From: Alphaproteobacteria bacterium
Lineage (GTDB): Bacteria; Pseudomonadota; Alphaproteobacteria; Bin65
Assembly: GCA_022819985.1 (NCBI GenBank)
Contig: JAJEGH010000004.1
Coordinates: 155,856-219,855, forward strand
Length of the DNA: 64,000 bases
Direction: 5' to 3'
Position numbers and translations under genes: made by a program. The first letter of the stretch is position 1. Each line of letters opens with the position of its first letter. A model generated the notes under the pieces. The model searched no databases. It was given only the letters and a program-made list of their open reading frames with translations, and was not told where the DNA came from. Below are positions 1 to 64,000 of the stretch, one piece after another.

Positions 1-606
1 AAAAATCTCGGTGGCGAGGGACGAGATCACCGCACCGCCGGCGAAGGCGCGGATCAGCGCAAGCATTTCCTCCGAAGCGCCGAGGAGCAGGAAATTTCCG
101 ATAACCGCCGCCGCGCCGAGCAGAACGGCCGTGCCGGTCCAGAGCGCCAGGATCCGGCCGTCCGGCCAGCCCGTCTCGCGCATGCGTTTCGCGCCGCCCG
201 CCGCTTCCGGCAGATTCGAGAGGAAGATGGACGCGGCCAGCGCGGCGACTTCCGGAAACCCGGCGCCGATCAGCGCAACGCCGAGGGCGAGGTTTTCCGG
301 GACGCCGTCGAGCGTGACCGCGGCGAGCAGGCCGGCCCCGCCCTCGTCGCCCCAGCGTTCGTCGATCAGATAGTCGATGCCGGCGAAGACCGCAGCGCCG
401 GCCAGCACCGCAGCGGCCGTCGCCTCGAACGAGGTCGCGCGCTGGGCCGGTACGATCAGTTCGAGCACCGCGGCGAGCATGAGCGCGCCGCCGCCCAGGG
501 CGAGGACGAAGCCTTCGGTCCGGTCGCCGAGCCGGCCGTAGAGGCCCCACAGCGCGCCCAGAAGCAGCGCCGACGAGACGGCAGCGGCGACGGCGAGTAG
601 GGTCAC
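1..606 (-). CDS. ZIP-family metal transporter, C-terminus cut off by window edge
   Basis: An open frame of 202 codons starts at a GTG (606-604) and runs off the left edge without a stop. It is almost entirely hydrophobic. The segment DGVPENLALG (about residues 100-109) and the later SNLPEAAGG match the two metal-binding transmembrane helices of ZIP transporters (consensus HNxPEG and HxxxE), with the first His replaced by Asp as in many bacterial homologues. By family it would move divalent metal (Zn, Fe or Mn) across the inner membrane. The start has no clear ribosome binding site, so a slightly different start is possible. Substrate cannot be told from sequence. Confidence 0.7.
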   Translation of the reverse strand, partial: MTLLAVAAAVSSALLLGALWGLYGRLGDRTEGFVLALGGGALMLAAVLELIVPAQRATSFEATAAAVLAGAAVFAGIDYLIDERWGDEGGAGLLAAVTLDGVPENLALGVALIGAGFPEVAALAASIFLSNLPEAAGGAKRMRETGWPDGRILALWTGTAVLLGAAAVIGNFLLLGASEEMLALIRAFAGGAVISSLATEIF

Positions 607-845
607 GGCCGGGCCGGCATCGCGCCGGTCGGGTATTCGCGAGGCATGCGCCGCACCATGTGCCACAATGCCGATCCGCCGCAAGGGCGGGAGCGGCCTT
701 CGCGGCCCGTCCTTGGCTTCCGCAGCCCATCGGGTAATCTTGCGGCGCCCTGGGGACCTCGATTACGGGGGCCGGTCCCGCGGTCCGGTCCCGTATCCCG
801 GTCCGGGGGCGGGAGCCGATGTGCAACCGGGGGAGCAGCCAAGCG

Positions 846-1286
846 ATGACCAGCCAGCTTGCCTGGGGGACGGTTCTGATCGTGCTGTCCATCGCCATTC
901 AGGCGACCCTGATGGCCGTGGCCGTCCGGACGATCCGGCGCCGCGCAGCCTGGCTCAGCCGGCCGCCGCACTTTCCCAAGCTGGCGGGCGCTTTCTGCGG
1001 CGTCTCGCTCTGGATGCTTGCGGGCCTGAGCGCGAGCGTCTGGATCTGGGCGGTCTTTCTCAATTGGACCGGCGCGCTGGCCGACCTCGAACTGTCGCTC
1101 TATTTCTCGCTCGTTTCGTTCACCACGCTGGGCTTCGGCGACATCCTGCTGGAAAAGCCCTACCGGCTGCTGTCGGGCATGATGGCCGCCGACGGGCTGA
1201 TCCTGTTCGGCCTGACCACGGCCTTCCTGATCGAGTTCATCCGCAGCCTGCACGTCGCCCAGGGCGAAGCGGACGACGGGGATTGA
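846..1286 (+). CDS. Small potassium-channel-like membrane protein (ion channel family)
   Basis: A 146-residue protein with hydrophobic segments at about residues 5-27, 48-75 and 107-135. Between the last two lies a pore-loop-like segment ending in TTLGFGD (about 93-99), a clear variant of the potassium selectivity filter TxGYGD. This is the architecture of the bacterial two-transmembrane 'Ion_trans_2' domain with one extra N-terminal helix. No cytoplasmic RCK or cyclic-nucleotide domain follows. I chose ATG 846 because upstream residues in this frame look non-coding. Selectivity for K+ is inferred from the filter only, and the Tyr-to-Phe change could alter it. Confidence 0.75.
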   Translation: MTSQLAWGTVLIVLSIAIQATLMAVAVRTIRRRAAWLSRPPHFPKLAGAFCGVSLWMLAGLSASVWIWAVFLNWTGALADLELSLYFSLVSFTTLGFGDILLEKPYRLLSGMMAADGLILFGLTTAFLIEFIRSLHVAQGEADDGD

Positions 1287-1527
1287 GCGCCCTCCCCCGC
1301 CCCTGCCACGCATATCGAGGATTTCGCGCAGCCGGGTCCTGCCCGCAATCGGTCATGCAGGACCTGCGGGGAAACACTCTGCAAGCGTCCGCTCTCTTTG
1401 CAATCCGCGGGGAGCGCCGGATTTCGTATTGCGACGCGACACCGGGAGGTCCATATCCAATCGGCAATCGCGGACGCCGATGCGGCGGACCGTATGCGCG
1501 TCGGCCTCGGCAAAACGGTAGTGCATC

Positions 1528-3690
1528 ATGAAAATCGCGGTCGTTTACAACCGAAGCAGCAAGAACGTGATCAACCTGTTCGGCATGCCGAACCGGGAGC
1601 GCATCGGCCTCAAAACGATCCACCGGCTGGTCGACGCCCTGAAGAAGGGCGGGCATCAGGTCATCTCGCTGGAAGCGGACAAGGATATCGTCGAACGGCT
1701 CGGGGATTTCATGCCCCAGGTTGTGCAGGGCGAGCGGCCGGGCATGGTGTTCAACGTGTCCTACGGCCTTCAGGGCCAGGCCCGCTACACCCATGTTCCC
1801 AGCATCCTGGAAATGGTCGGCATTCCCTATGTCGGGTCCGGACCGCTCGGCCATTCGCTCGCGCTCGACAAAGTCGTGACCAAGATGCTGCTCCGCCAGC
1901 GCGGCATCCCGACTCCCGATTTCGCCGTGCTCGACACGCCGGACGCCGAACTGCCGCCGGACCTGACCTACCCGATGATCGTAAAGCCCAAGAACGAGGC
2001 CGTTTCGTTCGGCCTGAAAGTCGTCGACGAAGAAAGCAGCCTGCGCGAAGCCGCCAAGGTCATTTACGACGAGTTTCGCCAGCCCGTGCTTGCCGAACAG
2101 TATATCACCGGGCGGGAGATCAATGTCGGCGTCCTGGGCAACGATCCGGTCGAGGCGTTCCAGCCCGTCCTGCTCGATTTCGGCGAAGGCCAGCAGATCT
2201 ACACCTACGAGGACAAGACCGGGCGCAGCGGCCGCGAAATCCGCCCGGTCTGCCCGGCGCCGATCGGCGAGGAACTGACGGAGAAGGCCAGGGACATCGC
2301 GATCCAGACCTTCAAGGTGCTGGGACTGAACGATTGCTCGAGGATCGATATGCGGCTCGACGACGCCGGGCAGCTTTACGTTCTCGAAGCAAATTCGCTG
2401 CCGAGCCTGGGCGAGCACGGCTCCTATCTGGTCGGCGCGGCCCATGCCGGCCTCGACTTTGCCGGGTTCGTCAACCGGCTGGTCGATGTCGCGACCGCCC
2501 GCTATTTCGGCGTGCCCGACGTGTCGCCGCTGGAGGCGGGGCCAAAAGATTCCGCCAGCCAAATCCTGCTCTACATCACGCAAAACCGGGAACGGATCGA
2601 GCGGCGGCTGCGCGACTGGGTGCAGTTGTCGAGCAGTTCCAACGATCCGGTCGGGATCGAACAGGCAGTCGGCAAGGCGGGCCGCATGCTCGAAGGTCTG
2701 GGGCTGAAACCGGTAAAGGAACTGACCGACGGCCCCGAAGTCTGGACCTGGCAGACTTCGGCCGGGCTCGATGGCGGCACCCTGCTGATCGCAAATCTGG
2801 ATACGCCGGTCGACACCAGGGTCGCCCTGCAGCCTTACCGGCGCGATCCGGAATGGGTCTATGGCGAAGGCGTCGGCACGTCGCGGGCGCCGCTGGTCAT
2901 TCTGGAATTCGCGCTTCGGGCGCTGCGCCGCATACGCAGGCTCGGCCGGACGCCGCTGGGCGTTCTCCTCTATACCGACGAAGGGCGGAGCGCGTTGCAC
3001 AGCGCCGAACTGATCCGCGAGGCGACGGCGCGGACGAAGCGCACGATCGTCCTCAGCCCGGTTGAGGCGGCCGGCGATTTCGTGACCAACCGGCGCGGCT
3101 CGCGGCGCTATCGCCTCACCGTGGAAGGCGAAGCGATCCGTCCGGGCAAGCGGACCAGGCGGGTTCCCGTCCTGCGCTGGGCCTGGAGCAGGCTCGGCGA
3201 GATGACCGAAATGACGTCGTCGAAGGCGCGGCTCGCGGTCGAGGTGCTGGACATCGAATCGGAGCGCAATCCGATGATGACGCCGCATCGGATCTCCGCC
3301 GAGATTGCCGTCGCCTATTTCAACGTCGAGGATGCCGAACGGGTCGAGCGGAAGATGCGGGAAATCCTCGGCAGGCGCGGACGGCGCTGGAAGCTGACCC
3401 TGCTCTCGGACCGGCCGCCGATGAAGGAGCGCGCCCAGGGCCTGCGCCTGGCGAGAGCCTTCGAAGAAGTCGCCCGGACGCTCGAACTGCCCGCAGGGCG
3501 CCATTCGTCGGCATGGCCTTCGGTTGCCGGCCTGGTTCCCGCCAGGGTCGCCTGCATCTGCGGCCTCGGCCCGGTCTGCCGCGACCGCGGTACTTCCAGG
3601 GAGGCGGTCCAGCGGGTCAGCCTGGTGCAAAGGTCGCTATTGCTGGCGACCTTCCTGAGCAGGCCGAGCGGGACGAAGAAACCGCAATGA
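1528..3690 (+). CDS. D-Ala-D-Ala-ligase-like ATP-grasp enzyme fused to a degenerate M20 peptidase domain
   Basis: The 720-residue product has two parts. Residues 1-345 resemble D-alanine:D-alanine ligase: an N-terminal Rossmann-like lobe, PYVGSGPLGHSLALDKVVTK near residue 110, and the metal-binding stretch LEANSLPSLGEHG near residue 289, where Ddl proteins have E-x-N. This half should form an amide bond using ATP and an acyl-phosphate intermediate. Residues 400-715 follow the fold order of M20 metallopeptidases, but the metal ligands are mostly missing: ANLDTPVD (about 422) in place of GHxDxVP, TDEGRS (about 483) in place of TDEExGS, and GTSREAV (about 688) where the last His is expected. The stop overlaps the next gene (ATGA), so translation is probably coupled. 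The acceptor and donor substrates are unknown. Confidence 0.8.
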   Translation: MKIAVVYNRSSKNVINLFGMPNRERIGLKTIHRLVDALKKGGHQVISLEADKDIVERLGDFMPQVVQGERPGMVFNVSYGLQGQARYTHVPSILEMVGIPYVGSGPLGHSLALDKVVTKMLLRQRGIPTPDFAVLDTPDAELPPDLTYPMIVKPKNEAVSFGLKVVDEESSLREAAKVIYDEFRQPVLAEQYITGREINVGVLGNDPVEAFQPVLLDFGEGQQIYTYEDKTGRSGREIRPVCPAPIGEELTEKARDIAIQTFKVLGLNDCSRIDMRLDDAGQLYVLEANSLPSLGEHGSYLVGAAHAGLDFAGFVNRLVDVATARYFGVPDVSPLEAGPKDSASQILLYITQNRERIERRLRDWVQLSSSSNDPVGIEQAVGKAGRMLEGLGLKPVKELTDGPEVWTWQTSAGLDGGTLLIANLDTPVDTRVALQPYRRDPEWVYGEGVGTSRAPLVILEFALRALRRIRRLGRTPLGVLLYTDEGRSALHSAELIREATARTKRTIVLSPVEAAGDFVTNRRGSRRYRLTVEGEAIRPGKRTRRVPVLRWAWSRLGEMTEMTSSKARLAVEVLDIESERNPMMTPHRISAEIAVAYFNVEDAERVERKMREILGRRGRRWKLTLLSDRPPMKERAQGLRLARAFEEVARTLELPAGRHSSAWPSVAGLVPARVACICGLGPVCRDRGTSREAVQRVSLVQRSLLLATFLSRPSGTKKPQ

Positions 3691-5336
3691 ACGAAAGCCG
3701 CGAAAGCCGCAGCGACACCCGTCCGGCCCGACGCGGCAGGAGCGGCGCCGGCCGGCGGGCGCAGGCCGAAAAGACCGTCGAGCCGCAGCGGATCGCCGTG
3801 TCCGGCAAAGGCATGGTGTCGACCCAGCATCGCTGCGCCACCCGCGCCGGAGTCCGGATGCTCGAAGAGGGCGGCAACGCCGTCGACGCCGCTGTTGCCG
3901 CCGCGCTTGCCCTGGGGGTCTGCGAGCCTGCGGCTTCGGGAATCGGCGGCCAGACCATGATGCTCGTCCATCTGGCCGAGCCCAAGCGCACCTTCGCCCT
4001 GGACGGCTCGTCCCGGGCGCCGTACCGGGCGGTTTCCGAGGTGTTTTCCGACCGCCGGAGCGAGGTCCGGCGGGGTTATCGCGCCGCGACGGTGCCGAGT
4101 GCGCTGGCGACCTACCATTATGTGCTCACCAGCTACGGCCGGCTCGGATGGTCGAAGGTTTTCGAACCGGCCATCGAACTGGCGCGGGACGGCTACCCGG
4201 TCAGCGCGCTGCAATACACGCTGACGCAGCGCGAACGCCGGCATCTCCTGGAGGGTACGGCAGCGCCGTTTTTTCTCGACGAAGGCAGGGCGATCCGGCC
4301 GGGGCGGATGTTCCGGCAGCCGACGCTGGCGGCCACCTTCGAACGCATCGCCCGGCAGGGAATGGAAGAGTTCTATCTGGGCGAAACGGCCGAGTTGATC
4401 CACCGGGACATGGAGGAGAATGACGGCCTGATCCGCAAGGACGACCTTGCCCAGATTCCCCACCCCATCGAGCGGCGTCCGCTGACCGGCCGGTTCGATT
4501 CCAACCGGGTATTCACCATGCCGCCGCCGGGCGCGGGGCGAACGCTGGTCGAAATGCTGAACGTATACCAGAACCTGTCCGGACGCGCCGCCGATCCGGA
4601 TACGCCGCTCGGCGCGGTGTTCCTGGCGGAGACGATCCGCCGGGCCACCCTCGACCGGCAGGACCGGCCCTACGACCCGAACTTCTATTCGCAGGTGTCG
4701 AGCCGCGAAATGGTCCGCACCGAATACGCCAAGCGCGTTGCGAGGCAGATCGGCAGGCGGATACAGAGCCGGGGCGAGACCACGCACCTGACGGTCATGG
4801 ACGAGGCCGGAAACGTCGTCGCGCTCACCCAGTCGATCGAGAATGTCTACGGCTCGTGCTGCGCCACGCCCGGCCTCGGCTTCCTCTACAACAACTACAT
4901 GAACGCCTTCGAATACAGCGATCCCTCGCATCCCTACTACATGCGGCCGAACGCGGTTCCCTGGGCCAGCGTGGCGCCGACGGTGATCTTTCGCGGCAGA
5001 AGGCCCTGGATCGCGATCGGGTCGCCGGGCAGCGAGCGCATCGCGCCGTCGATCCTCCAGGTCCTGCTCCGGTTGCGGCATTCCTCGCCCTTCGCCGCCG
5101 TCGAGGCGCCGCGCCTCCATTGTTCGCTCGACGGCAAGGTTTCGCTCGAGGCGTCCAGGATTCGCGACGACGTTCCGGCCAGGCTCGCAAAGCACGGATT
5201 CGAGGTCGTCCGCCGGGAAGCCTTCAGCTTCTACATGGGATGCGTCCAGATGGTGGTTCGCGACCACAAATCCGGCCGAATGACCGGCGTCGCCGATCCG
5301 CGGCGCGACGGCGCCGCCGCCGGGCCGGCGCGGTGA
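3687..5336 (+). CDS. ggt: Gamma-glutamyltransferase family protein
   Basis: A 549-residue Ntn-hydrolase of the gamma-glutamyltransferase family, which moves or hydrolyses gamma-glutamyl groups. EEGGNAVDAAVAAALALGV (about residues 52-70) is the classic N-terminal GGT segment. GETTHLTVMDEAGN (about 363-376) contains the autocleavage site: Thr365 would become the N-terminal nucleophile of the small subunit. YNNYMNAF and GSPGSERI further on match the substrate pocket. There is no signal peptide; the N-terminus is basic and low complexity, so the protein is probably cytoplasmic, unlike the periplasmic E. coli enzyme. The start ATG 3687 overlaps the upstream stop by 4 bp, and the 3' end overlaps the next gene. 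This suggests a role in processing the product of the upstream ligase rather than in scavenging glutathione. Confidence 0.9.
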   Translation: MNESRESRSDTRPARRGRSGAGRRAQAEKTVEPQRIAVSGKGMVSTQHRCATRAGVRMLEEGGNAVDAAVAAALALGVCEPAASGIGGQTMMLVHLAEPKRTFALDGSSRAPYRAVSEVFSDRRSEVRRGYRAATVPSALATYHYVLTSYGRLGWSKVFEPAIELARDGYPVSALQYTLTQRERRHLLEGTAAPFFLDEGRAIRPGRMFRQPTLAATFERIARQGMEEFYLGETAELIHRDMEENDGLIRKDDLAQIPHPIERRPLTGRFDSNRVFTMPPPGAGRTLVEMLNVYQNLSGRAADPDTPLGAVFLAETIRRATLDRQDRPYDPNFYSQVSSREMVRTEYAKRVARQIGRRIQSRGETTHLTVMDEAGNVVALTQSIENVYGSCCATPGLGFLYNNYMNAFEYSDPSHPYYMRPNAVPWASVAPTVIFRGRRPWIAIGSPGSERIAPSILQVLLRLRHSSPFAAVEAPRLHCSLDGKVSLEASRIRDDVPARLAKHGFEVVRREAFSFYMGCVQMVVRDHKSGRMTGVADPRRDGAAAGPAR

Positions 5337-6034
5337 AACTGCCGTTCCTGCTGTCGGTCCCCCATGCCGGGCTGACCGTGCCGCCGGAGGCGGCGCCCTA
5401 CTGCGCGCTCACGCCGCGCGAGATCGCAGAGGACGGCGACGAAGGGGCGGCGGCGATCTATCTCGGTCTGGAGCCGCTGGTTGCAGCCTTTCACACGACG
5501 GACATCGCCCGCGCCATCGTCGACATGAACCGGGCCGGGGACGACCGGAGGCGCGACGGCGTCGTCAAAACCCACACCTGCTGGAACGTTCCGGTCTACC
5601 GCGAGCCGCTGCCCGACAGCGTTGCCGAAGGGCTGATCGGCCGCTATCACCGGCCCTATCACCGCCGCCTGAGCGAACTGGCGGCCGAACGGCCCGTCCG
5701 CCTCGCCATCGACTGCCACACGATGGCCGCACAGGGCCCGCCCGTCGGCCCCGACGCGGGCTGCGAACGGCCGTGGATATGCCTGGGATACGGCGACGGG
5801 ACCTGCCCGGACGCGTGGATCGAGGCGCTGAAAGAGCTGTTCGAGCGCCGGATCGGTGCGCAGGTCACGATTAACGAACCCTTCGGCGGCGGCTACATCA
5901 CCCGGATGCATTCGGCTGAAATGCCGTGGCTCCAGCTGGAAATGTCGCGGGCGCCCTTTCTTTCCGACGCCGAAAAGTCCGGCCTTGTCCGGGACGCGCT
6001 GAGCGAGCTGGCGGGGTGCATCGGGGCGGCGTGA
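5333..6034 (+). CDS. N-formylglutamate amidohydrolase family protein
   Basis: A 233-residue zinc hydrolase of the N-formylglutamate amidohydrolase (FGase) family. Diagnostic segments are SVPHAG (residues 8-13), the DMNRAGDD region (about 63) and IDCHTMA (about 125-131). Family members hydrolyse N-formylglutamate in histidine breakdown, but no hut genes are nearby. Its start GTG 5333 overlaps the stop of the gamma-glutamyltransferase gene (GTGA), making three coupled genes. The context therefore points to hydrolysis of an N-acyl or peptide-linked glutamate made by the operon. That substrate assignment is inference. Confidence 0.85.
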   Translation: MKLPFLLSVPHAGLTVPPEAAPYCALTPREIAEDGDEGAAAIYLGLEPLVAAFHTTDIARAIVDMNRAGDDRRRDGVVKTHTCWNVPVYREPLPDSVAEGLIGRYHRPYHRRLSELAAERPVRLAIDCHTMAAQGPPVGPDAGCERPWICLGYGDGTCPDAWIEALKELFERRIGAQVTINEPFGGGYITRMHSAEMPWLQLEMSRAPFLSDAEKSGLVRDALSELAGCIGAA

Positions 6035-6050
6035 GGCCGGGCGGCTTGCC

Positions 6051-7223
6051 CTACCACGCCAGGTCGAGGATTTCGCGCACCTGGGCGGCGCTGTCGATCC
6101 GCCGCGGGTTGGAGCGGACCATCATGTTGCCGAGGCTGCCTTCGGCAATCGTGTCGAGTCGGTCCTCGGTTATGCCAACCGCCCGCAGGCTGCCGGGCTG
6201 GCCGAGCCGGGCGATGAAGTCCGCGACGACGTCGGCCGCCGCCTCCCCCGCCCGGCCGAAGGCCTCGCTCACCAGCGCCTGCCGTTCCGCGTTCGCCGGC
6301 GCGTTCCAGCGCAGCACGCTCGGCAGCATGACGCAGCTGGTGTGGCCGTGGGGCACGCCGCCGACCGCGCCGAGTTGGTGGCCGATGCCGTGGCTGGCGC
6401 CGTATTCGACCCGGCCGAGGCCGAACGCCGCCAGCCACACGGCAAGCTGGCAATCGCGCCGCGCCGCCAGATCGTCCGGCCGGTCCTTCGTCCGCGGCAG
6501 CGCTTCGGCGAAAATCTTCAGCGCATGGATGGCGGTGGCGTCCGGCAGCGGCTGGGCCGAGCGCGAACACAGGGTCTCCACGGCATGGTCGACCGCGCGC
6601 ACGCCGGTCGAGAGCCACAGCCATTCGGGCGTGTGGACCGTCGCCGCCGGGTCGAGGATTACGGCGGCCGGGGCGCTGTCGCGCGCGATGTAGGCGTCCT
6701 TGACGCCGCGGGCCGGGTCGGTCACGCCGGCGATGTTGCTGAACTCCGCGCCGGACAGCGTGGTCGGCACCGCGATCTGCCGGACCGCCGACGGCCCGAC
6801 GGCGGGCACGGTGCGCGCGCCGTCTTCGGCAATCGTCACGCGGTAGTTCTTCAGGGCTTCGGCGTCGCGCACGTCTTCCGCCAGGCACAGGATCGCGGCC
6901 TTCACGGTGTCGATCGGCGTGCCGCCGCCCACGGTGACGACGACATCGGCTTGGCTTCGCCGGATCGCGGCGGCGCAGTCGATGACGGTGTCGATGGGCG
7001 TATGTTCCCGGCAGCCGGTGAACAGGCCGGCGGCGGAGTCGCCCAATCCGGCCTCGATGGCAGCGATCAGATCCGTCTGCGTGGCAAGCGTCGTCGAAGC
7101 CACGATCAGCGCCCGGCCGGCGCCGAGCGCCGCCATCTCCCGCGCGACCGCCTGCGGCGCCGGCGTGCCCCAGCCGACGCGCTCCTGGGCCAGAAACTGG
7201 AACAGGCCTTCTGTAACCGTCAT
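6051..7223 (-). CDS. Iron-containing alcohol dehydrogenase (maleylacetate reductase-like)
   Basis: A 390-residue group III alcohol dehydrogenase. The nucleotide site GGGTPIDTVKA (about 99-109) and the metal site formed by AVDHAVE (about 211-217), GASHGIGHQLGA and GVPHGH (about 277-294) give the usual Asp/His/His/His set. Proteins with this layout include maleylacetate reductases and short-chain alcohol dehydrogenases, so the substrate is uncertain. It is convergent with the ATP-grasp operon (16 bp between stops). A maleylacetate reductase role would suit aromatic degradation, but no intradiol chlorocatechol genes accompany it. Confidence 0.85.
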   Translation of the reverse strand: MTVTEGLFQFLAQERVGWGTPAPQAVAREMAALGAGRALIVASTTLATQTDLIAAIEAGLGDSAAGLFTGCREHTPIDTVIDCAAAIRRSQADVVVTVGGGTPIDTVKAAILCLAEDVRDAEALKNYRVTIAEDGARTVPAVGPSAVRQIAVPTTLSGAEFSNIAGVTDPARGVKDAYIARDSAPAAVILDPAATVHTPEWLWLSTGVRAVDHAVETLCSRSAQPLPDATAIHALKIFAEALPRTKDRPDDLAARRDCQLAVWLAAFGLGRVEYGASHGIGHQLGAVGGVPHGHTSCVMLPSVLRWNAPANAERQALVSEAFGRAGEAAADVVADFIARLGQPGSLRAVGITEDRLDTIAEGSLGNMMVRSNPRRIDSAAQVREILDLAW

Positions 7224-7280
7224 GGCGTCCGTCCGGTGTGGTGCGAGTTATCCGTCAATCGAGGCCCGGCCGGCCCAACG

Positions 7281-7321
7281 CGTCCCCCGGGGCGTCCCCT
7301 GGGACGTCCCCTGGGGCGTCC
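7281..7321. repeat. 12-bp tandem repeat immediately 3' of ppx
   Basis: The unit CGTCCCCTGGGG (with single-base variants) occurs about 3.5 times head to tail and ends exactly at the ppx stop codon. The 97-bp gap between the alcohol dehydrogenase start and the ppx stop contains nothing else recognisable. The same 12-bp period recurs at several other places in the window. Confidence 0.85.
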
Positions 7322-8917
7322 CTATTCCAGAACCAGCTTCGGCTCGATTTCCAGCGTTGCCGCCAGGTCGCCGAGGCGGCGGTCGATCACTTCGCCGGAA
7401 TAGTGGGCGGCATGGGCCTCGACCTGCAGCGCAAGGCCGCGGTCGGTGCGCTCGAAACGGCTGCCGGCGAGGATTTCGGGCCGCCCGGCGGCGACGGTGT
7501 AGCCCAGCCGCAGGGCCTGGCCGAGCGCGCGGGCGTCGCGGATATCCTCTTCGCCGAGGCCGGTGTCGCGGGCGATCCGCTCCATCGGCTCCTGGATGCC
7601 GCCGCTGTAGCGCGCGCTTGCCGCCAGGGCGAGGAAGGCGCGGCCCGGATGGTCCAGGCCCATCAGCGGAGCGGTCAGGATGCGGTCCCAGGCGTGGCGG
7701 TTGCGGTAGTCCGGATGGTCGATCCAGCCGGCGTCGGCAATCTCGCAGGCCGCCCGGCGCAGCCGCGCCCGTTCCCTGCTTTCCTGCGGGAAGAGGCCGC
7801 CGGTCCAGGCGGCGAGCGCCGGTCCGAGGCCGGTGAAGCGGCAGAAGCGCTGACCGTAGGCGGCCGCCCCGGCGAGCAGCGGATCGGCGCGCCGCGTCCT
7901 CAGGTCGAGGGCTTCGTAAAGCACCCCCTCGCGGACGCCGCGCGCGGCGAAGACGATCTGCGCCGGCCGGGCGATGCGGATCAGGCGGCGCAGCACGATG
8001 GCCGACGCCCGCACCGCTTCGATCCGCCGGACCGAAATCGCCGGAAGCCGCTCCAGCCCCCGCTCGCTCTGGCGGGCCAGAAGTTTCGCGAAATCGGCGA
8101 ACTCCACGGCCCCGGCCCGGTACCCGTCGATCATCCTGAGCGCCCGGTCGTGCTGCGCCATGTGCACCTTGGCCAGCGAGCGCCACGCACCGCCCACCGC
8201 GTAGAGCGTCCCGCCTTCCGCGCCGGCAAGCCAGTCGATTTCGGTCAGCGCCTTCTTGACCGCTCCGCCGACCGTTTCACCCTGCGCCATGGCCTCGTTG
8301 AGGCGCAGCGGGCCAAGCGGCAGGGTCGCCATCTCGCGGACCTGCTCGCCGCCGACCCGGACCAGCTCCAGGCTGCCGCCGCCCAGGTCGCCGACGATGC
8401 CCTCGGCCCGGGGAAAGCCGGCCATGACGCCGTAGGCCGAAAGGCGGGCCTCGTCCTCGCCGCTCAGCACCCGGACTTCGAGGCCCGGATCGCGCCGCAG
8501 CGCCTCGATGAAGGCCGGGCCGTCCGCCGCCTCGCGCACGGCCGCGGTCGCAAAGGCCGACAGGCCCGCCACCTTCATGGCGGCGGCCGCGCCGACGAAG
8601 CGGCCGAGATTCGCCCTGGCCTGGACGACGCCGTCCGGGTTGAGCCGGCCGGTGGCGCGCAGGCCGCGGCCCAGCCCGCACATCACCTTCTCGTTGAAGA
8701 TCGGAATCGGCGCGCGGGCCGACCCCTCGAACACCACAAGGCGGATGGAATTGGAGCCGATGTCGATGACGGCGACCCGCCGCCCGAGATAATCGTGCGC
8801 TGCCCCGGCTTCCGGGCCGGCTTCGCCGCCGTCCGCGGCCGGGCCGACCGGCAGTACGGCGACGTTACCCGCAGCGAAACCTTGCGCGGCAGCGTCTTCG
8901 GCGAGGCCGGAGGCCAT
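7322..8917 (-). CDS. ppx: Ppx/GppA family exopolyphosphatase
   Basis: A 531-residue member of the ASKHA-fold Ppx/GppA family that removes terminal phosphate from polyphosphate (or pppGpp). VAVIDIGSNSIRLVVFE (about residues 48-64) is the first phosphate loop and GIVGDLGGGSLELV (about 173-186) is the second. The C-terminal part carries the HD-like domain typical of the long Ppx form. The first 45 residues are poorly conserved and Ala/Gly-rich, so the true start may lie near VAVID. The gene follows ppk on the same strand with a 42-bp gap, the normal pairing of polyphosphate synthesis and breakdown. Confidence 0.9.
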   Translation of the reverse strand: MASGLAEDAAAQGFAAGNVAVLPVGPAADGGEAGPEAGAAHDYLGRRVAVIDIGSNSIRLVVFEGSARAPIPIFNEKVMCGLGRGLRATGRLNPDGVVQARANLGRFVGAAAAMKVAGLSAFATAAVREAADGPAFIEALRRDPGLEVRVLSGEDEARLSAYGVMAGFPRAEGIVGDLGGGSLELVRVGGEQVREMATLPLGPLRLNEAMAQGETVGGAVKKALTEIDWLAGAEGGTLYAVGGAWRSLAKVHMAQHDRALRMIDGYRAGAVEFADFAKLLARQSERGLERLPAISVRRIEAVRASAIVLRRLIRIARPAQIVFAARGVREGVLYEALDLRTRRADPLLAGAAAYGQRFCRFTGLGPALAAWTGGLFPQESRERARLRRAACEIADAGWIDHPDYRNRHAWDRILTAPLMGLDHPGRAFLALAASARYSGGIQEPMERIARDTGLGEEDIRDARALGQALRLGYTVAAGRPEILAGSRFERTDRGLALQVEAHAAHYSGEVIDRRLGDLAATLEIEPKLVLE

Positions 8918-8943
8918 TCAGGCGCGTTCCCTCAAGGCCATCC

Positions 8944-8970
8944 CCTCAATGGCATCCTCTCAATGGCATC
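8944..8970. repeat. 14-bp direct repeat spanning the ppk stop codon
   Basis: CTCAATGGCATCC occurs twice with a 14-bp period between ppx and ppk. The second copy contains the ppk stop codon (8960-8962), so duplication or loss of a unit could move the end of the protein. Confidence 0.7.
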
Positions 8971-11287
8971 CGGGCGACGGCAGGCCGGCCGGCGGGCGCC
9001 GGCCTTTGCTGCGCCCCTTGCCGTAGCCCTTGCCGTAGAGAGCGCTGCCGCGGCCGGAAAGGCTCGGATTGGTCATGAAATAGGTATGGCAGGAAAAGTC
9101 CTCCGGCGCACGCCCGGAAGCGTCGCCGGCCTCCGGGCCGGATTCTGAACCGGCCTCCGGGCCGGTCCCGCTGCCAGTTCCGCTGCCGTTTCCGCTGCCG
9201 TTTCCGCTGCCGGGCGAAACCCGGGCATAGCGGCCGGCCGCGTCGAGCACCCAGCTCTGCCGGTTGTCGTTGATCTGCGCGACCATGATCTGGTCGAGCA
9301 TCTGCTCGTGCACGGTCGGGTTCTCGATCGGCACCAGGCTCTCGACCCGGCCGTCGAGGTTGCGCGGCATCCAGTCGGCCGACGACAGGTAGAGCGGCGC
9401 ATCGCGGTTCGGCAGGGCCTTGCCGTTGGCGAAGGCGACGATGCGCGAATGTTCGAGGAAGCGGCCGATAATGCTCTTGACCCGGATATTCTCCGACAGG
9501 CCCGGCACCCCCGGCCGGAGGCAGCAGATGCCGCGCACCACCAGGTCGATCTGCACCCCGGCCCCGGAGGCGCGGTAGAGCGCGTCGATCAGCGGGCCGT
9601 CGACCAGGGCGTTCAGCTTGGCCCAGATCTGCGCCGGCTTGCCGGCCCGGGCGTTGGCGATTTCGGTGTCGATCTGCTCGAGCAGGGTCTGGCGCAGGTC
9701 GATCGGCGCAACCGCGATCTTCTGCATCGGCTCGGGCCGGGCATAGCCGGTCATGTAGTTGAACAGGTGGGCGGCGTCGCGGGTCAACACCGGATCGCAG
9801 GTGAAGAAGGACAGGTCGGTATAGATCCGCGCCGTGACCGGATGGTAGTTGCCGGTGCCGAAATGGGCGTAGCTGGCCAGGCCGTGGCCCTCGCGCCGCA
9901 CGACCAGCGAGACCTTGGCGTGGGTTTTGAGGTCGAGGAAGCCGTAGACGACCTGGGCGCCGGCCCGCTCCAGGTTGCGCGCCCAGCGGATATTGGCCTC
10001 CTCGTCGAAGCGCGCCTTCAGCTCGACCAGGGCCGTGACGCTCTTGCCCGCCTCGGCCGCTTCGGCCAGCGCCGCGACGATCGGCGAATCCGTGCTCGTC
10101 CGGTACAGGGTCTGCTTGATCGCCACGACGGAAGGATCGCGCGCCGCCTGGCGCAGGAACTGCACGACGACGTCGAAGCTCTCGTAGGGATGGTGGACGA
10201 CGATGTCCTTGGCCCGGACCGCGGCGAAGCAGTCGCCGCCGAAGTCGCGGATGCGTTCCGGCGAGCGCGGGTTGTAGGGCTCGAACAGCAGGTCCGGCCG
10301 GCCGTTGTCGATCAGCTGGTTGACGTCGGCGAGCCCGAGCAGGCCGTCGATCTCGACGACATCGTCTTCCGGCACCTCCATTTCCTTGACGACGAAGCGG
10401 CGCAGGCCCGCCGGCATCGCGGCATCGACCGACAGGTGGATGACATGGCCGCGCCGGCGCCGTTTCAGCGCCGTTTCGAACAGGGCGACCAGGTCTTCGG
10501 CCTCTTCCTCGATCTCGATGTCGCTGTCGCGGATCACGCGGAACAGGCCACGCGCCTGGACCTCGAAATCCGGGAACAGGTGGTGCAGCATCAGCCCGAC
10601 CAGGTCCTCGAGCGTCACATGGCGCGCCGAGTCGCCGGGCAAACGGACGAAACGGGGCAGCTGGTCGGTCAGGCGGACCAGCGCATAGAGCGAATCGCCC
10701 CGGTCCGGCTGCGCCAGTTCCAGCGCGATCGCCAGGCCCAGATTGGGGATGAAGGGGAAGGGATGCGCCGGATCGACCGCAATCGGCGTCAGGACGGGGA
10801 ACACCTCTTCCATGAAATGCCGGTCGAGCCAGGCAAGTTCGGCGGCGCTCAGCGCGCCCGGATCGACGACGCCGATGCCGCGCGGCTCCAGATCGGCCTT
10901 CAGGCGCCGCCAGGTATCGAGCTGGGAATCGATCAGGTCGCCGGCGCGCTCGTGGATCGCGCGCAGCTGTTCGGCCGGCGTCAGGCCGTCCTGGCTCGGC
11001 GCGGTTACGCCGGCTTCGACCTGCCCTTTCAGCCCGGCGACCCGGACCATGTAGAATTCGTCCAGATTACTCGAGGAAATCGACAGGAACCGCAGGCGCT
11101 CGAGCAGCGGATGATCCGGATTGTCCGCCTCTTCCATGACCCGCTCGTTGAAGGCGAGCCAGGAAAGCTCCCGGTTGATGAACCGCCCGGAATCGGTCGG
11201 CGAAATGCCTTCGGCGTCCGGAATATCGTCTCCGGCGTCGGCGAAGCGCGCGTCGCTGTCCTGTAACGGGGCGATCCGGTCGTCCAT
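8960..11287 (-). CDS. ppk: Polyphosphate kinase 1
   Basis: A 775-residue PPK1 that polymerises the ATP gamma-phosphate into polyphosphate. The N-terminal domain starts with [16 protein letters not shown] and [14 protein letters not shown]. The autophosphorylated His is His456 in [15 protein letters not shown], and the second essential His is His613 in [14 protein letters not shown]. The core ends near residue 700 and is followed by a tail of about 75 residues not usual in PPK1, containing Gly-Ser-Asn/Thr repeats encoded by a 12-bp minisatellite, then a basic Gly/Lys/Arg stretch. The tail is probably disordered. A 73-bp intergenic region separates it from the divergent sixA-like gene. Confidence 0.96.
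9168..9213. repeat. 12-bp minisatellite inside the ppk 3' end
   Basis: The unit CGCTGCCGTTTC (plus-strand reading) is repeated almost four times and encodes the Gly-Ser-Gly-Asn/Thr run in the tail of polyphosphate kinase. A second pair of 16-bp repeats lies just beside it at 9126-9165. Period 12 keeps the reading frame. Confidence 0.8.
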
Positions 11288-11360
11288 CGGGGGGTCCGCG
11301 TCAATATCGGGCGTCGGCCCGTCTCCAGGCTAATATATAACAGATTCGCAGGAGAACATA

Positions 11361-11891
11361 ATGGCCGGTACCCACGACTACCGCCGCATCCTGATCCTGC
11401 GGCACGCCAAGTCCGACTGGCACGCCGGAGTCGGATCGGATTTCGAGCGTCCGCTGAACGGCCGGGGCCGCCGCGCCGCCGCGCTCATGGGGGCCTGGCT
11501 GGCCGACGAAGCGCCGGTCCCGTCCCTCGTCCTGTGCTCCGCCGCCCGGCGCGCCGCCGAAACCTGGACGATCGTCGCCCGGCAATGGCCCGACGCGCCG
11601 GAGGCGGTGCATGACGAGGCCCTCTATCTCGCCGAAACCGCCGATCTGCTGCACCGCCTGCGTTCGCTCGACGACGATGTGGCGACGGTCTACCTGGTCG
11701 GTCATCATCCCGGCTTCGACGGCCTGGCGATCCGGCTCGCGTCCGACCGGGCGGCGCCCGCGGTCGCCGAGATGCGCGCCAAGTTCCCGACCGCCGCCCT
11801 GGCCGACCTGGCGTTCGACGGCCCCTGGTCCGCGCTCGGGCCGGGCAAGGCGGCCCTGCTGCGCTTCGTCCGCCCGAAGGACCTGGTCTGA
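11361..11891 (+). CDS. SixA-like histidine phosphatase
   Basis: A 176-residue member of the histidine phosphatase superfamily. The nucleophile motif is LILRHAKSDW (residues 11-20), and the second catalytic His is in LVGHHPGFDG (about 111-120). SixA removes phosphate from phosphohistidine in signalling proteins; small homologues such as this are common near polyphosphate genes in alphaproteobacteria, but the target is unknown. The ribosome binding site AGGAG sits 7 bases before ATG 11361. An AT-rich stretch TAATATATAAC at about 11331-11341 may be a -10 region in the short divergent promoter shared with ppk. Confidence 0.85.
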   Translation: MAGTHDYRRILILRHAKSDWHAGVGSDFERPLNGRGRRAAALMGAWLADEAPVPSLVLCSAARRAAETWTIVARQWPDAPEAVHDEALYLAETADLLHRLRSLDDDVATVYLVGHHPGFDGLAIRLASDRAAPAVAEMRAKFPTAALADLAFDGPWSALGPGKAALLRFVRPKDLV

Positions 11892-12043
11892 CGCCGGATT
11901 TCCGCGGCGCCGGCCCGGCCGGCGGAACGGGATATCGAAATCCCCCGATTTTGCCGGGGAGACTTTGAAACCTTCAATTCCGAGGGATCGAACTTGGACA
12001 CGAACGGCGGCATCAGCCGTGCCAAGCGTGCGAGTGCGTTCGC

Positions 12044-12985
12044 TCAACGAGAAACTCTGCCGCCCGGCGAATGCAATTCCGCGGCGGGCTGATCGGTCTG
12101 TCTGGACGCCTCCGCTTCGAGCCAGTCGACGACAGGCCTGACCGTTTCGCGCATCGAAGCGGTTTCGGAGAGGACGATCCAGTACGCACGCGGCAGCGGA
12201 ACCTCAAGGTCGCCGAAGGGCCGAATCAGAACGCCCGACCGGATGGCGTCACTGGCCAGCCGATGCCTTGCCAATGCAACGCCGAGGCCGTGCTCGGCGC
12301 CGCACAGTACGAGGTCCGATGAGGTGAACCTCGCGCCGATACGCGTATCGAGCGCCTTGGGTCCGTAGTGTTTCTTCCAGACGGCCCAGGAGGCGTTGGA
12401 ATCTCGATCGTGCAGCAGCCGAAGGCGCCGAAGATCCTGAGAAGTGCGCGCACGGCCGTGTGCCGCCCAGTAAGCAGGACTCGCAACCGGATACAACGCG
12501 TCATCCATCAGCGGGAGGCATGTAAGGCCCGGCCAGGGCCGACCGCCCATCCGGATCGCGAAGTCGGCGCCTTCATCGGCCGGCGCATGAACGCGTTGAT
12601 CGACGATTACGGAGACTTCAAGCCCCCGGTGATTCGCTTCCAGTGAGGCCAGTCGCGGGAGCAGCCAGCGCGCAGCGAAGGAGGGCGTCGTTGAGATGGT
12701 GACGGAATGGCGGCGCCTGTTCTCGCGCAAGGCGGCGACGGCACTCTCGAGCTCGGATAGGCACGAGAACGCGGCACGCCCCAGCGCCTGCCCCTCCGGC
12801 GAAAACGTCAGGGTACGCCGTCCTTCTTTGCGCACAAGCAGCGGCGTGCCCAGCCAGGACTCAAGCTCCTTCAGATGACGGCTGACTGCGGAGTGCGTGA
12901 CATTGAGCCGTCTGGCGGCCGACCTTACGCCGCCCGTCTCGTAAACCGCGGCAAGAGCGCGAAGCATGGTGAGCGGAAGGTTCAT
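12044..12985 (-). CDS. LysR-type transcriptional regulator (GcvA-like)
   Basis: A 313-residue LysR regulator. The start ATG 12985 gives the expected N-terminus MNLPLTMLRALAAVYETGG, with the helix-turn-helix covering residues 18-45 (SAARRLNVTHSAVSRHLKELE). The rest is the periplasmic-binding-like effector domain, ending in a tail without features. It is divergent from a LysE-family exporter with 229 bp between starts, the classical LysR/LysE arrangement in which the regulator senses the exported amino acid and activates the exporter. That role is inferred from context. Confidence 0.9.
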   Translation of the reverse strand: MNLPLTMLRALAAVYETGGVRSAARRLNVTHSAVSRHLKELESWLGTPLLVRKEGRRTLTFSPEGQALGRAAFSCLSELESAVAALRENRRRHSVTISTTPSFAARWLLPRLASLEANHRGLEVSVIVDQRVHAPADEGADFAIRMGGRPWPGLTCLPLMDDALYPVASPAYWAAHGRARTSQDLRRLRLLHDRDSNASWAVWKKHYGPKALDTRIGARFTSSDLVLCGAEHGLGVALARHRLASDAIRSGVLIRPFGDLEVPLPRAYWIVLSETASMRETVRPVVDWLEAEASRQTDQPAAELHSPGGRVSR

Positions 12986-12988
12986 TTC

Positions 12989-13005
12989 GGTCGATAAATT
13001 AGACC
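12989..13005. promoter_or_regulatory. Candidate LysR binding site (T-N11-A) before lysR
   Basis: GGTC-GATAAATTA-GACC is a short dyad containing the LysR consensus T-N11-A (TC-N9-GA). It lies 3 bp upstream of the regulator's start codon, a position suited to negative autoregulation. The region to 13030 is unusually AT-rich for this genome. Confidence 0.4.
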
Positions 13006-13214
13006 AAATTCGGTGTATTTTGTACCATAAATTCAAGCTGGCCCAAGCTACCCTGTCGCGACGGTGTCGTAGGGGGCAAAGGCATGGGTATGACGATTGA
13101 GGGAAGATGGACCTCTGAGACCGGCCATGACCGGGCGCGGCTCGGTCCGGCCCGGGTCTGGTACCAGGAGACCGGGCGCACGACCGTCGAAGCAGGCGAA
13201 CGCGAACGGCCGGG

Positions 13215-13829
13215 ATGAGCACGGTGCAAGCCTGGTGGGCGGTTACCGGCATCGTCGCCATCGCCTTCGTAACCCCGGGACCCAACAATCTGGCGGTGCT
13301 GGCAGCAGCGAGCCGGGGCGGGTTCACCGGGGCGGCGGCGACCGCCGCCGGCGTCGTTGCCGGAACGGTCGCGCTCGTCGTCGTCTCCTGGGCGGGTGCC
13401 GGTCTGGTGTTCGAGGGGATTCCCGCGGCGCGGTCCGGTCTGGCGGTCGCGGGCGGTCTTTACTTCGCTTGGCTCGGGGTGCAACTGTTCCGGTCGAACG
13501 AGGTCGCGGAGGACGGCTCAGCGCCGCGCCCGCTCTCGTTCGCGGCAATGTTCTTGCTGCAATTCGTGAACCCGAAGGCCTGGCTTCTCGTTCTCGCCGT
13601 GACCGCGACCGCACACGGGAGCGTCGCGAATCTTGCGGTTCTGGTATCGATAATGTCCGCTATCTCCGTGGTTTGCCTGTCGCTTTGGGCCGCGATGGGA
13701 AGAATCATTGGCGTCCTGTTCTCGGGCAACGCCGCGCGACGCTGGGTGGACCGGATATTAGGAGCCTCGCTGGTCGGGCTGGCGGGCTTGACGCTCGCAC
13801 AGGGGTTGGCAGGTTGGACGCTTGCATAG
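13215..13829 (+). CDS. LysE/RhtB family amino acid exporter
   Basis: A 204-residue inner-membrane protein of the LysE translocator family. The N-terminal signature AFVTPGPNNLAVLAAASRGG (about residues 18-37) includes the conserved PGPN. Six hydrophobic segments follow, and FVNPKAWL (about 117-124) is the second family motif. It would export a basic or neutral amino acid or a toxic analogue by proton antiport. The divergent LysR gene is the likely regulator. The ribosome binding site is weak, so the exact start is moderately certain. Confidence 0.88.
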   Translation: MSTVQAWWAVTGIVAIAFVTPGPNNLAVLAAASRGGFTGAAATAAGVVAGTVALVVVSWAGAGLVFEGIPAARSGLAVAGGLYFAWLGVQLFRSNEVAEDGSAPRPLSFAAMFLLQFVNPKAWLLVLAVTATAHGSVANLAVLVSIMSAISVVCLSLWAAMGRIIGVLFSGNAARRWVDRILGASLVGLAGLTLAQGLAGWTLA

Positions 13830-13893
13830 GTGCGATACGCGGAGTATCGATCAGCACACAAATGTTTCGATTGAATAAGATTAATACTATTGG

Positions 13894-14436
<543 letters not shown>

Positions 14437-14503
14437 GGGTGAGCGGCCTCCCCTTCCCTGCCGCGCCTACCGGTATGCGGTCCGGATAGCGCCCCGGATA
14501 GCG

Positions 14504-14527
14504 TCCCGGTTCATGTCCCGGTTCATG
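14504..14527. repeat. 12-bp direct repeat spanning a stop codon
   Basis: TCCCGGTTCATG occurs twice in tandem. The second copy overlaps the stop codon (14523-14525) of the membrane protein gene on the minus strand. A related degenerate pair (GGATAGCGCCCC, GGATAGCGTCCC) lies just before it at about 14483. Confidence 0.75.
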
Positions 14528-15179
14528 TCCGGGCCATCTCCTTCGCGCCGACGATCAGGCCGATGCCGTGGCAGACCCAGCCGCCGAGCATGACCGCGCC
14601 GGCGAACAGCGCGAGCATGCCGAAAGCCGCCCCGCTGCCCGACGCGAGCAGCGCCAGGGCGATCGCGACCAGGCCGCTCGCAGCGAGGTAAACGATGCCG
14701 ATCGCCCTCCAGAGCAGGGAGCCGACCTGGGCGCCGAAGCCGATCGCCGCCACCGAAAACCAGATCCACGCCGCCAGCATCGCGAGCACGACGCCGAAGG
14801 ACAGCGCGTCCAGCACGCCGAGGCCCCCGCCCCCGGCCGGCGCGGCGCCCGTCGCCGGCAGGTTGCCGCCGCCGAGCAGCGTCAGCAGCAGATTGAGCGC
14901 CAGGGCGGTCATCAGCGTCAGGATCGGGAAATCGGCCCTGGTGTAGGAGAAGGCGTTGAACAGGCCCTTCGTCGTCCAGTAGACGAAGGTCATGACGCCG
15001 TTATAGACCGCGGTCATCAGGACCAGCATCGCGCCGAAGCCTGCGGGGTCGGGCCGGCCCGTTCCACCCGCTCCGCCCGCTCCGACCGCGGCCCCGGCCA
15101 GCATGATTCCCGTTACCAGCACCGCCAGGATCAGGAAGAAGACCAGGATTCCCCCGGTGCGCACCATTGCCGACGACAT
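14523..15179 (-). CDS. Small polytopic membrane protein, paralogue of the product of 15305-15967
   Basis: A 218-residue protein starting at ATG 15179, preceded by GCGAGG at a good distance. It has about five hydrophobic segments. Its N-terminus (MVRTGGILVFFLI) and C-terminus (WRAIGIVYLAASG, GGWVCHGIGLIVGAKEMA) match those of the neighbouring gene (IVRIGGIAVLLPI, WKAVGIVYLAGMT, GGWICHGIALIRGARTMA), so the two are clearly paralogous. The middle is diverged and Gly-rich. The family is unknown to me. A conserved His and Cys in GGW(V/I)CHGI might be functional. Confidence 0.7.
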   Translation of the reverse strand: MSSAMVRTGGILVFFLILAVLVTGIMLAGAAVGAGGAGGTGRPDPAGFGAMLVLMTAVYNGVMTFVYWTTKGLFNAFSYTRADFPILTLMTALALNLLLTLLGGGNLPATGAAPAGGGGLGVLDALSFGVVLAMLAAWIWFSVAAIGFGAQVGSLLWRAIGIVYLAASGLVAIALALLASGSGAAFGMLALFAGAVMLGGWVCHGIGLIVGAKEMART

Positions 15180-15239
15180 TTCGACCTCGCCCTTATTTCG
15201 CGCGCCGGATTCCGCCCCGGACCGGCGCGCCGTCAATGC

Positions 15240-15303
15240 CGGTTTGGATTGGCGTCATGGCGGCTCTGCATTTCCTCCGCGAACGGAATGTTCTTGCGCT
15301 TCG
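15240..15303 (-). pseudogene. Fragment of a second copy of the SDR gene
   Basis: This stretch between the two membrane-protein paralogues reads, in one minus-strand frame, ERKNIPFAEEMQSRHDANP. It matches ERKNIPFEEEMQSRYDGNP of the intact SDR gene at 16001-16780. At the DNA level 15260-15300 and 16142-16182 differ at only 3 of 41 positions. There is no start codon and a stop follows quickly. Together with the paralogous membrane genes, this shows that an SDR plus membrane-protein unit was duplicated and the second SDR copy then mostly deleted. Confidence 0.8.
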
Positions 15304-15304
15304 C

Positions 15305-15967
15305 TCAGGCCCGCGCATGCGCCATTGTCCGGGCCCCGCGAATCAACGCGATACCGTGGCATATCCAACCGCCCAGCAGGACCGATCCGGCGACCGCCCA
15401 ACACAATGTGTACAGCCATCCTTTGTTGCCCGACACGAGGAGCAGGTAGCCGGCAACGGCGGGCGTCATGCCTGCGAGATAAACGATACCGACCGCTTTC
15501 CAGAGCGGCAAATCCGCATTCCGGCCGAAGCGAATCGCCGTTATTGCGAACCAGATCGTAAGCGGTATGAGCAGGGGATAGACAAATATCAGCAACATCA
15601 GGGAAAGCATGGCCTGGCCGAACTTGTCCACTCCAATCCACAATATCAGGGAGATTACCGCGAGAACGGCGGCGAAGATCCACATGGCCATCGCCGGCGC
15701 CTTGGCTGCACGATCGCCGAGCGCGCCGAAAAGTCCCCAGGTCGCCCGGTATACGACAGCCATAGTGGCCAGAACGAGAAATTGCCCCAGTTGGATTATC
15801 CACTCTCTTATCTCTATCGTTTCGACATACTTGCGTTCCCGGATGGCCGGATCGGTCGCCGCTTCCATTGCGCCCTGCGCCGCCAGGTAAACGACTCCGC
15901 CAACAATCCCGGCCACTATCGGCAACAATACCGCGATTCCGCCGATCCGCACGATTCCAGGGGCCAT
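15305..15967 (-). CDS. Small polytopic membrane protein, paralogue of the product of 14523-15179
   Basis: A 220-residue protein with about five transmembrane segments and a charged loop (ATDPAIRERKYVETIEIRE) after the first. It is distinctly less GC-rich in wobble positions than its neighbours, suggesting it has evolved apart from them. GGAG precedes ATG 15967. It lies 33 bp downstream of the SDR stop on the same strand, so the two are likely co-transcribed. No function can be assigned. Confidence 0.75.
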   Translation of the reverse strand: MAPGIVRIGGIAVLLPIVAGIVGGVVYLAAQGAMEAATDPAIRERKYVETIEIREWIIQLGQFLVLATMAVVYRATWGLFGALGDRAAKAPAMAMWIFAAVLAVISLILWIGVDKFGQAMLSLMLLIFVYPLLIPLTIWFAITAIRFGRNADLPLWKAVGIVYLAGMTPAVAGYLLLVSGNKGWLYTLCWAVAGSVLLGGWICHGIALIRGARTMAHARA

Positions 15968-16000
15968 CCGATTCTCCTCCGGCAGGCCGTTCCGCCCGCG

Positions 16001-16780
16001 CTACAGCGTCGACATCGCCTCGCCGCCGTCGATAACGATATTCTGCCCGGTGACGTAACCGGCATGGGCCGAGGCGAGGAAGGCGCACATGGCGCCGAAC
16101 TCGGCCGGATCGCCGATGCGGCCGGAGGGATTGCCGTCGTAGCGGCTCTGCATTTCCTCTTCGAACGGGATGTTCTTGCGCTCCGCCATCGCCGCCACGT
16201 TCGAACGCAGCCGGCCGGTGTCGAACGGCCCCGGCAGCACGTTGTTGATCGTCACGTTATGCTTCACCGTTTCGCGCGCCAGCCCGGCGATGAAGCCGGT
16301 GAGACCGGCCCGGGCGCCGTTCGACAGGCCGAGGCCGGGCAGCGGCTTTTTTACGGCGTAGGAGGTGACGTTCAGGATCCGGCCGAAGCGCCGTTCGATC
16401 ATCGGGTCGATCACCGCCCTGATGAGCAGGATCGGCGTTATCATGTTCGCGTTGCAGGCGGCGGCCCATTCGCCGTAGCCCCATTCGCGGAAATCCCCGG
16501 CCGGCGGCCCGCCGGCATTGTTGACCAGGATGTCCGGCGCGGGGCAGGCCGCGAGCGCCGCCGCCCTGCCCTCTTCGGTCGCGATGTCCCCCGGCGCCGG
16601 CGTCACCGCCTGCCCGGTCGCCTCCGAAATCTCCGCGGCGGCGCGCTCCAGGTCGGCCGCCGTGCGCGCGGTGATCGTCACGCGCGCGCCCTCGCGGGCC
16701 AGCGCCTCGGCGCAGGCGCGCCCCAGCCCCTTGCTCGCCGCGCAGACCAGCGCCGTCTTCCCCTCAAGCCCCAGGTCCAT
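16001..16780 (-). CDS. Atypical short-chain dehydrogenase/reductase lacking the Tyr-x3-Lys motif
   Basis: A 259-residue Rossmann protein of the SDR superfamily. The nucleotide-binding loop is CAASKGLGRACAEALA (about 13-28, a TGxxxGxG variant), NNAGG follows near 90, and the C-terminal VTGQNIVIDGGEA is typical of FabG-like enzymes. The catalytic Ser is present (VTSYAV), but where YxxSK is expected the sequence reads GLSNGARAGL, so both Tyr and Lys are missing. A subfamily with LSN-x2-R at this place is common in bacteria, and its substrates are poorly known. Its 5' end overlaps hdaA by 17 bp. Confidence 0.85.
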   Translation of the reverse strand: MDLGLEGKTALVCAASKGLGRACAEALAREGARVTITARTAADLERAAAEISEATGQAVTPAPGDIATEEGRAAALAACPAPDILVNNAGGPPAGDFREWGYGEWAAACNANMITPILLIRAVIDPMIERRFGRILNVTSYAVKKPLPGLGLSNGARAGLTGFIAGLARETVKHNVTINNVLPGPFDTGRLRSNVAAMAERKNIPFEEEMQSRYDGNPSGRIGDPAEFGAMCAFLASAHAGYVTGQNIVIDGGEAMSTL

Positions 16781-17516
16781 GGTCCTCCCCCCCGGCGGCG
16801 GCCGGTTCGTCCGGCCCGCCGCTCCGGTTCAACAGTTCGGCCGCCAGTTCCCGGCCGATCCGCCGGCGCCGTTCCAGCGCCAGCCGGTCGATCCGCTCGA
16901 CGAAGGACCGGACGGCCGGAAACGACCGCTCGATCCGCGGCAGGACATAGCGCACCAGGCCCGGCTGGACGGCGAGCTGCCGGTCGCCGAACTGCTTGCG
17001 CAGCACGGTTTCGAGCAGCCCGTCGTCGGGCAGCGCGATTTCGGCCGCCGGCAGCGCGGCGATGCGCGAGCGCAGGTCCGGCAGATCGGTGCGCCAGGTC
17101 GCCGGCAGGGTGCGTGCGGTCATGAGCAGGCTGCCGCCGGCCAGGCGCACGGCGTTGTAGAGGTGGAGCAGCGCTTCCTGCCAGGCCGGCACCGCGGCCA
17201 GCCGGGCGTCGACATCCTCCAGCAGCAGGGCGCCGCCCCGCTCCGCCAGGTTCCGGCCGGCTTCCAGGTCGAGCGCGCCGTCGCCCAGTTCGGCGCCGCC
17301 GCTGACCGCGCGCCAGACCGCCGCAAGATGGGATTTTCCGCAGCCTTCGGGGCCGTGCAGGATCAGCCCGGCGCCCGGCCAGTCGGGCCAGCGGTCGATC
17401 CAGCCGACCGCCAGCGCATTGCATCCGGCGACGGCGAAATCCTCGCGCGCCAGCGCCGGCCGGAACGGGAGATCGAGCGTCAGCTGGCGCGGCCCCCCGG
17501 CGTCTGCCTGCCTCAT
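16764..17516 (-). CDS. hdaA: HdaA, DnaA-related regulator of replication initiation
   Basis: A 250-residue AAA+ protein related to DnaA domain III. The N-terminal QLTLDLPF is the beta-clamp binding motif of Hda proteins. HGPEGCGKSHLA (about 54-65) is Walker A and ALLLEDVDA (about 96-104) is Walker B. With the clamp it stimulates ATP hydrolysis by DnaA and so prevents re-initiation. The gene overlaps the DUF2066 gene by 4 bp (ATGA) and the SDR gene by 17 bp. The order purM/DUF2066/hdaA is widespread in alphaproteobacteria and supports the call. Confidence 0.9.
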   Translation of the reverse strand: MRQADAGGPRQLTLDLPFRPALAREDFAVAGCNALAVGWIDRWPDWPGAGLILHGPEGCGKSHLAAVWRAVSGGAELGDGALDLEAGRNLAERGGALLLEDVDARLAAVPAWQEALLHLYNAVRLAGGSLLMTARTLPATWRTDLPDLRSRIAALPAAEIALPDDGLLETVLRKQFGDRQLAVQPGLVRYVLPRIERSFPAVRSFVERIDRLALERRRRIGRELAAELLNRSGGPDEPAAAGGEDHGPGA

Positions 17517-18835
17517 TCGGACGGTTCGCCTTCCCGCTGCCCTTCGCCCAGGACCCAGAAGGTCTTCGCCTTCCGCCCCCGGCCGCTGCTCTCCTGCCGC
17601 AACGCCAGGCCGAAGGCGGGCAGGCGCGCCGCCAGCGCCGCCGCATCGCCCCGGTGCGTCAGGGCGAGCTGCGCCTCGCCGGCAGAAAACGCGATCACCC
17701 GGTGCCCGGTGACGGACGGGGCGGCGGCGAGATTTCCGCGCACCCGGACCCAGGCGGCAAGATCGTCGAACCGCAGCACGACCCGCGTGGTCGAGACCGG
17801 CCCTTCGGCGACGATGACCCGGTCCTTCCAGCGTTCCTGGAGCCGCCCGGTCAGGACCGTCGCGGCTTCCGCCATCGCCGTTTCGCCCTCTGCGGTCAGC
17901 GGTTCGAGGTCCTCGGACGCGCCGCTGCGCAGATTGAACAGGGCGGCGGAGACCGTCAGGCTGCCCTGGGCCCCGGCAGCGGCCCCGGCAGCGGCTTCGG
18001 TATCGTTCTCGGTAGCGGTCCCGGTGGTGGTCCCGGTATCGGCTTCAGTATCGCTCTCGGTATCGGCTTCAGTATCGCTCTCGGTATCGGCCCCGGCATC
18101 GGTCCCGGCAGCAGCAGCGGCGGCAGCGGCCACCGCCACCAGCACCTGTTTCGCCCCGTAGGCGCGCGCGATCGCCGCCAGCGCCTCCGCATCGCGCCCG
18201 ACCGCCTGCTCGGCGTCGATCGCCTGCAGGTCTTTCAGGCTGCCTTCCGGCAGGACGACCGGCACCAGGCCGGGTTCGCGCTCGGTCGCCGTCCAGGCGT
18301 CGCGCCACGGATTCGGATCGTCCCACAGGACCGCGCCGCCCTCGCCGCGCCAGACCGGCAGGACGAGCACCGGATCGCTGCGTCGCGCCGACCAGCCGAG
18401 CTGTTCGGCCTTGAGAAAGGCGGCGACCGCTTCGGGATTGAACAGATAGCTCAGCGCCCCGTCGAACGCCCGTCCGCCCGGGCTGTCCTGCCGCTTGGCG
18501 CGCACGACCTCCAGCCCCCGGACCATCGCGCGGGCGCGCTCCGGCGGGACCGGCGGGAGAAACTCGCGGTCGCGGATCGAGGTCAGCCGGCGCAGCAGCC
18601 GCTCCAGGGCCGCCGGCGCGGCGTTCAGCGCGGCATCGGTGCGGGCCGCCCGGTCGGTCTTGCCCTCGCCCTTCGCCGCAACGTCGCGGACCCAGTAAAT
18701 GTCGCTTTGCGCGGCCGCCGGACCCGCGAAGAGCAGGGCGGCGAGCAGGGCGGCGAGAGCGGCGGCAGGCAGGCGGATGCCTGCCGCGGGGGCGGCCGGG
18801 CGGAACGGTCGTCGGGACGGGGAAATCGGAATCAT
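17513..18835 (-). CDS. DUF2066 domain-containing secreted protein
   Basis: A 440-residue protein with a long basic N-terminus and a Sec signal (about residues 20-43, ending AAAQSDIYW). The region VRDVAAKGEGKTDRAARTDA onward matches the DUF2066 family, found next to hdaA and purM in many alphaproteobacteria. Its function is unknown; it is probably periplasmic. About residues 245-290 are a low-complexity insert of Thr/Asp/Glu/Ala repeats (TESDTEAD twice) encoded by a 24-bp repeat, which interrupts the conserved domain. It is translationally coupled to hdaA (ATGA overlap). Confidence 0.8.
   Translation of the reverse strand: MIPISPSRRPFRPAAPAAGIRLPAAALAALLAALLFAGPAAAQSDIYWVRDVAAKGEGKTDRAARTDAALNAAPAALERLLRRLTSIRDREFLPPVPPERARAMVRGLEVVRAKRQDSPGGRAFDGALSYLFNPEAVAAFLKAEQLGWSARRSDPVLVLPVWRGEGGAVLWDDPNPWRDAWTATEREPGLVPVVLPEGSLKDLQAIDAEQAVGRDAEALAAIARAYGAKQVLVAVAAAAAAAAGTDAGADTESDTEADTESDTEADTGTTTGTATENDTEAAAGAAAGAQGSLTVSAALFNLRSGASEDLEPLTAEGETAMAEAATVLTGRLQERWKDRVIVAEGPVSTTRVVLRFDDLAAWVRVRGNLAAAPSVTGHRVIAFSAGEAQLALTHRGDAAALAARLPAFGLALRQESSGRGRKAKTFWVLGEGQREGEPSE
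18039..18086. repeat. 24-bp tandem repeat inside the DUF2066 gene
   Basis: Two nearly perfect copies of a 24-bp unit (CGGCTTCAGTATCGCTCTCG plus four bases) encode the acidic Thr/Ser/Asp/Glu repeat. Degenerate copies extend to about 17985 and 18110. The period is a multiple of 12, as in the other minisatellites here. Confidence 0.75.
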
Positions 18836-18921
18836 CGGCAGAGGCGGCGAAAGCGGGATTGCGTCGGGCCTGCGAGGCCGCCTAAACCTAGCCCGGAAAT
18901 CCAGCCGGGGAAACCGCCGTC

Positions 18922-20037
18922 ATCGCTGCCGAACGCTACAGCAAAGCCGGAGTCGATATCGCGGCCGGCGACCGGCTGGTCGAGCGGATCGCCCCGCTGG
19001 CCGGAGCGACCGCGCGGCCCGGCGCGACGGGCGGGATCGGCGGCTTCGGCGGCCTGTTCGACCTTGCCGCGGCCGGCTACCGCGACCCGATCCTCGTGGC
19101 GGCGGCGGACGGCGTCGGCACCAAGCTGCGCATCGCCATCGAGACCGGCTGCCACCGCACGGTCGGCATCGACCTCGTGGCCATGTGCGTCAACGATCTG
19201 GTCGTCGTCGGCGCGGAGCCGCTGTTCTTCCTCGACTATTTCGGCGCCGGCAGACTGGAGCCCGACGTGGCCGCGGAGGTCGTCGAAGGCATCGCCGAGG
19301 GCTGCCGGCGCGCCGGCTGCGCCCTGATCGGCGGCGAGACCGCGGAACTGCCGGGCCTCTATGCGGCGGGCGACTACGATCTCGCCGGCTTCGCGGTCGG
19401 CGCCGCGGAACGCGGGCGGGTGCTCACCGGCGCGGCGGTCGGGCCGGGCGATATCGTGCTCGGCCTGGCGTCGGACGGCCTTCATTCCAACGGGTTTTCG
19501 CTGGTCCGGATGCTGTGCGCCGACGCCGGCCTCGGCTGGGACGACCCGGCCCCGTTCGATCCGGCCCGGCCGCTCGGCGAAGCGCTGCTGACGCCGACCC
19601 GGATCTACGTCCGCAGCGTTCTGGCGGCCCTGAAACGGCAAATCCCGAAACGGCAGCCCCCGGGCGGGCAGGAAAACGCCGGCATCGGCGCCCTGGCGCA
19701 CATCACCGGCGGCGGGCTGACCGGGAATATCCCGCGCGTCCTGCCGCCCGGCCTGGGCGTCGACCTGGACGGCGGCGCCTGGCCGGTCCCGCCGGTCTTC
19801 GGCTGGCTGCGCGGGGCCGGCCGGCTCGATCCCGCCGAAATGGCGCAGACCTTCAACTGCGGCCTCGGCATGGTCGCCATCGCCGCGCCGGACGCCGCCG
19901 GCGACGCCGAAGCGCGGCTGCGCGAGCAGGGCGAAACCGTTACGCGGATCGGCACGGTCGTGCCGCGCGACGCCGGGGCGCCGGCCGTGCGCATCGCCGG
20001 CTGGGAGGCCGGATGGGAGGACCGATGGCGCGCCTGA
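18922..20037 (+). CDS. purM: Phosphoribosylformylglycinamidine cyclo-ligase, apparent ATC start
   Basis: PurM (AIR synthetase) closes the imidazole ring in purine synthesis using ATP. The frame contains [59 protein letters not shown] and GGETAELPG, all diagnostic. The frame opens after stops at 18883 and 18889, and no ATG, GTG or TTG occurs before GTG 19096, which would remove the essential GGFGGLF loop. The best start is ATC 18922, preceded by GGGGA at 9-10 bases and giving the normal N-terminus of the family. Either a rare non-AUG start or a base error explains this. It overlaps purN by 13 bp. Confidence 0.9.
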
Positions 20038-20678
20038 AGGTCGGCGTGCCGATTTCCGGGCGCGGCTCCAACATGGCGGCGCTGGCCGAAGCCTGCGCCG
20101 ACCCCGGCTTCCCGGCCGACATCGTCCTCGTCCTGTCCAACGAACCGGGCGCGGCGGGGCTGACGCGGGCGCAGGCGTTCGGCATCCCCACGGCTGTCGT
20201 CGACCATCGCGATTTCCCGGACCGCGCCGCGTTCGACGCCGCGCTGACGGCCCGGCTCGAAGCCGCCGGAGCCGACTTCGTCTGCCTCGCCGGCTTCATG
20301 CGCCTGCTGACCGCCGGCTTCGTCGAACGGTGGCGCGACCGGCTGCTCAACATCCATCCCTCGCTGCTGCCGGCCTTCCGGGGGCTCGACACCCACGAAC
20401 GCGCGCTGGCTGCCGGGGTGCGGCTGCACGGCTGCACGGTCCATTTCGTGCGGCCGGAACTGGACGACGGGCCGATCGTCATGCAGGCGGCCGTGCCGGT
20501 GCTGCCGGACGATACGGCCGGCAGCCTCGCCGCCCGCGTCCTGGCACAGGAGCACCGGATTTACCCGGCCGCCCTGCGGCTGGTGGCCGAAGGCGCGGCG
20601 CGGGTGGAGGGCGAGCGGGTCGTTTACCGGCGCGACCAATCCGGCGGCGGCGCGCTGGTGGCCCCGCCCCTGCCCTGA
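20025..20678 (+). CDS. purN: Phosphoribosylglycinamide formyltransferase
   Basis: A 217-residue GART that transfers a formyl group from 10-formyl-THF to [18 protein letters not shown] (residues 5-19) is the phosphate-binding loop, and [22 protein letters not shown] (about 105-126) holds the catalytic Asn and His. [19 protein letters not shown] follows with the catalytic Asp. The start ATG 20025 has GGGAGG upstream and lies within the end of purM, the normal purMN pairing. Confidence 0.95.
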
Positions 20679-20723
20679 ATTTTCTTCTGCAATAAGACCG
20701 GGAACCGCCGGGCCCGGCGCCCC

Positions 20724-21326
20724 TTACACCGCCGGCGTTTCCTCGAGCCGCGCGCGCAGCATGTCGAGGCGCTCGCTGCCCCAGAACAGCTCGTCCCGGT
20801 AGATAAAGGTCGGCACGCCGAACACGCCGAGCGCCTCGGCCTCCCGGCACAGCGCATCGTGGCGCCGGCGGCCCTCGCCCTGCGCCCATTCGGCGAAACC
20901 GGCCGACGGCACGCCGGCCTCGTCCAGCACCGCGGCGATCGCAGCCGGGTCCTCGATCTCCAGTTCGCGCTTCCAGAAGCGCAGGAACGCACGGTCGATA
21001 TAGGGCTCGAAACGGCCGTGGTCCTGGGCAAGCAGCATGCCGATATGGACGATGGAACTGTCGAATATCTTCTGCGGGCCGAGCACGGTCAGCCCGCGCG
21101 TGTTGGCGATCCGGCGCGCGTCCATATAGGCGTAGCGGACCTTGCGCCACTGATGTTCGTTGCGGGTCTCGACCGCGCCCAGGAAATCCGGAATTTCCAG
21201 CGTGTAGGGCTTCCAGACCGGCTCGATGCCGAACTCCGCCGCCAGCGCCCGGGTCGGTTCCATGGCGAGGTAGGCAAAGGGGCTCTTGACGTCGATATAG
21301 ACGGTGAGGTCGGGGAGGTCGGGCAT
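20724..21326 (-). CDS. 2-hydroxychromene-2-carboxylate isomerase family protein (DsbA fold)
   Basis: A 200-residue thioredoxin-fold protein of the HCCA isomerase/kappa-GST family. The motif VYIDVKSPFAYLA (about 9-21) carries Ser where DsbA has the active Cys, as in HCCA isomerases that use glutathione. The C-terminal GVFGVPTFIYRDELFWGSERLDML is typical. Known members isomerise naphthalene or other aromatic intermediates, or act on unknown glutathione conjugates. No naphthalene genes are present, so the substrate is open. Confidence 0.82.
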   Translation of the reverse strand: MPDLPDLTVYIDVKSPFAYLAMEPTRALAAEFGIEPVWKPYTLEIPDFLGAVETRNEHQWRKVRYAYMDARRIANTRGLTVLGPQKIFDSSIVHIGMLLAQDHGRFEPYIDRAFLRFWKRELEIEDPAAIAAVLDEAGVPSAGFAEWAQGEGRRRHDALCREAEALGVFGVPTFIYRDELFWGSERLDMLRARLEETPAV

Positions 21327-21369
21327 AGAGGTCGGGGCTCCCGTAGTCCGTTGCCGTCGTCTGCGCGGT

Positions 21370-22239
21370 CTAGATTCCCAGAACCTTCCGCGCGTTTTCC
21401 TTCAGAATCAGCGGCTTGACTTCCGGCTTTATGTTCAGGGTCTCGAAATCGGCGAGCCAGCGGTCCGGGGTGATGGCCGGCCAGTCGGAGCCGAACAGCA
21501 CCTTGTGGCGCAGCAGCGAATTGGCGTAGCGCACCAGGATCGGCGGGAAGTATTTCGGCGACCAGCCGGACAGGTCGATATAGACGTTGGGCTTGTGGGT
21601 CGCGACCGAGAGCGCCTCCTCCTGCCACGGAAAGGACGGATGGGCGAGGACGATGGTCATGTCCGGGAAATCCGCCGCCACGTCGTCCAGATACATCGGG
21701 TTGGAATATTTCAGCCGCATGCCCATGCCGCCCGGCATCCCGGCCCCGACCCCGGTCTGGCCGGTGTGGAACAGCGCCGGCACGCCGGCTTCGGCGATCG
21801 CCTCGTAGAGCACATAGGCGCTGCGGTCGTTCGGGTAGAAGCCCTGCATGGTCGGGTGGAACTTGAAGCCGCGCATGCCGAAATGCTCGACCAGCCGGCG
21901 CGCCTCGCGGGCGCCCGCCTTGCCCTTGGCCGGATCGATGCTGGCGAAGGGGATCAGGATGTCCGAGTGCTCTGCGGCTTCCTCGGCAATCTGCTCGTTG
22001 TCGTAGCGCCGGAAGCCGGTCTCGCGCTCGCAATCGACGGCGAAAATGACCGCGCCGATGTTGCGTTCGCGGAAATAGGCCGCGGTCTCGGGAATCGCCG
22101 GCGGCCAGTCGCGCCCGGTCCGGAAGTATTTCTGCATCCCGGCCTGGAACTCGGCATAGCCGTCGTCGGCATGGGTGCCGCACGGCTCCTCGGCGTGGGT
22201 ATGGATATCGATGGCGGCGACGGCGTCGGGATCGAACAT
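21370..22239 (-). CDS. Amidohydrolase family protein (COG2159 type)
   Basis: A 289-residue TIM-barrel metal hydrolase. Metal ligands are visible in IDIHTHAEEP (residues 10-19, HxH), FKFHPTMQGF (about 126), LAHPSFPWQ (about 199) and LFGSDWPAI (about 249). COG2159 members include decarboxylases of aromatic acids and metabolites such as ACMSD. It stands 43 bp from the isomerase gene on the same strand, so the two may act in one catabolic route. The specific reaction cannot be named. Confidence 0.82.
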   Translation of the reverse strand: MFDPDAVAAIDIHTHAEEPCGTHADDGYAEFQAGMQKYFRTGRDWPPAIPETAAYFRERNIGAVIFAVDCERETGFRRYDNEQIAEEAAEHSDILIPFASIDPAKGKAGAREARRLVEHFGMRGFKFHPTMQGFYPNDRSAYVLYEAIAEAGVPALFHTGQTGVGAGMPGGMGMRLKYSNPMYLDDVAADFPDMTIVLAHPSFPWQEEALSVATHKPNVYIDLSGWSPKYFPPILVRYANSLLRHKVLFGSDWPAITPDRWLADFETLNIKPEVKPLILKENARKVLGI

Positions 22240-22284
22240 GGCAATGGAGCCTTCTCTTTACGGTGCCCCAAGCCTATCCCGCGA

Positions 22285-22572
22285 TCAGGCCGCCGTCACC
22301 AGCGGTTGGATGCCCTCGACGTCGGTCGTGTTTCTGGCGACGTCCAGATCGTACATCCGCTGGAGATTGAGCCAGAATTCCGGAGTCGTGCCGAGCGCCT
22401 TGCCGATGCGCAGCGCCGTATCCGCCGTCACGCCGCGGCGGCCGTGAACGATCTCGTTGATCCGCCGCGGCGGAACGCGGATCGCCGTTGCGAGCCGGTA
22501 CTGGCTGATCCCGAACTCGTCGAGAAATTCCGCCAGATGCTCGCCCGGATGGATGGGTTCGATGTCGGGCAT
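22285..22572 (-). CDS. higA: HigA-type antitoxin, XRE family
   Basis: A 95-residue protein starting at ATG 22572 (MPDIEPIHPGEHLAEFLDEF). The helix-turn-helix ISQYRLATAIRVPPRRINEIVHGRRGVTADTALRI fits the HigA/VapI family exactly, including the PPRRINEI recognition helix. It should neutralise the toxin encoded 8 bp upstream and repress the operon through the palindrome at 22868-22888. Confidence 0.92.
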   Translation of the reverse strand: MPDIEPIHPGEHLAEFLDEFGISQYRLATAIRVPPRRINEIVHGRRGVTADTALRIGKALGTTPEFWLNLQRMYDLDVARNTTDVEGIQPLVTAA

Positions 22573-22580
22573 GGGGTTCC

Positions 22581-22859
22581 TCAATGATAGTCGACGATTT
22601 CGATTTCCATGGCGCCGCGCTCGGTCCATCGAAAGCAAACGCGCCATTGATCGTTGATGCGAATGCTGTATTGGCCTTTTCGATCTCCTTTCAGCGCTTC
22701 GAGGCGGTGCGAAGGCGGCACGAAGAGGTCGGCCAGCCTGATTGCGGCTACGATACGCTGAATCCGCATACGAGCGCGGCGCTGGATCGAAGGAGGCAGG
22801 CGCCGGACGTGGAGCCCCGAGAAAATTCGTTCGGCTTCTCTGTCCTTGAACCGCCTCAT
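22581..22859 (-). CDS. higB: HigB-type toxin, RelE/ParE superfamily
   Basis: A 92-residue protein from ATG 22859 (MRRFKDREAERIFSG). LPPSIQRRARMRIQRI and the core RLEALKGDRKGQYSIRINDQWRVCFRW match HigB ribosome-dependent mRNA interferases. The C-terminal EIEIVDYH closes the fold. The toxin-first order is characteristic of higBA. The toxin is intact as read, so the module is probably active. Confidence 0.92.
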   Translation of the reverse strand: MRRFKDREAERIFSGLHVRRLPPSIQRRARMRIQRIVAAIRLADLFVPPSHRLEALKGDRKGQYSIRINDQWRVCFRWTERGAMEIEIVDYH

Positions 22860-22867
22860 CGATTTGA

Positions 22868-22888
22868 TAATAACGCTTGGCGTTATTA
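22868..22888. promoter_or_regulatory. Palindromic operator of higBA
   Basis: Arms TAATAACGC and GCGTTATTA are perfectly complementary and separated by TTG. The palindrome lies 8 bp upstream of the higB start codon and is sharply AT-rich against its surroundings. Position and symmetry fit the HigA dimer binding site overlapping the promoter. Confidence 0.75.
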
Positions 22889-22994
22889 ACGTCAAGGGAT
22901 ATACGACGAAGCCCTGTGAATTGCGCTGCGGCGGCGGGCCGATTAAGTAAGAGGCCGCTGGCCCTTCACCCTCTTCTCCGACAGGTTTACGCGC

Positions 22995-24485
22995 ATGAAA
23001 ATCCGTTTCAGCAAGCTCGAATTGCCGAAAGACGGTTCGCTCGTCGTCTTCGCCCTGAAGGGCGGGGATCTCCTGGCCTCGGCGCAGGCCGTGGACAAGG
23101 CGCTGGACGGCGCCGTGGCCCGCGCCGTCGCGGCCAGCCGCTTCAAGGGCGGCGGCGGCGATGCGCTGGTCCTGCCCAGCCCCGGCGAAGGCCGCTGGGA
23201 GCGGGTGGTGCTGCTCGGCCTCGGCAAGCCGGCGGACTTCGACGCCCTGGCGGCGCAGAATGCCGGCGGCCGGGCGGCGACGGCGCTCAACGGCGCCGGC
23301 GCTAAATCCGCCGCCCTGCTGCTCGATCCGGTCGACGGCGGCAAGATCGGCGGCGCGGAGGCGGCGGCCCGGGCCGGCTTCGGCGCCCGGCTGCGCAGCT
23401 ACCGCTTCGACCGCTACCGCACCAAGGAAAAGCCCGACCGGAAGCCGACGCTGGCGCGGATGACGGTCGGCGCGCCCGACGCCGCGGCGGCGCGCAAGGC
23501 GTTCCGGCCGCTGGACAGCCTGGCGGACGGCGTGTTCCTGACCCGCGACCTGGTCTCGGAGCCGCCCAATATCATGTATCCGGAAACCCTGGCGGCCCAG
23601 GGCGAGGCGCTGCGCGAACTCGGCGTCGAGGTCGAGGTGCTCGGCGAGAAGGAGATGCGCGACCTCGGCATGGGCTCGCTGCTCGGCGTCGGCCAGGGCA
23701 GCGCGCGCGAATCCAAGCTGCTGGTGATGCAGTGGAAAGGCGGCGGCGCAAAGGAGCAGCCCGTCGCGTTCATCGGCAAGGGCGTCACCTTCGACACCGG
23801 CGGCATCTCGATCAAGCCGGCCGCCGGCATGGACGACATGAAATGGGACATGGGCGGCTCCGGCGTCGTGATCGGCCTGATGAAGGCGCTGGCCGGCCGC
23901 AAGGCGAAATGCAACGCCGTCGGCGTCGCCGGGCTGGTCGAGAACATGCCCTCCGGCACGGCCCAGCGGCCGGGCGACATCGTCACCTCCATGTCGGGCC
24001 AGACCGTCGAGGTGCTGAACACCGACGCCGAGGGCCGGCTCGTGCTGGCCGACGCGCTCTGGTACACCCAGGACCGGTTCAAGCCGAAATTCATGATCGA
24101 CCTGGCGACGCTGACCGGCGCGATCATCATTGCGCTGGGCAACGAGAATTGCGGCCTTTTCTCCAACAACGACGAGCTGGCGGACCGGATCGCGGCGGCC
24201 GGCAAGGCGGTCGGCGAGCGCGCCTGGCGCATGCCGCTGGGCGACGCCTACGACAAGGAGCTGACCAGCGACGCGGCGGACATGAAGAATATCGGCGGGC
24301 GCGGCGCGGGCAGCATCACGGCGGCCCAGTTCCTGCAGCGCTTCGTCAACGACGTGCCCTGGGCCCATCTCGACATCGCCGGCGTGACCTGGAGCAAGAA
24401 GGACAAGCCGACCGCGCCCAAGGGCGGCACCGGCTTCGGCGTGCAACTGCTCGACCGGCTGGTCGCCGAGCATTACGAGGCGTAG
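22995..24485 (+). CDS. pepA: Leucyl aminopeptidase (M17)
   Basis: A 496-residue cytosolic aminopeptidase with two metal ions. The signature NTDAEGRLVLADAL (about 340-353) and the upstream GKGVTFDTGGISIKPA (about 261-276) supply the metal and catalytic residues (Lys, Asp, Glu and Arg). It removes N-terminal residues from peptides; some homologues also bind DNA at recombination sites. It is upstream of holC, a pairing conserved in alphaproteobacteria. Confidence 0.96.
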   Translation: MKIRFSKLELPKDGSLVVFALKGGDLLASAQAVDKALDGAVARAVAASRFKGGGGDALVLPSPGEGRWERVVLLGLGKPADFDALAAQNAGGRAATALNGAGAKSAALLLDPVDGGKIGGAEAAARAGFGARLRSYRFDRYRTKEKPDRKPTLARMTVGAPDAAAARKAFRPLDSLADGVFLTRDLVSEPPNIMYPETLAAQGEALRELGVEVEVLGEKEMRDLGMGSLLGVGQGSARESKLLVMQWKGGGAKEQPVAFIGKGVTFDTGGISIKPAAGMDDMKWDMGGSGVVIGLMKALAGRKAKCNAVGVAGLVENMPSGTAQRPGDIVTSMSGQTVEVLNTDAEGRLVLADALWYTQDRFKPKFMIDLATLTGAIIIALGNENCGLFSNNDELADRIAAAGKAVGERAWRMPLGDAYDKELTSDAADMKNIGGRGAGSITAAQFLQRFVNDVPWAHLDIAGVTWSKKDKPTAPKGGTGFGVQLLDRLVAEHYEA

Positions 24486-24499
24486 GGGAAGTTTCGATC

Positions 24500-24717
24500 C
24501 CGCAGGATTCCTCTGCAAAATGCCGCGAACGGGATTCGAAAGAGAAAGCAGGGCGGTCCCCCTCCCCTTGGGGGAGGGGCAAGGGGAGGGGTTGGTCGAA
24601 GCCGCACCGGCACCCGATCCCGGCACCGAGACGGGGCAAACGTCCCCTCCCCCTAACCCCCTCCCCCAAGGGGAGGGGGATTCCGGCGGTACCGTTTTGC
24701 AAGGGAGTCCTGCAAGG
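24500..24717. repeat. Imperfect long inverted repeat between pepA and holC
   Basis: The outer arms GCAGGATTCCTCTGCAAAA and, in reverse complement, GCAGGACTCCCTTGCAAAA lie about 217 bp apart. Inside them CCCCCTCCCCTTGGGGGAGG is repeated in inverted orientation (about 24560 and 24680). The whole gap between pepA and holC is therefore one folded element, resembling a non-autonomous inverted repeat element or a bidirectional hairpin. No open frame or transposase is present. Confidence 0.75.
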
Positions 24718-24743
24718 GCACGGCAGGAGGCGCCGGACGGGGT

Positions 24744-25202
24744 ATGACGGAGATCGGCTTCTACCACCTGCTGCGCACGCCGCTCGAAGCGGCGCTGCCG
24801 CGGCTGCTCGAAAGGACGCTGGAAAGCGGCGCGCGGGCGGTCGTCAAAGCCGGCTCCGAGGAGCGGGTGAAGCAGCTCGACGACGCCCTGTGGCGCTGGG
24901 GGCCGTCGAACCGCAACGCGGGCTTCCTGCCCCACGGCACGGCGGCCGACGGCAACGCCGAAATGCAGCCCGTGTGGCTGACCGCCGCCGAGGAGAATCC
25001 CAACGGCGCGACCTTCCTGTTCCTGACCGACGGCGCGGACTCCGGCGCGCTCGGCGACTACGCCCGCTGCTTCGCCCTGTTCGACGGCCGCGACAAGGCC
25101 GCGGTGGCGCAGGCCCGCACGCAATGGAAGGCCTGGAAGGACGCCGGCCACACCCTCACCTACTGGCAGCAGGGCGAGCGCGGCTGGGAGAAGAAGGGGT
25201 GA
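24744..25202 (+). CDS. holC: DNA polymerase III subunit chi
   Basis: A 152-residue HolC. The N-terminus MTEIGFYHLLRTPLEAALPRLLERTLESG and the middle WRWGPSNRNAGFLPHG and FLFLTDGADS match alphaproteobacterial chi. Chi links the clamp loader to single-stranded DNA-binding protein. It follows pepA after a structured 258-bp gap. Confidence 0.92.
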   Translation: MTEIGFYHLLRTPLEAALPRLLERTLESGARAVVKAGSEERVKQLDDALWRWGPSNRNAGFLPHGTAADGNAEMQPVWLTAAEENPNGATFLFLTDGADSGALGDYARCFALFDGRDKAAVAQARTQWKAWKDAGHTLTYWQQGERGWEKKG

Positions 25203-25283
25203 GGGCAGGCCCCCGCAGAGCGATACGCCGCTGGCGCGAAGAAGCGCCCGGTTCATAGTCCGAATTGCCGCGCCGGCCCCGTC

Positions 25284-25682
25284 TCAGCGGCGCGGCGGCG
25301 AGGGCCGGGACAGCACGAAAGCCGCCGACGCGCTCAGGACGACCGCCTGCACTGTCAGAACGAGCGTGCTGGCGTCCAGGGCGACCGATATGCCGATGAC
25401 CGCGGCCATCGAGGCGACGCCGAGGATCTTGGCCCGCCGGTCGATGGCGCGGTGGTCGCGCCAGTCGGCGATGAGCGGTCCGAACACCCGGTGGGACAGC
25501 AGCCAGGCGTGCCAGCGGTCGGAAGAGCGGGCGAAGGCGAAGGCCGCGACCAGCAGGAACGGGGTCGTCGGCAGCAGCGGCAGCACGGCGCCCAGCGCGG
25601 CGAGCAACAGCGCGACGACGCCGACGGCAAACCAGACGGCGCGCCGCGGGTCCAGTCCGGATCGTCGTTTCTGCCGCTCCAT
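25284..25682 (-). CDS. YbaN-like DUF454 inner-membrane protein
   Basis: A 132-residue protein with three hydrophobic segments. LGAVLPLLPTTPFLLVAAFAFARSSDRWHAWLLSHRVFGPLI is the highly conserved core of DUF454 (YbaN). The C-terminal third is less conserved. Function is unknown. It is divergent from ndk; the 220 bp between them contain a 15-bp minisatellite. Confidence 0.85.
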   Translation of the reverse strand: MERQKRRSGLDPRRAVWFAVGVVALLLAALGAVLPLLPTTPFLLVAAFAFARSSDRWHAWLLSHRVFGPLIADWRDHRAIDRRAKILGVASMAAVIGISVALDASTLVLTVQAVVLSASAAFVLSRPSPPRR

Positions 25683-25761
25683 CGCGTCCGTAGCATAGTG
25701 CTGTCGGCATAGTATCGTCTTTGGCGTCCGCGCCGCACCGCCCGGACGGCCTCATGCGGGC

Positions 25762-25800
25762 CCGCGCCGGATGCAACCGCGCCGGATGCAACCGCGCCGG
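25762..25800. repeat. 15-bp tandem repeat upstream of ndk
   Basis: CCGCGCCGGATGCAA occurs twice perfectly and a third time in part (9 bases). It lies about 100 bp before the ndk start, in non-coding sequence. Confidence 0.85.
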
Positions 25801-25902
25801 CATCCCGTCGCATGGACGGCGCCGCGGGCGCTTCCTATACCCGGCGGCGCAGTCCCCGAACGTCCCCATCCCCGCCTCTTTTATCGACGGAGCAGCCGCG
25901 CC

Positions 25903-26325
25903 ATGGCCCTCGAACGGACCTTCTCGATCGTCAAACCCGACGCCACGGCGCGCAACCTGACCGGCGCGATCAACGCCACGATCGAGGCGGCCGGCCTGCG
26001 CATCGTCGCCCAGCGGCGCATCCGCATGACCGAGGCGCAGGCGAAGGGCTTCTACGCCGTCCATGCCGGGCGGCCCTTCTACAGCGACCTGGTCGCCTTC
26101 ATGACCTCCGGGCCGGTCGTCGTCCAGGTGCTGGAGGGCGAGAACGCGATCGCGCGCTACCGCGACGTGATGGGCGCGACCGACCCGGCCGAGGCCGCAG
26201 ACGGCACGATCCGCAAGTCGTTCGCCGAGAATATCGAGCGCAATTCCGTCCACGGCTCCGACGCGCCGGAGACCGCCGCGGCCGAAATCCGCTTCTTCTT
26301 CAGCGACGTGGAGATCGTGGGATAG
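25903..26325 (+). CDS. ndk: Nucleoside diphosphate kinase
   Basis: A 140-residue NDK that phosphorylates NDPs from ATP through phospho-His. [18 protein letters not shown] opens the protein, and [16 protein letters not shown] (about 114-129) contains the catalytic His. GGAG 13 bases before ATG 25903 gives the start. Length is normal for the family. Confidence 0.97.
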
Positions 26326-26327
26326 CG

Positions 26328-26362
26328 CCGGCCCCGGCGTTGCCGAGGCGGAACGGGGCCGG
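26328..26362 (+). terminator. Hairpin after ndk, possible terminator
   Basis: CCGGCCCCG and CGGGGCCGG form a perfect 9-bp stem with a 17-base loop, starting 3 bp after the ndk stop. No T-run follows, so termination is uncertain. Confidence 0.35.
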
Positions 26363-26503
26363 GCACGGGCGCCGGCGGCGCAGGGGACATTCGCGCCCGG
26401 CGCGCGGCGAAGACCTCGCCAGGCTTGCCCGCGCGGCGGCGCCTGCTCTATGGAAGGCGCGCTACGGCCCGGCCGGGGCGCAACGGAAAGGGAGAACCGC
26501 CAG

Positions 26504-27868
26504 ATGACCGTCCGGTCGCTCGAAGACAAGATCCGGTCGATCGGCAACCCGGTCGACATGCTGCGCAACGCCGCCGCGGGCCCGTACCAGTTTCCGATCC
26601 AGTCCGAATTCTCCAACTGGCGCGACGAGCAGGAGGCCTGGCGGCGGACCGCCGTCCTGTTCGACCAGTCCTTCCACATGACGGACCTCTACATCGAGGG
26701 GCCGGACACCCGCCGGCTGGTCGAGAGCATCACCGCCAACGCGGCGACCAACTGGCGCCGCGATGTCGCCAAGCAGTTCGTCGCCTGCGCACCGAGCGGC
26801 TATTTCGTCGGCGACGCGATCCTGTTCATTCTCGAAGAGGACCGGGTCAACATCGTCAACAAGCCGATCACGCGAAACTGGGTCGCCTACCACGCCGAAA
26901 AGGGCGGATTCGACGTCGAGCTGACCACCGACGACCGGGCGCTCGACAACCGGGGCCGCCGGCTGGGCTACCGTTTCGAAGTGCAGGGTCCGAACGCCTG
27001 GGCGATCCTCGAGAAGGTCAACGGCGGACCGATCGAAGGCATAAAGTTCTTCCGTATGGGCGAGATTAACGTCGCCGGACGCCGGGTCCGCGCGCTGCGC
27101 CACGGCATGGCCGGCGAGGCCGGGCTGGAGCTGTTCGGGCCGTTCGAGGACCATGGCCCGGTCCGGGACGCGCTGCTGGAGGCCGGCCGGGAATTCGGGC
27201 TGCTGCCCGCCGGATCGCGGACCTATTCGACCGTCGCGCACGAAAGCGGCTGGTTCCCCTCGCCGATGCCGGCGATCTATTCGGGCGACGACCTGAAGGC
27301 GTACCGGGAATGGCTGCCGGCCGACGGTTTCGAAGCCTCGATCTCGCTCGGCGGCAGTCTCGTCAGCAACGATGTCGAGGACTACTACCTGACGCCCTAC
27401 GACCTGGGATACGGCCATATCGTCAAATTCGATCACGATTATATCGGCCGGAGCGCGCTGGAGGCGATGCAGGACCGTCCCCACAAGCGGAAGATGACGC
27501 TGCGCTGGAACAAGGACGACGTGGTGCGCGTCTTCGCCAGCCTGCTCGACGAAGGCGACCGGTTCAAGTATCTGGACATCCCGGCCTCGCACTACGCGAC
27601 GCTGCCCTACGATCTGGTGACCCACGAAGGGCGGCCCGCCGGCATTTCCCATTACCCGGTCTACAGTTCCAACGTGCGCGGCTGGATCTCGCTGGCGCTG
27701 CTCGACGAAAGCGCCGCCCGGCCCGGCGCGGAAGTATCGGTACTCTGGGGCGAGCCCGACGGCGGCACGGCGAAGCCGACCGTCGAGCGCCACGTCCAGA
27801 CCGAAATCCGCGCCACGGTCGAGCCCTGCCCGATCTCCGTCACCGCGCGGACGGAATACCGGGCGTAA
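26504..27868 (+). CDS. GcvT-like tetrahydrofolate methyltransferase, LigM/DesA-like O-demethylase
   Basis: A 454-residue protein of the aminomethyltransferase (GcvT) fold. Several stretches match what I recall of the vanillate/syringate O-demethylases LigM and DesA: FSNWRDEQEAWRRTAVLFDQ, HMTDLYIEGPDTRRL, RALRHGMAGEAGLELFGP, YDLGYGHIVKFDHDYIGR and KPTVERHVQTEIRA. Such enzymes move a methyl group from a methoxy-aromatic (or from DMSP in DmdA) to tetrahydrofolate. The length agrees with LigM (about 470), whereas DmdA is shorter. GGGAG precedes ATG 26504. The following FAD oxidoreductase probably belongs to the same transcript. The substrate is inferred; a vanillate role would feed the pca operon 14 kb away. 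Confidence 0.75.
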   Translation: MTVRSLEDKIRSIGNPVDMLRNAAAGPYQFPIQSEFSNWRDEQEAWRRTAVLFDQSFHMTDLYIEGPDTRRLVESITANAATNWRRDVAKQFVACAPSGYFVGDAILFILEEDRVNIVNKPITRNWVAYHAEKGGFDVELTTDDRALDNRGRRLGYRFEVQGPNAWAILEKVNGGPIEGIKFFRMGEINVAGRRVRALRHGMAGEAGLELFGPFEDHGPVRDALLEAGREFGLLPAGSRTYSTVAHESGWFPSPMPAIYSGDDLKAYREWLPADGFEASISLGGSLVSNDVEDYYLTPYDLGYGHIVKFDHDYIGRSALEAMQDRPHKRKMTLRWNKDDVVRVFASLLDEGDRFKYLDIPASHYATLPYDLVTHEGRPAGISHYPVYSSNVRGWISLALLDESAARPGAEVSVLWGEPDGGTAKPTVERHVQTEIRATVEPCPISVTARTEYRA

Positions 27869-27902
27869 TCGCGGGCGCGGAAGCGTTGCGCGGGAGCGGC
27901 CT

Positions 27903-29147
27903 GTGACCTTTGCGCCGCCCGCCAGCGCCCTGCCCGCCGAGCCGCCGCGGCGCAACCGTTACGACGTCGTCATCGTCGGCGGGGCGATGTACGGCTCGTC
28001 GATCGCCTGGTGGCTGACGCGCAATCCGGATTTCGACGGCAGCGTGCTCGTCGTGGAGCGCAATCCGAGCTACGAATTCTGTTCGACCGCCCACACCAAC
28101 AGCTGCATACGGCAGCAGTTTTCCAATGCGATCAACGTGCGGGTCTCGCAGTTCGCCGCCGAATTCGTCAGGAATTTCCGCGCCTGGATGGACGACGATC
28201 CGCGGGTGCCGGACGTCGCGCTCGTCAGCACCGGCTATATGTATCTGGCCGACACCGAAGCGTTCGCCGCCGCTCTGCGCGAGGCCCAGCGGGTCCAGGC
28301 GGCCTGCGGCGCCGGCACACGGCACATGACGCCGGCGCAGATCGCCGCCGAATACCCGTTCTACAATCTCGACGGCATCGTCGCGGCCAACCACAACCCG
28401 GTCGACGAGGGCTTTTTCGAGGGCGCGACCCTGTTCGAATGGTGGCGGCGCAGTGCGCGCGAACGCGGCGCGGAATATGTCGCCAACGAGGTCGTCGCCA
28501 TGACTCTCAATCCGGCCGGCACGGCGGTCGACGGCGTGACGCTGAAATCCGGCGAGCGCATCGCCTGCGGTACGGTGGTCAACGCCTCGGGGCCGCGGGC
28601 GGCGCGCACGGCGCGCATGGCCGGGATCGAGGACCTGCCGGTCGAGCCGCGCAAGCGCTACAGCTTCGTCTTCGCCGCGGAAAAGCCGCTCGACCGGCCG
28701 CTGCCGCTCACGATAAACCCCTCCGGCGTGCATGTGCGCTCCGACGGCGCCGACTATCTCGCCGGCTGCGCGCCGGCCCCCGACGCCGACCCGCCGGTCG
28801 ATCCCGACGATTTCGTCGAGGACCACGGCCTGTGGGAGAACCGGGTCTGGCCGGCGCTGATGGACCGGATTCCGCAGTTCGATACGCTGAAGCTGCGCAA
28901 TTCCTGGGCCGGCCACTACGCCTATAACACCTTCGACCACAACGCGATCCTCGGGCCGCACACGACGGTCGCCAACTTCCTCTTCGCCAACGGCTTCACC
29001 GGCCACGGCTTCCAGCAGTCGCCGGCGATGGGCCGCGGCATGGCGGAATGGATCCTCTACGGCGAGTTCCGCACGCTGGACCTCGGCCCGTTCCTGTACC
29101 GCCGCATCCCGGAGGGCCGCCCGTTCGTCGAAAGCGCGGTGATCTGA
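27903..29147 (+). CDS. FAD-dependent oxidoreductase, sarcosine/glycine oxidase (DAO) family
   Basis: A 414-residue flavoprotein starting at GTG 27903. YDVVIVGGAMYGSSIAWWL (about residues 20-38) is the dinucleotide-binding loop. GTVVNASGPRAAR (about 222) and the C-terminal NFLFANGFTGHGFQQSPAMGRGMAEWI are typical of DAO enzymes oxidising secondary or N-methyl amines. It is 34 bp from the GcvT-like gene, a pairing seen for demethylating amine oxidases that pass one-carbon units to folate. The substrate is not known. Confidence 0.85.
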   Translation: MTFAPPASALPAEPPRRNRYDVVIVGGAMYGSSIAWWLTRNPDFDGSVLVVERNPSYEFCSTAHTNSCIRQQFSNAINVRVSQFAAEFVRNFRAWMDDDPRVPDVALVSTGYMYLADTEAFAAALREAQRVQAACGAGTRHMTPAQIAAEYPFYNLDGIVAANHNPVDEGFFEGATLFEWWRRSARERGAEYVANEVVAMTLNPAGTAVDGVTLKSGERIACGTVVNASGPRAARTARMAGIEDLPVEPRKRYSFVFAAEKPLDRPLPLTINPSGVHVRSDGADYLAGCAPAPDADPPVDPDDFVEDHGLWENRVWPALMDRIPQFDTLKLRNSWAGHYAYNTFDHNAILGPHTTVANFLFANGFTGHGFQQSPAMGRGMAEWILYGEFRTLDLGPFLYRRIPEGRPFVESAVI

Positions 29148-29163
29148 CCCGGAGACTCTTCGC

Positions 29164-30171
29164 CTACCGCTTGCCCTCCCGCTCCAGCCGGCGGCGGATC
29201 TTGCGCCACTCGCGCATAGCCTTGAGATGCTGCCGGTAGGTCTTCGAAAACCTGTGGCCGCCGGTGCCGTCGGCGACGAAATAGAGCTCGTCGTGGGCCA
29301 TCGGCCGGACGGCGGCGGCGAGCGCTCCGCGGCCCGGATTGGCGATCGGCGTCGGCGGCAGGCCGCGATGGACGTAGGTGTTCCACTTGTGCGGCGTCTT
29401 CAGGTCCTTGCGCAGCAGCCGGCGGCCGAGCGGCGCCTTGCCTTCGGTCAGGCCGTAGATCACCGTCGGATCGGTCTCCAGCCGCATGCCCCGGCGCAGC
29501 CGGTTGACGAAGACGCCGGCGATGCGCGCCCGCTCGTCCGGCTTGCCGGTCTCCTTCTCGACGATCGAGGCCAGCACCAGCGCCTCGCTCTTGGTGCGCA
29601 GCGGCAGGTCCGGCGCCCGGCCGGCCCAGGCCCGGTCCAGCGCCTCGGTCATGGCCGCCTGCATCCGCCCGACGATGGCGTCGCGCGTCTCGCCCTTTGC
29701 GAACAGGTAGGTGTCGGGCATCAGCGCGCCCTCGCCCGGCTTGAGCGCGATCGCACCGCGCAGGCCCGGCGTCTGCCGGACGCGTTCGAGGATCTGCCAG
29801 GTGGTAAGGCCTTCCGGGACGGTGAGGCGGCGCAGCACCGTCCGCCCGGCGATCACGATATGCAGCGCCTCGCGCTGGCTGACCTGCGGCGGAAAGCGGT
29901 ATTCGCCGGCCTTGATCCGGCGGTCCGCGCCGAGAATCAGCGCCCAGAGCCGGAAAACGGCGGGGTCGCGGATCACGCCGGCCGCGGTCATCTCCTGCAC
30001 CACCCGGTCCAGGCCGACGCCCTTCGGCACGTCGACGGACGCCTCCGCCGTCAGCGGTCCCGGCCGGGTGAAGGCGTGGAAGCCGTAGCCGGCCGCACCC
30101 GCCGCCAGAAGGAGGAGCAGCGCGAGCCCGGCGAAGGTCCATTTCAGGATGCGCACCATTCCTTCCCGCAC
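29164..30171 (-). CDS. mltG: Endolytic transglycosylase MltG
   Basis: A 335-residue membrane-anchored YceG-like enzyme that cuts nascent peptidoglycan and limits strand length. A transmembrane helix (about 9-30) is followed by a LysM-like segment, and the catalytic Glu lies in LASIVEKETGKPDER (about 203-217). PTVIYGL, TYVHRGLPPTPIANPG and ELYFVADGTGGHRFSKTYRQH are diagnostic. The GTG start at 30171 is used here; ATG 30159 next to GGAAGGA is an alternative. The neighbourhood fabF-acpP is standard. Confidence 0.95.
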   Translation of the reverse strand: MREGMVRILKWTFAGLALLLLLAAGAAGYGFHAFTRPGPLTAEASVDVPKGVGLDRVVQEMTAAGVIRDPAVFRLWALILGADRRIKAGEYRFPPQVSQREALHIVIAGRTVLRRLTVPEGLTTWQILERVRQTPGLRGAIALKPGEGALMPDTYLFAKGETRDAIVGRMQAAMTEALDRAWAGRAPDLPLRTKSEALVLASIVEKETGKPDERARIAGVFVNRLRRGMRLETDPTVIYGLTEGKAPLGRRLLRKDLKTPHKWNTYVHRGLPPTPIANPGRGALAAAVRPMAHDELYFVADGTGGHRFSKTYRQHLKAMREWRKIRRRLEREGKR

Positions 30172-30242
30172 GACGGTCTCATGCTCAAGGGGGTTACGGG
30201 TCTAGAACGTATCCGCGCCGGAGGGAACCGTGGCGGCGCGGT

Positions 30243-30470
30243 CCCCCTTCGACAAGCTCAGGGCAAGTTCTCAATACGGCCCCCTCGATACGGCCCCCTT
30301 CGACAAGCTCAGGGCAGGCTCTCGATACGGCCCCTCGATACGGCCCCTCGATACGGCGCTGACGCGCCTACTCGGGATGAGGGGTCGGTGGGGGTTCAAA
30401 GGCCTCAACATTCCCCTCCTCCTCATCCTGAGTAGCCCCGGCCGCCAGGCCGGGGCGTATCGAAGGGGCG
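30243..30470. repeat. Dispersed repeat family A, copy 1 (mltG-fabF gap)
   Basis: Almost the whole 325-bp gap consists of repeats. CTTCGACAAGCTCAGGGCA occurs twice and TCGATACGGCCC several times. They are followed by a core in which CTACTCGGGATGAGG (about 30368) and CCTCATCCTGAGTAG (about 30420) form an inverted repeat, then CCCCGGCC...GGCCGGGGCGTATCGA. The same core occurs at 38108-38420 (two copies, opposite orientation) and 47903-48060. Confidence 0.85.
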
Positions 30471-30496
30471 GCGGGGCCGGCCGAAGCGGATGCGCG

Positions 30497-31786
30497 CTAC
30501 GGCGCGGCGGCGAACAGCACGGATGCGTTGGTGCCGCCGAAGCCGAAGGAGTTCGACAGGGCATAGCGGATCGGCCGCTCTTTCGCCGCATGGGCCGCGA
30601 GGTCGATGTCGCAGCCGTCGGACGGATTGTCGAGATTGAGCGTCGGCGGCGCCACCTGGTGCTTCAGGGCCAGGATGGAAAAGATCGCCTCGACGCTGCC
30701 GGCCGCGCCCAGCAGATGGCCGACCGCCGACTTGGTCGACGACATGGTGAGGCCGTAGGCATGTTCGCCGAACAGCCGCTTGACCGCGCCCAGCTCGATC
30801 TCGTCGCCGAGCGGCGTCGAGGTGCCGTGGGCGTTGATATAGTCGATGTCCTCCAGGTTCAGCCCGGCCCGGCGCACGGCGTTGCGCATGGCGCGGTAGC
30901 CGCCGTCGCCGTCCTCGGCCGGCGCCGTGATGTGGTAGGCGTCGCCCGACAGCCCGTAGCCGACGATCTCGGCGTGAATCGCCGCGCCGCGCCGCCTTGC
31001 ATGCTCGTATTCCTCCAGGATGACGATGCCCGCGCCCTCGCCCATCACGAAGCCGTCGCGGTCGCGGTCCCACGGCCGGGACGCCCGCCCCGGCTCGTCG
31101 TTGAAGCCGGTCGACATGGCCCGCGCGGCGCAGAATCCGGCCATGCCCAGGCGGCACACCGCGGCCTCGGCGCCGCCGGCGACCATGACGTCGGCGTCGT
31201 CGAGCATGATCAGGCGCGCCGCATCGCCGATGGCGTGTGCGCCGGTCGAGCAGGCCGTAACGACGGAATGGTTCGGCCCCTTGAAGCCGTAGCGGATCGA
31301 AACGTGGCCGGAGGCCTCGTTGATCAGCGCCGACGGAATGAAGAAGGGCGAAATGCGCCGGGGCCCGCGCTCATGCAGCACGATGGAGCCGTCGTAGATG
31401 GTCTCCAGCCCGCCGATCCCGGAGCCGATCAGGACGCCGCTGCGGTCCTGCGCCTCCTCGGTCTCCGGCCTCCAGCCGGAATCGGCGATCGCCTGTTCGG
31501 CCGCGGCGATGGCATAGACGATGAAATTATCGGTTTTTCTCAGGTCTTTGCGCGGTAGCGTTCCTTCGGCGTCGAAGGGCGTGACATGGTCCGGGCCATC
31601 GTCCGGCGCATCGCCCAGATCGTGGCGCACGATCTGGCCGGCGACCCGGCACGGGATGTCGGAAACGTCGAAGCGCGTTATCGCGCGGATGCCGGACCGG
31701 CCGGCGATGAGATTGTCCCAGTTCTCGCGGACCGTCACGCCGAGGGGCGCGGTCAGGCCGAGGCCGGTGACGACGACGCGCCTCAC
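30497..31786 (-). CDS. fabF: 3-oxoacyl-ACP synthase II
   Basis: A 429-residue condensing enzyme of fatty acid elongation. The nucleophile is Cys179 in VVTACSTGAHAIGDA; the catalytic His residues lie in YINAHGTSTPLGD (about 313-325) and SSTKSAVGHLLGAAG (about 345-359). The GTG start at 31786 gives MRRVVVTGLGLTAPLG. It follows acpP on the same strand, as usual. Confidence 0.97.
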   Translation of the reverse strand: MRRVVVTGLGLTAPLGVTVRENWDNLIAGRSGIRAITRFDVSDIPCRVAGQIVRHDLGDAPDDGPDHVTPFDAEGTLPRKDLRKTDNFIVYAIAAAEQAIADSGWRPETEEAQDRSGVLIGSGIGGLETIYDGSIVLHERGPRRISPFFIPSALINEASGHVSIRYGFKGPNHSVVTACSTGAHAIGDAARLIMLDDADVMVAGGAEAAVCRLGMAGFCAARAMSTGFNDEPGRASRPWDRDRDGFVMGEGAGIVILEEYEHARRRGAAIHAEIVGYGLSGDAYHITAPAEDGDGGYRAMRNAVRRAGLNLEDIDYINAHGTSTPLGDEIELGAVKRLFGEHAYGLTMSSTKSAVGHLLGAAGSVEAIFSILALKHQVAPPTLNLDNPSDGCDIDLAAHAAKERPIRYALSNSFGFGGTNASVLFAAAP

Positions 31787-31855
31787 CGGCGGCGCCCTCC
31801 GGCCGGGCCGGCGCGCTCAGGCGCCACGGGCCGTCCCGCCGCCGGGCGGGCCAAG

Positions 31856-31898
31856 CCCGGCAGATTTCCCGGCAGGTTCCCCGGCAGGTTCCCCGGCC
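31856..31898. repeat. 12-bp minisatellite between acpP and fabF
   Basis: CCCGGCAGGTTC is repeated about 3.5 times (first unit with two changes). It lies 74 bp after the acpP stop in the leader of fabF. It encodes nothing. The 185-bp gap holds no other clear feature. Confidence 0.85.
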
Positions 31899-31971
31899 AT
31901 ATCCGGTATATCGCGGTCATCCGCCGGGCCCCTTCGGAGCATCGGGGGCGGCGCAGGGCGCCGTTCGCCGG

Positions 31972-32208
31972 TCAGGATTTCATTTCGGTGATGAAGTCGA
32001 TCGCATCCTTGACGGTCGAAATCTTTTCCGCCGCGTCGTCGGGGATTTCGATGTCGAACTCTTCCTCGAACGCCATGACGAGTTCGACCGTGTCGAGGCT
32101 GTCCGCGCCGAGATCGTCGATGAAGCTTGCATCCTCGGACACCTTGGCCTCGTCGACGCCCAGATGTTCGACAACGATTTTCTTCACGCGATCTGCAACG
32201 TCGCTCAT
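31972..32208 (-). CDS. acpP: Acyl carrier protein
   Basis: A 78-residue acidic four-helix ACP. The 4'-phosphopantetheine is attached to Ser37 in [19 protein letters not shown]. Length and sequence are those of alphaproteobacterial AcpP. AAAGAG lies before the ATG. It is the first gene of the acpP-fabF-mltG group and appears to have a long leader (see promoter at 32577-32605). Confidence 0.98.
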
Positions 32209-32576
32209 GTGACTCTTTCCCTGGTAGGTTTCCGACTGGGTGGGTTTTCATTCACCGGGCGCTGACGGAACCGGCGCAAAGCCGGCGTAAAGAAAGTCCC
32301 GATCGGAACGACACGGAATGCGCGCCCCGAAATGCGGGCGGCGGCAACCTCCCGCCATGCGCCATTTGACGCGGAAATTGCAGCCTGTCCGGACGGACAC
32401 CGAACCCGGGACACCGAACGGTTCCGGCCTTCCGACAACACAGGCCCATAACATAGGGCGGTGCGATTGACCAGCAGCCGGATGCAGCGATTTCCGGCGC
32501 CGGCCCGCAGCGGCGCCCGCCGGCCTCGCGAGGGCCGATCTAGAGCCGAAGCGAAAATCCATGTGACAATACGTCC

Positions 32577-32605
32577 TGATAAGAAAAAATTGTTTTGTGT
32601 GACAA
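32577..32605 (-). promoter_or_regulatory. Candidate sigma-70 promoter reading toward acpP
   Basis: On the minus strand, TTGTCA (32605-32600) and TTATCA (32582-32577) are separated by exactly 17 bases, close to consensus for -35 and -10. Transcription would start near 32570, about 360 bases before acpP. The intervening 32209-32570 contains no convincing gene. Confidence 0.5.
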
Positions 32606-32635
32606 AAATAACACGCGCGCCGCAAAATCTGCTAC

Positions 32636-32740
32636 AAGGGTCGTGCCAGACACATTGCATTTGACTTCCGTCATCTCCCCCAACGATGTGTCTGACACCG
32701 AAACTCCGGAGCCCCGCCGTACCCCGGCGGGGCCTTTTTT
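32636..32740 (+). ncRNA. Candidate small RNA with CU-rich loop and intrinsic terminator
   Basis: CAGACACAT (32647-32655) and ATGTGTCTG (32686-32694) form a perfect 9-bp stem. The 30-base loop between them holds TCATCTCCCCCAACG, a pyrimidine-rich stretch complementary to Shine-Dalgarno sequences. Eight bases of linker and CTCCGGA then lead to a strong intrinsic terminator. Nothing in the stretch is protein coding. A weak promoter (GTGACA 32599-32604, 18 bases, CAAAAT 32623-32628) would start an RNA of about 105 nt. Alphaproteobacteria use several small RNAs with exposed CU-rich loops as anti-Shine-Dalgarno regulators; whether this belongs to a known family I cannot say. It might instead be a leader of the downstream sugar dehydrogenase gene. 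Confidence 0.5.
32711..32740 (+). terminator. Strong Rho-independent terminator
   Basis: GCCCCGCCG (32711-32719) pairs with CGGCGGGGC (32725-32733) around the loop TACCC, followed by C and six T. The T-run is on the plus strand, so it ends a plus-strand transcript. The only upstream candidate on that strand is the small RNA at 32636. Confidence 0.85.
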
Positions 32741-32897
32741 GCCGGATTTTGTGCGCTGCCGGGCGGAATCCGGCCGGAATCCGGCCGGGCTGGAACTCCT
32801 CCCCGAAGGCTGTTGCCGGAGGCTTTTGGCGGAGCCTCTTGGTTCGGGGGATGCACGCCCCATATCCGTTTCACCCTTTCCCATCCGCCCGCCCGCC

Positions 32898-34061
32898 ATG
32901 CCCCGCTCCGAACCGAACGCCCCGCGCCGGCCTTTCCCTGCTCCCGCCCCGGCGGCCGCCCTCCTCTTGGTTTTCGCCGGCCTGCCGGCGGCGGCGCCGG
33001 CATTCGCCGAGACCTTTGCATCGAGCGCCGGGCCGCTCAGGGTCGTCACGGTGGCCCGCGGCCTGGAACACCCGTGGTCGCTGGCCTTCCTGCCGTCCGG
33101 CCGGATGCTGGTCACGGAACGGCCGGGGCGTCTGCGCATCGTCACGCGCAACGGCGGCGTCGGGGCGCCGGTCCGCGGCGTGCCCAAGGTCGCGGCGAGC
33201 GGACAGGGCGGCCTGCTCGACGTCGTCGCCGATCCGGATTTCGCCCGCAACCGGACGATCTTCTTCTCCTATTCCGAGCCGGGCCGCGGCGGCGCCGGAA
33301 CCGCCGTGGCGCGCGCCCGGCTCGAAGGCAACGCCCTCGCCGATCTGAAAGTCATCTTCCGCATGACGCCGAAATCGAGCGGCGGCCGGCATTTCGGCTC
33401 GCGCATCGTCGTTGCGCGCGACGGCACCCTCTTCGTCACCCTGGGCGAGCGCGGCGAGCGGCGGCGCACCCAGGATACGCGCATCAACCGCGGCCAGGTG
33501 ATCCGCATCGGCAAGGACGGTTCGATCCCGAAAGACAACCCCTTCGTCGGGCGCGCGGGGTTCCGGCCGGAAATCTGGTCCTACGGCCATCGCAACCCGC
33601 AGGGCGCGGCGCTGCATCCGACGACCGGCCGGCTCTGGATCCACGAACACGGCGCGCGCGGCGGCGACGAGGTGAACGTCCCCCTGCCCGGCCGCAACTA
33701 CGGCTGGCCGGTCATCGCCTACGGCCGCCACTACTGGGGCGGCCGTATCGGCGAGGGCACCCACAAGCCCGGCCTCGAACAGCCGGTGCACTATTGGGAC
33801 CCGTCGATCGCGCCCTCGGGCCTGGCCTTCGTGACCGGCCCGGTCTTCGAGGCGTGGCGCGGCGACATGCTGGTCGGCGCGCTCAGCTTCCGCCTGTTGG
33901 TCCGGCTGCGTTTCGACGGGACGCGCCTTGTGCGCGAGGAGCGGCTACTGGAAGAACTCGACGAACGGATCCGCGACGTGCGGATCGGGCCGCGCGGCTA
34001 TATCTGGCTGCTGACGGACGACGACGACGGACGGGTATTGCGGATCGAGCCGGCGCGCTGA
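32898..34061 (+). CDS. PQQ-dependent sugar dehydrogenase (soluble glucose/sorbosone dehydrogenase family)
   Basis: A 387-residue exported beta-propeller enzyme. The signal peptide is at about residues 12-38 (PAAALLLVFAGLPAAAPAFA). VARGLEHPWSLAFLPSGRMLVTERPGRLRIV is the family opening (catalytic His region), and ASGQGGLLDVVADPDF, WSYGHRNPQGAALHP, HEHGARGGDEVN and GRNYGWPVIAYGRHYWG follow, matching YliI-like aldose dehydrogenases. It would oxidise sugars in the periplasm using PQQ; no PQQ synthesis genes are in the window. The start ATG 32898 is the only one giving a normal signal peptide. Confidence 0.9.
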   Translation: MPRSEPNAPRRPFPAPAPAAALLLVFAGLPAAAPAFAETFASSAGPLRVVTVARGLEHPWSLAFLPSGRMLVTERPGRLRIVTRNGGVGAPVRGVPKVAASGQGGLLDVVADPDFARNRTIFFSYSEPGRGGAGTAVARARLEGNALADLKVIFRMTPKSSGGRHFGSRIVVARDGTLFVTLGERGERRRTQDTRINRGQVIRIGKDGSIPKDNPFVGRAGFRPEIWSYGHRNPQGAALHPTTGRLWIHEHGARGGDEVNVPLPGRNYGWPVIAYGRHYWGGRIGEGTHKPGLEQPVHYWDPSIAPSGLAFVTGPVFEAWRGDMLVGALSFRLLVRLRFDGTRLVREERLLEELDERIRDVRIGPRGYIWLLTDDDDGRVLRIEPAR

Positions 34062-34085
34062 AGCCGGGCCGGGGGCCGGCCGGCT
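34062..34085. terminator. Hairpin between convergent genes
   Basis: AGCCGG-CCGG and CCGG-CCGGCT pair with a one-base bulge around GGG, directly after the sugar dehydrogenase stop and 5 bp before the stop of the opposing marR gene. There is no T-run. It could act in both directions. Confidence 0.35.
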
Positions 34086-34090
34086 GCGGA

Positions 34091-34798
34091 CTACGGCGCG
34101 GCCGGCGCGTCGTAGTTGACGCAGATCTTGGTGCTGTCGGCGACGGAAAGCGGATCGCCGGTGAGGCCGCAGCGGTGGGCCTCCGCACCGAAGCCGTTGC
34201 GGCAGAAATGCGTGCAGTCGGCGCACATGCCGAAGCCGAGGCTGCCGTTCCCGGCCTGCAGGCAATCGACCACGCGGTCGAGGAACCGGCTGGCCTCGTC
34301 CAGTTCGTCGCCCAGCATCCCGGCGACCGATGCGACGCAATGCAGCGGGTCGTTCTCCAGCGCCGCTTTGCCTTCGCGGGTCAGTTTGAGCAGAACCGCC
34401 CGCCGGTCCCGGCCGTTCGTCTCGCGGCCGATCATCCCCTTGGCCTCCAGGGCCTTGATGGTCTGGGACACGGTGCCGCGCGTCGTGCCGAGATACTCGC
34501 TGATCGCCGTGGGCGTGCGCGAATAGCGGTTGGCGCGGTCGAGATAGCGGAGAACCGCCCATTGCGCCGGGTTGAGGCCATCGGCGAATTGCAGGCAATG
34601 GACCGCCCGGCCGAGGCGGTCGACCAGGCTCGTCATGCGGGCGACCGCCGGGTCGCCGACGGGTTTTCCGGCGCCGTTCGTACAGGGGCTGCAACCGTTG
34701 GCCCCGTTCCCTTTGGACGCCCCATTGGACGCCCCGTTGGGCTCTGGCGCGGATCGGTGCGAGGCCTGTGCAGACGGCATGCCGGTCATGCAGTCCAA
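34091..34798 (-). CDS. MarR-family regulator with a cysteine-rich C-terminal tail
   Basis: A 235-residue regulator. Residues 55-150 form the MarR winged helix (LNPAQWAVLRYLDRANRYSRTPTAISEYLGTTRGTVSQTIKALEAKGMI, then the wing NGRDRRAVLLKLTREGK). MarR proteins usually end near residue 150. Here about 80 more residues carry Cys192, Cys195, Cys199, Cys210 and Cys226 (CADCTHFCRNG...RCG...ICVNYD). The N-terminus adds Cys36 and Cys39 (CSPC) within a Gly/Asn/Ser repeat encoded by a 12-bp minisatellite. The tail suggests a zinc or iron-sulfur site, or a redox switch. It is divergent from rpoH with two AT-rich palindromes between them. Confidence 0.85.
   Translation of the reverse strand: MDCMTGMPSAQASHRSAPEPNGASNGASKGNGANGCSPCTNGAGKPVGDPAVARMTSLVDRLGRAVHCLQFADGLNPAQWAVLRYLDRANRYSRTPTAISEYLGTTRGTVSQTIKALEAKGMIGRETNGRDRRAVLLKLTREGKAALENDPLHCVASVAGMLGDELDEASRFLDRVVDCLQAGNGSLGFGMCADCTHFCRNGFGAEAHRCGLTGDPLSVADSTKICVNYDAPAAP
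34713..34740. repeat. 12-bp repeat in the marR 5' end
   Basis: TTGGACGCCCC(A/G) occurs twice plus a partial third copy, encoding part of the Asn-Gly-Ala-Ser run at the N-terminus of the MarR protein. Confidence 0.7.
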
Positions 34799-34843
34799 GT
34801 TAGGACCCGCCGATTCAATGTCGAGTCGCTAATTTTTCGCTTG

Positions 34844-34868
34844 TAATATTATTGCGCGTAATATATTA
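34844..34868. promoter_or_regulatory. Two AT-rich palindromes in the marR-rpoH divergent region
   Basis: TAATATTA (34844-34851) and TAATATATTA (34859-34868) are each perfect palindromes separated by TTGCGCG. They are flanked by direct repeats GAGTCG at about 34823 and 34871. This is the only strongly AT-rich stretch for kilobases and sits between the two start codons. It is the likely promoter and MarR operator region, possibly controlling both genes. Confidence 0.55.
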
Positions 34869-34921
34869 TCGAGTCGAAATCATCTGAAAATCCGATCGAC
34901 TGGAAAGGATGCGGTAGCCCC

Positions 34922-35806
34922 ATGGCTTACGCAGACTCTGCCGCAACGGAACGGAGCAACCGGCGCTATATCTCGGCGGCGATGGACGCGCCCGTTCTGG
35001 AGCGGGAATACGAAGTGGAACTCGCCCGGCGCTGGAACGACCAGCGCGACGAGCGGGCCATGCACGAGATCGTCGAGGCGCACGCCCGCCTCGTCGTGCG
35101 CATCGCCGCCGGCTTCCGGTCGAGCGGCCTGCCGATGGCCGACCTCATGCAGGAAGGCAATATCGGCCTGATGGAAGCGGTCGAGCGCTTCGACCACGAG
35201 CGCGAGGTCCGCTTCTCGACCTATGCGTCCTGGTGGATCGTCGCCTCGATCCAGAACTACATCCTGCGCAACTCCTCCATCGTGCGCGCCGCGACGACGC
35301 CGAAGCAGCGCCGGCTGTTCTTCAACCTGCGCCGGCTGCGCGCCCAGCTCAGCACCGGCTTCGACGGCCAGCTGACGACCGACGAGCGGCAGATCATCGC
35401 CGACAAGCTGGACGTCACGGTGGCCGACGTCGAGCGGATGGAGCTGCATCTCACCCGCCCGGACCAGTCGCTCAACGCGGTGATCGGCCTGGAGGACGAC
35501 GGCGCCCAGTTCCAGGACCTGCTGGAGGACACCGGCCCCGGCCCCGAGGAGCTGGCCGCCAACGCCAGCGGCCGGCGGACGCGGAAAAAGTGGCTGGAGT
35601 CCGCGCTCGACAAGCTGACGCCGCGGGAACGGCGCATCATCGTCCGCCGCTTCCTGGAAGAGGACAAGAGCACCCTTGCCGAAATCGGCGTCGAGTTCGG
35701 CGTGAGCAAGGAACGGATCCGCCAGATCGAGAGCCGGGCGCTGCAGAAGATGCACGCGTCGCTGGCCCAGATGGGCGGCTCGCCCAAGGATCTGTTCGAC
35801 AGCTGA
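34922..35806 (+). CDS. rpoH: RNA polymerase sigma factor RpoH (sigma-32)
   Basis: A 294-residue group 3-like sigma-70 factor. Region 2 contains LMQEGNIGLMEAVERFDHEREVRFSTYASWWI (about 75-106). The RpoH box QRRLFFNLR (129-137) follows directly and identifies heat-shock sigma factors. Region 4.2 is STLAEIGVEFGVSKERIRQIESRALQKM (about 253-280). It directs polymerase to heat-shock promoters. The neighbouring MarR may tie its expression to a metal or redox signal. Alphaproteobacteria often have more than one rpoH, so this may not be the only copy. Confidence 0.92.
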   Translation: MAYADSAATERSNRRYISAAMDAPVLEREYEVELARRWNDQRDERAMHEIVEAHARLVVRIAAGFRSSGLPMADLMQEGNIGLMEAVERFDHEREVRFSTYASWWIVASIQNYILRNSSIVRAATTPKQRRLFFNLRRLRAQLSTGFDGQLTTDERQIIADKLDVTVADVERMELHLTRPDQSLNAVIGLEDDGAQFQDLLEDTGPGPEELAANASGRRTRKKWLESALDKLTPRERRIIVRRFLEEDKSTLAEIGVEFGVSKERIRQIESRALQKMHASLAQMGGSPKDLFDS

Positions 35807-35831
35807 ACCGCAACGCTCCTGCACCGACCGG

Positions 35832-35858
35832 ACGGCGGCCGGACTTTCCGGCCGCCGT
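35832..35858 (+). terminator. Hairpin terminator after rpoH
   Basis: ACGGCGGCCGG and CCGGCCGCCGT form a perfect 11-bp stem with loop ACTTT, 26 bp after the rpoH stop. It is followed by TCTGCGTTT, a weak U-tract. Confidence 0.6.
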
Positions 35859-36017
35859 TCTGCGTTTCCGGCATACCGGCTGCGCGAGACTGCCCCGCCG
35901 CCGGCCGGCGCCCGTGCGCGACGCGCCGAATTGACGCGAAGCGGCGATTCCGCGTCCGGCTTGTCTGGCGCGGAACAATCGCTATACCGTCCCCGAAGTC
36001 CTGCTCTGGAGGAAAAG

Positions 36018-36881
36018 ATGAAACGAATCAAAAGCCTTGCTCCTGCGGTCGCCCTGCTGATGGCGGCCGGACTGCTCGGCGCCTGCGACAACAAGGAAGA
36101 GATCGAGAAGCTGTCAGGCCAGATCGAAGCCACCAAGGGCGAGATCGCGGCGGCGGCCAAGGGGCTGGACGACCGGCTCAAGCAGGCGATGGCGGCGCTG
36201 GACGGCAAGATCGCCGAGGCGGCGGGCAAGGCGGACAAAGCAGCAGCGGCGGCGGCCGCAAATGCCGGCAGGGCCGGCGCGCTCGACACCGCACTCGGAG
36301 AGGTCAAGGCACAGGCCGGCGCGTCGACCGAGGCTTTGACCGCAGCGCTCGACAAGGTCGCCGACCGGGTCGGCGCGGCCGTTGCCGCGCTCGACAGGAC
36401 TGTCGCGGCGGTCGGGAAGAATCGGGAACGGATCGGCGAGCTCGCCAAGGCGGCCGGTTCGCTGACCGGGATGGTCGAGAAAAACCGCGCGGACCTCGGT
36501 GCGGTCGCCGGCGCGGCCGACGGGCTGCAGGCGGCCCTCGAGAAACTTCGGGCCGAAATCGCCGCCGCCGCCGCCACCGCCGCGTCCGAGGCCGGGAAAG
36601 CCGCGGCGGCGAGCGAAGAGCGGATGAAGAAGCTCGACGGCGCGCTCGCGGCAATGGCCGGCCGGCTGGCCGCGGCGGAGAAGAAAGCCGACGAAATGGC
36701 TGCTGCCGCGGAGAGGAAAGCCGACGAAATGGCTGCTGCGGCGCAGAGGAAAGCCGACGAAATGGCTGCAGCGGCGGCGGCCAGCGCCGCCGAGGCGGCC
36801 GGTCTCAGGAAGCAGCTTGAGGACCTGGCGACCCGGGTCGCGGCGGCCGAAGCCAAGCTGAACGCGCCGGCGGAGAACTAG
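36018..36881 (+). CDS. Alanine-rich coiled-coil lipoprotein
   Basis: A 287-residue protein with a lipoprotein signal: MKRIKSLAPAVALLMAAGLLGAC, lipobox LGAC, so Cys23 would be acylated. Everything after it is Ala/Lys/Glu-rich helix without Pro, predicted to be one long coiled coil. Residues 223-255 are three copies of KADEMAAAA(E/Q)R, an 11-residue repeat encoded by a 33-bp tandem repeat; such a period favours a right-handed or straight coil. The residue after the Cys is Asp, which in enterobacteria signals inner-membrane retention. GGAGG precedes ATG 36018. The family is not recognised; it resembles Lpp-type spacer proteins in design only. Confidence 0.75.
   Translation: MKRIKSLAPAVALLMAAGLLGACDNKEEIEKLSGQIEATKGEIAAAAKGLDDRLKQAMAALDGKIAEAAGKADKAAAAAAANAGRAGALDTALGEVKAQAGASTEALTAALDKVADRVGAAVAALDRTVAAVGKNRERIGELAKAAGSLTGMVEKNRADLGAVAGAADGLQAALEKLRAEIAAAAATAASEAGKAAAASEERMKKLDGALAAMAGRLAAAEKKADEMAAAAERKADEMAAAAQRKADEMAAAAAASAAEAAGLRKQLEDLATRVAAAEAKLNAPAEN
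36684..36782. repeat. 33-bp tandem repeat, three copies, in lipoprotein gene
   Basis: The unit starts AAAGCCGACGAAATGGCTGC and continues for 33 bp. Copies differ only at a few third positions and at the Glu/Gln codon, which suggests recent expansion. Confidence 0.9.
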
Positions 36882-36892
36882 AGGCGCCGGCG

Positions 36893-37534
36893 ATGCCCGA
36901 TTCCGGCCCGGCGGCGGCGGAAGCCCCTTCGGGCTGGGCCGGATACTACCGGACCACGGCCGACAGGCCGCCGCGCCGGACCGTCCTGACGGCGCTTGCC
37001 GAACTCCGCCGCCCGCCCGGTCCGGTCCCGGCGCAGGCGGTCGACCTGGGCTGCGGCGGCGGCCGCGACACCGCGGCGCTCCTGGACGCCGGCTGCGCCG
37101 TGCTGGCCATCGACCGGGCCGCCGAGGCGGGCGCCGCGCTGCGGGCCCGGTTTCCGGCCGCGTGGCAAGAGGGCCGGCTGACCTTCCGCCGGGCGGATTT
37201 CTCAAGCGGCGGTCTCGACCTGCCCGCGGCCTGCCTCGTCAACGCCGGTTTCTGCCTGCCGTCCTGCCCGCCGGACCGCTTCGGCGGCCTGTGGTCGGCG
37301 ATCGCAGAGGCCGTCGTCCCCGGCGGGTTCTTCGCCGGCCATCTCTACGGGCCGAACGACGGCTGGGCGCGACGCGGCGACCGCCTGACGATCCACGACC
37401 GCGGCGCGGTCGAGGCGCTGCTGGCGGATTGGGAGCCTTTGCTGTTCGAGGAAGAGGAAACCGATTCGGTCACGCCGCGCGGCGAAGCCAAGCACTGGCA
37501 CATCTTCCACATCGTCGCCGGGAAGCCGGCCTGA
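36893..37534 (+). CDS. Class I SAM-dependent methyltransferase
   Basis: A 213-residue Rossmann methyltransferase. Motif I is AVDLGCGGGRDTAALLDAG (about 49-67), with the acidic residue of motif II in VLAIDRA. ADFSSGG and LVNAGFCLPSCPP follow. The whole is close to TehB-like small methyltransferases that act on metalloid oxyanions or small molecules. It is 11 bp after the lipoprotein stop, but co-transcription need not mean a shared role. The substrate is unknown. Confidence 0.82.
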   Translation: MPDSGPAAAEAPSGWAGYYRTTADRPPRRTVLTALAELRRPPGPVPAQAVDLGCGGGRDTAALLDAGCAVLAIDRAAEAGAALRARFPAAWQEGRLTFRRADFSSGGLDLPAACLVNAGFCLPSCPPDRFGGLWSAIAEAVVPGGFFAGHLYGPNDGWARRGDRLTIHDRGAVEALLADWEPLLFEEEETDSVTPRGEAKHWHIFHIVAGKPA

Positions 37535-37535
37535 A

Positions 37536-38084
37536 ATGGCCGCCGCCCCGGCCCCCGCCGCGCGCACCGGTCGGGCCGTCCGCCATGCCGTCAGACGCCC
37601 CGGCCTGGCGCTTGCCCTGCCGCTGGCCCTGCTCGCCTGCGTCGTCCTCGCGGACGCGGCCTTTGCCAAATGCCGGAAAGGCGAATGCTGGGGCGCGGTC
37701 GCCTTCAGCCGGCTGACCGGATACTGGGTCTATTCGATGAACCATCCGGACCGGCTCTCGGCGCGCAGCCGGGCGTGGAGGATGTGCGAAAAACGCTGTT
37801 CCAACGTCGTGACGGTAAAGAACGGCTGCCTCGCCCTGTTCGTCACCCCGAAAGGCCGCTACGCCACCGGGAAAGGCGCGACCGCGGACGAGGCGACCGG
37901 GGCGGCCCGCCGGCAGTGCCGGGCCAAATACGGCAAATGCCTGTTCCGCATCGCCCGCTGCACCGCGGATTTCGAGGAACTGAAGCGCCGGGCGCTCGAA
38001 AAGGAGCGGAGCCGGAGCGAAGGGCGCCCCCTCATCGCGCCGAAAACGCCGCCGCCGGCGCAGGTCGAGGAACTGAAATTCTAG
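37536..38084 (+). CDS. DUF4189-like secreted cysteine-rich protein
   Basis: A 182-residue protein with a long basic leader and a signal peptide ending near ADAAFA (about residues 38-44). The mature part starts KCRKGECWGAVAFSRLTGYWVYSMN and has regularly spaced Cys (MCEKRCSN, NGCLALF, RRQCRAKYGKCLFRIARC), matching the DUF4189 pattern. Four disulfides are possible in the periplasm. Function is unknown. It starts 1 bp after the methyltransferase stop. Confidence 0.7.
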   Translation: MAAAPAPAARTGRAVRHAVRRPGLALALPLALLACVVLADAAFAKCRKGECWGAVAFSRLTGYWVYSMNHPDRLSARSRAWRMCEKRCSNVVTVKNGCLALFVTPKGRYATGKGATADEATGAARRQCRAKYGKCLFRIARCTADFEELKRRALEKERSRSEGRPLIAPKTPPPAQVEELKF

Positions 38085-38107
38085 AACCTGCTGGTTTTGC
38101 CTTCGCC

Positions 38108-38420
38108 CTTCGATACGCCCCGCCCTTCGATACGCCCCGGCCTTGGCGGCCGGGGCTACTCAGGATGAGGAGGAGGGGTGTGTCGAGGCTTGTGGGACCC
38201 CCAACACCCCCTCATCCCGAGTAGGCGCGCCAGCGCCGCCCTTCGATACGCCCCGGCCTTGACGGCCGGGGCTACTCAGGATGAGGAGGAGCGGTGTGTT
38301 GAGGCCTTTGAGCCCCCACCAACCCCCTCCCTCATCCCGAGTAGGCGCGTCAGCGCCGTATCGAGGGGCCGTATCGAGGGGGCCGTATCGAGAGCCTGCC
38401 CTGAGCGAAGCCGAAGGGGA
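38108..38420. repeat. Dispersed repeat family A, copy 2 (two cores, reverse orientation)
   Basis: Two tandem cores (about 38150-38245 and 38270-38365) carry CTACTCAGGATGAGGAGG and CCTCATCCCGAGTAGGCGCG as inverted arms, then TATCGAGGGGCCG repeats and GAGCCTGCCCTGAGCG. Orientation is opposite to copies 1 and 3. It fills the 470-bp gap between the DUF4189 gene and cspA except for the last 130 bp. Confidence 0.85.
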
Positions 38421-38481
38421 CGCCTTACTGCCGTGGTTTCATCCAGGGCAGATGTCTTCCGGCGCGACTCCGGAACGAATG

Positions 38482-38507
38482 CGCCCGCCGGCGGGAACCG
38501 GCGGGCG
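38482..38507 (-). terminator. Hairpin downstream of cspA
   Basis: CGCCCGCCGG and CCGGCGGGCG form a perfect 10-bp stem around a 6-base loop, 48 bp after the cspA stop on the minus strand. Only a weak T-rich stretch (CATTCGTTCC) follows. Confidence 0.5.
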
Positions 38508-38554
38508 TTGACGATCCGGCCGCTCCGGTTGCCCGGAACGGCGGGTTTGCGGCC

Positions 38555-38758
38555 TCAGACCTGTTGCAGGTTGACGGCCTTCGGGCCGCGGGTGTCCTGC
38601 TGGGTTTCGAACTGGATCTTCTGCCCCTCCGAAAGCTGGCCCAGGCCGGCGCGCTCGACCGCGGTAATGTGGACGAACACGTCCTTGCCGCCGCCGTCGG
38701 GCTGGATGAACCCGTAGCCTTTGGTGGTATTGAAGAACTTCACGGTACCGGTTTGCAT
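38555..38758 (-). CDS. cspA: Cold-shock domain protein
   Basis: A 67-residue single cold-shock domain. The RNA-binding motifs KGYGFIQPD (RNP1, residues 13-21) and VFVHITAV (RNP2, 27-34) are complete. It binds single-stranded RNA and DNA, melting structures at low temperature or serving as a general chaperone. Length and sequence are typical of alphaproteobacterial CspA. Confidence 0.95.
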
Positions 38759-38840
38759 ACTGGCGTACTCACTTCGTGCGGGTTGTGGCGACCGAAAACG
38801 CCGGCCGCCGGATCCGCCGCATTGGCGGAACGATCCTTTC

Positions 38841-38868
38841 CATAAGCCCTGACGGTTCAGGATTTATG
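38841..38868. promoter_or_regulatory. Inverted repeat upstream of cspA
   Basis: CATAA-gc-CCTGA and TCAGG-at-TTATG are symmetric arms around CGGT, 83 bp before the cspA start. It could be an operator or part of a structured leader. The rest of the 361-bp gap to pcaB (38869-39119) shows no gene or further clear signal. Confidence 0.4.
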
Positions 38869-39119
38869 ACCGTCGGGCCGCCGGAAGGCGGAAACGACTC
38901 GTTCAATCTTCCGGAAGGCCTTCAAACGGAACGATTCGGGCGGCCGGAATGCGCGTCCGAACCATCGGTAGAAAAGTCGACCAGCAGGCTGTCCAATGCC
39001 GTCCGCCGGGATGTGGGATGCTTTTCCGCGCAGGGCAAGGCGGAAATCCGCGCTTTTTGCACCGAAGCGGGCCGGCTGCGGGGCCGCATGCCGCCCGGAC
39101 GCCCCCTGGATACCGGGGC

Positions 39120-40457
39120 TCAGGAGCCGGCGAAAATCCGGTCGACGATCCGGCTGTCGTTCTCCAGGCGGGCGGCCGGATCGCGCAGGCCGTCCCAGTC
39201 GCAGGGCACATCGGTCGTCCGCCGCAACAGGTCGATCAGGTGTTCGCCGCTGGCCGCGGCCTCTTTGCACGCCGCCTTGACGAGGGCCTGGGCCTCGGCG
39301 CGCGGCATATGGGCGGAAAGCGCATAGCTGGCGGCCTCGGCGAGCAGCAACCCGTTCGACGCCTCGAGATTGGCGCGCATCCGTCCGGGCCGGACGATCA
39401 GCCGGTCGAGCATGTCGTCGGCGGTGCGCAGCGCGCCGCCCGCCGCGGCCAGCATCGGCGGCAGGAGCATCCACTCCACGGTCCAGCCCGCCCCGCCCCG
39501 CTCGTGCTCCTGGGGCGCCGCCTGAAAGACGCCGGCCAGTTGGGCGGCGGTCCAGGCCGCCAGCGCCGTCAGCGTCTCGGCCGCGATCGGGTTGGCCTTC
39601 TGCGGCAGAGTGCTGGAGCCGCCGCCGGCGCTGTCCGCCAGTTCGCCGACCTCGGTCATCGCCATCAGCGCCACGTCGCGCCCGATCTTGCCCAGGCTGC
39701 CGGTTACCAGGGCCAGCCACGCCGCCAGTTCGCCGATACCGTCGCGCGCGACATGGCTGTTCGCCGCCGCCGGCGCCAGGCCGAGCTCGTCCGCCAGGGC
39801 GTCGGCGACGGCGAACCCGTCCGGCCCGAGCGCCGACAGATTGCCCGCCGCGCCGCCGAACTGGACCTGCAGAACCCGCGGGCGCAGCTGGGCCAGCCGC
39901 TCGCGATGGCCGATCAGCGGCTGCGCCCAGCGCGCCGCCTTGAGGCCGAAGCCGATCGGCAGCGCCTGCTGCGAGCGGGTCCGGCCGGCCATCGGCGTCG
40001 CCCGGTGGGCGTCGGCCAGTGTCTTTAGTTTCGCCACGATACCGGCGAGGCGGCGGTCGGCTGTGTCCAGCACCGCCTGCGCCTGGAGCAGGAAGCCGGT
40101 GTCGATAATGTCCTGGCTGGTCGCGCCCCAATGGACGTAGGTGGCGGCCTCGCCGCCGACATGGCGGCGCAGTTGCGCGACGAATTCGACGGTCGGCACG
40201 CCGGTGACGGCCGCATCCGCGCCGATGGCGGCGAAATCGACCTCGAAGTCCCCGAGGGCCTCGCAGATGCGCGCCGCGGCCGTCTCCGGAATGACGCCGA
40301 GCCGCCCCTGCACCGCCGCCAGCGCCGCTTCGACCCGCACCATGGCGGCCATGGCGGCCTCGTCGGTCAGCGCCGCGTTGACCGCCGGATCGGACAGCAG
40401 CGGCGCGGTCAGGCGCGAGGCGAAGGGGCCGACGGTCACGAAACCGTCACGAAACAA
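39120..40457 (-). CDS. pcaB: 3-carboxy-cis,cis-muconate cycloisomerase
   Basis: A 445-residue member of the fumarase/aspartase superfamily. The signature GGSSTLPQKANPIAAETL (about 278-295) contains the catalytic Ser loop; THWGATSQD-type sequence appears as YVHWGATSQDIIDTGF. It converts 3-carboxymuconate to 4-carboxymuconolactone. Its position as the last gene of pcaDCHGB, 17 bp after pcaG, distinguishes it from adenylosuccinate lyase. Confidence 0.93.
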   Translation of the reverse strand: MFRDGFVTVGPFASRLTAPLLSDPAVNAALTDEAAMAAMVRVEAALAAVQGRLGVIPETAAARICEALGDFEVDFAAIGADAAVTGVPTVEFVAQLRRHVGGEAATYVHWGATSQDIIDTGFLLQAQAVLDTADRRLAGIVAKLKTLADAHRATPMAGRTRSQQALPIGFGLKAARWAQPLIGHRERLAQLRPRVLQVQFGGAAGNLSALGPDGFAVADALADELGLAPAAANSHVARDGIGELAAWLALVTGSLGKIGRDVALMAMTEVGELADSAGGGSSTLPQKANPIAAETLTALAAWTAAQLAGVFQAAPQEHERGGAGWTVEWMLLPPMLAAAGGALRTADDMLDRLIVRPGRMRANLEASNGLLLAEAASYALSAHMPRAEAQALVKAACKEAAASGEHLIDLLRRTTDVPCDWDGLRDPAARLENDSRIVDRIFAGS

Positions 40458-40474
40458 CTCGGCGCCGCGGCGCG

Positions 40475-41080
40475 TCAGACATCGAAGAACACCGTCTCGC
40501 CCTCGCCCTGGAGGCGGATGTCGAAGCGGTAGACGGTCTGCCCGCGGCTCTCCGTCCGTTCGGCGATCAGGGTCGGGCGGCGCGCGGCCTCGACCGCGCC
40601 GAGCACCGGGTCGGCCCCGTTCGCCTCGCCTTCGTCGGAGAAGTAGAGCCGCGTATAGGCGTGGGAGAGCATGCCCCGGGCGAACACGCAGACGACGATA
40701 TGCGGCGCCTGCCAGGCGTTGCCCAGGCCGGGCACCGGCCCCGGCTTGACCGTGCGGAAGCGGAAACCGCCGTCCTTGCCGGTGCCGGTGCGGCCGAAGC
40801 CCCGGAAAGTGTCGTCGAGCGGTACGTCCGCCCGGTCGTCCTCGGCGTGGCGGTAGCGGCCGGCGGCGTTGGCCTGCCAGATCTCAACCATAGAATCGGG
40901 CACCGGATCGCCCTTGCCGTCCAGCACCCGGCCCTCGACGACGATATGTTCGCCGGCGGTCGCCTCGTCCGCCAGCACGGCGCCGGTGTAGCCGGTGTAG
41001 CGGATGCCGGTCGCGAGTTCGGGCGTCAGGCCGTAGAGGAAGAAGGGGCCGACGGTCTGGGATGCGGTCTGCTTTGCCAT
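40475..41080 (-). CDS. pcaG: Protocatechuate 3,4-dioxygenase, alpha subunit
   Basis: A 201-residue intradiol dioxygenase subunit. QTASQTVGPFFLYGLTP opens the protein. EIWQANAAGRYRHAED and the NAWQAPHIVVCVFARGML region correspond to the iron-site regions of the beta subunit, but the alpha chain lacks the full ligand set, as normal. It pairs with PcaH to cleave protocatechuate between its hydroxyl groups. It lies 12 bp after pcaH. Confidence 0.95.
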   Translation of the reverse strand: MAKQTASQTVGPFFLYGLTPELATGIRYTGYTGAVLADEATAGEHIVVEGRVLDGKGDPVPDSMVEIWQANAAGRYRHAEDDRADVPLDDTFRGFGRTGTGKDGGFRFRTVKPGPVPGLGNAWQAPHIVVCVFARGMLSHAYTRLYFSDEGEANGADPVLGAVEAARRPTLIAERTESRGQTVYRFDIRLQGEGETVFFDV

Positions 41081-41092
41081 GACGCCGCCGCC

Positions 41093-41803
41093 CTATGCTT
41101 CCATCGGGGTCGCGTCGCGGCCGCGCAGCACGATGTCCCATTCATAGCCGAGCGCCCATTCCGGCCGGGTGATCTCCATCGAGAAGTCCGCGACCAGCGC
41201 CTGCATCGCCTCCGGGCTCGGCGAGCCTTTGAAAATCGGGTCGAATTCGAGCAGCGGATCGCCCGGAAAGTACATCTGGGAGACCAGCCGGGTCGCGAAG
41301 CCCGGCCCGAACAGCGAGAAGTGGATGTGGGCCGGGCGCCAGGCGTTGTGGTGGTTGCCCCAGGGGTAGGCGCCGGGCTTGATCGTGACGAAGCGGTAGC
41401 GCCCGTCCGCGTCGGTCATCGTGCGGCCGGCGCCGGTGAAGTTCGGATCGAGCGGCGCGTCGTGCTGGTCGACCTCGTGGATGTAGCGCCCTGCGGCGTT
41501 GGACTGCCAGATTTCGACCATGGTCTCCGGCACCGCCCGGCCGTTCTCGTCGAGCACCCGGCCGGTGACGATAATGCGCTCGCCCATCGGCTCGCCGTTG
41601 ACCCGGGCGTTGACCGTCAGGTCGGCCTCGCCTTCCGGCGCGGCGTCGCGCCCGAAGGACGGCCCGGTGACCTCGGACAGCGTGTGCGGGATCGGCACGA
41701 GCGGCTGTTTGGGCGCCCGGAACTCGGTCGAGGCGTAGGCCGGATAGTCGTAGGCGGGATGCACGTTCCAGTCGCGGGCCCGGTAGGGCGCGGGATCGGC
41801 CAT
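41093..41803 (-). CDS. pcaH: Protocatechuate 3,4-dioxygenase, beta subunit
   Basis: A 236-residue catalytic subunit. Fe(III) ligands are visible as Tyr in EIWQSNAAGRYIHEVDQ, Tyr in GAYPWGNHHNAW, and His in RPAHIHFSLFG. The start overlaps the pcaC stop by 1 bp at 41803. Together with PcaG it forms the dioxygenase that opens the protocatechuate ring. Confidence 0.96.
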   Translation of the reverse strand: MADPAPYRARDWNVHPAYDYPAYASTEFRAPKQPLVPIPHTLSEVTGPSFGRDAAPEGEADLTVNARVNGEPMGERIIVTGRVLDENGRAVPETMVEIWQSNAAGRYIHEVDQHDAPLDPNFTGAGRTMTDADGRYRFVTIKPGAYPWGNHHNAWRPAHIHFSLFGPGFATRLVSQMYFPGDPLLEFDPIFKGSPSPEAMQALVADFSMEITRPEWALGYEWDIVLRGRDATPMEA

Positions 41804-42231
41804 CAGGAGTCTCCCATTTCTTCGGCGGGTTCTTCGGCGTTTTCTTCGGCCATTTCGGCCAGCGTCCGCTTGGCGACGGCGAAGGCCCGGTTGGCCGCCG
41901 GCACGCCGGCGTAGACCGCGACATGCATCAGGGCTTCGCGGATGTCCTCCGGCGTCGCGCCGGTGTTGCGGGTCGCCCGGACATGCATCGCCAGCTCCTC
42001 ATAGTGGCCCAGCGCGCCGAGCAGCGCGAGGGTGAGCAGGCTGCGGGTGCGCCGGTCGAGCTGCGGGTCGCTCCACACGTCGCCCCAGGCGCGCGCCGTG
42101 ATGTGGCGCTGGAAGCCGGCGTCGAACGGCGTCGCGTTGGCCGAGGCCCGGTCGACATGGGCGTCGCCGAGCACCGCGCGCCGGGTCGCCATGCCCTTTG
42201 CATAGGCGTCTGCCGGGCCCGGTTCAGCCAC
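41803..42231 (-). CDS. pcaC: 4-carboxymuconolactone decarboxylase
   Basis: A 142-residue CMD-family protein. RRAVLGDAHVDRASANATPFDAGFQ and WGDVWSDPQLDRRTRSLLTLALL are diagnostic. HVRATRNTGATPEDIREALMHVAVYAGVPAANRAF completes the domain. I chose GTG 42231 because GGAGGAG lies 8 bases upstream; it overlaps the pcaD stop by 8 bp. ATG 42192 is an alternative. The C-terminal tail (AEENAEEPAEE) is encoded by a 12-bp repeat and is not part of the family. Confidence 0.94.
   Translation of the reverse strand: MAEPGPADAYAKGMATRRAVLGDAHVDRASANATPFDAGFQRHITARAWGDVWSDPQLDRRTRSLLTLALLGALGHYEELAMHVRATRNTGATPEDIREALMHVAVYAGVPAANRAFAVAKRTLAEMAEENAEEPAEEMGDS
41818..41853. repeat. 12-bp repeat at the pcaC 3' end
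   Basis: Three copies of TTCTTCGGC plus three variable bases (plus-strand reading) encode the Ala-Glu-Glu repeats just before the pcaC stop. Confidence 0.75.
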
Positions 42232-43033
42232 CGCCGTGCTCCTCCATGAAGGCGGCGATGGCGTCGGCCAGGGCCGCCGGCTGTTCGATGCAGGGCAGAT
42301 GGCCGGATTGCGGGATTTCCAGGTAGCGCGCACCGGGAATGGCGCCGGCCAGTTCCTTGTTCATCGCCGGCGTGGTCGCGCCGTCCTCGGCGCCGCAGAC
42401 CACCAGCGTCGGCACGTCGATCCTGGCGCAATGGCTGCGCAGGTCGCCGTCCTTGAGGGCGTGGGAGACTCCGGCGTAACCGGCGGCCGGCGTGTGGACC
42501 AGCATGGTGCGCCAGCCGGCGAAGGCCACCGGGTCCGTCTTCGGGAAGCCGTCGGAGAACCAGCGTTGCAGGATGGCTTCCGCCATGCCGGCGATGCCGT
42601 CCGGCCCCAGGGCGTTGTCGATCCGCGCCTGCCACATGGCGTCGTCGCCGATCTTGGCCGCCGTATCGCACAGGATGAGCGCCCGGACCTTGCCGGGATG
42701 GGCCTTGTGGAGCTGCTGCGCCGTCACCCCGCCGACCGAGAGGCCGCAGATCGTGGCGCGGTCCAAGCCGGCGGCGTCCATGACCCCGGCGAGATCGTCG
42801 GCCAGCCGCTCGATGGCATAGGCGCCTTCCGGGCATGTCGTCAGCCCGTGGCCGCGCGTATCGTAGCGCAGGATGCGGTAGCGGCCGGACAGGCGGGCGG
42901 TCACGGCGTCCCAGGTCCGGAAGTCGGTGCCCAGCGAATTGGAAAACACCAGCTTCGGCCCGTCGGCCGGCCCGTCGACCCGGTAGTGGACGACGATGTC
43001 GTCGATCCCGGCGAACTGCAATCCGTCGCTCAT
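42224..43033 (-). CDS. pcaD: 3-oxoadipate enol-lactonase
   Basis: A 269-residue alpha/beta hydrolase. The nucleophile Ser lies in ATICGLSVGGVTAQQL (about 92-107), with LRYDTRGHGLT before it and SGHLPCIEQP holding the catalytic His. It hydrolyses the enol-lactone to 3-oxoadipate. The start ATG 43033 has GGGAGG upstream. It is the first gene of the pca operon. No pcaQ or pcaR regulator lies next to it and pcaIJ/pcaF are not in the window. Confidence 0.94.
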   Translation of the reverse strand: MSDGLQFAGIDDIVVHYRVDGPADGPKLVFSNSLGTDFRTWDAVTARLSGRYRILRYDTRGHGLTTCPEGAYAIERLADDLAGVMDAAGLDRATICGLSVGGVTAQQLHKAHPGKVRALILCDTAAKIGDDAMWQARIDNALGPDGIAGMAEAILQRWFSDGFPKTDPVAFAGWRTMLVHTPAAGYAGVSHALKDGDLRSHCARIDVPTLVVCGAEDGATTPAMNKELAGAIPGARYLEIPQSGHLPCIEQPAALADAIAAFMEEHGGG

Positions 43034-43392
43034 GCGCCTGCGGCCTCCCTTTCCCGCGTTTCCGTGTTGCGCGCACCATAGCGGGACAGGCCGGCTGGCT
43101 TCAACTCGGCAGCCTTGTCGCGGGGCGGAGGGGGCCATCATAGTGTTCAGGATTTCCGCCACTCGTTTCTTATCCGGCACCGGCTCTTTCGGGTCGGACC
43201 GATTTTTCCTTTGCATTTTGTCGAAAGTTCTCTTAATGTTCGTAGTGGCAATCGCCGCTACATGCAGTAGGCGAAGAGCGGCAAGCTGGACAGACCGGAT
43301 ACCGGCGTATGGACCGGCTTCGGAGTGGACGGATCTCTGCCGGCAAATGGAATACAAGCTATGCTCAACCCTCGCAGGAAAGGGAAAAGGAA
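43034..43392. other. Divergent intergenic region between pcaD and the restriction gene
   Basis: These 359 bp must hold the pca promoter (reading left) and the restriction gene promoter (reading right). The stretch 43190-43260 is AT-rich. I see no convincing operator dyad or gene. An upstream ATG at 43309 is in frame with the restriction gene, but the residues it would add look non-coding. Confidence 0.5.
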
Positions 43393-44760
43393 TTGAGCCG
43401 AAAGAGCGATCTTCCGTTCGGTAGCGAATTTTCTCCGTCACAGATCAAGCTTTCCACTGTGTTGGAGCTGGCAGATGCCTACGGCGGCGACTGGCGGGCT
43501 TTCGAGGACGCGGTTCACCAGACATACTTTGCAGGACACAAAACCGACGAGCGCAATCGCCGGAAACTGGCAAACAATACACGATTGGGAATGATCGCCT
43601 ATGGCGTCATAGAGCGGGACGCTACACTCACGGCGCTCGGGCGGGAGCTCTTCGGCCTTAAGGACGACGAGGCGATCCTCGTTGAGCGACTCGCCAGACA
43701 TATTCTCCTGAATCTGCGCGGCATGACGCTCATCAGTTGCGTTCAGGACATGGCGGCCGCCGGCGAGCAAGTCAATCTGACGACACTCCGCCGTGGACTT
43801 GCCGCAAGAGGCATACACTATCCGTCGGGTGGCAAGCATCCCAGCATGATGCGCCTTTGGCTTGCAAAGGCCGGCGTCTTTGTCGGCAGCCGTTGGCAGG
43901 TCGATCCTTATCGAATTGAGGATATTCTGGGTCTGAACCCGGACCAATTCGACGTGCTGGCCGAATTCACGCCCGAACAGCGTGCTTTCCTGCGTGCGCT
44001 CGCCAATACAGGAACCTCGGAGCCGCAGCCTGCTAACGAAATCGCAAGGCTTGCTGCGGCAACCTACGGCGTCGAATTCCCGGAGAAGAGTTTGCCAAAG
44101 CTGGTTCTCAATGCACTGACGCAGGCAGGCTACATCACTGCCGAGAAGACTACGGCAGGCCGTGGAGCAAAGCCATTCCTAGTCTCTCCAACTACGAGGC
44201 TGATCGCTCACGTCGTCGAGCCGTTGCTTGGGCAACTTGAAGGGCAGGCCGACCCAAAGCTCCTGAAGCTGTTGCGCACGCCGCTATCCGCAATTCTGGT
44301 AGCGATAAAGGATAAGGACCGCCACAGGGCCGGTCTCGCTCTTGAAGCGCTCGCCTTCAAAATCATGCGCCTCCTTGACATGACCTATGTGGCGACCCGC
44401 CTGCGCGCCAACCAAACAGGCGGTGCCGAGGTCGACCTGATCTTTGAAAGCGCCCGGCTCGTCTTCTCCCGCTGGCAGGTGCAGTGCAAAAATACCGCCC
44501 GCGTTTCGCTCGACGATGTCGCCAAGGAAGTCGGACTGACGCATTTTCTGAAGAGCAACGTGATTGTCGTCGTCACGACCGGGAAGATCGGCACTGAGGC
44601 GCGCCGTTACGCCAACCGGATCATGGCGGAGTCGAATCTCGCGATCGTCATGCTCGATGGCGCCGACCTGAGCGTTCTCGGCGAACGTCCGGCAACAATT
44701 CTGCGTCCGTTTGAGCGAGAAGCGCGCCACGCGATGAATCTCAAGAAACTCGATCTCTAG
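43393..44760 (+). CDS. Mrr-like restriction endonuclease of a type II system
   Basis: A 455-residue protein if started at TTG 43393, which has AGGAAAGGG 8 bases upstream and gives SRKSDLPFGSEFSPSQI; ATG 43309 is an alternative. The first 300 residues include winged-helix-like segments and probably recognise DNA. The C-terminal 130 residues form a PD-(D/E)xK nuclease: GGAEVDLIFE (about 344-353) and WQVQCKN (about 361-367), then VVVVTTGKIGTEARRYANRI and LDGADL as in Mrr domains. The partner methyltransferase starts 11 bp after the stop. GC content and codon choice (more A/T at third positions) differ clearly from the flanks, a sign of recent acquisition. Confidence 0.85.
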   Translation: MSRKSDLPFGSEFSPSQIKLSTVLELADAYGGDWRAFEDAVHQTYFAGHKTDERNRRKLANNTRLGMIAYGVIERDATLTALGRELFGLKDDEAILVERLARHILLNLRGMTLISCVQDMAAAGEQVNLTTLRRGLAARGIHYPSGGKHPSMMRLWLAKAGVFVGSRWQVDPYRIEDILGLNPDQFDVLAEFTPEQRAFLRALANTGTSEPQPANEIARLAAATYGVEFPEKSLPKLVLNALTQAGYITAEKTTAGRGAKPFLVSPTTRLIAHVVEPLLGQLEGQADPKLLKLLRTPLSAILVAIKDKDRHRAGLALEALAFKIMRLLDMTYVATRLRANQTGGAEVDLIFESARLVFSRWQVQCKNTARVSLDDVAKEVGLTHFLKSNVIVVVTTGKIGTEARRYANRIMAESNLAIVMLDGADLSVLGERPATILRPFEREARHAMNLKKLDL

Positions 44761-44771
44761 GATGGGCCACG

Positions 44772-45893
44772 ATGACGAACGAACCGACGCCCACGGTCTA
44801 TCTTCGGACCCCCCTCGGCTGCATCCATCATGCGGACAGCCTCGATGTGATGAAGGAGACTGGAAAAGAATCGGTCGATCTGATCGTGACGAGCCCCCCC
44901 TTCGCGCTGACGCGCAAGAAGGATTACGGGAACGAGCAGGAGGACGCCTATCTTGAATGGTTTGCGGATTTCGCGCAGCAGTTCCACCGGATTCTGAAAG
45001 AAGACGGTAGCCTCGTTATCGACCTCGGCGGCGCATGGCGACCGGGGCTTCCGGTGCGCAGCCTTTACCACTTCAAGCTGTTGATCCTGCTGTGCGAAAA
45101 ATACGGCTTCCATCTCGCTCAGGAATTCTACTGGTGGAATCCCTCTAAACTGCCATCGCCGGCCGAATGGGTGAATATCCGTCGTATCCGCGTCAAGGAT
45201 GCGGTTAACACCATATGGTGGCTGTCCCGGACTCCGTGGCCGCGCGCCAGCAACCGCCGCGTCCTGCAGCCCTACAGCGACAGCATGAAAACTCTTCTCG
45301 CCAACGGCTACAAAGCCAAACTACGTCCTTCGGGGCACGACATCAGCGAGAAATTCGCAATCGACAACGGCGCATCGATTCCGCCGAACCTGATCGCCAT
45401 TCCGAACACCGAAAGCAACAGCAGCTACATGCGCTATTGCAAAGAGAACGGCCTGACGGCCCATCCGGCCCGCTTTCCGGCCGCGTTGCCCGAATACTTT
45501 ATCCGGATGCTGACTGATCCGGGCGACATGGTGTTCGACCCCTTCGGCGGTAGCTGCGTGACAGGAGAAGTCGCTGAGCGCCTCGACCGTAAATGGGTCT
45601 GTGCGGAACTTATCGAATCCTACCTCCAAGGAGCAAAAGGACGGTTCGAAACGGCGGCGGAACCGTCAAACCCCAGAGCGTCGAAGAAGGACGATGACGG
45701 ATACTATCGCATCGCGCATCCGAGCCTCTTGTGGAACGGCGGCGACGAACGGGATTCTGCGCCCTTGCCGAAAGACGGCGGGAGGCACCGACCCGAGCAT
45801 TTGCGCGGCGAAAAAGATGAGATGAAGCGCGAGGACGGGGACGGGGATAGGCAGGCCCCCGGTCCGGCAACACGAGTCGCCATGTCCATTTGA
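44772..45893 (+). CDS. DNA methyltransferase of the type II system (N4-cytosine or N6-adenine, beta class)
   Basis: A 373-residue site-specific methylase. The catalytic motif IV TSPPF (40-44) comes before the SAM-binding motif I VFDPFGGSCVTGEVAERL (about 254-271), the order of beta-class enzymes. SPP(F/Y) is usual in N4-cytosine methylases but also occurs in N6-adenine ones. The region between holds the target recognition part. About 60 residues after the last motif are hydrophilic and low complexity. It should protect host DNA from the endonuclease encoded just upstream; the target sequence cannot be predicted. Confidence 0.9.
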   Translation: MTNEPTPTVYLRTPLGCIHHADSLDVMKETGKESVDLIVTSPPFALTRKKDYGNEQEDAYLEWFADFAQQFHRILKEDGSLVIDLGGAWRPGLPVRSLYHFKLLILLCEKYGFHLAQEFYWWNPSKLPSPAEWVNIRRIRVKDAVNTIWWLSRTPWPRASNRRVLQPYSDSMKTLLANGYKAKLRPSGHDISEKFAIDNGASIPPNLIAIPNTESNSSYMRYCKENGLTAHPARFPAALPEYFIRMLTDPGDMVFDPFGGSCVTGEVAERLDRKWVCAELIESYLQGAKGRFETAAEPSNPRASKKDDDGYYRIAHPSLLWNGGDERDSAPLPKDGGRHRPEHLRGEKDEMKREDGDGDRQAPGPATRVAMSI

Positions 45894-46013
45894 AGGCACC
45901 GTTCCACTGAAAAAATCCCGGCTGCGCCTTCGCCCTCGCCGGCCTTGAACCGCGCTGCCATCGGGCGGACAATGACTTGGCGCATCCCGCCGCGCGTTTT
46001 TTTGGAGCCGGCC

Positions 46014-46652
46014 ATGAGCGATCCGGTGATCGACCGGCACAGCGATGCCCTGATCGTCGTCGACGTGCAGAACGACTTCTGCCCCGGCGGCGCGCTTGCC
46101 GTGGAGAAGGGCGATGCGATCGTGCCGGTCATCAACGATCTGTCCGCGCGCTTCGCCCATGTCCTGCTGACCCAGGACTGGCATCCGCGCGACCACAAGA
46201 GCTTCGCCGGCAACCATCGCGGCCGCGCGCCCTTCGACACCGTGGAGATGCCCTACGGCACGCAGACCCTGTGGCCGGACCATTGCGTCCAGGGCACGCG
46301 GGGCGCGGAGTTTCACAGCCATCTGGACATCGCGCGGGCCGAGCTGGTGATCCGCAAGGGTTTCCGAAGCGAGATAGACAGTTATTCGGCGTTCTTCGAG
46401 AACGATCGGAAGACGCCGACGGGCCTGACCGGCTATCTGCGCGAGCGCGGGCTGACCCGCCTGTTCTTCGCCGGCATCGCGACCGACGTGTGCGTCGCCT
46501 ATTCCGCCCTCGACAGCCAGGCCCAGGGCTTCGACACGGTCGTCGTCGAGGACGCCTGCGCCGCCATCGACCGTGACGGCTCCCTCGACGCCGCCACGAA
46601 GCAGATGGAAATGCAGGGCATCGCCCTCCTTCCCAGCAGCTCGATCCGATAG
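46014..46652 (+). CDS. pncA: Nicotinamidase
   Basis: A 212-residue isochorismatase-fold hydrolase converting nicotinamide to nicotinate for NAD salvage. ALIVVDVQNDFCPGGAL holds the catalytic Asp, QDWHPRDHKSFA the metal-binding His residues, RKGF the Lys, and FAGIATDVCVAYSALD the nucleophilic Cys. The start ATG 46014 has GGAG 7 bases before it. Confidence 0.95.
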   Translation: MSDPVIDRHSDALIVVDVQNDFCPGGALAVEKGDAIVPVINDLSARFAHVLLTQDWHPRDHKSFAGNHRGRAPFDTVEMPYGTQTLWPDHCVQGTRGAEFHSHLDIARAELVIRKGFRSEIDSYSAFFENDRKTPTGLTGYLRERGLTRLFFAGIATDVCVAYSALDSQAQGFDTVVVEDACAAIDRDGSLDAATKQMEMQGIALLPSSSIR

Positions 46653-46660
46653 GCCGCACC

Positions 46661-47881
46661 ATGGATTTCTCGCTCTCCCGCGATCAGCGCGCCCTCCAGG
46701 AAAGCGCCCGGGAACTCGCCGAAGGCGTCTTCGCCGCCCGCGCCGCCGGGATCGACCGGACCGAAGCCTATCCGTGGGACAATGTCCGCGACATGACCGA
46801 CGCCGGCTTCTTCGGCATGACGATTCCGAAGGACTATGGCGGCGGCGGGCGCAGTTATCTCGATACCGTGCTGGTCATCGAGGAGATGGCGAAGGTCTGC
46901 GGCCCGTCGGGCCGGATCGCCGTCGAGGCCAACATGGGCGCGATCGGCGCGATCATGGCCTATGGCAGCGAGGACCAGAAGAAGCTCGCCGCCGGCCTGG
47001 TGCTGGACGGCGACAAGCCGGCGATCTGCATCACCGAGCCGGAGGCCGGCAGCGCGGCGACCGAGATGACGACAAGGGCCGAGCTGAAGGGCAACCGCTA
47101 TGTCGTCAATGGCATGAAGCACTGGATCACCAGCGGCGGCGTCTCGCGCCTGCACCTGATCTTCGCCCGGGTCTACGACGCCGAAGGCGAGGAGCAGGGC
47201 ATCGGCGGCTTCATCGCGATCCGCGACGAGACGCCCGGCCTGCGCATCGGCAGGCGGGAGCCGGCGATGGGCCTGCGCGGCATTCCCGAGACGGAAGTCT
47301 ATTTCGAGGATATGGAAATCGCGCCGGCCATGATGGTGATCCCGCCGCGCGGCCTGCGCAAAGGGTTCGCCGACCTGATGAATGCCTATAACAGCCAGCG
47401 GGTCGGCGCCGGCACGGTCGCGCTCGGACTGGCCGCCGGCGCCTACCGCCACGGGCTCGACTACGCCCAGCGCCGCGAGCAGTTCGGCCGCCCGATCGCC
47501 GAGTTCCAGGGCCTGCAATGGATGCTCGCCGACATGAGCATCCGGCTCGACGCCGCCCGGCTGATGCTGTGGCGCGCCGCGGCGAGCGCGGAGACCGCCG
47601 AATCCGGCTTCCCGGACCCGACGGCCGCCGCCCAGGCCAAGGTCATGGCCGCCGACCTGGCGATCGAGGTGACCAACAACGCCCTGCAGCTCTGGGGCGC
47701 GGCCGGCTATTCGCGCAACAACCCGATGGAGCGCTACGTCCGCGACGCCCGCATGTTCGCAATCGCCGGCGGCACGGCGCAGATCCTGCGCACCCTGGTC
47801 GCCTCGCGCATCCTCGGCCGCAAGCTGCCCCAGACCCGCGACGGCCATGCGAAACTGGCCGCCGCGGAGGCGGCGGAGTAG
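46661..47881 (+). CDS. Acyl-CoA dehydrogenase family protein with unusual active site
   Basis: A 406-residue FAD enzyme of the acyl-CoA dehydrogenase fold. GFFGMTIPKDYGGGGRSYLD, CITEPEAGSAATEMTTRA and GMKHWITSGG are standard. FGRPIAEFQGLQWMLADM and LQLWGAAGYSRNNPMERYVRDARMFAI lead to the usual catalytic loop, but it reads AIAGGTAQI instead of IYEGT. The Glu used as base in most families is thus missing. Either another residue serves, as in isovaleryl-CoA dehydrogenase, or the reaction differs. It is 8 bp after pncA. Confidence 0.88.
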   Translation: MDFSLSRDQRALQESARELAEGVFAARAAGIDRTEAYPWDNVRDMTDAGFFGMTIPKDYGGGGRSYLDTVLVIEEMAKVCGPSGRIAVEANMGAIGAIMAYGSEDQKKLAAGLVLDGDKPAICITEPEAGSAATEMTTRAELKGNRYVVNGMKHWITSGGVSRLHLIFARVYDAEGEEQGIGGFIAIRDETPGLRIGRREPAMGLRGIPETEVYFEDMEIAPAMMVIPPRGLRKGFADLMNAYNSQRVGAGTVALGLAAGAYRHGLDYAQRREQFGRPIAEFQGLQWMLADMSIRLDAARLMLWRAAASAETAESGFPDPTAAAQAKVMAADLAIEVTNNALQLWGAAGYSRNNPMERYVRDARMFAIAGGTAQILRTLVASRILGRKLPQTRDGHAKLAAAEAAE

Positions 47882-47902
47882 CGGTTCGCCGATCCGGCGG
47901 CA

Positions 47903-48060
47903 CCCCTCGATACGGCCCCTCGATACGGCGCTGACGCGCCTACTCGGGATGAGGGGGTTGGTGGGGGTTCAAAGGCCTCAACACCCCTCTTCCTCATCCT
48001 GAGTAGCCCCGGCCGCCAGGCCGGGGCGTATCGAAGGGGCGGGGCGTATCGAAGGGGGAC
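47903..48060. repeat. Dispersed repeat family A, copy 3
   Basis: Same orientation and core as copy 1: TCGATACGGCCCC, GCGCTGACGCGCCTACTCGG, then a central GGTTCAAAGGCCTCAACA, the opposite arm CTCATCCTGAGTAGCCCC and GGCCGGGGCGTATCGAAGGG. It occupies most of the 296-bp gap before the NUDIX gene. Confidence 0.85.
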
Positions 48061-48177
48061 TCCCCCTGCCGGCCCTCCCGCCATGGTCAGACACCTTGCG
48101 CCTTGCCGGTTCCGATAGAGGCCATATGGTCGGCCGCGCGCCGCTTCCCGCACTCTTTTCGAAACCGGAAATTCACA

Positions 48178-48819
48178 TTGCTGTCAGGACGACACATCCG
48201 GCCCGGCCGGAAGGCCGAGTTGCTGTCGAGAGAGACCGGCTGGCACGGCTATTTCCGCCTCGACCTGCTGACCCTGCGCCATACCCGGCACGACGGCTCG
48301 ATGAGCCCGGCGCTGGAGCGCGAGATGTTCGAGCGCGGCCATGCCGCCGGCGTGCTGCCCTACGATCCGGTGCGCGACGAGGCCCTGCTGATCGAGCAGT
48401 TCCGGGCCGGCCCGCTCGCCGCCGGCGACGCCGATCCGTGGCAGATCGAGATCGTCGCCGGCATGATCGACAAGACGGGCGAGAGCGCCGAAGACGTGGC
48501 GCGGCGCGAGGCGGTCGAGGAAGCGGGCATCGCGGTCCGCGACCTGGAGCCGATCGCCGACATCTACACCACGCCGGGCGCGTGTACCGAGCGGATCGCC
48601 CTGTTCTGCGGCCGCTGCGACCTTGCCGGCGCCGGCGGCATCTTCGGCCTCGCCGGCGAGGACGAGGACATCCGGGCCTTTCCGTGCAGCATGGCCGAGA
48701 TTCGCGAGGCGCTGGCGGCGCGCGCCATCCGCAACGCCATCACGGTGGTCGCCCTGCAATGGCTGTGCCTGAACCGCGACCGCCTGCGCACAGCATGGCA
48801 ATCGGCCGGCTCAAGATAA
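48178..48819 (+). CDS. NUDIX hydrolase, ADP-ribose pyrophosphatase type
   Basis: The core HGYFRLDLLTLRHTRHDG...FERGHAAGVLPYDPVRDEALLIEQFR is that of NudF-type ADP-ribose pyrophosphatases. The NUDIX box is GMIDKTGESAEDVA followed by RREAVEEAGI, with one extra residue in the first loop, as often seen in this subfamily. TTPGACTERIALFCGRCD follows. No ATG is available; TTG 48178 has GGA 8 bases upstream, and TTG 48103 is an alternative. The gene would cleave ADP-ribose to AMP and ribose 5-phosphate; nearby pncA also concerns NAD turnover. Confidence 0.88.
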   Translation: MLSGRHIRPGRKAELLSRETGWHGYFRLDLLTLRHTRHDGSMSPALEREMFERGHAAGVLPYDPVRDEALLIEQFRAGPLAAGDADPWQIEIVAGMIDKTGESAEDVARREAVEEAGIAVRDLEPIADIYTTPGACTERIALFCGRCDLAGAGGIFGLAGEDEDIRAFPCSMAEIREALAARAIRNAITVVALQWLCLNRDRLRTAWQSAGSR

Positions 48820-48885
48820 CCGCCGCACTGCGACCCGTTCTCTGCGCTCGATCCGCAATGCTCATTCCTCCGGCTCTTCCTCAGT

Positions 48886-48990
48886 GTCACCCCGGATGGA
48901 GCGGAGCGGAAATCCGGGGTCCAGGGCCGCGCGCTCAGGCCGTGCCGGTGACTCTGGACCCCGGTTCTCCCTCCGGTCGGCCGGGGTGAC
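48886..48990. repeat. Hairpin repeat element (family C) between NUDIX gene and cysK
   Basis: The ends GTCACCCCGG and CCGGGGTGAC are perfect inverted repeats, and inside them ATCCGGGGTCCAG and CTGGACCCCGGTT pair as well, so the 105-bp unit folds into a long hairpin. The remaining 210 bp of this gap show nothing recognisable. Confidence 0.85.
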
Positions 48991-49134
48991 AATCGGGTTT
49001 GTTTTGCGAGATCCGGGTCCTGTTCGGCGCCGATATTCGAGCCGGCCCGCTACCCGCCATCCGGAACGGTTGATGGGTGCGGCGTGGGCGCTTAGGTTGC
49101 GCTATCGACCGCCACCCGGAAGCGGGCACTTGCG

Positions 49135-50139
49135 ATGAATTTCAACGACGGCTTTGTCGGCACCATCGGCGACACCCCGCTCATCCGGCTGAAAGGCCCG
49201 TCGGAGGCGACCGGCTGCACCATCCTGGGCAAGGCCGAGTTTCTCAACCCCGGCCAGTCGGTGAAGGACCGCGCCGCGCTCGCCATCATCGAGGACGCCG
49301 AGAAGTCCGGCGCGCTGCGGCCCGGCGGCACGATCGTCGCGGGCACCGCCGGCAACACCGGCATCGGCCTCGCCCTGGTCGGCAACGCGCGAGGGTACCG
49401 GACGGTGATCGTCATCCCGGACAACCAGTCCCAGGAGAAGAAGGACATGCTGCGCCTGTGCGGCGCGGAGCTGGTCGAGGTGCCGCCGGCGCCCTACCGG
49501 AATCCGAACAACTATGTGAAGGTGTCGGGCCGGATGGCGGAAAAGCTCGCAGAGACGGAGCCGAACGGCGCCATCTGGGCCAACCAGTTCGACAATGTCG
49601 CCAACCGCGACGGTCATTACCGCACCACCGGGCCGGAAATCTGGGACCAGACCGGCGGCAGCGTCGACGGCTTCATCTGCGCCGTCGGCTCCGGCGGCAC
49701 GCTGGCCGGCGTGGCGATGGCGCTGCGCGAGCGGAACAAGGACGTGCAGATCGGCCTGGCCGACCCGATGGGCGCGGCGCTGTGGCACTATTACGTCCAT
49801 GGCGAGTTGAAGGCCGAGGGCGACTCGATCACCGAAGGCATCGGCCAGGGCCGCATCACCGCCAACCTCGAAGGGCTGGAGATCGACTGCGCCTACCGGA
49901 TCGACGACCGCGAGGCCCTGCCCTACTGCTTCGACCTGCTGCAGCATGAGGGCCTGTGCCTCGGCGGCAGCAGCGGCATCAACGTCGCCGGGGCGGTCCG
50001 CCTGGCCAAGGACATGGGGCCGGGGCATACCATCGTCACCGTGCTGTGCGACTACGGCAACCGCTACCAGAGCAAGATGTTCAACCCGGCCTTCCTGCGC
50101 GAAAAGGATTTGCCCGTGCCGGCATGGCTGGAGGGATAG
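49135..50139 (+). CDS. cysK: Cysteine synthase A (O-acetylserine sulfhydrylase)
   Basis: A 334-residue PLP enzyme. FLNPGQSVKDRAAL (about 37-50) holds the PLP Lys, GTAGNTGIGLALVG (about 76-89) the substrate loop, and VGSGGTLAGVAMALRE (about 183) the phosphate loop. It makes cysteine from O-acetylserine and sulfide. sseA follows 8 bp later, consistent with a sulfur operon. The loop has GTAGNTG rather than the strict TSGNTG, which is common in the alphaproteobacterial form. Confidence 0.92.
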   Translation: MNFNDGFVGTIGDTPLIRLKGPSEATGCTILGKAEFLNPGQSVKDRAALAIIEDAEKSGALRPGGTIVAGTAGNTGIGLALVGNARGYRTVIVIPDNQSQEKKDMLRLCGAELVEVPPAPYRNPNNYVKVSGRMAEKLAETEPNGAIWANQFDNVANRDGHYRTTGPEIWDQTGGSVDGFICAVGSGGTLAGVAMALRERNKDVQIGLADPMGAALWHYYVHGELKAEGDSITEGIGQGRITANLEGLEIDCAYRIDDREALPYCFDLLQHEGLCLGGSSGINVAGAVRLAKDMGPGHTIVTVLCDYGNRYQSKMFNPAFLREKDLPVPAWLEG

Positions 50140-50147
50140 AAAAGCGC

Positions 50148-51005
50148 ATGACCTACGCCAATCCCACCGCCCTCGTCTCGACGGACTGGCTCGCCGCTCA
50201 TCTGGAGGCGCCGGACGTGCGCGTCGTCGACGCCTCCTGGTATCTGCCGGCGATGAACCGCGACGCGAAGGCCGAATACGCCAACGCCCACATTCCCGGT
50301 GCGGTCTATTTCGATATCGACGAGATCGCCGACACCGACTCGCCCTATCCCCATACGCTGCCCAGCCCGGAGAAATTCTCCTCCCGCGTGCGCAAGCTGG
50401 GCCTCGGCGACGGCAACCGGATCGTGGTCTACGACGGCGCCGGCATTTTCAGCGCGCCGCGGGTCTGGTGGATGTTCCGCCGCTTCGGCCATGGCGACGT
50501 CGCCGTGCTCGACGGCGGCTTCCCGAAATGGCTCAGGGAGGGACGCCCGACCGAGGCCCTGGCGCCGATGCCCCAGGAGCGGCATTTCACGCCGCGCGTC
50601 GACCATACGATGGCGCGGGACCTGCCGCGCATGCGCAAGATCGTGGCCGAAAGCCGCCGGCAGATCGCCGACGCCCGCTCCCGGGACCGCTTTACCGGCG
50701 AAGCGAAGGAGCCGCGCCCCGGCCTGCCGTCCGGCCACATCCCCGGCAGCCTGAGCCTGCCGTTCCAGAAGTTGCAGGACGGCGAAAGCGGCACGATGCT
50801 GCCGGCCGACGGGCTGAAGGCGGCGTTCGAGGACGCCGGAATCGATCTCGACAGGCCGGTGGTCGCGACCTGCGGCTCCGGGGTTTCGGCCTGCACGCTG
50901 GCGCTCGGCCTGCATCTGCTCGGCCACCGGGACGTTGCGGTCTACGACGGCTCGTGGAGCGAATGGGCGGCGCAGCCCGATGCGCCGGTCGCCACCGGGC
51001 CGTAA
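50148..51005 (+). CDS. sseA: 3-mercaptopyruvate sulfurtransferase
   Basis: A 285-residue protein with two rhodanese domains. The active Cys is in VVATCGSGVSACTLALGL (about 243-260). CGSGVSA is the loop of mercaptopyruvate enzymes rather than thiosulfate ones. VVDASWYLPAMNRDAKAEYANAHIPGAVYFDID marks the N-terminal domain. It transfers sulfur from mercaptopyruvate to acceptors and lies in the same transcript as cysK. Confidence 0.93.
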   Translation: MTYANPTALVSTDWLAAHLEAPDVRVVDASWYLPAMNRDAKAEYANAHIPGAVYFDIDEIADTDSPYPHTLPSPEKFSSRVRKLGLGDGNRIVVYDGAGIFSAPRVWWMFRRFGHGDVAVLDGGFPKWLREGRPTEALAPMPQERHFTPRVDHTMARDLPRMRKIVAESRRQIADARSRDRFTGEAKEPRPGLPSGHIPGSLSLPFQKLQDGESGTMLPADGLKAAFEDAGIDLDRPVVATCGSGVSACTLALGLHLLGHRDVAVYDGSWSEWAAQPDAPVATGP

Positions 51006-51018
51006 TTCCCGGCGCCGC

Positions 51019-52059
51019 ATGGCCGACGCGCTCGCCCTCGCCCGCATCCGCCCCTGCACCGACGAGGATTTCGACGCCGTCGTCGCGCTCTGGCGCAAGG
51101 CGGGGCTGACCCGGCCGTGGAACGATCCGGCGCAGGATATCGCCCGCTGCCGGGCGGCGCCGAATGCGGAACTCTTCGTCGCCGAACTCGGCGGGGCGGT
51201 CGCCGGCAGCGTCATGGCCGGCCATGACGGCCACCGGGGCTGGGTCTACTACCTCGCGGTCGATCCGGAGGTGCAGCGCCAGGGACTCGGCCGGCGGCTG
51301 ATGCGCCGGGCGGAGAAATGGCTGGAAGCGGCCGGCGCGCCGAAGGTCCAGCTCATGGTGCGCGCGGACAATGCGCCGGTGCGCGCTTTCTACGAGGCCC
51401 TCGGCTATGCGGACTCGGAGGTCGCCACCTTGGAAAAGTGGCTGGATGGCGAGGCCGCGGCGCAGAAGGCCGCCGCTCGCACCGACCCCGGAGCAGGGAG
51501 GGAATCGACGCTCGAGGTCACTATCACCTGGCTCGAAATGAAAGCGCGGCCGGCCCGTCCGTCCTTCGCCCGGCCCAAGGGCGTGGCGCTCATGCGCGCC
51601 GCCGATCCGGGCGTCGGCTTCTACCGCTATCTCTACAACGGCGTCGGCGCGGACTGGCTGTGGACCGACCGGCGCGTGCTGGACGATGCGGCCCTCGACG
51701 CGATCGTCTCGGACGAGCGGGTCGAAATCTACGTCCTCTACCGCCACGGCGTGCCGGCCGGCTTCGCGGAGCTGGACCGGCGGCAGGAAGGCGAGATCGA
51801 GCTGGCCTATTTCGGCCTCATGCCCGACGCCATCGGCCGGGGCCTCGGCGTCTGGCTGCTGCACGAAGCCATCGACATCGCCTGGTCCTACGAACCGGAG
51901 CGCCTCTGGCTGCACACCTGCACCCACGACCATCCCCGCGCCCTGCCCCTCTACCAGCGCGCCGGCTTCGTGCCCTACCGCCAGGAGACGAGGACGATCC
52001 CCGACCCGCGCGCGACGGGGGTGATCGGGGACACTCCCGGCCAGGACCTGTTGTTGTGA
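51019..52059 (+). CDS. Fusion of two GNAT acetyltransferase domains
   Basis: A 346-residue protein starting at ATG 51019. Residues 8-150 form a YpeA-like GNAT domain with the acetyl-CoA loop VDPEVQRQGLGRRLM (about 76-90). An Ala-rich linker (GEAAAQKAAARTDPGAG) follows. Residues 195-330 form a second GNAT domain with FGLMPDAIGRGLGVWLLHEA (about 274-293) and YQRAGFVPYRQE. The domains are not similar to each other beyond the fold. Elsewhere I would expect them as separate genes. Substrates are unknown. Confidence 0.85.
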   Translation: MADALALARIRPCTDEDFDAVVALWRKAGLTRPWNDPAQDIARCRAAPNAELFVAELGGAVAGSVMAGHDGHRGWVYYLAVDPEVQRQGLGRRLMRRAEKWLEAAGAPKVQLMVRADNAPVRAFYEALGYADSEVATLEKWLDGEAAAQKAAARTDPGAGRESTLEVTITWLEMKARPARPSFARPKGVALMRAADPGVGFYRYLYNGVGADWLWTDRRVLDDAALDAIVSDERVEIYVLYRHGVPAGFAELDRRQEGEIELAYFGLMPDAIGRGLGVWLLHEAIDIAWSYEPERLWLHTCTHDHPRALPLYQRAGFVPYRQETRTIPDPRATGVIGDTPGQDLLL

Positions 52060-52087
52060 ATTATCGGGAGGGGACGGACCGCCCCCA

Positions 52088-53350
52088 TCAGCCGCCACCG
52101 CGTTCCACGGGCGCTTCGAGCGCCTCCAGGACGGCGCGGGCGCAATAGACGCGGTTGCGCCGCCGCTCGCCGACGAGCGCGACGATTCCCGCATCCTCCA
52201 GCCGGTCGACGGCGCGCCGGGCCGTCGTGTATGCGACCCCCATTCTCCTGCCTATGTCCCGCACGGTCCAGAACGGGGTCTCGACGAACAGTCCCAGCAC
52301 CTCTTCCGCGCGCCCGGCTCTCGAACCGGCGAATCGGTCCAGCCAGCTTGCCAACAGGGCGTCGATTCGCGCGATGCGCGCAAGCGCGTCCTCAGCCTGC
52401 GAGCGGACGCCATCCAGGAAGTAGACCAGCCAGTCCTCCCACGCGCCGTTCTCGGTCACCGCGAGCAGATGGGCATAGTAGGCTTCTCTCGTGGCTTCGA
52501 AATATGCGCTCAGATAGAGGAGCGGGGACGGAAGCAGGCCGCGTTCCATCAACAGGAGCGTGATCAGCAGGCGCCCGACCCGGCCGTTGCCGTCGACGAA
52601 CGGATGTATCGCCTCGAATTGTGCGTGGGCCAGCGCCGTCTGCACGAGCGGCGGCAGATCCCTGTTGTGGAGAAATCGTTCCAGGGCGTAAAGGCACTCC
52701 GCCATTTCCTCGACCGGCGGCGGAACGTAGGTGGCGTCGTTCAATCCGCAACCGGGCGGCCCGATCCAGTTCTGGCTCCGGCGGAACTCTCCGGGAGCGG
52801 CAAAACCGCCTCGAACGCCCCGCATAAGCCGTTCGTGAAGTTCCCGAATGAATCGGAGCGAAAGCGGCAGGGTTTCCAGGCGCTCCAGCCCGAATTCGAG
52901 GGCGACGACATAATTGCCGACCTCGCGCAGGTCGGCTGCATCGCTCGCGCCGGTCGCGCCCGCTTCGACCGCGAGCAGTTCCGCCAAGGTTGTCCGGGTG
53001 CCTTCGATCCGGCTCGAAAGCACAGCCTCCCGGCGGACGAACGAACGGATGAAGAAGTGGGGATTCGGAAAGCGGCGGCCTTCGCCGGCAAGTCGCCCGA
53101 GCGCAAAATCGGCCTGCGAAAGCGCGGCTGTCAGCGCGCCGTCCCATTCGATGGGCGGCGGAAGCGGCGCCGGCACGAAGGCGAAGTACCCGCCGGGGCA
53201 ACGAACCCTGCGGCCGTGCGGCTTGTGACCTTTCCGGGATGCGGCTATTGCGGGGCCCTCTTGTTTTCGCCGGCGAAAACAACGCGCGCCAATATTAGCG
53301 AAAACACCGCATTTTGAAAATAACGATTGTTCACCGGGTCCGGGTTGCAC
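52088..53350 (-). CDS. Fic domain protein with N-terminal inhibitory motif and C-terminal winged helix
   Basis: A 420-residue Fic protein. PGGYFAFVPAPLPPPIEWD is the usual beginning of this class. LSSRIEGT (about 111-118) matches the inhibitory [S/T]xxxE[G/N] motif. HPFVDGNGRVGR (about 252-263) is the catalytic Fic motif, which transfers AMP to target proteins. About residues 350-415 form a winged helix (WTVRDIGRRMGVAYTTARRAVDRLEDAGIV). The only canonical start is ATG 53350, which forces a 22-bp perfect palindrome into codons 23-30. The true start may be a non-standard codon nearer PGGY. It is 30 bp downstream of aapP on the same strand. Confidence 0.88.
   Translation of the reverse strand: MQPGPGEQSLFSKCGVFANIGARCFRRRKQEGPAIAASRKGHKPHGRRVRCPGGYFAFVPAPLPPPIEWDGALTAALSQADFALGRLAGEGRRFPNPHFFIRSFVRREAVLSSRIEGTRTTLAELLAVEAGATGASDAADLREVGNYVVALEFGLERLETLPLSLRFIRELHERLMRGVRGGFAAPGEFRRSQNWIGPPGCGLNDATYVPPPVEEMAECLYALERFLHNRDLPPLVQTALAHAQFEAIHPFVDGNGRVGRLLITLLLMERGLLPSPLLYLSAYFEATREAYYAHLLAVTENGAWEDWLVYFLDGVRSQAEDALARIARIDALLASWLDRFAGSRAGRAEEVLGLFVETPFWTVRDIGRRMGVAYTTARRAVDRLEDAGIVALVGERRRNRVYCARAVLEALEAPVERGGG
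53261..53282. promoter_or_regulatory. 22-bp perfect palindrome at the 5' end of the fic gene
   Basis: TTGTTTTCGCC and GGCGAAAACAA are perfectly complementary with no spacer. A third half-site GCGAAAACA lies at 53298-53306. The position just before the conserved part of the Fic protein suggests an operator for its own winged helix. Confidence 0.65.
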
Positions 53351-53380
53351 TTCCCGGCACGGTTGGCCAGGCCGCCCCGC

Positions 53381-54121
53381 CTACTTGTCGAGTATCTGGC
53401 TGAGGAACAGCTTGGTGCGGTCGGATTGCGGGTTGTTGAAGAATTCGGACGGGGTGTTCTGCTCGACGATCTGGCCCTGGTCCATGAAGATCACCCGGTC
53501 GGCGACCTGGGAGGCGAAGCCCATCTCGTGGGTCACGACCAGCATGGTCATGCCGGATTCGGCGAGATCGACCATCACGTCGAGCACCTCCTTGATCATC
53601 TCCGGATCGAGGGCCGAGGTCGGCTCGTCGAACAGCATGATGTTGGGCTCCATGCACAGCGACCGGGCGATCGCGACGCGCTGCTGCTGGCCGCCGGAGA
53701 GCTGGCCGGGATACTTGCCGGCCTGCTCCGGGATCTTGACCCGTTCGAGATAGCGGTGCGCCAGCGCCTCGGCCTCGTCGCGCGGCGTCTTGCGCACCCA
53801 GATCGGCGCGATGCACAGGTTTTCCAGCACGGTGAGATGCGGGAACAGGTTGAACTGCTGGAACACCATGCCGACCTCGCGGCGGATGGTGTCGATATTC
53901 TTGAGGTCCCGGGTCAGCTCCGTGCCGTCGATGACGATCGTGCCCTCCTGATGCTCCTCCAGCCGGTTGATGCAGCGGATCAGCGTCGACTTGCCGGAGC
54001 CCGAAGGTCCGCAGATCACGATTTTCTCGCGCTGCTCGACGGTGAGATCGATGTCGCGCAGCACATGGAACGAGCCGAACCACTTGTTGAGCCCCTCGAT
54101 CCGGATGATCGGTTCGGCCAT
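53381..54121 (-). CDS. aapP: General L-amino acid ABC transporter, ATP-binding subunit
   Basis: A 246-residue ABC ATPase. [23 protein letters not shown] is Walker A and the polar amino acid class segment, [15 protein letters not shown] the signature, and [15 protein letters not shown]alker [11 protein letters not shown] opens the domain. It energises uptake through AapQ and AapM. It starts 3 bp after the aapM stop. Confidence 0.95.
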
Positions 54122-54124
54122 CGG

Positions 54125-55237
54125 TCATTCCCTCCTTTCGGTATCGAGCCGCTTTTCCAGATGGATCGAATAGCGCGACATGGAAAAGCAGGCGACGAAG
54201 AAGAACAGCGCGATGAAGACATAGGCCTCGGTCGACAGGCCGAGCCAGTCGGGGTTCGACACCATCGCGTTGCCGATGCCAAGGATGTCGAACAGGCCGA
54301 TGATGATGACCAGCGTGGTGTCCTTGAACAGGCCGATAAAGGTGTTGACGATGCCCGGGATCGAGATTTTCAGCGCTTGGGGCAGGACGATCAGCCCCAT
54401 CATCTGCCAGTAGCGCAACCCGAGCGCCTGCGCCGCCTCGTACTGGCCGCGCGGGATCGCCTGCAGCCCGCCGCGGATCACTTCGGCCATGTAGGCCGAG
54501 GCGAACGCCGTCACCATGACGATGACCCGGATCAGCGAGTCGAGCGTCACATCGGGCGGCAGGAAGATCGGCAGGATGATGTTCGAGACGAACAGCAGCG
54601 TGATCAGCGGCACGCCGCGCACGGTCTCGATAAAGCAGATGCACAGGACGCGAATGACCGGCAGGCGCGAGCGGCGGCCGAGCGCGAGCAGGATGCCGAC
54701 CGGCAGGGACAGCACGATGCCGGCCAGCCCGACCGTCAGGTTCAGCATGAAGCCGCCGAACTTGTCGGTCGGCACGCCTTCGAGCCCGATGCCGCCGACC
54801 AGCAGGAAGGTCGCGACCACCGGATAGGCCAGCGAGAACCAGCGCAGCTGGCGCGCGAAGGGCACGCCCTCGAACAGCAACGGCGCCAGCGCCGGGATCA
54901 GCAGGACGACGGCGAGATCGACCCGCCAGGTCTGATCCGCCGTATAGAAACCGTAGAGGAACTGGTCGATGCGCTGGTCGACCCAGGCCCAGCAGGCGCC
55001 GCTGCTCGTGCAGGCGAAGCGGTTGTCGCCGGCGGTGTCGGCATTGACGAACGCCCAGTCGATCAGGGCCGGTACCATCAGCCACAGCAGATAGAACGCG
55101 ATCAGCGTAAATGCGGCGTTGATCCAGCTCGAGAACAGGTTGGCGCGCAGCCATCCGACGATGCCGACGGTCGTGACCGGCGCCGCGCGCTCGGGCAGCA
55201 TCTCGGCCTGGCTGCGATGGAAGGGCTGCGCCGTCAT
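54125..55237 (-). CDS. aapM: General L-amino acid ABC transporter, permease AapM
   Basis: A 370-residue permease. The binding-protein-dependent transport motif is EVIRGGLQAIPRGQYEAAQALGL (about 242-264). Eight or so hydrophobic segments and a periplasmic insert near residue 60 agree with AapM. It overlaps aapQ by 4 bp. ETVRGVPLITLLF is another family marker. Confidence 0.94.
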   Translation of the reverse strand: MTAQPFHRSQAEMLPERAAPVTTVGIVGWLRANLFSSWINAAFTLIAFYLLWLMVPALIDWAFVNADTAGDNRFACTSSGACWAWVDQRIDQFLYGFYTADQTWRVDLAVVLLIPALAPLLFEGVPFARQLRWFSLAYPVVATFLLVGGIGLEGVPTDKFGGFMLNLTVGLAGIVLSLPVGILLALGRRSRLPVIRVLCICFIETVRGVPLITLLFVSNIILPIFLPPDVTLDSLIRVIVMVTAFASAYMAEVIRGGLQAIPRGQYEAAQALGLRYWQMMGLIVLPQALKISIPGIVNTFIGLFKDTTLVIIIGLFDILGIGNAMVSNPDWLGLSTEAYVFIALFFFVACFSMSRYSIHLEKRLDTERRE

Positions 55238-56505
55238 CGCTCAACCAGCGCGATGCGCCTGTTGTACCAGTTCATGTACATGGACGTGAGCAGGCTCAGG
55301 CCGAGATAGAACACCATCCAGATGCCCACCACTTCGAGGGCCTGTCCCGACTGGTTCAGGATCGTGCCGCCGATCGACACCAACTCCTGATGACCGATCG
55401 CGATGGCCAGCGAGGAGTTCTTGGTGAGATTGAGATACTGGCTGGTCAGCGGCGGGATGATGACCCTGAGCGCCTGCGGGATCACGATCAGCCGCATGGT
55501 CTGGCCGGGCCGCAGCCCGAGAGATCCCGCCGCTTCCGTCTGGCCCTTGCCGACCGACAGGATCCCGGCGCGCACGATTTCCGAGATGAAGGCGCCGGTA
55601 TAGGTCGACAGCGCAATCCACAGCGCCAGCAGCTCCGGCGTCACGTTGAAGCCGCCGCGGAAATTGAACCGGGTCGCCTTGGGCACGTCCCAGGCGAGCG
55701 GCGCTCCGGCAAACCAGTAGACCAGGGCCGGCAGGCCGACGATCAGGGCCAGCCCGGCCCAGAAGACGGGAAAGCGCTCGCCCGAGACGTTCTGGCGGCG
55801 TTTGCTCCAGTGCGAGACCAGGATCGCGGCGACAGCGCCGCAGAGGAAGGCGACAAAGACCCACTCGAAGCCCGGTTCGAGCAGCGGCGCCGGCAGGCGC
55901 ACGCCGCGATTGCTGAGGAAGATCGAATCGCCGATGGAGAGGCTTTCCCGCACCTTCGGCAAACCGGTGAGCAGAACCCACCAGAAGATGATCTGGAGCA
56001 GCACCGGCACGTTGCGGGTGATCTCGACCCACGCGCCGACCATCCGGCTCAGCAGGAAATTGGGCGACAGGCGCAGGATGCCGGCAAAGAACCCGATCGC
56101 CGTCGCCAGGACGATTCCCATCGCCGAGACGAGCACCGTGTTCAGCATGCCGACGATCAGCGCGCGGCCGAAGGTCGAGGTCGAGCTGTACTCGATCAGC
56201 TTCTGGTTGATGTCGAAGAAGGCCTGGTCGAACAGAAACCCGAAGCCCGAGGCGAGCCCGGCGCGCTGCAGGTTGGCGATCGTGTTGGAAACGATAAAGG
56301 CGACGACCAGCGCCAGGCCGAGAATGACCAGCAACTGGTAGATCAGGCCGCGCGAACGCTCGTCGAACCAGAGACGCAGCCACTCCTGACCGGCGGTCCG
56401 CTGGGCGGATGCGTTCCGGGCCATGTTCGGTGTAGCCGGTGTCGTGTCGCGGGAGGCGAATTCGGAAGCGGACGGGGTGTCCGCGCCGGCAACCGGCGCA
56501 GACAC
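55234..56505 (-). CDS. aapQ: General L-amino acid ABC transporter, permease AapQ
   Basis: A 423-residue permease. EITRNVPVLLQIIFWW and EIVRAGILSVGKGQTEAAGSLGLRPGQTMRLIVIPQALRVIIPPLTSQYLNL are the membrane-ABC hallmarks. The first 35 residues from GTG 56505 are low complexity; a start at MARNASAQ (56424) is possible. It follows aapJ by 20 bp. Confidence 0.93.
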   Translation of the reverse strand: MSAPVAGADTPSASEFASRDTTPATPNMARNASAQRTAGQEWLRLWFDERSRGLIYQLLVILGLALVVAFIVSNTIANLQRAGLASGFGFLFDQAFFDINQKLIEYSSTSTFGRALIVGMLNTVLVSAMGIVLATAIGFFAGILRLSPNFLLSRMVGAWVEITRNVPVLLQIIFWWVLLTGLPKVRESLSIGDSIFLSNRGVRLPAPLLEPGFEWVFVAFLCGAVAAILVSHWSKRRQNVSGERFPVFWAGLALIVGLPALVYWFAGAPLAWDVPKATRFNFRGGFNVTPELLALWIALSTYTGAFISEIVRAGILSVGKGQTEAAGSLGLRPGQTMRLIVIPQALRVIIPPLTSQYLNLTKNSSLAIAIGHQELVSIGGTILNQSGQALEVVGIWMVFYLGLSLLTSMYMNWYNRRIALVER

Positions 56506-56525
56506 CCCCGTCGCGTATCAGCGCA

Positions 56526-57548
56526 TCAGCGCATCGGCGGCGCGTAGAGGATTCCGCCGTTGGTGTACAGGGCGTTCAGACCCCGCGCGAGACCCAGCGG
56601 CGTCTTCGTGCCGAGATAGCGTTCATAGATCTCGGCGTAGTTGCCCTCGGCCTTGAGCACGTCGACCGCCCAGGTCTTGCGCAGCCCGAGCATGGCGCCG
56701 AGCGAGCCCTCGGTCCCGAGCATCCGGTTGATCTCGGGATTGTCGATGGCTTTCGCGGCCAGCTTGTCGACGTTGGCGGACGTGACGCCGTATTCCTCGG
56801 CGTTGATCAGCACGTTGAGCGTCCAGCGCGCGATGTCCGCCCACTGGTCGTCGCCCTGCCGCACCAGCGGACCGAGCGGCTCTTTCGAGATGATCTCCGG
56901 GAACACCATGTGGGCGTCCGGGTCCTTGAACGTCGTCTTGGTCGCGGCCAGGCCCGAGGCATCCGTCGTGTAGACGTCGCACCGCTCGGCGACATAGGCC
57001 TTGCGGGCTTCCTCGTTGGTCTCGATCGGCACCGGCTCATACTTGATCTTGTTGACGCGGAAGAAATCCGCGAGATTGAGCTCGGTCGTGGTGCCGGTCT
57101 GGATGCAGACCGAGGCGCCGTCGAGTTCCTTGGCCGATTTCACGCCCAGCGCCTTGCGGCCGATGAAGCCCTGGCCGTCATAGTAGCTGACGCCGATGAA
57201 GGTGAAGCCGAGGTCGACATCGCGCGAAAAGGTCCAGGTCGTGTTGCGCGACAGGACGTCGATTTCGCCGGCCGCCAGCGCGGGGAACCGGTTCTTGCCG
57301 GTGAGGTTGACGTATTTCACCTTGTCGGGATCGCCGAACACGGCCGCCGCGAGGGCGCGGCAATAGGCAACGTCGAACCCGGTCCACTTGCCCTTGTCGT
57401 CGGTGTAGGCGAAGCCCGGCAGGCCGGTATTGATGCCGCACTTGAGCACGCCGGCCTTCTTGATGTCGTCGAGCGTGGCGGCGTGGGCCGCGCCCGCGAC
57501 GAGGAGCGCCGCTGCACCGGCAACGGCCGTTTTGAGAAAGGAATTCAT
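56526..57548 (-). CDS. aapJ: General L-amino acid ABC transporter, periplasmic binding protein
   Basis: A 340-residue binding protein. The signal peptide is MNSFLKTAVAGAAALLVAGAAHA. TLDDIKKAGVLKCGINTGLPGFAYTDDKGKWTGFDVAYCRALAAAVFGD is the AapJ/BztA opening. LSRNTTWTFSRDVDLGFTF and SVCIQTGTTTELNLADFF continue the family match. ATG 57548 has GGGGAAG upstream. It is the first gene of aapJQMP and recognises a broad range of L-amino acids. Confidence 0.95.
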   Translation of the reverse strand: MNSFLKTAVAGAAALLVAGAAHAATLDDIKKAGVLKCGINTGLPGFAYTDDKGKWTGFDVAYCRALAAAVFGDPDKVKYVNLTGKNRFPALAAGEIDVLSRNTTWTFSRDVDLGFTFIGVSYYDGQGFIGRKALGVKSAKELDGASVCIQTGTTTELNLADFFRVNKIKYEPVPIETNEEARKAYVAERCDVYTTDASGLAATKTTFKDPDAHMVFPEIISKEPLGPLVRQGDDQWADIARWTLNVLINAEEYGVTSANVDKLAAKAIDNPEINRMLGTEGSLGAMLGLRKTWAVDVLKAEGNYAEIYERYLGTKTPLGLARGLNALYTNGGILYAPPMR

Positions 57549-57694
57549 TTTCTTCCCCTGTATTTGCCGAGAGTTTATTGCCGGTATTAGCTGCCCGGAC
57601 CGGACCGGCATTCCCGTTTCGGGCCTACAAATCACAACGCGACGCCCATTCCTCCTTCGTACGGCGGAATGAGGCGCATTGCAGACCGGTAGAC

Positions 57695-57724
57695 CTATAC
57701 GATAAGCGATTGCGGCCATTGCAA
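57695..57724 (-). promoter_or_regulatory. Candidate promoter for the aap operon
   Basis: On the minus strand TTGCAA (57724-57719) and GTATAG (57700-57695) are 18 bases apart, about 150 bp before aapJ, in the 287-bp divergent region shared with metC. No operator is obvious. Confidence 0.35.
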
Positions 57725-57835
57725 GCAACATGCCGCGTCGGTCAGTTCACTCCGAATTTAACACTCGCCGGAGTCCGAAACCCGTCGTTGCCGAACAGCG
57801 GATACCCGGCCGGACCGGCCCTTCCAGGATTTGCC

Positions 57836-59002
57836 ATGAAAACAGAAACCAGGATCGTCAGCGCCGGCCGCCATCCGGAAGATCATTTCGGCGCGGTCAA
57901 CCCGCCGGCCTATCGCGCGTCCACGATCGTCCGCCGCTCCCTGGCGGAATGGCGGGAAGTTCGCACCCGCATCTTCGACGACGTGGTCTACGGCCGGTTC
58001 GGCACGCCGACCACGAAGGCCTTCGAGGAAGCGGTCGCCGCGCTCGAAAATGCGGACCGGGCGGTCGCCGTGTCGTCCGGCATGGCGGGCTGCACGGCCG
58101 CCATTCTGTCCGCGCTCAGGGGCGGCGATCATTTTCTGGTCAGCGACAGCGCGTACCAGCCGGTGCGCAAGCTGGCCGAGAATTTCCTGAAGCCCTTCGG
58201 CATCGAGACGACCTATTACGACCCGGCGATCGGCGCCGGCATAGCCGGGCTGATCCGCCCGAACACCCGCCTGATCTGGCTCGAAGCGCCGGGCTCCCAG
58301 ACCATGGAGATGCAGGATATCCCCGCGATAACCGCGGTTGCCCGCGAGCGCGGCATCCGGACCGGCATCGACAATACCTGGGCGACCCCCTTCTTTTTCA
58401 AGCCGCTGGATTTCGGCGTCGACCTGTCGGTCAATGCGGCGACCAAGTATCTGGTCGGCCATTCGGACGCCATGCTGGGCGTCGTCTCCATGCGCGCCGA
58501 CCTGTTCGAGAAGGTCAAGATCACCGCCAATTCGATGGGCAGCTGCCCCGGTTCCGAGGAATGTTATCTCGGCTTGCGCGGCCTGCGCACGCTTGCCGTG
58601 CGCCTCAGGCAGCATGAAGAGAATGCGCTGCGCCTCGCGCAATGGTTCCAGGCGCGGCCCGAGGTCAACCGCGTGCTCTACCCAGCCCTGCCGGACGATC
58701 CGGGCCACGCGCTCTGGAAGCGCGATTTTTCCGGCGCGTCGGGCCTGTTCTCGGTGATTCTCGAGCCGGCGAGCGAAGCGCAGGTCGCCGCCATGGTCGA
58801 CGGGCTGGACTATTTCGGCCTCGGCGCGAGCTGGGGCGGCTACGAGAGCCTCGTCATGCCCTTCGACCCGACGGCCTACCGCACCGCCACCGAATGGCGC
58901 GCCGCCGGCCCCTGCCTGCGCTTCCATATCGGCCTGGAAAGCCCGGACGACCTGATCGCCGACCTGGAAGCCGGCTTCGCCCGCATGCGCGCCGTCGGGT
59001 AG
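57836..59002 (+). CDS. metC: Cystathionine beta-lyase
   Basis: A 388-residue PLP enzyme of the Cys/Met metabolism family. YGRFGTPTTKAFEEAVAALENADRAVAVSSGMAG (about 51-84) contains the PLP-phosphate contacts. The PLP Lys is in VNAATKYLVGHSD (about 199-211). SWGGYESLVMP (about 332-342) is characteristic of beta-lyases. It cleaves cystathionine to homocysteine, pyruvate and ammonia. ATG 57836 has AGGA upstream. Confidence 0.93.
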   Translation: MKTETRIVSAGRHPEDHFGAVNPPAYRASTIVRRSLAEWREVRTRIFDDVVYGRFGTPTTKAFEEAVAALENADRAVAVSSGMAGCTAAILSALRGGDHFLVSDSAYQPVRKLAENFLKPFGIETTYYDPAIGAGIAGLIRPNTRLIWLEAPGSQTMEMQDIPAITAVARERGIRTGIDNTWATPFFFKPLDFGVDLSVNAATKYLVGHSDAMLGVVSMRADLFEKVKITANSMGSCPGSEECYLGLRGLRTLAVRLRQHEENALRLAQWFQARPEVNRVLYPALPDDPGHALWKRDFSGASGLFSVILEPASEAQVAAMVDGLDYFGLGASWGGYESLVMPFDPTAYRTATEWRAAGPCLRFHIGLESPDDLIADLEAGFARMRAVG

Positions 59003-59088
59003 GCCGGGGAATTTCCGACCCGCCCCCGGACCGGGTTCCGGCAGCGGCGGCCCTTGCCTCCGGCCGGGACGATTCCTATGATCCAGCC

Positions 59089-59415
59089 ATGACCGAAGCC
59101 ATCGCCTTCGATACCCACCGATTCGTCAAGCGCCTGACGGAGTGCGGCTTTACCGAACGCCAGGCCGAGACCCTGGCCGAAGAGCATGTCGCCCTGCTCA
59201 ACGCCAATCTGGCGACGAAAGCCGACATCGCCCGGGTCGAAGCGCGGATCGAGTCGACCAAGGCGGGTATCGAGACCCTGCGGCAAGAAACGAAAGCCGA
59301 CATCGCCCGGGTCGAAGCGCGGATCGAGACGGCCAAGGCCGATACGCTGAAATGGATGATAGGGGCGATGGTTGCCCAGGGCGGGTTGATCGTCGCTCTG
59401 GTCAAGCTGCTGTAG
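59089..59415 (+). CDS. DUF1640-like coiled-coil protein with C-terminal membrane anchor
   Basis: A 108-residue protein from ATG 59089. [28 protein letters not shown] is the conserved DUF1640 head. Residues 43-86 are a coiled coil in which [13 protein letters not shown] occurs twice, encoded by a perfect 39-bp repeat (59215-59253 and 59290-59328). The last 20 residues ([19 protein letters not shown]) form a transmembrane helix. This layout is shared with mitochondrial calcium uniporter regulator-like proteins. The role in bacteria is unknown. Confidence 0.82.
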
Positions 59416-59578
59416 CGCACCGGCGGAGGCCGTCCGCGGAGCCGCCGCCGCTGCGCCGCCCGGCCCCTTTCCCGGACATCCGGAAAACCCTAATCTCTCC
59501 GCGAACCGCGCCGGTTGCGCCCAGCCATCCCGAACGGGCGCCGGCCCTCCGGCCCGCCCTCACGAAGTCGAGCCCGCC

Positions 59579-60802
59579 ATGAACATCGCCCTGCCGCCGC
59601 AACAGATCGCCAAGGTCCCGCAGAACGCGCATCCGCCGTTCCAGTGGGACGATCCGTTCCTGCTCGACGGCCAGCTCACCGAAGACGAGCGCATGGTGCA
59701 GCAGACCGCCCGGCAATATTGCCGGGAGAAGCTGCAGCCGCGGGTGCTGGAGGCATTCCGCCACGAGCGCTTCGACCGGGAGATCATGACCGAATTCGGC
59801 GAACTCGGCCTGCTCGGCGCCACCCTGCCGGAGCGCTACGGCTGCGCCGGCATGAGCTATGTCGTCTACGGGCTGGTCGCGCGCGAGGTCGAGCGGGTCG
59901 ACAGCGGCTACCGCTCGGCGATGAGCGTCCAGTCGTCGCTGGTCATGCACCCGATCCACGCCTACGGCACCGAAGAGCAGCGCATGAAATACCTGCCGAA
60001 GCTGGCGACCGGCGAATGGGTCGGCTGTTTCGGCCTGACCGAGCCGGACCACGGCTCCGATCCCGGCTCGATGAAGGCCCGCGCGGTCGAGACGGCTGGC
60101 GGCTGGCGGCTCACCGGCGCCAAGATGTGGATCACGAACTCGCCGATCGCCGACGTCTTCGTCGTCTGGGCCAAGACCGAGGACGGCGCGATCCGCGGTT
60201 TCATCCTCGAAAAGGGCATGCCGGGCCTGTCGGCGCCGAAGATCGAGGGCAAGTTCTCGCTGCGCGCGTCGCTGACCGGCGAGATCGTCATGGACAATGT
60301 CGAGGTGCCGGAGGAGAACCTGCTGCCCAACGTCGCCGGGCTGGCCGGCCCGTTCGGCTGCCTCAACCGGGCGCGCTACGGCATCGCCTGGGGCGCGATG
60401 GGCGCGGCGGAGTTCTGCTGGCACGCGGCGCGGCAATACACGCTCGACCGCAAGCAGTTCGGCCGGCCGCTCGCCGCCGCCCAGCTGGTCCAGAAGAAGC
60501 TCGCCGACATGCAGACCGAGATCGCCATCGGCCTCCAGGCCGCCCTGCGCGTCGGCCGCATGTTCGACGAGGGCAGCCTGTCGCCGGAGGCGATTTCGCT
60601 GGTCAAGCGCAATAATTGCGGCAAGGCGCTCGACATCGCCCGGACCGCGCGCGACATGCACGGCGGCAACGGCATCGCCGACGAGTTCCACGTCATCCGC
60701 CACCTGATGAACCTGGAGACCGTCAACACCTACGAAGGCACCCACGACGTCCACGCCCTGATCCTCGGCCGGGCCCAGACGGGGATTCAGGCGTTTTCAT
60801 AG
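59579..60802 (+). CDS. gcdH: Glutaryl-CoA dehydrogenase
   Basis: A 407-residue acyl-CoA dehydrogenase. [37 protein letters not shown] and [26 protein letters not shown] are typical of glutaryl-CoA dehydrogenase, with the catalytic Glu in YEGT. It oxidises and decarboxylates glutaryl-CoA to crotonyl-CoA in lysine and tryptophan breakdown. The usual neighbouring CoA-transferase is not seen here. Confidence 0.93.
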
Positions 60803-60893
60803 GGCGGCGCGCCCGTTTCCGTACGTCATTCCGGCGCGGGCGGTTGCCTCGCGCCTGCCCGAACCCGTCATCCCGGCCGAAACGCCCCCTCAT

Positions 60894-61018
60894 CGTCATC
60901 CCGACCGAGCGTAGCGAGCGGAGGGATCCCGGCTCGATCGTGGCAATGCTAAACCCGGAGTCCGGCGACGGGATTCCTCCACTTCGCGGACTGGCGTCCG
61001 CTCCGGTCGGAATGACGG
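60894..61018. repeat. Dispersed repeat family B, copy 1
   Basis: The unit begins CGTCATCCCGACCGAGCG, contains GGAGGGATCCCGGCTCGATC and CCCGGAGTCCGGCGACGGGA, and ends CCGGTCGGAATGACGG, so its ends are inverted repeats. A second, larger copy lies at 62748-62980. It occupies most of the gap between gcdH and the barrel protein gene. Confidence 0.85.
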
Positions 61019-61095
61019 AGGGAGGGGTTGCGCCCGGTTGATATAGCGGCTGAGGATTCGCTCGGCCCGCGAAATGGGTCCGCCGGCCGGCCGGC

Positions 61096-62301
61096 TCAGA
61101 AGACCCAGTGAACCGCAACGTCGAGGGCCTGGCGGCGGTAGCGGTATTTTTTCGCGTCAACAGCCCATACGCGGGACGGTTTCATCCTGGCCACCCAGGA
61201 GCGGTAACCGATCCGGATTCTCAGGTTCTCGTCCACCCTGGCCTCGGCCCCGAAGCCGATGTGCCAGTAAAAGTCGGAAGACGATTCCTTGACAAATCTA
61301 TGGCCCTCGAAATTGCGCAACAATTCCGCGTCGATGGTCCAGTAGCTCCGGCCGGCGCCCGCATAGGCGAACGGCTGCACCGGACCGTCGAGCGGCAGAT
61401 AGAACAGCCCGGAAAGCGCGACGTTCCACATGTCCAGCCTGACGTTGAAGATAGCGTTCCACACAAAGCCCCGAGACGAGGATCTCCCGGCCTCGGCCTC
61501 GAGGGCGAACCACTCGTTGAACCGGTAGCCGCCATAGATGCGCGGGCCGGAAAAATCCAGTTCGGTCGAGAGGAGGGAATTATGCTCTCTTTCCGAATGC
61601 AGCGTGTTGATGGCGCCGCCCAGATACCATCGCCCGGAATCTGCGCCAGGGCGGCGGCCGCTCCGCTCGGCCGACGAGGGCCGCTCGCCGGCCGCCCCGA
61701 AGGCCCAGTGAACCGAAACGTCCAGCGCCCGGCGGCGCCAGCGGTATTCGTTCGGGGTATGAGGCCAGCTCCGGGGCGGCTCTATCCTGGCCGTCCAGGA
61801 GCGGTAGCCGATCCGGATATTCAGGTTCTCGTCCACGCTGGCTTCCGCCCCGAAGCCGATGTGCCAGTAAAAGTCGGAAGACGATTTCCTGGAAATTCTG
61901 TGCGCCGGGTCATTGCGCAAAAATTCCGCTTCGACGGTCCAGTAGCTCCGTCCGGCGCCCGCATAGAAGAACGGCTGGATCGGGCCGTCGAGCGGCAGAT
62001 AGACCAGCCCGGAAAGCGCCACGTTCCACATGTCGAGCTTGATGTCAAAGAGAGTGGTCCACAGCTAGCCCCGGAACCCGGATTTCCCGACCTCGGCTTC
62101 GAGGGCGAACCACTCGTTGAACCGGTAGCCGCCATAGAGGCGCGGGCCGAAAAAGCCCAACTGGGTCGAGAGGCGAGCGTTATCCTCCCGTTCCGAATGC
62201 AGCGAATTGATGCCGCCGCCCAGATACCAGTATTGCGCCCGGGCCGGCGCGCAGAACAGCAGGAAGGCGAGCAGGATGGCGAGGGAGAGCCGGATATTCA
62301 T
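61096..62301 (-). pseudogene. Duplicated outer-membrane beta-barrel gene with an in-frame amber codon
   Basis: From ATG 62301 the frame encodes a signal peptide (MNIRLSLAILLAFLLFCAPARA) and QYWYLGGGINSLHSERED, like opacity/OmpW-type barrels. A TAG at 62065-62067 (codon 79) interrupts it. The frame then continues unbroken for 323 more codons to 61096. The protein consists of two copies of about 200 residues: YLGG(G/A)IN(S/T)LHSERE, GPR(L/I)YGGYRFNEWFALEAE, LDMWNVALSGL(V/F)YLPLDGP, SSSDFYWHIGFGAEA. The DNA repeats with a 600-bp period. The amber codon stands where copy two has Phe (RGF-VW). It is either a pseudogene, a read-through gene or a base error. Confidence 0.8.
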
Positions 62302-62690
62302 TTTGACCCCTCCTGAAGGGGCGATCGAAAGAATGGGTTGACGCCGACCCGCGCCGTCCGAACGTGCGGGTGCAGCGCTCGCGCGGCGTGTGGACCTCCC
62401 GAAGGCGGCCGCCGGCGACTGTTGTTCGGCGTCGAAATTGCTGGGACGGTGGACTGCCTGGATTGTGCCGACCTCAACGACCGCAGGATGCAACGGCCAT
62501 ATGCTAACAAATCTTCCATAAATTTTGCGTATTGTTCGGAACAGTATTCATATCGTTTATATATTTTTGCGGCAGCAGCCTAGTCTTTTCGTCCGCGACG
62601 GCGCGCTCCGGCGCCAAGCGCGGGCGCCCCGCCCGGACGCCGGCCGGAGCGGCCTTCCGTTATAAGGACGCCGCGTGCGGTCGCAAAGCC
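62302..62690. other. Non-coding stretch upstream of the barrel gene
   Basis: This AT-richer interval (especially 62505-62580) probably carries the promoter of the barrel gene. It contains no convincing open frame, and I see no defined operator. Confidence 0.5.
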
Positions 62691-62719
62691 GTAGGGGCGG
62701 GTTTCAAACCCGCCCCTAC
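62691..62719. repeat. 29-bp perfect hairpin
   Basis: Arms GTAGGGGCGGGTTT and AAACCCGCCCCTAC pair perfectly around a single C. Such a sequence can act as a REP-like element. Nothing coding overlaps it. Confidence 0.85.
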
Positions 62720-62747
62720 AAAGGCGGCCGTCGCGCCCCTGCCCGTC

Positions 62748-62980
62748 CGTCATCCCGACTGGGCGCTCTCCCTTTCCGTCACCCCGACCGACCGTCCCCT
62801 CACCGTCATCCCGACCGACCATCCCCCCATCGTCATCCCGACCGAGCGGAGCGAGTGGAGGGATCTCGGCTCGATCCCGACGACAGGAACCCGGAGTCCG
62901 GCGACGGGATTCCTCCGCTCCGCGCCCCCTTCGACTTCGCTCAGGACAGGCCTCGCGGGGCGCTCCGGTCGGAATGACGG
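62748..62980. repeat. Dispersed repeat family B, copy 2 with tandem ends
   Basis: CGTCATCCCGACCGA (with variants) occurs four times in a row at 62748-62850. It is followed by the same core as in copy 1 and the closing CGGTCGGAATGACGG. The core is extended by a piece (CTTCGACTTCGCTCAGGACA) that recalls repeat family A. Confidence 0.85.
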
Positions 62981-63030
62981 TGAGGGTTTGTCGAGGCAGA
63001 GGAAAAATTATTGATTATCCTGTTATATTC

Positions 63031-63045
63031 CTATATCCCATATAG
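63031..63045. promoter_or_regulatory. Small palindrome in the AT-rich leader of the terminase-like gene
   Basis: CTATAT and ATATAG flank CCC, within a strongly AT-rich 63003-63065 just before ATG 63074. It could be part of a promoter or operator. Confidence 0.3.
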
Positions 63046-63073
63046 AACAATCATCGAACAAAGAAAACCCGCC

Positions 63074-64000
63074 ATGTCCCAGCCCTTGTCCGCCGACCCG
63101 GCCGGAACCGCGCCGGAGGCTTCGCCTGCTGCGCCCCCGCCGGCCCCGCCGCTCACCCTGCGGCAGGAGGAGTTCTGCCGCCACTATGCCGCGACCGGCA
63201 ACGCCGCCGGGGCGGCGCGGGACGCCGGCTATGCCGAAGGCTCGGCGCGCCAGACCGGGTGCGACCTGCTGGCGCGGCCCGATATTGCCGGACGGGTGCG
63301 CGCGATTCGGGCGGCGTGGCGGGCGGTCGAGAGGAACGAGGCGCAGATCCTGCTCGGCCGGCTGGAGCAGGCCTGGGACGCGGCGGTGGAACAGGGCTCG
63401 GCGTCGCTGATGATCCGGGTCGTGAAGTTGCAGGCCGAACTGTCCGGCCTCGACCGGCGCAGCGCCTCCCGGCGCGCCGGCTTGTGGCCCCTGCCGGGGG
63501 AGACGCCCGGGGAGATGCCCGTTGAGGATGCCGTCCCCCGCCCGGCGGAAACGGAGCCCGGCCCGCCCGAAGGTCCGTTGGCCGAGGCGCTGCACCGCGG
63601 CCGGCACCGGACCGAGCGGGCGCTGGCCGCCCACCGGGCGAGCCGGAAGGCCCTGGAGCGGCGCAAGGACTTCGACGAGGCCGACTGGCTGGCGACCGCC
63701 CGCCGGCTGCCGACGCAGCGGACCCGGCCGGGCGGCCCTCCGCCCGACGTCCCCGCCATGACGGAACCTGACATTTCCTTACGCGGATCTCTGCAAGAGT
63801 CCGCCGAAGGCGCCGGACCGGACGCAGCGGACCCGGCGGAACCCGACATTTCCTTACACCGGGCCGGCCTGATGCCGGCGGACGGCGACGGGGAGCCCGC
63901 GTTCGACGAGCGCGCCTGGCGCGACGACCCCCGCGCCGAGATGGCGCGCATCGATGCCGAAGGCCGGCCCTACACCGAAAGGGAAATGCAGGCCTACCGG
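63074..64000 (+). CDS. Terminase-small-subunit-like protein, cut by the right edge
   Basis: 309 codons are open from ATG 63074 to the window end. Residues 28-80 (LTLRQEEFCRHYAATGNAAGAARDAGYAEGSARQTGCDLLARPDIAGRVR) match the helix-turn-helix DNA-binding domain of phage terminase small subunits. The rest is unlike a terminase: a charged, Pro/Ala/Gly-rich stretch with EPDISL occurring twice (about 233 and 258). It might be a prophage remnant or a chromosomal protein using the same HTH. No other phage gene is visible in the window. Confidence 0.65.
   Translation, partial: MSQPLSADPAGTAPEASPAAPPPAPPLTLRQEEFCRHYAATGNAAGAARDAGYAEGSARQTGCDLLARPDIAGRVRAIRAAWRAVERNEAQILLGRLEQAWDAAVEQGSASLMIRVVKLQAELSGLDRRSASRRAGLWPLPGETPGEMPVEDAVPRPAETEPGPPEGPLAEALHRGRHRTERALAAHRASRKALERRKDFDEADWLATARRLPTQRTRPGGPPPDVPAMTEPDISLRGSLQESAEGAGPDAADPAEPDISLHRAGLMPADGDGEPAFDERAWRDDPRAEMARIDAEGRPYTEREMQAYR

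Follow-up and report, generated by a model that had tools for sequence, protein, structure and literature searches.

The window analyzed in this study is a 64,000-nucleotide stretch of alphaproteobacterial DNA containing three consecutive genes, here called lig, ggt and the FGase gene (Table 1). A preliminary description of this DNA had stated that each neighboring pair overlaps by four bases, and the coordinates confirm this. The gene directly upstream encodes an Ion_trans_2 protein, relatives of which were sought in the other trio loci and not found; it is possibly a functional neighbor of the trio, lying outside its conserved part. An ORF on the minus strand, at the window's left end, resembled ZIP transporters, but had no Pfam match and was set aside.

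Table 1. Features of the lig–ggt–FGase locus, in window positions.
Feature	Positions	Strand
Ion_trans_2 (potassium-channel-like) protein, 155 aa, directly upstream of the trio	819..1286	+
lig: Ddl-like ATP-grasp ligase fused to M20-fold pseudopeptidase, 720 aa	1528..3690	+
lig ligase half, residues 1–330	1528..2517	+
lig M20-fold half, residues 341–720, carboxypeptidase G2-like fold without two-metal site (predicted)	2548..3690	+
lig/ggt overlap, 4 bases, ATGA	3687..3690	+
ggt: GGT-family Ntn hydrolase, 549 aa, catalytic T365	3687..5336	+
ggt/FGase overlap, 4 bases, GTGA	5333..5336	+
FGase-family (PF05013) amidohydrolase, 233 aa	5333..6034	+

Further copies of the trio occur in Acidobacteriota, Actinomycetota, Planctomycetota and other Pseudomonadota. 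Downstream of full-length lig, at loci with readable downstream DNA, ggt was present in 21 of 21 and the FGase gene in 20 of 21, a count that scores as present an FGase gene truncated at a contig end (L063) and leaves out contigs ending inside lig, ggt or the FGase gene (L003, L005, L009) or in lig (L064), lig fragments (L017, L018, L056), ligase-only loci and second copies of places already sampled (e.g., L039, L040, L043–L052, L057, L058, L067). The three fragments are pieces of lig within one scaffolded assembly, a split that may be an assembly fault, although this is unproven. With each start chosen as the one closest to the upstream stop, 41 of 42 junctions (the window's two included, those of L075 excluded) fell between -17 and +12 bases, the sole exception being in L012, whose ggt is interrupted by a stop. 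In addition, the three proteins diverge in step: correlations between their pairwise distances are 0.97, 0.96 and 0.94 (171 pairs, 19 loci), and 0.95, 0.92 and 0.89 after removal of close pairs (155 pairs). Junctions, co-occurrence and co-divergence agree and strongly indicate that the three genes are one coupled, recurring unit, in keeping with the earlier proposal that their products are probably needed together. The preliminary description had also suggested a search of genomes for the overlapping trio, allowing that it might occur only in close relatives. Instead, the trio is kept in many lineages across phyla, while none of 10 same-genus or same-family genomes has a full-length lig match. 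As the alphaproteobacterial copies group in the tree beside those of Actinomycetota (97/94) and then Acidobacteriota (96/95), the trio appears to move between phyla as a unit. Surveys at E ≤ 1e-100 found lig in at least 4 of 299 genomes of the source's own phylum (two of the four having the ligase half only), at least 8 of 199 in the phylum of G051 (at least 9 of 392 with two candidates scored per genome), at least 2 of 199 in the phylum of G048 and at least 1 of 148 in the class of G043, all of which are lower bounds because few candidates were scored per genome.

Six residues of the ligase half that align to Ddl (K153, E190, R272, D274, E287 and N289) are invariant in 83 sequences, and by Ddl residue roles we take them to be the ATP-grasp catalytic residues. 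The Ddl motif PGMTxxS, which presumably holds the carboxylate of the second D-Ala, is replaced by PSLGExGSY. The alignment shows a ligase half that keeps its predicted ATP and Mg residues without the D-Ala-2 motif. The preliminary description had raised the possibility that this half is the cell's ordinary D-Ala-D-Ala ligase, which is ruled out by scores below the cut-offs of the NCBIfam Ddl profiles (PRK01372, 173.8 of 243 bits; TIGR01205, 157.7 of 245.65 bits) and by a separate second Ddl in the source genome, at G000:C6. Ligases of the Ddl branch of the ATP-grasp family join free amino acids.

The other half of lig has the M20 metallopeptidase fold, and was compared with what we take to be the two-metal site of carboxypeptidase G2 (H112, D141, E176, E200, H385) in clade 1 (83 sequences) and in a second clade of the fusion (121 alignment rows, one sequence, L066, being present twice). 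Names in the second clade, among the matches listed, include Nitrosomonas aestuarii, Nitrospina and Nitronauta litoralis. The first metal-binding His is retained in 75/83 and 46/121 sequences, respectively, and is Asn in the lig of the window. The bridging Asp is found in 0/83 and 6/121 (with Glu there in 1 and 25), Glu at the E176 position in 0/83 and 0/121, and the last His in 0/83 and 7/121. An active two-metal M20 peptidase is excluded by the loss of most metal ligands, which also sets this half apart from the M20 enzymes carboxypeptidase G2 and PahZ2; what the alignments show is a predicted glutamate carboxypeptidase fold without its two-metal site. For the structure model of the fusion, an input of 83 sequences replaced one of 12 (pLDDT 61.3, poor).

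The ggt product has no signal peptide apparent by eye and scored narrowly under the cut-off of TIGR00066 (347.7 of 357.85 bits). With one ggt counted per locus, the Ntn nucleophile T365 is present in 20 of 20 loci, whereas Ser (S108) and Ala (A407) each stand in 19 of 20 at the positions of the donor-binding Arg and Asp. At six further pocket positions (E385, Y404, A427, S428, G448 and S449 in the window) four residues differ from those of E. coli GGT (N411, Q430, S462, S463 and the glycines that we take to be numbered G483 and G484), although Glu at 385 matches B. subtilis GGT and the Ser-to-Ala change is tolerated in B. licheniformis. At one locus, L010, a tandem second ggt has Asn at position 385 and Ser at position 427.

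According to the available part of PMC8062742, the donor-binding residues of the E. coli enzyme are R114 and D433, which contact the alpha-carboxylate and alpha-amino groups of the donor. The preliminary description had assigned to the ggt product the moving or removal of gamma-glutamyl groups; transfer is unlikely because both contacts are missing, but hydrolysis of some gamma-glutamyl compound is possible. Because the catalytic Thr is kept and the Arg and Asp that hold the gamma-glutamyl group are absent, the ggt product is probably a cytoplasmic hydrolase, and gamma-glutamyl chemistry is disfavored for it. It shares with GGT and the class IV cephalosporin acylases its family and N-terminal nucleophile threonine, but lacks the donor Arg and Asp. 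These findings bear on a second suggestion of the preliminary description, the reversible gamma-glutamyl protection of an amine, to which the protein family names point. Some of the pocket changes are normal or tolerated in true GGTs, as the available part of PMC8062742 describes Glu at the position of E385 as normal in B. subtilis GGT, a B. licheniformis R109S enzyme with 85% activity and an S460A enzyme with increased activity, and extremophile GGTs with Ser in place of the donor Arg. However, the same source reports that changing the pocket Asp to Ala in B. subtilis GGT abolishes transfer, leaving 40% hydrolysis. Furthermore, greedy ORF clusters revealed no tailoring enzyme, exporter, carrier protein or uptake system recurring beside the trio across lineages, and protection is weakened because the tailoring enzyme needed for its middle step was not seen there. 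We therefore consider protection highly improbable.

The third protein scored 140.3 bits against PF05013 (gathering threshold 28.9) and its residues H11, H129 and E203 are invariant in 19 loci, whereas against the HutG profile TIGR02017 (N-formylglutamate deformylase) it missed the cut-off with 59.6 of 278.75 bits. The FGase member is dispensable to the unit, because its gene is missing from L008 and the matching genome assembly G044 and none is annotated in a Bradyrhizobium cluster containing a ligase relative. Substrates of FGase-family enzymes are N-acyl amino acids, and this family activity would suit a salvage pathway, with the two hydrolases releasing amino acids from N-acyl peptides or acidic ones and the ligase building these amino acids into some minor product. 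Also in line with salvage are two genes close to L010, one for an amino acid permease and one for an SDF dicarboxylate symporter, and the statement in the available part of PMC8062742 that the pocket Asp of GGT is a different residue in class IV acylases too. Salvage is nevertheless improbable: lig heads the operon, the ligase is found with neither ggt nor FGase in L054, L065 and L069–L073 (for FGase in L069–L073 by annotation only), and no uptake system recurred across lineages.

The preliminary description did not mention the ion and osmotic genes that surround the trio. In 4 of 17 genomes (G042, G045, G046, G050) a channel gene of family PF05552 is no more than about 0.5 kb from the trio, against 0.03–0.04 such neighbors expected. 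MgtE lies at a distance of up to 4 kb in 3 of 18 genomes (0.08 expected) and CNNM in 2 of 17 (0.11 expected). In these comparisons the neighbor families were picked after viewing the loci and the flanking proteins for Pfam were chosen by eye. As G045 and G046 are near relatives, the four channel cases amount to about three independent ones; in all four genomes any other PF05552 gene is on the same contig. In three lineages the trio directly adjoins mechanosensitive-channel genes. L005 has additional channel, MgtE and CNNM genes upstream, CorA is near the trio in L006 and L016, and a Na/Ca exchanger in L062. Of 13 genomes carrying a PF05552 gene, nine have it away from the trio, and no ion-transport neighbor was seen at L001, L002, L011, L015, L053, L059, L060, L061 and L063, where few or no flanking ORFs were scanned.

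More distant relatives of the ligase have other neighbors. In Bradyrhizobium the ligase relative sits in a KamA-GGT-7TM-ligase cluster, whose 7TM protein matches Pfam 7TM_transglut and scored 45.3 bits, far under the cut-off of 900, against the NCBIfam RloB 'osmotic stress tolerance membrane protein'. The ligase half has matches in thirteen plasmid records (in one case over residues 1–442) and GGT in two, both from Bradyrhizobium, while the whole trio was not found on plasmids at E ≤ 1e-60. Six plasmid ligase relatives, all rhizobial, were examined in detail, and four of them have neighbors of note: L068 and L072 lie near KamA, L071 and L072 near PanD, and L070 near both a second ATP-grasp gene and one named EctB. 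Such neighbors would be in line with a trio that makes a specialized (secreted or signaling) peptide metabolite, the ligase forming a dipeptide-like product, the hydrolases trimming protecting or precursor acyl groups and the ion transporters being accidental. The patchy, horizontally transferred distribution of the trio is consistent with this, as are the expression changes of bll8232 and bll8231 (named KamA and GGT) in soybean nodules given in the available part of PMC8632152, if these genes are, as presumed from their names, those of the Bradyrhizobium cluster. However, no recurring exporter, carrier protein or dedicated tailoring enzyme accompanies the trio and the channel genes adjoin it in three lineages, which make a peptide of this kind rather unlikely.

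The Bradyrhizobium 7TM protein, a 7TM-like stretch that shares the reading frame of the ligase in L065 and a RimK/GCS2/FGase/C39 cluster adjoining the trio in L066 point in another direction, to modification of a protein or cell-wall peptide in the manner of RimK or RloABC, with the hydrolases as erasers. The trio itself, however, contains no 7TM protein, retropepsin or RimK and its ligase belongs to the Ddl branch, whose members join free amino acids, so that we regard such modification as decidedly improbable.

The explanation that we favor, tentatively, is that the ligase builds, and the two hydrolases dismantle, a small amide solute for osmotic or cation balance; the small amide or peptide metabolite of the preliminary description remains the best guess. 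The ion-transport and channel genes near the trio, and the RloB-like 7TM protein beside the Bradyrhizobium ligase relative, speak for an osmotic or ionic role. The Ddl-like ligase would join two amino-acid-like molecules into the amide, which would serve as an osmotic or counter-ion solute, and the M20 half would bind an acidic substrate or product, or position it, for the ligase. The ggt product would act in the cytoplasm as a simple hydrolase. Together with the FGase it would split the ligase's product again for recycling, rather than act on a precursor. To make and break one bond within a single operon would be futile without regulation, a counterpoint to the solute reading; no regulator was seen recurring beside the trio. 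A more specific and somewhat doubtful version is that the trio represents an undescribed class of osmotic or counter-ion solute system, in which a Ddl-branch ligase with a dead glutamate carboxypeptidase holding its substrate makes a small acidic amide and a GGT-fold hydrolase together with an FGase recycles it, all three encoded by a horizontally transferred cassette that often has its own mechanosensitive channel, in at least four phyla. If the solute reading is true, an osmolyte or ion-balancing compound of wide occurrence has gone unnoticed, and the trio genes are a direct handle for finding it; even if it is false, the trio offers an amide pathway that can be tested and that includes a fused pseudopeptidase.

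A close parallel to such a solute pathway is the NAGGN system (asnO, ngg and an M42 peptidase), a three-gene operon for making a dipeptide osmolyte that comprises an ATP-grasp ligase, a hydrolase and one other enzyme. The trio is likewise a three-gene operon of ATP-grasp ligase and hydrolases, but has no GNAT, asparagine-synthase or M42 family member, and its ligase belongs to the Ddl branch and is fused to an M20 pseudopeptidase. Operons of ATP-grasp and COOH-NH2 ligases with peptidases were reportedly catalogued by Iyer et al. in 2009, and the amidoligase-centered clusters among them are likened to the trio here by description only. ATP-grasp and hydrolase genes also occur together in RloABC/RimBK of Pseudomonas (retropepsin, 7TM, ATP-grasp), which the available part of PMC12239564 ties to osmotic stress tolerance; the trio differs in having neither retropepsin nor 7TM, although an RloB-like 7TM stands beside the rhizobial relative of its ligase. 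A literature search, whose scope did not include the 2009 catalogue, found no paper that joins FGase with GGT and ATP-grasp, or FGase with GGT and Ddl, and the five gene terms sought were absent from the main text of a salinity study of nitrifiers.

Eight phage records match lig at 27–32% identity in the ligase half only, as expected of ordinary Ddl, and a phage origin of the trio was rejected on this basis; an anti-phage defense role was set aside after none of the three proteins had a PADLOC match. The trio also warns against equating GGT-family genes with gamma-glutamyl enzymes. Protein-database searches identified 1937 relatives of lig at E ≤ 1e-50 among 8000 scored candidates and, in a second search, 1778 at E ≤ 1e-60. 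Among the best 120 of each, few are named, and the entries read 'D-alanine-D-alanine ligase', 'M20/M25/M40 metallo-hydrolase', 'ATP-grasp protein' or 'hypothetical protein', the first two of which do not suit these proteins, as judged by sequence.

The fused ligase/M20 gene (lig), the GGT-family gene (ggt) and the PF05013-family amidohydrolase gene (FGase) are one unit, and the expectation of the preliminary description that it is conserved beyond close relatives was borne out by loci under several phylum labels. A scan of genome contigs identified 18 loci with lig relatives, 16 of which match over at least 683 residues at 53–91% identity, the remaining two being fragments in a Phycisphaerales assembly. 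The assemblies of these 16 are labeled Boseongicola, Alphaproteobacteria, Rhodospirillales, Acidobacteria, Terriglobia, Vicinamibacteria, Acidimicrobiia, Ectothiorhodospiraceae and, doubtfully, Candidatus Nealsonbacteria (L011), a label called into question by an assembly of 9.1 Mb. Genome surveys added loci from the phylum of the Phycisphaerales assembly and two deep loci, L053 (the window's own phylum, with a protein named from a Burkholderiales assembly) and L066 (the phylum of a Terriglobia assembly), whose proteins have 33–35% (lig), 43–44% (ggt) and 40% (FGase) identity. Three lig pieces at separate places (L017, L018 and L056) of one chromosome-level assembly containing N stretches, G051, are probably an assembly fault.

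Among loci with a full-length lig whose downstream DNA can be read, a set that includes five near-identical Acidimicrobiia, ggt lies close downstream of lig in 21 of 21 and the FGase gene in 20 of 21. Locus L008 has no FGase gene, and none was found in its genome assembly either; in L010 the order is lig-FGase-ggt-ggt. For 41 of 42 junctions the spacing lies between −17 and +12 bases, measured from the in-frame start nearest the upstream stop, a choice that favors small gaps; the exception is L012, whose ggt is broken by a stop. Pairwise distances of the three proteins are correlated (r 0.97, 0.96 and 0.94 over 171 pairs; 0.95, 0.92 and 0.89 without close pairs), as co-inherited genes would give. 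Co-occurrence, tight junctions and correlated distances together establish the trio as a unit.

The distribution of the trio and the ligase-half tree are best read as evidence of transfer between phyla, with the qualification that the loci are mostly from metagenome assemblies and their labels may be wrong. All 41 genomes that were searched near the window match the ligase or M20 half somewhere, and a full-length match occurs only in the window's own genome (0 of 6 same-genus and 0 of 4 same-family genomes, two of the latter being ~75% complete). The tree was midpoint rooted, and its Ddl branch is very long. In it the window groups with L001 and L004 beside an Acidimicrobiia pair (97/94), followed outward by three Acidobacteriota rows (96/95) and then L060, from the Phycisphaerales phylum (87/88); the Acidobacteriota rows L009 and L010 are placed elsewhere.

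The ligase half keeps the ATP-grasp residues. The possibility raised earlier, that it is the cell's ordinary D-Ala-D-Ala ligase, did not hold, as the genome has a separate Ddl, near ORFs that by eye resemble MurC and FtsZ, and lig scores below Ddl cut-offs. The PGMTxxS motif, which in Ddl holds the second D-Ala, is replaced. In the M20 half the metal site is mostly lost in both fusion clades (83 sequences in clade 1, the window's among them, and 121 rows in clade 2). At the positions that we take to correspond to the CPG2 ligands, the bridging Asp occurs in 0/83 and 6/121, the Glu after it in 0/83 and 0/121, and the last His in 0/83 and 7/121, the first His being kept in 75/83 and 46/121. Other residues of this region are conserved in clade 1, such as D425, D484 and E485, and therefore the M20 half probably binds something. 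Its nearest folds are CPG2, desuccinylase, carnosinase and PahZ2, whose substrates are acidic or N-acyl amino acids and dipeptides.

The ggt nucleophile, T365, is kept in 20 of 20 loci. Relative to E. coli GGT, S463 and G483 are kept and R114, N411, Q430, D433, S462 and G484 have become S108, E385, Y404, A407, A427 and S449, respectively; the glycine positions (G483 and G484) are presumed. These pocket states are found in 17–20 of the 20 loci and are only partly shared by the second ggt of L010. We read the ggt product as a hydrolase whose acyl preference has probably changed. Passages of PMC8062742 give the roles of the E. coli pocket residues, and report that changing the pocket Asp of B. 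subtilis GGT to Ala eliminates transfer, with 40% of hydrolysis remaining, and that acylases differ from GGT at this Asp. Counting against the hydrolase reading, the same passages describe Glu as normal at the E385-equivalent position in B. subtilis, Ser in place of the donor Arg in extremophile GGTs, 85% activity retained by B. licheniformis R109S, and increased activity upon Ser-to-Ala at the S462 position. The FGase scores far below the HutG cut-off (59.6 versus 278.75 bits), and its H11, H129 and E203 are invariant.

Flanking proteins picked by eye, some of them not trio neighbors, were scanned against Pfam in four sets of 10 and one of 9, and several ion-transport families were identified (see table).

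Features near the trio and its relatives
Feature	Location	Strand	Basis
PF05552 mechanosensitive-channel protein	L004, L009, L010, L016, directly adjoining trio		Pfam
PF05552 protein	L005, upstream of MgtE and CNNM		Pfam
MgtE	L005, L009, L010, L066, L075		Pfam
CNNM	L005, L010, L062		Pfam
CorA	L006, L016; L007 (in pieces), L012, L013		Pfam; similarity
Na/Ca exchanger	L062		Pfam
SulP	L014; L008		Pfam; similarity
Ion_trans_2 (potassium-channel-like), 155 aa	window 819–1286, 241 bases upstream of operon	same as operon	Pfam
Hydrophobic protein, 260 aa, ZIP-type metal transporter look	window 1–684 (L074:9758–10540)	minus	by eye; no Pfam match
Two ORFs resembling exopolyphosphatase and polyphosphate kinase	window 7322–11287	minus	by eye, sequence only
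Adjoining trio: MgtE, DUF47, PHO4 phosphate transporter, and clustered second FGase, GCS2 ligase, RimK with RLAN domain, C39-like peptidase, DUF5698	L066:1–8106		
Tandem GGT genes with 43% and 63% identity to ggt of the window, FGase ahead of both	L010:12845–16157		
Ordinary Ddl of the window's genome	G000:C6:82817–83707		
KamA-GGT-7TM-ATP-grasp cluster, no annotated FGase or M20 gene	L068:5282–10047 (Bradyrhizobium plasmid)		
7TM-like stretch and lig-family ligase in one frame	L065:7521–9968		

No such neighbor was seen at L001, L002, L011, L015, L053, L059, L060, L061 and L063, where few or no neighbors were scanned. A PF05552 gene is present in 13 of 17 trio genomes, away from the trio in nine of the 13 and within ~0.5 kb of it in four (G042, G045, G046 and G050), in which any other PF05552 gene is on the same contig. 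The excess over expectation (four trio-adjacent PF05552 cases against 0.03–0.04; MgtE within 4 kb in 3 of 18 genomes against 0.08; CNNM nearby in 2 of 17 against 0.11) overstates the ion-transport link, as the families were chosen post hoc and G045 and G046 are near relatives. In G656, MgtE is ~8 kb from the trio.

All three proteins very likely work in a single amide pathway. On our preferred reading they make and recycle a small amide solute, whose role would be osmotic or cation-balancing; taken as a whole this proposal is tentative, with chances a little short of even. The unit, its recurrence across phyla, the residues and the neighbors are observed, and we infer the substrates, the direction of the hydrolases, the role of the M20 half and that of the solute. 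Dipeptide-osmolyte and amidoligase operons resemble the trio in how they work, but the trio is without the defining gene sets of those tested. Among the papers covered, a literature search found no published account of this combination of families, although an earlier mention is possible.

Relatives of lig also occur outside the trio. The second clade of the full fusion, whose gene neighborhood is known from L053 and L066 only, carries the names Nitrosomonas aestuarii, Nitrosomonas sp., Nitrospina and Nitronauta litoralis. The ligase half alone was found in 13 rhizobial plasmid records at 36–46% identity, and in Bradyrhizobium barranii it follows genes for a KamA-type aminomutase, a GGT and a 7TM protein. 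From names and order, bll8232 (KamA) and bll8231 (GGT) are likely this cluster, and their 113-2 orthologs change expression in soybean nodules according to a passage of PMC8632152. The Bradyrhizobium 7TM protein matches Pfam 7TM_transglut, its NCBIfam RloB match being far under the cut-off; Pseudomonas RloB and RloC are linked to osmotic stress in a passage of PMC12239564. The single frame in L065 is possibly a fusion of the 7TM-like stretch and the ligase.
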